Shown: in pieces, positions 1-21,468 of the stretch
Layout of the letters: each line of letters starts with the position of its first letter
How positions within the stretch are numbered: the stretch's first letter is position 1
NCBI GenBank assembly: GCA_002254895.1
Contig: NJDF01000026.1
Location: 1 to 21,468 of the forward strand
DNA: 21,468 bases
Direction: 5' to 3'
Source of the DNA: Thermoprotei archaeon ex4572_64
Lineage (GTDB): Archaea; Thermoproteota; Thermoprotei; Thermoproteales; Thermocladiaceae
Notes under the pieces: generated by a model
What the model was told of the DNA's origin: nothing
The model's database searches: none
What the model saw: only the letters and a program-made list of their open reading frames with translations
Translations under genes and position numbers: made by a program

Positions 1-427
1 CAAGAATTTGCCAGAGAGTTTTCTTACCAATACCTTTTAGAAGCTCTAGTGAATGTAGTTTTAAAGTTATGGGTCCAGCTTTATTAAAGAACTCTACAAA
101 TTTCTTCTCCTTCCTCTTAATTAGTTCTGGAAGAATTTTATCAAGATTTTGTTTTGCTTCTTCTGTTAACTCATCATACTTTATCCTTCTAACAATCTTG
201 TCAATCTTATCTCTAACACCTGAACCAATATATACCTTCTCAAGTACATTAACCTCAACTCCTGGTTTTACTGTTAGTTCTAGAAGTATGAAGTACTCCT
301 CACCAATGGCTTGAACGTAAGCCTCATTTCTAGGAAAACCCTTCTTTACGAGATTTGGCTCTTTCATGATTACTTGCTCTGGCGGTATTATGTCTAGAAT
401 ATATGCATATTCCTCTCTTCTATGCAT
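1..427 (-). CDS. DUF655 family protein (3' part cut by window edge)
   Basis: The first 142 residues are present, starting MHRREEYAYILDIIPPEQ; the C-terminus lies outside the window. The N-terminal part resembles the OB-like half of archaeal DUF655 proteins. Near the window edge is a helix-hairpin-helix type motif (LLKGIGKKTLWQIL), which in this family suggests nucleic-acid binding; the exact role is not established. It lies 11 bp downstream of rpoF on the same strand. In many archaea the order is rpl21e-rpoF-DUF655-ksgA, so the context supports the call. No L21e gene is seen upstream of rpoF here. The ATG at 427 is the only sensible start. Confidence 0.85.
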   Translation of the reverse strand, partial: MHRREEYAYILDIIPPEQVIMKEPNLVKKGFPRNEAYVQAIGEEYFILLELTVKPGVEVNVLEKVYIGSGVRDKIDKIVRRIKYDELTEEAKQNLDKILPELIKRKEKKFVEFFNKAGPITLKLHSLELLKGIGKKTLWQIL

Positions 428-438
428 GAGTAAATCAC

Positions 439-774
439 CTATTTTCTAAACTTGTTAATCAACTCGATCATTTCTTGAAGTTCAGCATCTTTAAACTCTC
501 TTCTCTCAACACCTAAGATGGTCTTTAACTCCTCAACACTTTTAGGCATGATATTGACTATCTGTATGGCAGTTATTCTAGCAATACCATAAGTCTTTAC
601 AAGCTCATCAACAAGTTTTTTAGCTTCTTCTGACTTAACTTTACAAAATCTTCTTAAATAATCAAGAACTTGATTTAGAAACTCATCATACTCAACGTTC
701 TGTACTTTCTCTTCTAATAACTCGAGTGCTTCAGCAATAGTAATGTCTTCAACGTTAATTATCTTCTTAACCAT
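439..774 (-). CDS. rpoF: DNA-directed RNA polymerase subunit F (Rpb4 homologue)
   Basis: This is the archaeal counterpart of eukaryotic Rpb4, which pairs with RpoE/Rpb7 to form the stalk of RNA polymerase that contacts emerging RNA. The protein is 111 residues from the ATG at 774, the usual family length. The C-terminal part is the HRDC-like helical domain (VKTYGIARITAIQIVNIMP followed by a helix ending IELINKFRK). An ATG four codons upstream (786) is less likely because the TATA box at 799-806 predicts transcription starting near 774-778, giving an essentially leaderless mRNA. It is co-directional with the DUF655 gene, 11 bp away, and probably co-transcribed with it. Confidence 0.93.
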   Translation of the reverse strand: MVKKIINVEDITIAEALELLEEKVQNVEYDEFLNQVLDYLRRFCKVKSEEAKKLVDELVKTYGIARITAIQIVNIMPKSVEELKTILGVERREFKDAELQEMIELINKFRK

Positions 775-798
775 ATAGTAGAACAACTACTGAAAGCC

Positions 799-806
799 TT
801 TTAAAA
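799..806 (-). promoter_or_regulatory. TATA box of rpoF
   Basis: TTTTAAAA, reading GTTTTAAAAGG on the minus strand, lies 28 bp from the ATG at 774. This fits archaeal TATA-to-start spacing for a leaderless transcript. Confidence 0.6.
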
Positions 807-812
807 CTTACA

Positions 813-1070
813 TCACTTGGCTCTATCAATTTCACAGTTCACCTGATTATCACACACCCTCACAATTCTAAGTAAGAAGTAAGAAACTAGAAGAACTATA
901 TCATAAGGTACAATCTTAATCATAACCTTACCATCACTAAGTTTTTCTAGTTATGAAATGTATGTTCTATTAGAGAGATCTAGATGCAGAATTCTGTGAA
1001 GTAAGCTCTTAAGTGTATGATTCTGCAAGTTGATACCTACTTTCAAATACTCAATACATGCTTCTTCCAT
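813..1070 (-). pseudogene. possible Pcc1-like (KEOPS subunit) small gene with an in-frame TAA
   Basis: The 335-bp gap between tmcA and rpoF holds one reading frame of 86 codons from ATG 1070 to TGA 813, broken only by a TAA after residue 39. The second half reads LEKLSDGKVMIKIVPYDIVL and continues as a helix. This beta-strand then helix pattern, and the total length near 85, resemble Pcc1, the small dimerising subunit of the KEOPS tRNA t6A complex. The resemblance is by eye and weak. Either it is a recently broken copy, or a sequencing error, or chance. No convincing TATA box sits 25 bp in front of the ATG. No other feature is seen in the gap. Confidence 0.3.
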
Positions 1071-1121
1071 TATGCAGGATTGATGGGAAGATTGAGTAAG
1101 GGGAAGTTAAGTATTCAAGAC

Positions 1122-3536
1122 CTATTTCAATCCTCTCGTAGTACTTACCATGTATAATGGAATTTCAATATCTGGATAGAAGTAGTGTAGTAATGTTTTA
1201 ACTACTTCTCTAAGACCAAGCATGAGTGTTACTTTTCTAATATTTAAAATACTAGCCGTTTCCTTCCAAGGTCTTGACTGTAGTACTTTAGCTATCATCA
1301 TCATTTGATACTCTTTAGGAAGTTTTGGTCTTCTCTTACTAGACCTATAGTAATATGTCTTTACAAGTTCAAAAATTGCATCAGCGCTGTTCTCGTACGT
1401 CATTGGCCCCCACGCATACGCTATGAGTCTATTTATCTGTGCATTTGTTAGTTTTGCATCATAACTATCATCAATACCTATATTCCAATCTGTGAGAAGT
1501 AAGAGAGCAACGTCAGGCTCTAGATCGTGATATGGTCCGTGAAGTGAATTTAGTAGTCTTATTCTAAACTCTCTATTAGCGTACATTACAGCTTTTTTAG
1601 CTTCTTCACTTATCGGTTTAACTAAGAGTACGCTATATTCACCACTTATTGGATTTCTTTCAGGACTCATATGTACAGGCATGTAGCCATTCTTTATCCA
1701 AAATCTTAAAAGTCTCTCATGAACTCCAAAACCAACGCCAACCCAATCAACACCTCTTCTCTTAGCTTCATCTTCAATTTCTTTAAGCATCTCTGTACCA
1801 AGTCCTCTACCTTGAAGTTCAGGATGTGTTGCTATTCTTACAATTCTCCAACCTTTAAGCTTAGCAAAGTCTACAAGTTTCCAATACTTAACTAAACGAT
1901 CAGGAATGATGTTTCCTGGAAGTTTTAATCCTTTAACCATAAGCTCAAGAATGTCATCACTAATACCTCCCTCTTCAGCAAGTTCAACAGAGACTACGAT
2001 CTTGCCATTATTTAAAGCTAAAGCTCTAATAAAGTGGTGAGGTGCATCCATCATCATTCCCAAATCGTCAGGTTCATTTCTATAGTGAGCCTGCACGTAT
2101 ATGCCAAAGAACTGTCTTAACTCATTCTCATTTTCTAGAAAGAATTTACTCATTTCAGGAATTACATAACTTACCTTTAAATTCTTAACAAGTTCTAGAT
2201 CATTACTTTCTATTTTTGCAGGCTCAGCGTCTAGTAGGAACGTATCGAAAAGCCACCTCTCTACGGGATCGTTCTCAGCATATCTTATAGGTTCTTTAAG
2301 TTCATACTCGAATATCTTAGTATTCTTTTGCTCTCTCAAGTATTTTAGAAATCTTAAACTAAAGCCTCTACCTGCACCTTCATAACCATGAATAGTTGAG
2401 GCGTATATGACTCTATTAAATCTTGCATGTACGGCATAAAGTATTGGTAGTGGTATCATTGCAGCTTCATCAACAACAACAATATCTAAACCATCTTCTT
2501 GAATTATTGAGTATGGTCTATAGTAATCTATGAAAATTGTTGAGCCAATTCTCACAGTTTCAACACCTGCATCACTCTTTTCAACTATTGGATCATAACC
2601 CAACTCTTTCAGCCCTATAACTAGAAATTCCATAAGTGTTGATACGTTCATAAGATTCATAGCAGTAACACCAATTCTTACAAAACCTTTAGCTTTCCTA
2701 ATTCTATGACAAATACCTGCAAGTGCAAGACCAATGATGGCAGATTTACCACGACCACGATCTGCTATGAGTATGATATTTACTTTCTCTCCTCTTCTAG
2801 GCTTATCAATAAGTACTTCCATTAACTTTAAGGCATTGACTTGATCTTGAGTCTTTGCAAGTCTATAAATTTCTGCAGGGATTCTCATTTTCTCAGGAAA
2901 TCTTAATTCTTTAGGTCTCCACTTCTCACTAATCTCAATTTTAACATCCTTAATAATTTCAGACTTATCAACATCAATTACTAGTGTGCATTCATGACTT
3001 AGAAGCTTGTTCCAAAATCTTAATTTCAGAAAATGTCTAACATCTTTAGGTGTGTATTGAGGTACAAGTAGTGTTTCTTGAAATTTTGTTAATCTACTTA
3101 ACCATAACTCTAGTGGTGGTATCATGAGTATGTATATTCCACCACCACGAACAATACCTCCAAGTCTACCAATATCGTTAGGTTTAAGATTATCTATAAG
3201 ATCAAGAATTGCAAAATCGAAAGTGAGGCCTAAAAGTTGATCAGTCTCTTTGTACGGTCTGTAATTTACTATTAAGTGTTCAGTATGTCCAAGTTCTTTC
3301 TTAAAGAGATCAAGTCTTCTACATGAGTCTGAACAATCATGTTGATACATGTATATTCCCTTAGTCTCAATAAAGGTAGTGCTTCTCCATAAGTTATGAA
3401 ACGTCTGTAAAATCTTTACACTGTACATACATAACTTCTCATCACTCTTACCTACAAGCACAAAAAGTCTTCTATGATTTTTATCTAAGCCATCCTTAAT
3501 AGCTTGTTCTACCCTTCTTAAGATTATACTACTCAT
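1122..3536 (-). CDS. tmcA: tRNA(Met) cytidine acetyltransferase TmcA (Nat10/Kre33 family)
   Basis: This family makes N4-acetylcytidine in tRNA, and in hyperthermophilic archaea in rRNA too, using acetyl-CoA and ATP. The protein is 804 residues, full length for archaeal members. Domains in order are an N-terminal DUF1726 domain (about 1-200), an RNA-helicase-like ATPase module with a Walker A motif ADRGRGKSA (about 258-266) and a Walker B-like VVVDEAAMIP (about 350-365), then a GNAT acetyltransferase domain with the acetyl-CoA loop HPELQGRGLGTEM near residue 590, and a C-terminal tRNA-binding domain. It appears to be a single gene with its own promoter; a TATA-like ATTTAAAT at 3564-3571 lies about 30 bp from the ATG. 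It is divergent from the zinc-finger gene at 3651. Confidence 0.95.
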   Translation of the reverse strand: MSSIILRRVEQAIKDGLDKNHRRLFVLVGKSDEKLCMYSVKILQTFHNLWRSTTFIETKGIYMYQHDCSDSCRRLDLFKKELGHTEHLIVNYRPYKETDQLLGLTFDFAILDLIDNLKPNDIGRLGGIVRGGGIYILMIPPLELWLSRLTKFQETLLVPQYTPKDVRHFLKLRFWNKLLSHECTLVIDVDKSEIIKDVKIEISEKWRPKELRFPEKMRIPAEIYRLAKTQDQVNALKLMEVLIDKPRRGEKVNIILIADRGRGKSAIIGLALAGICHRIRKAKGFVRIGVTAMNLMNVSTLMEFLVIGLKELGYDPIVEKSDAGVETVRIGSTIFIDYYRPYSIIQEDGLDIVVVDEAAMIPLPILYAVHARFNRVIYASTIHGYEGAGRGFSLRFLKYLREQKNTKIFEYELKEPIRYAENDPVERWLFDTFLLDAEPAKIESNDLELVKNLKVSYVIPEMSKFFLENENELRQFFGIYVQAHYRNEPDDLGMMMDAPHHFIRALALNNGKIVVSVELAEEGGISDDILELMVKGLKLPGNIIPDRLVKYWKLVDFAKLKGWRIVRIATHPELQGRGLGTEMLKEIEDEAKRRGVDWVGVGFGVHERLLRFWIKNGYMPVHMSPERNPISGEYSVLLVKPISEEAKKAVMYANREFRIRLLNSLHGPYHDLEPDVALLLLTDWNIGIDDSYDAKLTNAQINRLIAYAWGPMTYENSADAIFELVKTYYYRSSKRRPKLPKEYQMMMIAKVLQSRPWKETASILNIRKVTLMLGLREVVKTLLHYFYPDIEIPLYMVSTTRGLK

Positions 3537-3650
3537 TCAGCAGCCTATATGTAGGTAAGAATAATTTAAATCCATCTCGAAATACTGAATACTCATGTCA
3601 CTATGGAGTAATGTTTTTAAGACTACTTAACTTTACGAACATACTTGACT

Positions 3651-4046
3651 ATGTCTTCAGTGATTCTCTCAAATTTAAAAACTTCTAAAAGCGTTAAGGG
3701 AGAGTTTGTAGATATTGTAGTGTTTACTACAAGTAATGGCGTTAAGTATATTCAAGGCGTTATTAAATGTCCATACACAAATAAGGAGTTTAACTTTAAA
3801 GTAACTCCACATGATGATCAGGCTAGGCTTGGCTTTATACAGCATGATGGTGGTTTTCTAGAACATTGTAGAAAAGTTGAAAAATATCGTGAATGGTTTG
3901 TTGAGAGGGCAGAGTCTTATTCAAGAAATTCTTTTCATAAGAGAAAACTCTACATCTGTAGTAAATGTGGTTTTAAAACTACAAGGTATATAGACATGCT
4001 AATACACTTGATGAATGTTCATGGCTTTCTAGTAAATAAATCTTAA
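3651..4046 (+). CDS. archaeal C2H2 zinc-finger protein, unknown function
   Basis: The product is 131 residues. A single classical C2H2 finger is at the C-terminus: YICSKCGFKTTRYIDMLIHL followed by MNVH, spacing C-x2-C-x12-H-x4-H. The N-terminal 80 residues are a mixed alpha/beta domain I do not recognise, beginning with strands (VDIVVFTTSNGVKYIQGVIK). A nucleic-acid-binding role is a reasonable inference from the finger only. The start is the ATG at 3651; an in-frame TTG two codons earlier (3645) is also possible. A TATA-like run GTTTTTAAG at 3612-3620 lies about 30 bp upstream. The THEP1 remnant follows 22 bp after the stop. Confidence 0.75.
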   Translation: MSSVILSNLKTSKSVKGEFVDIVVFTTSNGVKYIQGVIKCPYTNKEFNFKVTPHDDQARLGFIQHDGGFLEHCRKVEKYREWFVERAESYSRNSFHKRKLYICSKCGFKTTRYIDMLIHLMNVHGFLVNKS

Positions 4047-4068
4047 AAAGGTATATATCTTGATAAAT

Positions 4069-4402
4069 ATGGTGAGGAGAATCATATTCATAACAGGACG
4101 TCCAGGAGTTGGAAAAACAACTCTCATTAAGAAAATTATCAACGATTTTAAAGATAAGCATGTACTTGTAGGTTTCTATACTGAGGAAGTTAGACAACAC
4201 GGTGTACGTGTAGGATTTAGAATAACTAACCTAGAAGGTGCTAGTGATTGGTTAGCACATGTATAATAAATATAGAGAGTTGTCTAGCCTTGTTCATAGA
4301 GATGATACTGAACTTGTAGTACTTACATTAAGTAACAGAGATTTAATGTATGTTAAAGTTAAGGATTTAATCAAGAATCTACTATTAGCATCTAGTACTT
4401 GA
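4069..4402 (+). pseudogene. THEP1-type nucleoside-triphosphatase, internally deleted
   Basis: The first fragment (to TAA 4264-4266) starts MVRRIIFITGRPGVGKTTLI, with an intact P-loop GRPGVGKT, followed by FYTEEVR and VGFRITNLEG, as in THEP1 (archaeal NTPases of the YfcH/THEP1 family). The next frame immediately continues with the family's C-terminus: DDTELVVLTLSNRDLMYVKV and an ending LIKNLLLASST before TGA 4402. About 70-80 residues between them, including the Walker B region with the catalytic glutamate, are missing, and the frame shifts at the junction. The original start is probably the ATG at 4069, with the TATA-like CTTAAAAAG at 4042-4050. The last 18 bp overlap the end of the opposite-strand membrane protein gene. 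Very unlikely to encode an active enzyme. Confidence 0.8.
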
Positions 4403-4663
4403 GGCATACCAAAATATTAAGACATACATGATGAGTACTATGCATAAGATGACAAAAGCTAAGTCAGGTATTGTGCCCTTACTACTTATCTGAAACGCTA
4501 TGTATGTAGCTACTACTCCAAGCACTATTGTGAAAATTACTAAGAGTGTATACACAGTCAAACAGTAGTGCATTGGTGAGAAGATTATTCCCCAAAATCC
4601 ATACACGAACATCGATGTGAAGATTATGATTAAGATAGCAATTACTGCTCTACTAAGACTCAT
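4385..4663 (-). CDS. small three-helix membrane protein, unknown function
   Basis: Starting at ATG 4663 the product is 92 residues with three hydrophobic segments: AVIAILIIIFTSMFVYGFWG (about 6-28), a second around YTLLVIFTIVLGVVATYIAF (about 38-58) and a third around LAFVILCIVLIMYVLIFWYA (about 67-87). It is an integral membrane protein; I recognise no family. Longer starts exist at 4717 and 4744, but the TATA box at 4687-4694 lies 27 bp from ATG 4663 and would fall inside a longer version, so the short form is preferred. The 3' end overlaps the THEP1 remnant on the other strand. Function cannot be inferred. Confidence 0.6.
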   Translation of the reverse strand: MSLSRAVIAILIIIFTSMFVYGFWGIIFSPMHYCLTVYTLLVIFTIVLGVVATYIAFQISSKGTIPDLAFVILCIVLIMYVLIFWYASSTRC

Positions 4664-4686
4664 GACCTTTGAGAAGAAAGTAACTG

Positions 4687-4694
4687 TTTTATAA
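4687..4694. promoter_or_regulatory. shared, symmetric TATA box between divergent genes
   Basis: GTTTTATAAG on the + strand reads CTTATAAAAC on the - strand. It lies 25-26 bp from the ATG at 4716 (+, ZPR1 protein) and 27 bp from the ATG at 4663 (-, membrane protein). One element therefore fits both leaderless starts. Confidence 0.6.
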
Positions 4695-4715
4695 GTTTCT
4701 GCAAAAGTTAATGCC

Positions 4716-5276
4716 ATGGATCTTTCAAGATATGGTGAGATCATATATCGTGCAGTTGAGAAGTGTCCTTTCTGTAGTAATGTAAGTATGGAGGTTCAGG
4801 AAGTACTCTACGAAATACCACATTTTGGAAAAACTATACTACACATACATGCATGTTCAAGTTGCGGTTATAGACATATAGATCTGCAATATGTTGAAGA
4901 GGTAAAGCCTAGAAAAATGATTTATCCTGTTGATGATGAAGAGGATGTTACGGAAACCTTGATCTTTAGATCCAAAACTTGCAAAATCTACAGTCCTGAA
5001 CTTGGATTTAGTATAGATCCAGGACAAGCAGCTGAAGCATTAATAACAACACTTGAAGGTTTACTATATAAGGTTAAAGACTATGCAGAAACTATGTTGA
5101 CTTTAACTGAAGAGGAAGGTGTTAGAGATAGAATTGTAAACTTCATTAGAAAAATTAATGATGCTATTCGTGGAAATCTAAAATTCACAATTATTCTTGA
5201 AGATCCTATGGGTAACTCAATAATTAAACCACCAAGTCATAGAGTTGAGAAGTTAATTATTGAGAACTTACAGTAG
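4716..5276 (+). CDS. ZPR1-type zinc-finger protein, archaeal single-domain form
   Basis: The protein is 186 residues, the usual size for the archaeal form with a single ZPR1 module; the eukaryotic protein has two. Zinc ligands are CPFC (about residues 18-21) and CSSCGYR (about 46-52). They are followed by the typical beta-domain that begins RSKTCKIYSPELGFSIDPGQ, then a helical part with LLYKVKDYAETMLT and the final ILEDPMGNS motif, all family hallmarks. Eukaryotic ZPR1 binds elongation factor eEF1A and helps its folding; the archaeal role is not well defined. The ATG at 4716 lies 25 bp from the TATA box, indicating a leaderless mRNA. secG follows 32 bp later with its own TATA-like sequence. 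Confidence 0.9.
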   Translation: MDLSRYGEIIYRAVEKCPFCSNVSMEVQEVLYEIPHFGKTILHIHACSSCGYRHIDLQYVEEVKPRKMIYPVDDEEDVTETLIFRSKTCKIYSPELGFSIDPGQAAEALITTLEGLLYKVKDYAETMLTLTEEEGVRDRIVNFIRKINDAIRGNLKFTIILEDPMGNSIIKPPSHRVEKLIIENLQ

Positions 5277-5308
5277 GTGTTAAATATAGCCAAAAGTTAA
5301 GTACAACT

Positions 5309-5479
5309 ATGGCTAGAAGGAGAAGACTTGGAGAAGGCATGATGCCTCTCATAGCTGCAGGTCTTTTAAGATTTGAAAGAGCTAAAGAACTTGAGAGAAT
5401 TAGAATTGATCCAAAGCTAGTGATCTTCTTAGGCTTCACTATTCCTGCAATACTGTTAATACTGTACTTTCTACTCTAA
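5309..5479 (+). CDS. secG: protein translocase subunit Sec61-beta / archaeal SecG
   Basis: The protein is 56 residues: a basic cytoplasmic N-terminus (MARRRRLGEGMMPLIAAGLL, then RFERAKELERIRIDPKLV) and one C-terminal membrane helix (about 36-56). The AAGLLRF motif followed by IDPKLV and a tail-anchor is the signature of Sec61-beta, the small third subunit of the SecYE-beta protein channel. A TATA-like TAAATATAG at 5281-5289 lies about 25 bp upstream of the ATG, so the transcript is probably leaderless. The last 9 bp overlap the end of the convergent YkgJ-type gene. It is often missed by automatic annotation because of its length. Confidence 0.9.
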   Translation: MARRRRLGEGMMPLIAAGLLRFERAKELERIRIDPKLVIFLGFTIPAILLILYFLL

Positions 5480-6028
5480 CTCTCTAAGACATACCTTTCT
5501 TAAGTACGTGTAGAATTCTTCAAGAGTACCCTCTACCAGATTTGAATCTACAAGTCTATTCCAGTGAGTAATTACTACCTCATATTCACGTTTTGCTTTC
5601 TTAATCTCTAAGAGACTTTTAACTTCAATTTTAAAGTCATTGTAGAAACCATAACCAATACCTGGACAGAAAGAGTAGGCTTTTTCATAAATCTCAAACT
5701 TGATGATTCCCTCATTCTCCCAATAAACGAAAGGATAGAATCTGCATATGTATGGCTTTACCGGATGAATACTACATATTAACTTATTATTGATTCTCTT
5801 ATTGAAGATACAGGAAGAGTCAATATTTTTTCTATCACGAAGCTTAATGACTGGGTAGTTCCACTCTGTAGTGTATTCTTTAGGAAAGAGTGCCGTGAAT
5901 TCCTCAATGCCCATACCCGTATACTTACTAATTCTTAAGACATCGATGTGAGTAATGGGTATCCAGTATCTTCTACAACATTCACCACACAGTGTGCATT
6001 CAAATTTTACGCGAGGGAAAATAAACAT
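5471..6028 (-). CDS. YkgJ/UPF0153 family cysteine-cluster protein
   Basis: The protein is 185 residues. The N-terminal cluster FECTLCGECCRRYW gives the C-x2-C-x2-CC signature, and later cysteines fall in SSCIFN, LICSIHPVKPYICRFYP and FCPGIG, as in the YkgJ family of putative zinc- or iron-chelating proteins (often annotated Fe-S oxidoreductase). No reaction is established for the family. The ATG at 6028 is 27 bp from a TATA-like CATATATTC at about 6051-6058, a leaderless arrangement. It converges on secG with a 9-bp overlap, and its promoter lies back-to-back with that of the tRNA 5' part. A second family member lies at 12036. Confidence 0.85.
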   Translation of the reverse strand: MFIFPRVKFECTLCGECCRRYWIPITHIDVLRISKYTGMGIEEFTALFPKEYTTEWNYPVIKLRDRKNIDSSCIFNKRINNKLICSIHPVKPYICRFYPFVYWENEGIIKFEIYEKAYSFCPGIGYGFYNDFKIEVKSLLEIKKAKREYEVVITHWNRLVDSNLVEGTLEEFYTYLRKVCLRELE

Positions 6029-6079
6029 GTAGAGAAACTACTTGAGCTAGAATATATGCTTTTCAACATAACGTAACGT

Positions 6080-6087
6080 TTTTATAA
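6080..6087 (+). promoter_or_regulatory. TATA box of the tRNA-Pro 5' part
   Basis: The sequence GTTTTTATAACC contains TTTTATAA centred about 28 bp before the first tRNA base at 6112. It shows the 5' part is transcribed as its own unit. Confidence 0.7.
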
Positions 6088-6111
6088 CCTATATGCTTGA
6101 TAATCCTTAAA

Positions 6112-6151
6112 GGGGCCGTAGTCTAGCCTGGCTAGGATAGGGACCGCGGGG
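6112..6151 (+). tRNA. split tRNA-Pro(UGG), 5' part plus joining leader
   Basis: GGGGCCG (acceptor 1-7), TA (8-9) and a complete D-arm GTCTAGCCTGGCTAGGAT (10-25) end at 6138. Instead of an anticodon stem the sequence runs A then GGGACCGCGGG (6140-6150). That 11-mer is exactly complementary to the leader CCCGCGGTCCC of the 3' part, encoded on the other strand at 9922-9912. The acceptor pairs perfectly with CGGCCCC of that part. Predicted splice point: after T6138, inside a 3-nt bulge ATA. Downstream, a T-rich TTTTCTTCC (6173-6181) may end transcription. No T-arm or anticodon arm follows within the next several hundred bases on this strand. Split tRNA genes are known in Nanoarchaeum, Caldivirga and some Desulfurococcales. 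Confidence 0.88.
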
Positions 6152-6388
6152 CTTAACTGATTCGTGATGTATTTTCTTCCTCAGATTTCATTTCAACCTC
6201 ATCTCTCAATTAATGTCCCTAAGACTTCACACATCGACTTGTGGTAAGTATGAGCTTAGAATGAAAATTCACATACTTATCAATGGTGTGTTAGTGATTC
6301 TTGTTGAGTATTCATGATTGTAGAGAAGTGAGAATGCATTGCAGAAAAAACTATATTAACTTGGAAGATTTAGAGAGTTTTGAGAGTA
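6152..6388. other. non-coding gap between tRNA 5' part and elf1
   Basis: I see no reading frame worth calling. It holds the probable T-rich end of the 5' tRNA transcript, an inverted repeat TAAGTATG/CATACTTA (about 6245-6279) of unknown meaning, and the TATA-like ACTATATTAAC at about 6348-6358 that would serve elf1. Confidence 0.5.
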
Positions 6389-6769
6389 ATGGGTCGTAGG
6401 AGAAAAAGTAGAAAGAAAGTTCTTTTAAAACCTAAAAAGAGAATTCCTAAAGTCTTCACATGCCCTAACTGTGGTGCAACTGTTGTTAACGTTAATATCG
6501 ATAGGAGAGATGAGAGAGTTAAAGTTACTTGCGGTAATTGTGGTTTAGAGGCTGAAATGAACCTCATACCGGGATACTTACCTGTAGACTACTTTAACAA
6601 GTTCATAGACATGTATTATCAAGGATTGATAAAGCCTAAGAGAGAAGTGATTGTATCTGTAAGTGAACTTAAAGAGGAAGTTATTGAAGAGGTTGAGGAA
6701 GCTGAAAGTGTGAGAGAGTTTACTGAAAATGAAAGTATTGAAGAGAAGGAAGGAGAGGAAAGATATTAA
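6389..6769 (+). CDS. archaeal Elf1-like transcription elongation factor
   Basis: The product is 126 residues from ATG 6389. A very basic N-terminus (MGRRRKSRKKVLLKPKKRIP) is followed by a zinc ribbon with CPNCG (about 25-29) and CGNCG (about 49-53), then YFNKFIDMYYQG, which is the pattern of Elf1/ELOF1, a small factor that rides on RNA polymerase. The C-terminal 40 residues are a glutamate-rich tail (EEVIEEVEEAESVREF and on) not found in the eukaryotic protein, so the charge runs from strongly basic to strongly acidic. An upstream TTG at 6380 is possible but less likely. The next gene starts 46 bp later with its own TATA box. Confidence 0.85.
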   Translation: MGRRRKSRKKVLLKPKKRIPKVFTCPNCGATVVNVNIDRRDERVKVTCGNCGLEAEMNLIPGYLPVDYFNKFIDMYYQGLIKPKREVIVSVSELKEEVIEEVEEAESVREFTENESIEEKEGEERY

Positions 6770-6815
6770 GTTTAAATGATAATTCTTAAAAAGATTTAAA
6801 AAGACCATCATACTG

Positions 6816-7604
6816 GTGAAGATTAAGAATTATCTACTAAGTGAAATTGACAAGCACGGTACCATACACATGACGCTTTTAGATCCTGATAAGTTAAGTC
6901 TTGAAGAATTTGTAAAACTTGCAAAAATGGCAGAAAATTACGGATCTTCAGCACTCATGGTTGGTGGTAGTTTAGGTGTGAGCAGTAACTTGCTTGACAA
7001 CTACTTAAGGGAAGTTAAGTCAGAGCTAACCATACCTATCATTCTATTTCCAGGAAGTGTAGCTGGTCTTAGTCAATACGCTGATGCTGTATGGTTTTTG
7101 AGTGTACTTAACAGTACTGATCCATACTTCATAATTGGTGCACAAACACAGGCAGCCATAATGATTGCTAAAAGGTTTAAAAATCTTGAACCTATATCAC
7201 TAGCCTACATCATTATTGGTGATGGTGGTTGTGTTGGGTACGTAAGTCACGCAAGACCAATACCTTACGATAAGGTTGAAATTATGATTGCTTACGCACT
7301 TGCTGCTCAGTATTTAGGTTTTGACTTTATATATTTAGAAGCAGGTAGTGGTGCTAAAGAACCAATACCACCTGAAAATGTTAATAAAGTTAGAAGAGTC
7401 ATAAGTAAACCATTAATCATTGGTGGTGGTATTAGAGAACCTGAAACAGCTTACAAGATAGCTAAAGCAGGTGCGGACATTATTGTTACAGGAACCATAG
7501 TTGAGAAGAGTCCTGAAGTTTTAAAGAAAATTATTGAAGCCGTTAAGAGTGGTGGTAGAGATAAGATAGTGAATAGAAAGACAACATTGATTACTGAGGT
7601 TTAG
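6816..7604 (+). CDS. geranylgeranylglyceryl phosphate synthase
   Basis: GGGP synthase joins geranylgeranyl diphosphate to sn-glycerol-1-phosphate, the first ether-forming step of archaeal lipids. The protein is 262 residues, a TIM-barrel of normal length. Visible motifs are the N-terminal HMTLLDPDK with the metal-binding aspartate, MVGGSLGVS, ILFPGSV, AVWFLSVLNS, the lipid/phosphate region FIYLEAGSGAKEP, and the phosphate-binding loops IIGGGIREPE and IIVTGTIVE. It starts at a GTG (6816). A TATA-like GATTTAAAAAG at 6793-6803 sits about 20 bp upstream, so the mRNA is near-leaderless. The last 14 bp overlap the small arginine-rich gene on the opposite strand. Confidence 0.95.
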   Translation: MKIKNYLLSEIDKHGTIHMTLLDPDKLSLEEFVKLAKMAENYGSSALMVGGSLGVSSNLLDNYLREVKSELTIPIILFPGSVAGLSQYADAVWFLSVLNSTDPYFIIGAQTQAAIMIAKRFKNLEPISLAYIIIGDGGCVGYVSHARPIPYDKVEIMIAYALAAQYLGFDFIYLEAGSGAKEPIPPENVNKVRRVISKPLIIGGGIREPETAYKIAKAGADIIVTGTIVEKSPEVLKKIIEAVKSGGRDKIVNRKTTLITEV

Positions 7605-7698
7605 CCTGGACTAGTTTAGTTCTCTTACCATATCTATGTCTATGTCTCCATCTAAACATCCTTCTAAATCTATACATAAATCTTCTAAATGCTTCCAT
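7591..7698 (-). CDS. 35-residue arginine-rich protein, unknown
   Basis: An ATG at 7698 opens a 35-codon frame starting MEAFRRFMYRFRRMFRWRHR and continuing through RYGKRTK to a TAA at 7591. Ten residues are arginine, three lysine and two histidine, interleaved with aromatic residues (F, Y, W) in a period that would make a basic amphipathic helix. A strong TATA box (GTTTTAAGAA) is centred 25 bp from the ATG, the same spacing as bona fide leaderless genes here, which is the main reason to call it. The composition resembles very small ribosomal proteins such as L41e or L39e, but it matches neither by eye. A role on RNA or the ribosome is inference. Confidence 0.6.
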   Translation of the reverse strand: MEAFRRFMYRFRRMFRWRHRHRYGKRTKLVQAKPQ

Positions 7699-7719
7699 GC
7701 ATAATGTTTAGAAGTACCT

Positions 7720-7727
7720 TCTTAAAA
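7720..7727 (-). promoter_or_regulatory. TATA box of the 35-residue arginine-rich gene
   Basis: TTTTAAGA on the minus strand is centred 25.5 bp upstream of the A of ATG 7698, the same distance as for the ZPR1 gene at 4716. Confidence 0.55.
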
Positions 7728-7889
7728 CGCTGTCTCGAGTATATAGCTAAAAGTAAGTGAGGTATTAAGGTGTCATAACTAGTGATGTACTTATGAAGAA
7801 GTATGTAAGATAAGAATTCATGTGAAATCATTGATGAACTATAGATTAATAGTACATAGAGTTTATCAGAGATAACAGTCAATAAATAT

Positions 7890-9280
7890 ATGACACGCTA
7901 CATAGATTATGCAAGACATGTCATCATACTACTCTCCCTACTAATAATTTCTACACTCACCATCACTACGTATGCTGACAGATGCGTTATTCCTTGGGAG
8001 GACATAGCTATTAGAGTAACTGATCAGAAAGTTATTATTGCATAGAATGGAACTTATGAGATAATGATTCTCTCAACAGACATCATACCATACCATTACG
8101 ATAGACTTACAGGTAAGGTTAAGGCTCTAGAAATCATACCATTACCATCAGTTCCTGAAGTAGAGAAAGGTAGTAAAGAACCTTTTAACATCTTAATAAA
8201 GTATGTACATGAAAGAGTGAGAGGATTAAGAACATACACTCCTTACATAACACCTATGGCAAGTACTACTGAAGAAGGTATCACCATAATCTTTCACAAG
8301 AAGATTGATGTTCATGATATTACAGTAGTTGAAGTTAATGATACTGATGAATTTATACATTGGCTCAAAAACTACATAATGAGATATAGGTTAGAATCGC
8401 CTGAAAAGTTAAATTCTGCCTTGCCCATAATTGAAGATTATGTGAATAGAGGATACAATTACTTTGTAATCGATATTATAGAACTTGAAGAAGATTTAGC
8501 ATTCAGTAGAACCTATAGTTTATAAATTCAAATCAAACCACATATACTTTCCATTAAAAGTATCTAAAGTTGCTAAAGGATCAACCTCCACTACCTTATT
8601 CATAGTTACTACAGATAGAGTCAATATTGATGATTTAGAAGAAATAGGCTTCAAAGTTCTTCTTGAAGATGAATTGCCTAGAACTATCGCAGATAAGATA
8701 CATGATGACGTTAAACTCACGTTTAAAGGTTATAGTAGATTATGGTTAACAATTGCTAATTACATTGATGACGTATCTAAAACTTCAAGTGATGTTGAGA
8801 TAATTCTTAGACCTAGACTTTTTGAAGATATCATGAATTTATTAGCATATATTTTACCAATAGTAATCACGACATCTTTCTGCACAATCATAACTTTTAA
8901 AGAATTGAGTAAAGGTGATAAGTTACGAGTGAAGCTGTTCGCAAGTGGATTTTGTGTCTTCCTTCATCTTATTAATTGTAAGTGTGACTAATATTGTTCC
9001 ATCAGTAATACTTGCACATGACGTATTAACACCTCCTTATGAATATCATAGATACAGTTCTATATAGATACCATCAATTCTATTAACTCTAAGTCTATAC
9101 ACGTCTCTAGGAGTATTAACTTTCACTTCAGCAATATTTCTACTTAAGAGAAAAGTTATTGGAGGTATCTTAGCCATAACTTCATGCCTATACGCTATTT
9201 CATTAACATTCACCATACCTTTACTTCTCGAAATAAGAGTATATGATAAGTTTGGAGTATTGATGCTTATAAACTATTGA
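7890..9280 (+). pseudogene. decayed exported, membrane-anchored protein (DUF2330-like N-terminus)
   Basis: The reading frame starts at ATG 7890 with a signal peptide (RHVIILLSLLIISTLTITTYA) and then CVIPWEDIAIRV. It meets TAG at 8043 within VIIA*NGTYEIMILSTD, where related proteins have tryptophan (IIAWNG), a single TGG to TAG change. The same frame runs on through LEIIPLPSVPEVEKG to a stop at 8525. The sense then moves to the +1 frame near 8510 (VYKFKSNHIYFPLKV to stop 8991), again to +1 near 8945 (LLIVSVTNIVPSVIL), with another TAG at 9065 and an end at 9280. The C-terminal part has several membrane helices. Two stops and two frameshifts make it a clear pseudogene. The family call rests on the CxIPxED and IIAWNG patterns and is tentative. 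Confidence 0.75.
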
Positions 9281-9648
9281 AACTTCTTTATAGTACTTCT
9301 TCTTGCAATCTTTATGATATGTTAATTATTATTGGTGGTCCAGGAGTCTATATGAGAGTTACTGGGCAAGTAAATGATCCTGCAATTGATCTTGTAGGTA
9401 ACTTAGCTGAGCAGTTCTTAGTTAAGGATAAGTATGTTGCTGCTATATGTGCAGCACCTGCAATACTTGCAAAAGCTGACCTACTTAGAAATGTGAAAGC
9501 AACATGCTATCCAGCTACAGAGTTAATACAGATTCTTAAAGATCATAACGCTATATATGTAGATAAACCTGTCGTCATTGATGATCATGTGATAACTAGT
9601 CAAAGTCCAGAAACAGTTAATGACTTCATTGCACTACGTACTTCCTGA
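9277..9648 (+). pseudogene. N-terminally truncated DJ-1/PfpI family protein
   Basis: The fragment carries the later two thirds of a DJ-1/PfpI domain: YDMLIIIGGPGVYMRV, the nucleophile elbow YVAAICAAPAILAKADLL with its cysteine, KATCYPATELIQIL, VDKPVVIDDHVITSQSPET. Members of this family are glyoxalase/deglycase- or protease-like. The expected N-terminus of about 60 residues (the first strands and the conserved glutamate after FVADGFEE in relatives) is absent; the frame upstream closes at a TAA about 30 bp before 9277, and only the tail of the previous decayed gene lies there. The C-terminus also ends early. No promoter is evident. I treat it as a remnant, although a short translated product from TTG 9277 is formally possible. 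Confidence 0.7.
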
Positions 9649-9807
9649 CACTTATATTAACAATGTCATGGAGGTAATTCATAATTGATAAGACTTAACG
9701 TTTAGAAAAATTCATCTCCATTTCTCTTCTCAATTACTCTAAATTGTCATGCAAGTCTAGTAGTGTAAAGTGTATATAGAGGAAGACTAGTTTGAGAAGT
9801 TGAGTAA

Positions 9808-9925
9808 TGGTGGGGCCGCCGGGATTTGAACCCGGGATCACTCGGGTTCTTGCACTGCGGGGCCTTCTTTAGAGATGTAGCCCCGTACGGCATCCCAAGC
9901 CGAGCTTCAGTGGGACCGCGGGATC
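9808..9925 (-). tRNA. split tRNA-Pro(UGG), 3' part with leader, intron and encoded CCA
   Basis: Reading the minus strand from 9925: GAT, then the leader CCCGCGGTCCC (9922-9912) that pairs with the 5' part at 6140-6150, then ACTGAA, then exon G26, CTCGG (27-31) and CTTGGG (32-37; anticodon TGG) to 9894. A 47-nt intron (9893-9847) follows. The rest is C38, CCGAG (39-43), TGATC, T-arm CCGGG-TTCAAAT-CCCGG, acceptor CGGCCCC, A73 and encoded CCA (9810-9808). All stems pair; the acceptor pairs with GGGGCCG at 6112-6118. Predicted 3' splice point is before G9905, in bulge AAG. No D-arm or 5' acceptor strand exists upstream on this strand. The TATA box puts the transcript start at about 9925, at the leader. 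Confidence 0.9.
9847..9893 (-). other. tRNA intron at position 37/38 (bulge-helix-bulge)
   Basis: The 4-bp central helix is CTTG (32-35) with CAAG (9852-9849). The 5' bulge is GGA, cut after GG; the 3' bulge is AAC, cut after AA. The outer helix is the anticodon stem CTCGG/CCGAG. Inside, the intron folds on CGGGGC/GCCCCG. This is the canonical position and structure for the archaeal tRNA splicing endonuclease. Confidence 0.85.
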
Positions 9926-9946
9926 ATATTGACGATACTTCAGCAC

Positions 9947-9954
9947 TTTTTAAA
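9947..9954 (-). promoter_or_regulatory. TATA box of the tRNA-Pro 3' part
   Basis: GTTTAAAAAG on the minus strand is centred 25 bp before 9925, three bases before the pairing leader. It indicates separate transcription of the 3' part. Confidence 0.7.
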
Positions 9955-10122
9955 CTTTTTCTTCATGGACTCTATTTAGTGTATGTACGTTGTCTTGTAG
10001 ATATTTTTGAGTCGTTTTACTCTATCTCTTCATTTCCTCTCCTGAATATACATTCTTCTTTACCTTCATGAAGATACATCATATCCTCAACCTGTTAAGA
10101 AAGACAATTTGGTAGTAATGGA

Positions 10123-10145
10123 GAATTTAAGTAATTCTTAAATTC
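10123..10145. repeat. perfect 9-bp hairpin upstream of the TnpB remnant
   Basis: GAATTTAAG - TAATT - CTTAAATTC forms a perfect stem with a 5-nt loop, 23 bp before the TnpB scrap. It may be the end hairpin of an IS200/IS605-type element, or simply AT-rich palindrome; nothing else decides this. Confidence 0.35.
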
Positions 10146-10167
10146 AACATCTTAGATGAAGTAAGGA

Positions 10168-10320
10168 ATGATTGAAAGGTCAAGCCATCTCTTAACGTAC
10201 AGGAAACTTCAGAGAAAGGTTGAATATAGATCGTTACGACGTGGATGTAGAGCACATTATGCTGGTTCAAGAAGTACATCAAGTACTTGTTCGAGATGTA
10301 GTGATAAAATAGAAAGTTAA
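10168..10320 (+). pseudogene. fragment of IS200/IS605-family TnpB (OrfB)
   Basis: A 50-codon frame reads SSHLLTYRKLQRKVEYRSL, then RRGCRAHYAG, then STSSTCSRCSDKIES. This matches the end of TnpB proteins, where a helix (the RKLQ..IEYKA type) leads to the last RuvC strand and then a zinc ribbon (TSxxCPxCG). Only the first knuckle (CSRC) of the zinc ribbon remains and the catalytic core is absent; the frame is closed by a stop directly before the ATG. It is thus a dead scrap of a transposon-associated RNA-guided nuclease gene. It lies about 220 bp from the promoter of the tRNA 3' part. Confidence 0.6.
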
Positions 10321-10491
10321 GGTGTATTAATTGTTATTCCTCAACTACCTCAGACTCTAATGAAGTTTAAACTTAGTGAAGGAGAAGATAATTAAAGTCA
10401 TCACTCATAAGACACTTCCAAATCAGTAAGACTGCTCACAATGTGATGATAAGTTCATGTGCCAGGGTGTATTTGAAGTTATTGACAAAAG

Positions 10492-10635
10492 TTTTATATG
10501 AAGCTTTGACTTCAACATCTTAATGACCAAGATTTTCAAGAAATGTAGAGAGTAGATCTCTACAGTGAGTAGGTCTCGAGAGAACACAGTGAACTCAAGT
10601 TTTGAACTCACTTAGAGAAGCGCTTCAGTCTTGAA
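10492..10635 (+). other. possible structured non-coding RNA with its own TATA box
   Basis: The 355 bp between the TnpB scrap and pth2 hold no convincing gene. TTTTATAT at 10492-10499 predicts transcription from about 10521. Three inverted repeats follow: TGTAGAGA-gtaga-TCTCTACA (10544-10564, perfect), the palindrome TCTCGAGA (10574-10581), and AGTGAACTCAAG paired imperfectly with TTGAACTCACT (10588-10612). A GAAGCGCTTC palindrome comes shortly after. The ATG near 10523 gives only ten codons. No C/D or H/ACA box is clear. Confidence 0.3.
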
Positions 10636-10675
10636 GTGTTAAATTTTTTAACAGCATAGTTACCGTGATTCTTAA

Positions 10676-11044
10676 ATGTCATACAAGCAAGTCATTGTTG
10701 TTAGAACTGACTTAAAGCTTAGTTGCGGTAAGATAGCTGCACAAGTTGCTCATGGAAGTGTATCACTTATACTTAATATACTTGAAGGTAGTAATAAGAT
10801 TTGGAAAGAGTGGCTCAATGAATGGTTAATAAGTGGTCAAAAAAAGATTGTACTTGCTGTAAACTCTTTAAATGAACTTCTTGAACTTGAAGAAAAAGCA
10901 AGAAAACTCGACTTACCAACCATGATTATTCAAGATGCAGGACTTACAGAAATACCACCAGGAACAATAACAGTACTTGCAATAGGGCCAGCACCAGAAG
11001 AGCTTGTGAATAAAGTTACAGGACATTTAAAGCTGTTAAAATAA
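10676..11044 (+). CDS. pth2: peptidyl-tRNA hydrolase, archaeal/eukaryotic type (Pth2)
   Basis: Pth2 releases peptides from tRNA when translation aborts. The protein is 122 residues, standard length. Visible family blocks are [20 protein letters not shown] with VAHGSV (substrate-binding lysine, glutamine and histidine), [13 protein letters not shown], and the catalytic/tRNA loop [20 protein letters not shown] ending GPAPEE. The ATG at 10676 is preceded by the TATA-like GTTAAATTTTTTAAC (10639-10652) about 25-30 bp upstream. It is a stand-alone gene; 250 bp of mostly non-coding sequence follow it. Confidence 0.95.
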
Positions 11045-11086
11045 GTATTCGATACTTAACATAGAGGTAATGTTAGATATTGAAAC

Positions 11087-11191
11087 ATAGACACAAGCGT
11101 TGAAAGAGGTTCAGAAAGAACTAGAGAGGTTATGAAAAAGTTACAGAAATACTTAATTGAAGATGTACCTTACCTAAACCTTAGAGTGTAG
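11087..11191 (+). pseudogene. possible tail of a peptide-binding (SBP family 5) protein
   Basis: A 34-residue open frame without a start codon reads IDTSVERGSERTREVMKKLQ and then KYLIEDVPYLNLRV before TAG. In family-5 solute-binding proteins the C-terminal lobe often has a helix ending (K)LQ.xLxEDVPYxxL, so this may be a remnant of such a transporter component. The match is short and by eye only. The rest of 11045-11296 shows nothing I can support. Confidence 0.25.
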
Positions 11192-11367
11192 AAATGATGA
11201 AAATGTTTGTGAAAAGTCTATTACAAATTATAGATCTTGTTAAGTAAGGAGAGTAGCGTTGATGTTGTAGAGAGTTTTGCAAGTTGGAATTGAAGCTTGA
11301 TTGGAAAGAGTAGGCAAAACAATTCTTACAATTCTCTCTACATTTACAAGCTATGTAAAACCTACTC

Positions 11368-11375
11368 TTTTAAAG
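11368..11375 (+). promoter_or_regulatory. TATA box of the pyrophosphatase gene
   Basis: TTTTAAAG is centred about 25 bp upstream of 11396. It therefore predicts a transcript that begins at the ATT codon of 11396, downstream of every canonical in-frame start codon. Confidence 0.5.
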
Positions 11376-11395
11376 CTGTTAAGACAATTTTTAGA

Positions 11396-11935
11396 ATTGA
11401 ACTTGAAAAATTACCACCAGGTAAGAATCCACCAGAAGATGTCTATGTAGTTATTGAGATACCAGCTTTCTCGAACATTAAGTATGAGATTGATGAAGAT
11501 ACTGGTGCTGTAATGGTTGATAGAATACTATATACAGCCATGTTCTACCCATTCAACTACGGTATAGTGCCACAGACTAAGATGCCTGATGGAGATCCAG
11601 CTGACGTTCTTGTGGTAAGTAATGTGCAGTTAATGCCAGGCACAGTAATTAGAGTTAGACCCATCGGTGTTCTTGAAATGGAGGATGAGGAAGGAATTGA
11701 CCATAAGATTATAGGTGTACCTGATCCAAAAATTGACCCAACATATGCCAACGTGAAAGATGTTAAAGACTTACCAGAGGCTGTACTTAGTAAGATTAAA
11801 CACTTCTTTGAACATTACAAAGAGCTAGAACCAGGGAAGTGGACAAAAGTTAGAGACTTCAAGAGTGCTGATGTAGCTAAGCAGATGATTAAGGAGGCTA
11901 TAGAGACTTTTAAGAAGGAGGCAGGTAAATCTTAA
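11396..11935 (+). CDS. ppa: inorganic pyrophosphatase, soluble type, probable ATT start
   Basis: It splits pyrophosphate to two phosphates, driving biosynthesis. Family I motifs are all present: [40 protein letters not shown], the active-site [10 protein letters not shown] and KIIGVPDPK, then [13 protein letters not shown]. Length is 179 residues from ATT 11396 (reading IELEKLPPG), matching archaeal relatives that begin just before this motif. No ATG, GTG or TTG exists in frame between TTG 11297 and the conserved region. The TTG would add 33 residues alien to the family, and the TATA box at 11368-11375 lies downstream of it. Initiation at AUU on a leaderless mRNA is therefore the best reading; a sequencing error is the alternative. 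Confidence 0.9.
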
Positions 11936-12035
11936 AAGTAAAAACCCTACACTATAAGTCCTTCTTTCAGTTTAAATATCACTTCTCTTACCATTAATTA
12001 GCTTTTTAAACGAGAAGAAGTTATGCACTCCTAAT

Positions 12036-12551
12036 GTGGAGAAACTGCGTATTTGTCAAGAATGTGGAGCTACATGTTGCAGATCAGGACCTATAGTTCT
12101 GACTATCTTCGACATTTCAAGACTATGTAAATATTTAAACGTAAGTATCGATGAGTTCATTGAGAAATATGTACAGATAGTAAGTGGTGAGGACTACGCT
12201 AAGTTCTTTAATCTTGAAATTAGTAATGAAGTACTTCATAAATTGAGAAAAGTCATCTACATAACCTTAAAATCAAGAAGTGATGGGTCATGTATTTTTC
12301 TAGAAAATAATCTATGTAAAGTATATCCTGCAAGACCATTAACTTGCAGAGTCTTTCCATTAAGGATTGGAGGTACTATTAAAAAGTGTCCACTAAGTAG
12401 TGAAGGGAAGTTATTGAGAGATGAGGAGAAAGAGTATTCAAAATATTTACAGGAGAATTTTAAACACGCAGTAATTTACATGAAATGCCTAGATCAACAT
12501 GATGGTGATGTTGATAATTTAGTTAAGTGCTTAATTAGTCACGTACCTTAA
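12036..12551 (+). CDS. YkgJ/UPF0153 family cysteine-cluster protein (second copy)
   Basis: The protein is 171 residues with the cluster RICQECGATCCRSGP (C-x2-C-x3-CC), then SDGSCIFLENNLCKVYPARP, LTCRVFPLR and IKKCPLS, which define the YkgJ family of presumed metal- or Fe-S-binding proteins. It differs from the copy at 5471 in the first cluster's spacing (x3 against x2) and in sequence, so they are not a recent duplication. The start is GTG 12036 (MEKLRIC); TTTTTAAA at about 12003-12010 is a TATA box about 27 bp upstream. The stop shares a TTAA with the stop of the convergent gene at 12548. Confidence 0.85.
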   Translation: MEKLRICQECGATCCRSGPIVLTIFDISRLCKYLNVSIDEFIEKYVQIVSGEDYAKFFNLEISNEVLHKLRKVIYITLKSRSDGSCIFLENNLCKVYPARPLTCRVFPLRIGGTIKKCPLSSEGKLLRDEEKEYSKYLQENFKHAVIYMKCLDQHDGDVDNLVKCLISHVP

Positions 12552-12859
12552 ACTAGAGCTAAATCTCTAAAGTCGTATGGCAAGGATTTACCACTAGCCT
12601 TAATCTCGTCATAACGTTTCTCTAAAAATTGTTCAAGTACTGGACACCCATCATATCTTCCATCTCTTGGACATTTATTATCTCTCCTCTCATAAGCTAT
12701 GAAGCATATTGAAGTCTTCACGTCATAGTATGGACATTTCTTGTAGTACTTCTTTATGGACTTGATAATTCTCATAACCCACTTAGTTCTTGGATCCTTC
12801 ACTTCTCTCTTAAGTTCAAATTCACCTATATCACTATCTTCTCTGTACAGATACGACAT
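12548..12859 (-). CDS. conserved-looking four-cysteine protein, unknown function
   Basis: The protein is 103 residues, highly charged. A basic helix (DPRTKWVMRIIKSIKKYYKK) leads to CPYYDVKTSICFIAYERR, then NKCPRDGRYDGCPVLEQFLE. The four cysteines (C-x9-C, C-x7-C) could bind a metal or an iron-sulphur cluster; this is inference. I do not recognise the family. It converges on the YkgJ gene and overlaps it by 4 bp, and the shared cysteine theme may be chance. The start is ATG 12859, with an in-frame stop a few codons upstream. An AT-rich GAAAAATAACC (12874-12884) may be its promoter. Confidence 0.65.
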   Translation of the reverse strand: MSYLYREDSDIGEFELKREVKDPRTKWVMRIIKSIKKYYKKCPYYDVKTSICFIAYERRDNKCPRDGRYDGCPVLEQFLEKRYDEIKASGKSLPYDFRDLALV

Positions 12860-13005
12860 GGAGGACCCCTCTTATGGTTATTTTTCACTCACCTACTCTG
12901 AGAATTCTGTAAGTCTTAGATTTTATAAGTCTTCTTCAACATCCTCTAGTGAAGATGATACTTGTAAGAATAATCTTAATAAGTCCTTCATTAAGATTGT
13001 CTGAA

Positions 13006-13019
13006 GGTGAGAATCTATT
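13006..13019 (+). promoter_or_regulatory. Shine-Dalgarno and ATT start of purQ
   Basis: GGTGA (13006-13010; anti-SD pairing GGAGGTGAT type) is followed after 6 bases by ATT at 13017. A TATA-like CTTAATAAG at 12975-12983 places the RNA start near 13003, giving a short leader that holds this SD. No ATG/GTG/TTG lies in frame between the upstream TGA (13008) and position 13242. Confidence 0.55.
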
Positions 13020-13817
13020 AAGAGAAGTGAAATTAATGTATTAATACTTAGAGTTCCAGGAACTAACTGTGATATTGAGACTAAGATAGCTTTTGAAAGT
13101 TTAGGCGTTAATGTTGAGATTGCACATTTTAATAGGTTACTAAGAAGTAGAAAACTACTTCTAAACTACCAGATACTTGTATTTCCTGGAGGCTTCAGCT
13201 ATGGTGATTACGTACGTGCAGGCGCTATTTGGGGTAAGAAATTGATTACTAAAGTTGAAAGTGAGTTAAGAGAATTTGTAAGAGAAGGTAGAGCCATTCT
13301 AGGTATCTGTAATGGCTTTCAGGTTCTTGTCGAGTCGGGATTAATTCCTGGACTTAGTAGTGTTCAAGTATCACTAACAGTAAACACCTCCGCAAGATAT
13401 GAGTGTAGATGGGTGTATCTCAAACATGTAAATAATGGTAAGTGCTTACTAACAAGAGAAGTACCTAAAGATAGAGCCTTAAGGATACCTATAGGTCATG
13501 GTGAAGGAAGGTTTATTGTAAGTAATGAAGATAGTCTTAAAGAAATTGTAAATAATGACTTGATAGTCTTTAAATACGTGAGACCTGATGGATCTGAAGC
13601 AGATGGTGAATATCCATACAATCCCAACGGCTCAATAATGGATATTGCAGGTATATGTAATATTGACGGTAACGTTCTTGGAATGATGCCTCATCCAGAA
13701 AGAGCGTTCTTTAAATGGCAACTTCCTGACTGGACTAGAACGAGTAGTGCTGAAGGTTACGGTGATGGATATTACGTAGTTGAATCAATCGTAAAGTATA
13801 TTGAGAAGAAGTTTTAA
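13017..13817 (+). CDS. purQ: phosphoribosylformylglycinamidine synthase, glutaminase subunit PurQ
   Basis: PurQ supplies ammonia from glutamine for FGAM synthesis in purine biosynthesis, acting with PurL and PurS, neither of which is in the window. Reading from ATT 13017 the product is about 266 residues. Class I amidotransferase motifs: NVLILRVPGTNCDIETKIAF, LVFPGGFSYGDYVRAGAIW, the nucleophile elbow AILGICNGFQVL (Cys), RIPIGHGEGRF, and the catalytic MMPHPERAF (His, Glu). A canonical codon (TTG 13242) first appears inside the protein, after the conserved N-terminal half-domain, so real initiation must be upstream at a non-standard codon. moeA follows 30 bp later. Confidence 0.92.
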   Translation: MKRSEINVLILRVPGTNCDIETKIAFESLGVNVEIAHFNRLLRSRKLLLNYQILVFPGGFSYGDYVRAGAIWGKKLITKVESELREFVREGRAILGICNGFQVLVESGLIPGLSSVQVSLTVNTSARYECRWVYLKHVNNGKCLLTREVPKDRALRIPIGHGEGRFIVSNEDSLKEIVNNDLIVFKYVRPDGSEADGEYPYNPNGSIMDIAGICNIDGNVLGMMPHPERAFFKWQLPDWTRTSSAEGYGDGYYVVESIVKYIEKKF

Positions 13818-13847
13818 TTAAGGAGTAAATCGTAAAGTAAAGCATTA

Positions 13848-15089
13848 ATGGTAGAGCTTTTCAAGAAGTTGAAGAGAGTTGATGAAGTCTTAAAAGAACT
13901 TTCTCAATACTTAAAAGCTCGCATCACTACAGTTAAGCTCAACATCAGTGAAGCATTGGGTCACTATTTAGCTGAAGACGTTTATGCTAAGATAGATATA
14001 CCATACTTCAATAGAAGTGTTGTTGATGGTTTTGCCATATGTAGTGAGGATACTTTTGGAGCGTCACTACATAATCCAGCCATATTGAAAATAGTAAGAG
14101 TGGAAAAACCTGAATCTTACGAATTAAAGAGAGGTGAGGCCGTAGAGGTATTTACAGGCTCTCCCTTACCTAGAAATGCTGATGCTGTGGTCATGTATGA
14201 AGATGTGAATATTAGAGAAGATTTTATTGAAGTAACTAGACCAATAGTGCCGTATAGTAATGTCTCTAAGAAAGGTGAAGATTTTAGAAAAGGAGAGCTT
14301 GTTCTCAAGAAAGGCACTAAGTTAAGGCCATGGGATATAGCTGTACTTGCAAGTCTTGGATATAGACAAGTCGAAGTTTACAAACCAAGAGTAGCACTAT
14401 TATGTACAGGAGATGAGCTTGTAGAACTATATGAAGTTGATGATATCTTGAAGATACCTTATGGAAAGATCATAAACTCCACAAGATATGTAGTTGAAGG
14501 ACTACTTAAAGAATTTGGATGTGAAGTTACTTACCTAGGAGTAGTACCTGATAATGATGACGTGATTGCTAACACTTTAAGGAAGGTCTTATCAAGTCAT
14601 GACCTTGTAGTAACTATTGGTGGTGTATCTGTTGGTAAGCGTGACTTAACGTTTAAAGCAGTATTAAAGTTAGATCCTGAGTACTACTGTCACGGATTAG
14701 CTATCAGACCTGGAAGACCAACAAGTGTAGCTATTATTAATGGTAAGCTAGTAATCATGCTTAGTGGTTTTCCTGTAGCTGCACTTACAGGTTTCGAGTT
14801 TCTACTTAGACCAATACTTTTAAAGTTAATAGATGGTGTAGACGAATTGAGACCTACAGTTAAAGGTAAATTATTGAGAAGAATTAACAAGCCAATAAAT
14901 GTTAAAGCTCTAGTGAGAGTGAAAGTCTGTAGAGAGAATAATAACTACATCATTGAACCACTAGCTCTTACAGGTAGTGGTGTACTTTCAACCTTAAGTA
15001 AAAGTAATGGCGTGATTATTATATCTGAAGATGTTGAGGGATTTGATGAGAATAGCGTTATTGAGGTAATACTAACTAGATATCAATGA
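13848..15089 (+). CDS. moeA: molybdopterin molybdenumtransferase MoeA
   Basis: MoeA inserts molybdate (or tungstate) into adenylylated molybdopterin, the last step of cofactor synthesis; tungsten use is common in thermophilic archaea. The protein is 413 residues with the expected four-domain order: N-terminal domain with IDIPYFNRSVVDGFAI, EVFTGSPLPRNADAVVMYED, the linker KKGEDFRKGELVLKKGTKLR, the MoaB/MogA-like domain with RVALLCTGDELVELYE, GKIINSTRYVVEGLL, VVTIGGVSVGKRD and LAIRPGRPTSVA, and LSGFPVAALTGFE, then domain IV. It is complete. It starts at ATG 13848, 30 bp after purQ; a TATA-like TTTTAATTAA lies at 13811-13820. No other molybdopterin gene is nearby. Confidence 0.95.
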   Translation: MVELFKKLKRVDEVLKELSQYLKARITTVKLNISEALGHYLAEDVYAKIDIPYFNRSVVDGFAICSEDTFGASLHNPAILKIVRVEKPESYELKRGEAVEVFTGSPLPRNADAVVMYEDVNIREDFIEVTRPIVPYSNVSKKGEDFRKGELVLKKGTKLRPWDIAVLASLGYRQVEVYKPRVALLCTGDELVELYEVDDILKIPYGKIINSTRYVVEGLLKEFGCEVTYLGVVPDNDDVIANTLRKVLSSHDLVVTIGGVSVGKRDLTFKAVLKLDPEYYCHGLAIRPGRPTSVAIINGKLVIMLSGFPVAALTGFEFLLRPILLKLIDGVDELRPTVKGKLLRRINKPINVKALVRVKVCRENNNYIIEPLALTGSGVLSTLSKSNGVIIISEDVEGFDENSVIEVILTRYQ

Positions 15090-15125
15090 GGAATTATTTT
15101 AAAGACCTAAATTCTAGATAATACC

Positions 15126-15584
15126 ATGTCATTAATTACAGAGCTCATTAAAGAAACACCTGCACACATTGAATCTTTCAATAACATTAAAGTCAAGACT
15201 TTTGAAGTACCTACATATAAGTACTTTGCGAGAAGAGAAATTACATACCTAGCATTAACCTTAGACATTAATGAGAATGATATTGTTAATAAGATTAATG
15301 AGACTAAACTTGGTAGAAAGACTATTGAGAAGATATATGCATATAGACATGACTCAGAACCTTGGACTTTAGCAAAACCAAGACTTCCAGACCTCATAGA
15401 AAACAATATAGACGCTGACGTTGAAGAAATTAGTGAGAGAAATCTTCTACTAGCATCACTGCACGTTAATAATATTAGAAATTTTGTAAGAATATTACTA
15501 GAAACCAAACCTGAGTATAGGGAATTAACCATTGTTAGACTAATAGAACCTAAATGTACTATTAGATATTGGATCTACATTTAA
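15126..15584 (+). CDS. hypothetical protein, 152 residues
   Basis: I do not recognise it. It is a soluble, mixed-charge protein without membrane segments or cysteine clusters (a single cysteine in EPKCTIRYW near the end). The predicted pattern is helix-rich, with KYFARREITYLALTLDINEN and ISERNLLLASLHVNNIRNFV as notable helices. ATTTTAAAG at 15094-15102 is a TATA box about 28 bp in front of ATG 15126, so it has its own leaderless promoter. Base composition and AGA use match neighbours. The stop shares a TTAA with the stop of the convergent gene at 15581. The opposite-strand frame inside it (15107-15532) is a shadow. Confidence 0.65.
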   Translation: MSLITELIKETPAHIESFNNIKVKTFEVPTYKYFARREITYLALTLDINENDIVNKINETKLGRKTIEKIYAYRHDSEPWTLAKPRLPDLIENNIDADVEEISERNLLLASLHVNNIRNFVRILLETKPEYRELTIVRLIEPKCTIRYWIYI

Positions 15585-16111
15585 ATTACGTAATTATCAT
15601 CATTTAAGATTACGCTAATAAGATTGCCATATCTTTTAGATAGTGTACTTAACTTTCTATCACTAATCTTTAAAAAATTAAATACACCCTTACCTTTCAA
15701 AATCACCTCACTACTCACCTCATGACTTTCAATTATGATTCTCTCAAAGTCTTTAAGAAGACTTATTAGCTCACCATAGCTCTCAAGATCAACATGAATT
15801 ACAGGTAAGGAGAGCAATATAATTATCCTAACATCTTCATCAACTTGTTTTAAAAGATTTACAACATTATCACGCAGTTCTGAACTTAGAAAGATAAGTT
15901 CAAAATTATCGAGAATCAGTACATCACTTCTTAACACATTGATGTTCTTCTCAAGAAGATCATTGATGTCTACACAATTTATACTTCTAAACTTATTGTG
16001 AAGTTCTTTAAGTATGGTTTTCTTGACGTTATCATCGCGATACATGATTATTAGCTTTCTAATTGTTCCTTTACTTAAATCATCAATACTTCTCTTCCAA
16101 TTATTAAACAT
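15581..16111 (-). CDS. hypothetical protein, possible degenerate P-loop fold
   Basis: The protein is 176 residues. The strand-helix order suggests a RecA/AAA-like fold: RKLIIMYRDDNVKKTILKEL at the place of a P-loop, but without the GxxGxGK(S/T) residues, then DVLILDNFELIFL, which looks like Walker B (hydrophobic run followed by D), and VRIIILLSLPVIHVDLES as the next strand. If so it cannot bind nucleotide in the usual way. The C-terminal part (FLKISDRKLSTLSKRYGNL) is helical. I do not recognise a family. A TATA-like TTAAAAAT at 16137-16144 lies about 26 bp from the start. It converges on the 15126 gene with a 4-bp overlap. Confidence 0.6.
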   Translation of the reverse strand: MFNNWKRSIDDLSKGTIRKLIIMYRDDNVKKTILKELHNKFRSINCVDINDLLEKNINVLRSDVLILDNFELIFLSSELRDNVVNLLKQVDEDVRIIILLSLPVIHVDLESYGELISLLKDFERIIIESHEVSSEVILKGKGVFNFLKISDRKLSTLSKRYGNLISVILNDDNYVI

Positions 16112-16179
16112 TTACTTACAGGAACTTTTGATAGATATTTTTAACATCTCGTAAATTAACTTGATAATATGTAGGTATT

Positions 16180-17131
16180 TTAGAAATCCCAGCTTCCTGT
16201 AGTTAGGAATTTATGAATATTCTTAGCAGCTTCAAGACCTGTCTTTAAGGCATTACATTCCACAGCATTCTCGTCTAAATGGTGGTGTTGGTTCTTCACC
16301 AACAGCTAGAATTACATTATCGACTTCTAAGTAGTGTTCAGTTCCTGGTACAGGTTCAAACATCTTTCTACCTCTTTTGTCAACTTTATCTGTGAGCTTC
16401 ATTTTAATAAGTTCTACAGCTTCAACTCTATCCTTACCTATAATTTTGTTAATACCTACAAGCTCGATAAACTGTACTCCTCTACTTACTAGCTTCTTAA
16501 TCTCGCCATGACCAGCTGGTGCCTCATTAATAGTTCTTCTATAGAGAATCATTATGTTCTTGACTTTCATTTTTAGCAACTCATAAGCAACATCTATAGC
16601 TGCAAGACCAGCTCCAATAATGGCAACTCTTTCACCAATCTTGTACTTCCTCCTTACTTCATATCCAAGCTCTTCAAGTCTTCTTCTATATAGAAAGTCT
16701 AGTGCAGTGTATGTTCCTTCAAGTTCTTCACCAGGAATTCCAAGTCTTCTACATTTCCAAGTGCCTGTAGCTACCAGTACTGCATCATGATTGTTAATCA
16801 CATCTTCAAAATTTACAGTCTTTTCAACAACATCATCACCAACAACTTCATAACCATCACTAGTGACTTTAGTTTTCATATGGAAGTGCACACCAACTTG
16901 TCTTAACTCTTCAACACCAGCTCTAATACTTTGCTTAGGTATTCTCTCACTAGGTATTGCAAACATCATTAGACCTCCAGGTTCTGGAAGTCTATCATAC
17001 ACGTGTACTTCATGACCCATGCAAGCTAAATAGCCTGAAGCTACGAGGCCTGCAGGTCCTGAACCTATAATGGCAATCTTAAAGCCTGTCCTCTCAACCT
17101 TCCCAAGTCTGCATTGAAGTATGAATCTCAT
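16180..17131 (-). pseudogene. glutamate-synthase-small-subunit-like flavoprotein, 3' deleted and frameshifted
   Basis: Residues 1-290 belong to the GltD-type NAD(P)/FAD oxidoreductases: IAIIGSGPAGLVASGYLACM (FAD Rossmann), YDRLPEPGGLMMFAIP, VLVATGTWKCRRLGIPGEE, and a second Rossmann VAIIGAGLAAIDVAYELL with LYRRTINEAPAG, then NVILAVGEEPTPPF. Relatives continue with about 50 residues that contain GVFAAGD, the second FAD contact. Here the frame ends at RRECCGM* (16253), while the +1 frame gives ENAVECNALKTGLEAAKNIH and KFLTTGSWDF (to 16180), the typical end of the family. So the FAD-closing segment is missing and the frame is shifted. No iron-sulphur N-terminal domain is present. Start is ATG 17131, with TATA-like TTTAAATA about 26 bp upstream. 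Confidence 0.75.
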
Positions 17132-17153
17132 CGTGTTTAAGTTTACTTTTAAA

Positions 17154-17976
17154 CTATTTAAAGTATTGTATTGAATTGAAATTTTTCAAAAACTTTAACA
17201 CATAATTACTTGAAGTTATGACAGTGCAGTACTTATCAACGTTTAAGTATTTAGCTATAGGTTTACACTTGACTTTTAAGAGAAATACGGCATTCACATT
17301 CACTGGTCTCTCCATGTATGATTCTAGATTTGCGATACCTTTAGAGATAATCATTGATGAATTACTGATCAGTTTATTCACAATGTTTGTTGAGAAAAAT
17401 GGGTAATTGCTACCAGTACTTATTAGCTCAACTTCCTCATTAAGATTTCTCACAGCGTAGTCGTAAGTTACGTCAATCTCGTAGGGTTTTTCTCTCACAA
17501 CTACTTTAACCTTAAAACCCATATCTGTAAGTTTCTTAATTAGTAATTTATCAATAACGAATTCGCCAGCATTGTCAAGTAGATACACTACCTCATCAAT
17601 CCTGCTCTCCATTAACTTCTTGAGATAGCTCTTATCTATGCCAAGCCATAGAACTTCATGTCTAAGATGTTGAAGAATATCTTTAGTATCTACTTCATAC
17701 TCTCTCATAGGTACATCAACAGCATTTGCATTAGCTGCTATCTCTAATAGTTCAAGAGTATCTTCAACTTTATCTAGAGAGACTTGCTCTACAAGTCTCT
17801 GAAAGTAGTGTTCAAGCTCAAGCTTATCATCAAGGTGAGGGTCAGGATTTTTTGAAAGTTCTGTCAGTATTAAGTATCTCCTTAATATTTTCTCTAGTAT
17901 CGATACCTAACTTTCTAAGCTCTCTTAATCTAGACTCAACAACACATAGGGTACATATAACATTATCTATCAGCAT
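17154..17976 (-). pseudogene. DUF89 (damage-control phosphatase-like) gene with a frameshift
   Basis: The 3' frame (from 17708 or earlier) carries the DUF89 core: RIDEVVYLLDNAGEFVIDKL, VKVVVREKPYEIDVTYDYA, MIISKGIANLES, matching the metal-binding D-N..E, D-x-T and K-G-x-A-N blocks. The frame is open upstream to about 17890 (NPDPHLDDKLELEHYFQRL). The family's N-terminus is in another frame from ATG 17976: MLIDNVICTLCVVESRLREL with the family's CxxC, RKLGIDTREN, stopping at 17846. The switch lies near 17885-17895. With one base corrected the protein would be about 273 residues, near full length. TAAAATA-type TATA at about 18000-18006 fits ATG 17976. A single error or a recent mutation are both possible. 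Confidence 0.75.
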
Positions 17977-18104
17977 CGTTAGATAACTCAGCTTTATGGG
18001 TATTTTAAAATTTCAAAAATCTTAACAACTCTTTACCTAGATCTTTAGAAATTAGAGAAGCATTAAAAATTTCTAAAATAGTCTAGATATCGCGTTTAGA
18101 AGAG

Positions 18105-19388
18105 ATGTCTATCAGAATTGACGTACTTGGTGGTGGTGGAGAAGTTGGTAGAGTAGGTTTGAGTATTAAGAATCTAAGAACAGGAACAACAATACTTCTA
18201 GACTATGGCGTAAAATTTGATGAACAAGATAGACCAGTATTTCCACAACACGTTAGACCTAAAGATATTAATGCAGTAATTTTAAGTCATGCACACTTAG
18301 ATCACTGTGGAGCACTTCCAAGTTTATATATTAGTCATAACGTGCCACTCTATACTACACCACTAACTATAGAGCTTTCAGAACTATTGATTAAGGATTT
18401 TCTAAAACTTAGTGGATACTACTTACCTTTCGAGTATGAGGAGATAAATAGAGTTAGAGAGAATACGTATCCTGTAACGTATGGTGAGGAGGTAAGTGTT
18501 AATGAGGTAAGTATTAGCTTCATCAATGCAGGTCACGTACCAGGAAGCATGATGAGCCTCATAGACATTGATGGTTATAGAATACTCTTTACAGGAGACT
18601 TTAATACCATAGATACCAACTTACTGAGAGGAGCAGACCTTGGCGAAGTTGGAAGTAAAGTTGACTTGATAATTATGGAGGGAACTTACGTTAATGGCAC
18701 TCATCCCTCCAGAGTAGAAGTTGAGAAAGAATTTGTAGGTATTATTGAAGATACATTAAGCAGTGGTGGTTCTGTACTTATTCCAAGTTTTGCAGTTGGT
18801 AGAGCGCAAGAAATCATGTTAACATTAATCAAGTATAAGCTCAATGATTACCCCATAGTTATTGATGGACTTGCAAGAGTAGCTAATGAGATTATTCAAA
18901 AGTATCCTCAATACTTGAGAGATTATAACCTATACAGAAGAGCTATTGAGTACTGCATTGACGTTCCTAGTGACTATTTTAGAAGAAATATAGTTAAAGA
19001 ACCTTGCATAATAATAGCACCTGCAGGAATGCTTAAGGGAGGTGCAGTGTTGTTTTACTTGAAAAAGCTTGGAAGGAGTAGAAAGAATGCAATAATTATG
19101 CCGAGTTTTCAAGTACCAGGTACGCCTGGTTTCTCACTGTTAACTAAAGGTAGAGTATGGCTTGGTGGTGAATTCATTGTTGAAGCAAAAGTTTACTGGC
19201 TAGATTTTAGTGCACACCTAGATAAGAAAGAGATTATAAAGTTCATTAAGAGATTTGGACCAGACACTAAGATACTAATGATACATACGGAGAAGTTAAG
19301 TGCATATAGATTTTCAGAAAAAGCACGTGAACTCTACGGTATAGACAATATACATGTGCCAGATAATGAGGAGACAATAATAATTTAG
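18105..19388 (+). CDS. beta-CASP metallo-beta-lactamase ribonuclease, aCPSF2 type
   Basis: The protein is 427 residues without N-terminal KH domains, which distinguishes it from aCPSF1. Motifs: LLDYGVKFDE (near motif 1), zinc site SHAHLDHCGALPSL, INAGHVPGSMMSLI (motif 3), LFTGDFN (motif 4), the beta-CASP block VLIPSFAVGRAQEI, APAGMLKGGAVLFYL, and SAHLDKKEI then MIHTEKLSA. The sequence MPSFQVPGTPGFSLLTKGR fits the archaeal aCPSF2/RNase J-like group. It is likely an endo- or 5'-3' exoribonuclease in RNA decay or processing. A TATA-like TCTAAAATA (18072-18080) lies 28 bp before ATG 18105. The stop codon overlaps that of argC/lysY. Confidence 0.92.
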   Translation: MSIRIDVLGGGGEVGRVGLSIKNLRTGTTILLDYGVKFDEQDRPVFPQHVRPKDINAVILSHAHLDHCGALPSLYISHNVPLYTTPLTIELSELLIKDFLKLSGYYLPFEYEEINRVRENTYPVTYGEEVSVNEVSISFINAGHVPGSMMSLIDIDGYRILFTGDFNTIDTNLLRGADLGEVGSKVDLIIMEGTYVNGTHPSRVEVEKEFVGIIEDTLSSGGSVLIPSFAVGRAQEIMLTLIKYKLNDYPIVIDGLARVANEIIQKYPQYLRDYNLYRRAIEYCIDVPSDYFRRNIVKEPCIIIAPAGMLKGGAVLFYLKKLGRSRKNAIIMPSFQVPGTPGFSLLTKGRVWLGGEFIVEAKVYWLDFSAHLDKKEIIKFIKRFGPDTKILMIHTEKLSAYRFSEKARELYGIDNIHVPDNEETIII

Positions 19389-20449
19389 ACTGGAAAAATT
19401 GATGGTAAGTGAAGTGCTGTTTTCTCATCATAACCCATAACTACATTGAAACACTGTACTGCTTGACCACTTGCACCTTTCATTAAGTTATCGATGGCTG
19501 TGAAGGTTATTATTCTTCCTAATCTATCGTCAATTTCAAAACCTATATCTGCAAAATTACTACCAATAACGTACTTAACGTCTGGATATCTATGCAATCC
19601 CGTTCTATCCTTAACAATTCTAATGAATGGTTCATTACCATACATGGATCTAAAGATCTTCCACAAGTCTGGCTCTGTTACCTGCCTCTTACACCATGAA
19701 TGTCCTGTAGCTAAGATTCCACGTACAAGATCTACAGCATGTGGTGTAAAGGCTATTCTCACCTCATCACCAGCAATTCTTGATAATTCCTGCTCAATTT
19801 CAGCTACATGCCTATGATGAGCAACCTCGTAAGGCCTAACAACGTATGTTCTGTATGAGTGTAGATCTAGTCTTGGTGCATGTGCACCAGCACCACTACT
19901 TGCAATTTTTACATCAATAACTATCTTATCGAGACTTACAACTCCAGCTTTTACTAGAGGTGCAAGACCAAGAATGCCTGCAGTTGCCATGCATCCTGGA
20001 ACTGCAACTAATTTTGCACCTCTAAGTTCTTCCCTATGAAGTTCAGGTAATCCATATATGGCTTTTTGTAAAAGATCAGGATATGGATGAGGTTTTTCCC
20101 ATCTATACCACTTAACATAGGCTTCAGGATCTTTTAATCTAAAATCTGCAGATAAGTCAATAATAGTTAATCCCGTCTCGTAAAGTTTAGGTACCCACTT
20201 AATACTCTCACCATGAGGAAGTGCTAGAAAGATAACATCACAATTATTAATTATCTTGTCAAGATTTGGTTCTATAAATTTAAGATTTGTCAATCCTCTA
20301 AGATGTGGATGAACTCTATAGACAAATTCACCTTTATATTCTCTAGAAGTTGCTACTGTAACTTCAACTTCAGGATGATTAGTAAGTATTCTTAACAATT
20401 CTCCACCAACAAAGCCTGAAGCACCAAGAATACCAACTCTTACAGACAT
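19385..20449 (-). CDS. argC: N-acetyl-gamma-glutamyl / LysW-aminoadipyl phosphate reductase (ArgC/LysY)
   Basis: The enzyme reduces the acyl phosphate to the semialdehyde in arginine or in carrier-bound (LysW) lysine/arginine biosynthesis. The protein is 354 residues, full length. VRVGILGASGFVGGELLRIL is the NADP Rossmann motif, VIFLALPHGES and IIDLSADFRL follow, and the catalytic cysteine is in LVAVPGCMATAGILGLAPL; a histidine-rich stretch RPYEVAHHRHVAEIEQEL and IAFTPHAVDLVRGIL complete the ArgC pattern. In crenarchaea one enzyme often serves both pathways, so lysY is an equally valid name. It has its own TATA-like TTTAAAAG (about 20477-20485). The ATP-grasp gene 52 bp upstream supports the carrier-protein route. 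Confidence 0.92.
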   Translation of the reverse strand: MSVRVGILGASGFVGGELLRILTNHPEVEVTVATSREYKGEFVYRVHPHLRGLTNLKFIEPNLDKIINNCDVIFLALPHGESIKWVPKLYETGLTIIDLSADFRLKDPEAYVKWYRWEKPHPYPDLLQKAIYGLPELHREELRGAKLVAVPGCMATAGILGLAPLVKAGVVSLDKIVIDVKIASSGAGAHAPRLDLHSYRTYVVRPYEVAHHRHVAEIEQELSRIAGDEVRIAFTPHAVDLVRGILATGHSWCKRQVTEPDLWKIFRSMYGNEPFIRIVKDRTGLHRYPDVKYVIGSNFADIGFEIDDRLGRIITFTAIDNLMKGASGQAVQCFNVVMGYDEKTALHLPSIFPV

Positions 20450-20501
20450 AAATTAGCCCTTAAGCAAGAGACTTTTTAACTTTTAAAGATCATGAATATC
20501 A

Positions 20502-21248
20502 TTACTTTTTAATTACTTTCTTAACAAGCCTAACGTACTTCTCAATTAAGTTCTTACCTGAAAGTTCAGGTACAGGATTAACATCTATTACATACTCGTC
20601 ATGGGTGAAGTATATTTCACAAACTTTACAATTAAGGACTTCACATATCTTTAAAGCTAAATCTTCATACTTTCTTAAAGATACGTAATCATCAATGACA
20701 AGACACTTCTCAACACTACCAGGCCATCTAAATAGTATGCTAGTTATTGTGTGTGGATTTCTCATAAATGCTCTATACTCGAGAATTGACTTTAATCCTT
20801 CAAGACTTGTAACTACACCATCAATTCCTACCTCCCTAAGCGGTGAAAATATACCTGCAGGATACTTAATATCGATATTTAGGTTGCTATTACCTACATA
20901 ACCTACTATTAATCTTATATCAGGTACCTTAATGTCATGTCTACTCAGCACACTATACATAACTACTCTGTCGTGTGTTTTTAAGAAAGTTTCAAAACTA
21001 TTTATAGACTCTCTAAACATTGATGATATGTGAAGTGCCTTAACTGGTGATTGTACATTAACTAAGAGTAGAGCTTCATCGTTGAGATTAAGTATAGTGT
21101 TGTTAACATTTATGAGTGTAGTGTTTGGGAATTCATCTTTAAGTAGTCTATGTAGTTCTAAGCATGACGTTGTTAACCTGTCATACGCTATTATGATCTT
21201 TCTATCTCTACATTTAAGTATCTGATTTACACTCTTGGCAAAGACTAA
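20502..21248 (-). CDS. divergent ATP-grasp ligase, LysX/ArgX-like, without a canonical start
   Basis: The frame is open from just after TGA 21251 and runs about 248 codons. It begins with KCRDRKIIIAYDRLTTSCLE, comparable to the (K)IxIxYDR N-terminus of LysX/RimK-type ligases, then FETFLKTHDRVVMYSVLSRH DIKVPD (the place of KLLTS..L...GIxxP), IKYPAGIFSPLREVGIDGVV (ATP lysine and glycine-rich loop), CKVCEIYFTHDEYVIDVNPV and PELSG, the Mg-binding end. It would ligate an amino acid to LysW; the neighbour ArgC/LysY supports this. It is divergent and shorter than LysX (about 280), so call is moderate. No ATG/GTG/TTG occurs in frame before ATG 21020, which would remove the N-terminal domain. GGTGAT (21253-21248) may be an SD. 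Confidence 0.65.
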   Translation of the reverse strand, partial: LVFAKSVNQILKCRDRKIIIAYDRLTTSCLELHRLLKDEFPNTTLINVNNTILNLNDEALLLVNVQSPVKALHISSMFRESINSFETFLKTHDRVVMYSVLSRHDIKVPDIRLIVGYVGNSNLNIDIKYPAGIFSPLREVGIDGVVTSLEGLKSILEYRAFMRNPHTITSILFRWPGSVEKCLVIDDYVSLRKYEDLALKICEVLNCKVCEIYFTHDEYVIDVNPVPELSGKNLIEKYVRLVKKVIKK

Positions 21249-21279
21249 TCACCAAGTTAATCTTAAAGTTCAGTACCTA

Positions 21280-21287
21280 TTTATAAG
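21280..21287 (-). promoter_or_regulatory. TATA box of the ATP-grasp gene
   Basis: CTTATAAA on the minus strand predicts an RNA start near 21258, about ten bases before the open frame begins. It argues that translation starts well upstream of ATG 21020. Confidence 0.5.
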
Positions 21288-21299
21288 TATTATCGTTAC

Positions 21300-21468
21300 T
21301 AGGTAAATGTTGAATCTGAAATGTTGATTCTAGATCGTGGAAGATTAAGTTAGTAAAAAATCATAGATGTGAAGTGCACTTACCCGATGCTCCGGACCTG
21401 GATGTAAATCTAAGAGGAGGTGAAGAGAGGGTTAACTAGAAGTTCAATACTTAAAATCAATGCTGATT
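21300..21468. other. intergenic end of window with a GC-rich island
   Basis: No gene is called. The stretch 21372-21420 is much richer in G+C than its surroundings, contains the perfect palindromes AAGTGCACTT (21372-21381) and TCCGGA (21391-21396), and could be part of a structured RNA running off the window or the start of a coding region (one frame from GTG 21375 reads VHLPDAPDLDVNLRGGEERV). I cannot decide. Confidence 0.3.

Follow-up and report, generated by a model that had tools for sequence, protein, structure and literature searches.

How does an organism come to make one tRNA from pieces that face each other on opposite strands? The locus considered here raises this question for tRNA-Pro(UGG). 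Its gene consists of two pieces about 3.7 kb apart, 6112-6138 (+) and 9905-9808 (-), within the 21,468-nt stretch of DNA that was analysed as a whole (the window). Trans-spliced tRNA genes are known in only a few archaea: the consulted part of a 2014 review lists them in seven genomes of hyperthermophilic archaea, where they cover 12 anticodons, with six split or tri-split tRNAs in Caldivirga (PMC4033280), one of which is described as broken at 25/26 (PMC4090602). The case bears on the open question of whether splits arose from introns or introns from splits, and on whether inversion is a common route to split tRNA genes.

A proline tRNA in two pieces

Several features can be read directly from the DNA (Table 1): the exons, the tails that complement each other, the register in which the break falls, the motif at the intron and the TATA-like hexamers. 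The full tRNA is formed by two separately encoded pieces together and by neither alone. Joining exons 6112-6138, 9905-9894 and 9846-9808 gives a product of 78 nt (27 + 12 + 39 nt, with CCA counted in the last) in which CCA is encoded and, just as the initial annotation had described, the four stems are complete and the conserved bases are present. ARAGORN calls these joined exons tRNA-Pro(tgg) over positions 1-78, and the coordinates first proposed for the split gene match. The same program reported 0 tRNA genes in the whole window, 0 in the 5' part or the 3' part when each was taken with its flanks, and nothing in the joined but unspliced sequence. A standard tRNA finder overlooks this gene, and genomes scored as being without tRNA-Pro(UGG) may therefore carry its pieces.

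Table 1. Elements of the split tRNA-Pro(UGG) gene, by position in the window.
Feature	Positions	Strand	Remarks
TTTATA, TATA-like hexamer of the 5' part	6081..6086	+	starts at -31 from 6112; putative function
5' exon, positions 1-25, 27 nt: acceptor 5' strand, U8, D arm	6112..6138	+	
Tail of the 5' part: single bulged A and GGGACCGCGGG	6139..6150	+	complements 9922-9912
BRE/TATA-like AAAAAG-TTTAAA of the 3' part	9949..9960	-	TTTAAA at 9954-9949, starts at -32 from 9922; putative function
Leader of the 3' part: CCCGCGGTCCC (9922-9912), ACTG (central helix strand), AA (bulge)	9906..9922	-	
Middle exon, positions 26-37, 12 nt, with the UGG anticodon	9894..9905	-	
Cis intron at 37/38, 47 nt	9847..9893	-	central helix CUUG/CAAG, 3-nt bulges
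3' exon, positions 38-73 and encoded CCA, 39 nt	9808..9846	-	

By itself the ARAGORN call is weak because the 3' part dominates such calls: 1101 of 42,884 27-mers from the window also yield a tRNA when joined to the same 3' part. A stricter search for the 5' part (an exact 7-bp acceptor complement, four D-stem pairs and five conserved features, at lengths of 24-28) is more telling. A single site in the window qualifies (6112, length 27), while none did in 1000 Markov-1 simulated windows, the acceptor 7-mer alone occurring somewhere in 40 of these 1000. The acceptor stem that had been proposed to form across the two parts is an exact 7-bp complement.

Because the two pieces lie on opposite strands, they cannot belong to one collinear transcript, and a giant intron within a single transcript is ruled out. 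A permuted tRNA, whose one transcript has the 3' half ahead of the 5' half, does not fit opposite strands either. The gene is also not tri-split, as there are two pieces, with positions 26-37 and 38-73 on the same strand and 47 nt apart. When introns were allowed in the joined, still unspliced exons, ARAGORN offered a tRNA-Ser(tga) with a 47-nt intron; this call was set aside because its anticodon and splice site miss the bulge-helix-bulge cut by one base. In Rfam the 3' part matched tmRNA with 23.6 bits against a cut-off of 47, which reflects likeness in the T-arm and acceptor.

A split tRNA gene is the best-supported explanation of the parts, the tails, the TATA-like boxes and the isotype taken together. 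We therefore regard the locus as very probably a split tRNA-Pro(UGG) gene, the transcripts of which are predicted to pair via their tails and to be joined at 25/26. CCA is the most frequent proline codon in the 11 open reading frames counted (79 of 161 proline codons).

The predicted trans junction, the cis intron and the putative promoters

The two transcripts would pair through complementary tails of 11 nt. The tail helix (6140-6150 with 9922-9912) has 11 of 11 pairs, is GC-rich and lies beside the break, with a computed energy of -25.2 kcal/mol at 37 C and -10.0 at 85 C. On the + strand of the whole window, GGGACCGCGGG occurs at 6140 and 9912 only and its complement is absent. Perfect complements of 11 nt were found in 109 of 300,000 non-overlapping random 30-nt pairs. 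The leaders had been described as sitting exactly at the break; their perfect complementarity stands, but they are not flush, as the helix begins 1 nt past U25 in the 5' part and stops 6 nt short of G26 in the 3' part. These offsets of 1 and 6 nt put the helix in bulge-helix-bulge register with the break. This register places the bulges AU|A and AA|G, and cuts at 25/26 leave exactly G26 between U25 and C27. At the trans junction the two 3-nt bulges and a spacing of 4 nt are present, and the central helix has three of four pairs (one of them U-G) and one G.A mismatch. Relaxed bulge-helix-bulge motifs have been described for split tRNAs, as the consulted part of PMC4033280 states.

Free-energy folding of the paired precursors favours mispairing of the D-arm with the anticodon-arm, by 10.7 kcal/mol at 37 C and by 7.5 at 80 C. 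In the mature tRNA, too, another fold (-40.0 at 37 C) ranks over the cloverleaf (-30.6). This preference for other pairings and the G.A mismatch are weak points of the split-tRNA reading.

A distinctive part of the gene is the 47-nt cis intron at the canonical position 37/38, which the initial annotation held only implicitly. Here the core of the bulge-helix-bulge is perfect, with 4 of 4 pairs in CUUG/CAAG and bulges GG|A and AA|C, and cutting out the intron would leave an anticodon loop of 7 nt. The tRNA-splicing endonuclease and a ligase would join the transcripts at 25/26, and the same endonuclease would remove the 37/38 intron from the 3' transcript. Because the 3' transcript carries this intron, making the tRNA would take two splices, one in trans and one in cis.

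A TATA box had also been claimed ahead of each part, and TATA-like hexamers are indeed found at nearly equal distances, TTTATA with its start at -31 relative to 6112 and TTTAAA with its start at -32 relative to 9922. Counting the plain hexamers TTTATA and TTTAAA, either one starts at -34 to -26 for 170 of 9920 intergenic position and strand choices (about 1.7%). The 3' transcript would start three bases before the leader. In the split-gene reading, the gene would be transcribed from two promoters and its transcripts paired and spliced into a tRNA used in translation.

Comparison with known split tRNAs

The comparisons below rest on the consulted parts of the cited papers. A break at 25/26 had been suggested to be new. 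This does not hold, as it is already described for Caldivirga maquilingensis tRNA-Glu(UUC) and at the 26-37 piece of its tri-split tRNA-Gly (PMC4090602). The split tRNA-Glu(UUC) is similar in belonging to the same order and in having the 25/26 break and complementary leaders, and the pieces of the tri-split tRNA-Gly meet at 25/26 and 37/38, both of which are interrupted in tRNA-Pro(UGG) (PMC4090602; PMC4390854). However, the Caldivirga isotypes are Glu and Gly, and the 37/38 position is a gene split in the tri-split tRNA-Gly and a cis intron in tRNA-Pro(UGG).

The suggestion that a split proline isotype is new fared better. Proline is missing from the split-tRNA lists in the parts seen of PMC3218864 (Table 1) and PMC4390854, though it may have been described elsewhere, and a split tRNA-Pro is likewise unlisted in the consulted portions of PMC4033280, PMC2237900, PMC8450103, PMC4090602, PMC3293823, PMC12397907, PMC4935971, PMC3978253, PMC10714607 and PMC3491384.

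Thermosphaera aggregans split tRNA-Asp(GUC) also has near, convergent halves on opposite strands, which its authors trace to the splitting and inversion of a continuous ancestor; in contrast to tRNA-Pro(UGG), it is broken at 37/38, its halves are ~160 bp apart and the portion seen lists no intron (PMC3218864). The halves of Staphylothermus split tRNA-Lys(CUU) resemble the present ones in lying ~4.5 kb apart with protein genes between them, in their perfect 13-nt pairing and in having their own promoters, but they lie on one strand, the break is at 30/31 and again no intron is listed in that portion (PMC3218864). In Pyrobaculum islandicum, of the same order, the same tRNA is interrupted several times in a three-intron pre-tRNA-Pro(UGG); unlike the split gene it is continuous and cis-spliced, and the likeness is drawn irrespective of where its introns lie (PMC4390854). 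Finally, the permuted tRNA-iMet and tRNA-Tyr of Thermofilum pendens are rearranged tRNAs that retain the canonical 37/38 intron, but they are permuted on one transcript and joined at 59/60 (PMC3218864). The present gene would extend the class to proline, in an organism akin to Caldivirga, with the break position known from Caldivirga and with a cis intron retained.

Proposed origin of the split and alternative explanations

Most likely, the split arose by inversion of a two-intron gene. The ancestor would have been a continuous tRNA-Pro gene that had an intron at 25/26 and another at 37/38. An inversion of ~3.7 kb, one of its ends inside the loop of the 25/26 intron hairpin, would have broken it. 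Such an inversion from the intron loop would account for the pieces facing each other and for the two 11-mers being direct repeats on the + strand. Whether the gene is both the earliest known case of a split tRNA-Pro and an intermediate between a two-intron and a tri-split tRNA, in which one inversion opened the 25/26 intron and gave the 3' piece a promoter while 37/38 is still spliced in cis, seems to us evenly balanced. If true, the intermediate would show directly how introns become gene splits.

An inversion with one end in the 25/26 intron hairpin predicts exactly the layout seen, and the same layout would result if the stretch between the 11-mers had been inverted or mis-joined in assembly, the real gene being continuous with introns at 25/26 and 37/38. 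For GGGPS, which lies within the inner segment, the 21,468-base contig is the only one listed, which leaves room for such an error. We nevertheless consider it very improbable. The shared repeat is just 11 bp, and usual assembly words are longer. A TATA-like hexamer at -32 of the 3' leader (about 1.7% of intergenic choices) would be unexpected at an accidental joint. In addition, identical TmcA (left flank) and MoeA (right flank) each have a longest listed contig of 36,192 bases, so that a second contig probably carries both flanks, an argument that covers the flanks and not the inner segment.

The pieces could also be dead remnants of a tRNA gene that was rearranged or targeted by an element, with an intact tRNA-Pro(UGG) elsewhere doing the work. 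Partial tRNA fragments tied to integration are reported for Aeropyrum and Thermosphaera in the part seen of PMC3218864, the 3' end of the tRNA has matches in ten Sulfolobus virus records (query 45-75, 49-75 or 47-70), and a DJ-1/PfpI open reading frame between the halves covers only positions 60-159 of the 165 in its profile. Yet a scan of 24 of the 26 open reading frames with 90 aa or more gave no match to any integrase or transposase family at E 0.001, and remnants would not be expected to keep all stems, complementary tails that are in register for splicing, a promoter-like box for each piece and the cis intron motif intact. Decay of this kind is very improbable, and the split gene remains the preferred reading.

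Relatives of the locus

Among named organisms the closest relatives are Vulcanisaeta, which share their order with Caldivirga, and the source archaeon is likely related to both. An MoeA with 88% identity is encoded on a contig of 133,353 bases. The genome-contig scan with GGGPS and the searches of viral contigs, plasmids and phages yielded no homologous tRNA gene, whether intact or split. Three tRNA patterns gave no homologous locus in the viral contigs, where a search with the GGGPS alignment gave 28 stretches that fitted a pattern, with no relatives among them, and the joined tRNA was unmatched in plasmids. The genome-contig scan had a single match (L001), a 4,453-base contig filed as an uncultured Clostridia bacterium. 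Across 398 genomes from the phylum of its host genome the best match outside that contig had 41% identity, and L001 has no Rfam match at E 1. Its GGGPS (52%) adjoins an open reading frame that by eye resembles an Elf1-like zinc ribbon. In phages, the match of the ten Sulfolobus virus records is confined to the T-arm and acceptor end of the tRNA, which is the usual integration-site likeness.

The joined tRNA

The initial annotation had read two parts on opposite strands as one tRNA-Pro(UGG), and this reading is borne out: the joined exons form a complete tRNA of 78 nt, and ARAGORN finds no tRNA in either part when each is searched separately with its flanks, nor any tRNA gene in the whole window. 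All the stems and conserved bases expected of the joined molecule are present, with a 7-bp acceptor stem, a 4-bp D-stem (including two G-U pairs) with a 10-nt loop, a 5-bp anticodon stem with a 7-nt loop, a 5-nt variable loop, a 5-bp T-stem, A73 and an encoded CCA. An Rfam tmRNA match at 9808-9891 (-) was rejected; its 23.6 bits fall short of the cut-off (47), and what it picks up is a resemblance in the T arm and the acceptor end.

Features of the probable split tRNA-Pro(UGG) gene
Feature	Position	Strand	Sequence and content
5' exon of tRNA-Pro(UGG)	6112-6138	+	GGGGCCGTAGTCTAGCCTGGCTAGGAT; acceptor 5' strand, U8, D arm
5' tail	begins one A past 6138	+	GGGACCGCGGG
Leader of 3' part	9922-9912	-	CCCGCGGTCCC, then ACTGAA
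Middle exon	9905-9894	-	GCTCGGCTTGGG; 47-nt intron next
3' exon	9846-9808	-	CCCGAGTGATCCCGGGTTCAAATCCCGGCGGCCCCACCA

Predicted splice junctions and processing

In a bulge-helix-bulge motif, the splicing endonuclease cuts both 3-nt bulges after their second base. At the cis intron (37/38), GG|A and AA|C form the bulges around a fully paired (4/4) central helix, CUUG/CAAG; cuts there would yield the 7-nt anticodon loop. At the trans junction (25/26), the register is set by the 11-bp helix of the tails, giving a 5'-strand bulge AU|A and, on the 3' strand, ACUG followed by the bulge AA|G; the predicted cuts would leave a single base, G26, between U25 and C27. That the helix register and the cloverleaf agree in this way is, in our view, the strongest single argument. 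What counts against it is the imperfect central helix of the trans junction, with U-G, A-U and G-C pairs and one G.A mismatch. Since a review describes relaxed bulge-helix-bulge motifs for split tRNAs (PMC4033280), the trans junction may be read as such a relaxed motif.

The tail helix has a computed energy of -25.2 kcal/mol at 37 °C and -10.0 at 85 °C. Also against the reading, free-energy folding, which is blind to modifications, tertiary contacts and proteins, keeps the acceptor and tail helices of the two paired precursors but favours mispairing of the D-arm and anticodon-arm, with a margin of 10.7 kcal/mol (37 °C) or 7.5 kcal/mol (80 °C); nor is the cloverleaf the computed optimum of the mature tRNA (-30.6 vs -40.0 at 37 °C; -5.7 vs -11.3 at 80 °C). 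In the proposed pathway, the two transcripts would pair via their complementary tails, the endonuclease would cut in trans at 25/26 and in cis at 37/38, and a ligase would join the exons.

A TATA box had also been proposed before each part; TATA-like hexamers do stand there (TTTATA starting at -31 from 6112, TTTAAA starting at -32 from 9922), and their promoter role is putative. Either hexamer starts at -34 to -26 in 170 of 9920 intergenic choices. A weighted BRE and TATA score, its weights chosen after sequence inspection, places the 3' part in the top 0.11% and the 5' part in the top 1.2% of such choices. For N. equitans, one study places TTTAAA 26 nt upstream of the transcription start of tRNAs and tRNA halves (PMC3491384). 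A T-rich stretch, TATTTTCTTCC, lies about 20 nt past the 5' tail.

Chance and assembly

ARAGORN is lenient on the joined sequence, and 1101 of 42,884 window 27-mers are also called when placed before the same 3' part. A stricter count required the exact acceptor complement, four D-stem pairs, U8, A14, R15, A21 and the D-loop GG; the only such site in the window is 6112, and none occurred in 1000 Markov-1 windows (the acceptor 7-mer alone was present in 40). The window has a single match to the T-loop pattern GGTTCRANNCC, inside the 3' part; 4 of 100 shuffles contained one. The reported 11-nt complementary leaders are confirmed, the 11-mer lying on the window's + strand at 6140 and 9912 only; window GC is 34.7%, and among 300,000 pairs of 30-nt segments drawn at random without overlap, 109 have an 11-nt stretch of perfect complementarity.

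For the window's GGGPS the listing shows a single contig, whose 21,468 bases equal the window in length. TmcA and MoeA sit on opposite sides of the split, and because identical (100%) entries of both (one contig for TmcA, two for MoeA) list a contig of 36,192 bases, the longest, a second, longer contig probably carries both flanks, with no bearing on the inner segment. A relative carries an 88%-identical MoeA on a contig of 133,353 bases.

Known and possibly new features

We file the locus under a known class, split tRNA genes. The 25/26 break, thought possibly new, has precedents in Caldivirga, namely tRNA-Glu(UUC) and the tri-split tRNA-Gly (PMC4090602). Split-tRNA lists in parts of PMC3218864 and PMC4390854 name Lys, Gln, Glu, His, iMet, Asp, Gly and Ala, and Pro is absent from them. 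Table 1 of PMC3218864, which does not cover Caldivirga, records an intron in the two Thermofilum permuted tRNAs and none in its split tRNAs; the mixed trans and cis layout may therefore be new.

The 11-mers are direct repeats on the + strand and the tRNA halves face each other; a single inversion with one end inside the hairpin loop of a 25/26 intron would produce both, and the sequence and timing of these events are what we infer. Convergent halves, as in this tRNA-Pro, occur in Thermosphaera aggregans tRNA-Asp, for which PMC3218864 infers a split and an inversion. In Caldivirga, split-tRNA leaders resemble same-position introns of relatives, according to PMC4390854.

Gene surroundings

Among the matches listed for GGGPS, TmcA and MoeA, the closest named ones are from Vulcanisaeta (order Thermoproteales; GGGPS and TmcA each 63-66% identical, V. 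distributa MoeA 53%), with Caldivirga at 59% for GGGPS and 54% for TmcA; several matches there without a genus label, some 'Crenarchaeota archaeon', outscore Vulcanisaeta. A 4,453-base contig (L001, 1-4453) assigned to an uncultured Clostridia bacterium has an archaeal look, and the GGGPS it encodes shares 52% identity with that of the window; it is likely contamination of that genome.

Core genes in the window include Rpb4, TmcA, ZPR1, Elf1, GGGPS (PcrB family), PTH2, pyrophosphatase, a PurQ-like amidotransferase, MoeA and a beta-CASP nuclease, among others; Elf1 and GGGPS lie between the tRNA halves. Among 24 scanned ORFs (of 26 of at least 90 aa in the window), a cut-off of E 0.001 gave no match to integrases or transposases, and 7 had no family match. 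In 11 ORFs, CCA is used more often than any other proline codon (79/161), so that demand for a UGG tRNA is to be expected.

Also between the halves, a DJ-1/PfpI ORF (9277-9648, +) matches only profile positions 60-159 of 165; reading 8960-9330 by eye in all three forward frames, we recognised no N-terminal part, and the gene is possibly truncated. The PurQ-like ORF (12850-13242, +) matches its profile from position 77; its frame is open upstream of the first ATG/GTG/TTG at 13242, where residues by eye fit the missing domain start, and translation may begin at a rarer codon. Two CxxCxxCC (PF03692) proteins flank the split tRNA, at 5471-6028 (-) and 12036-12551 (+).
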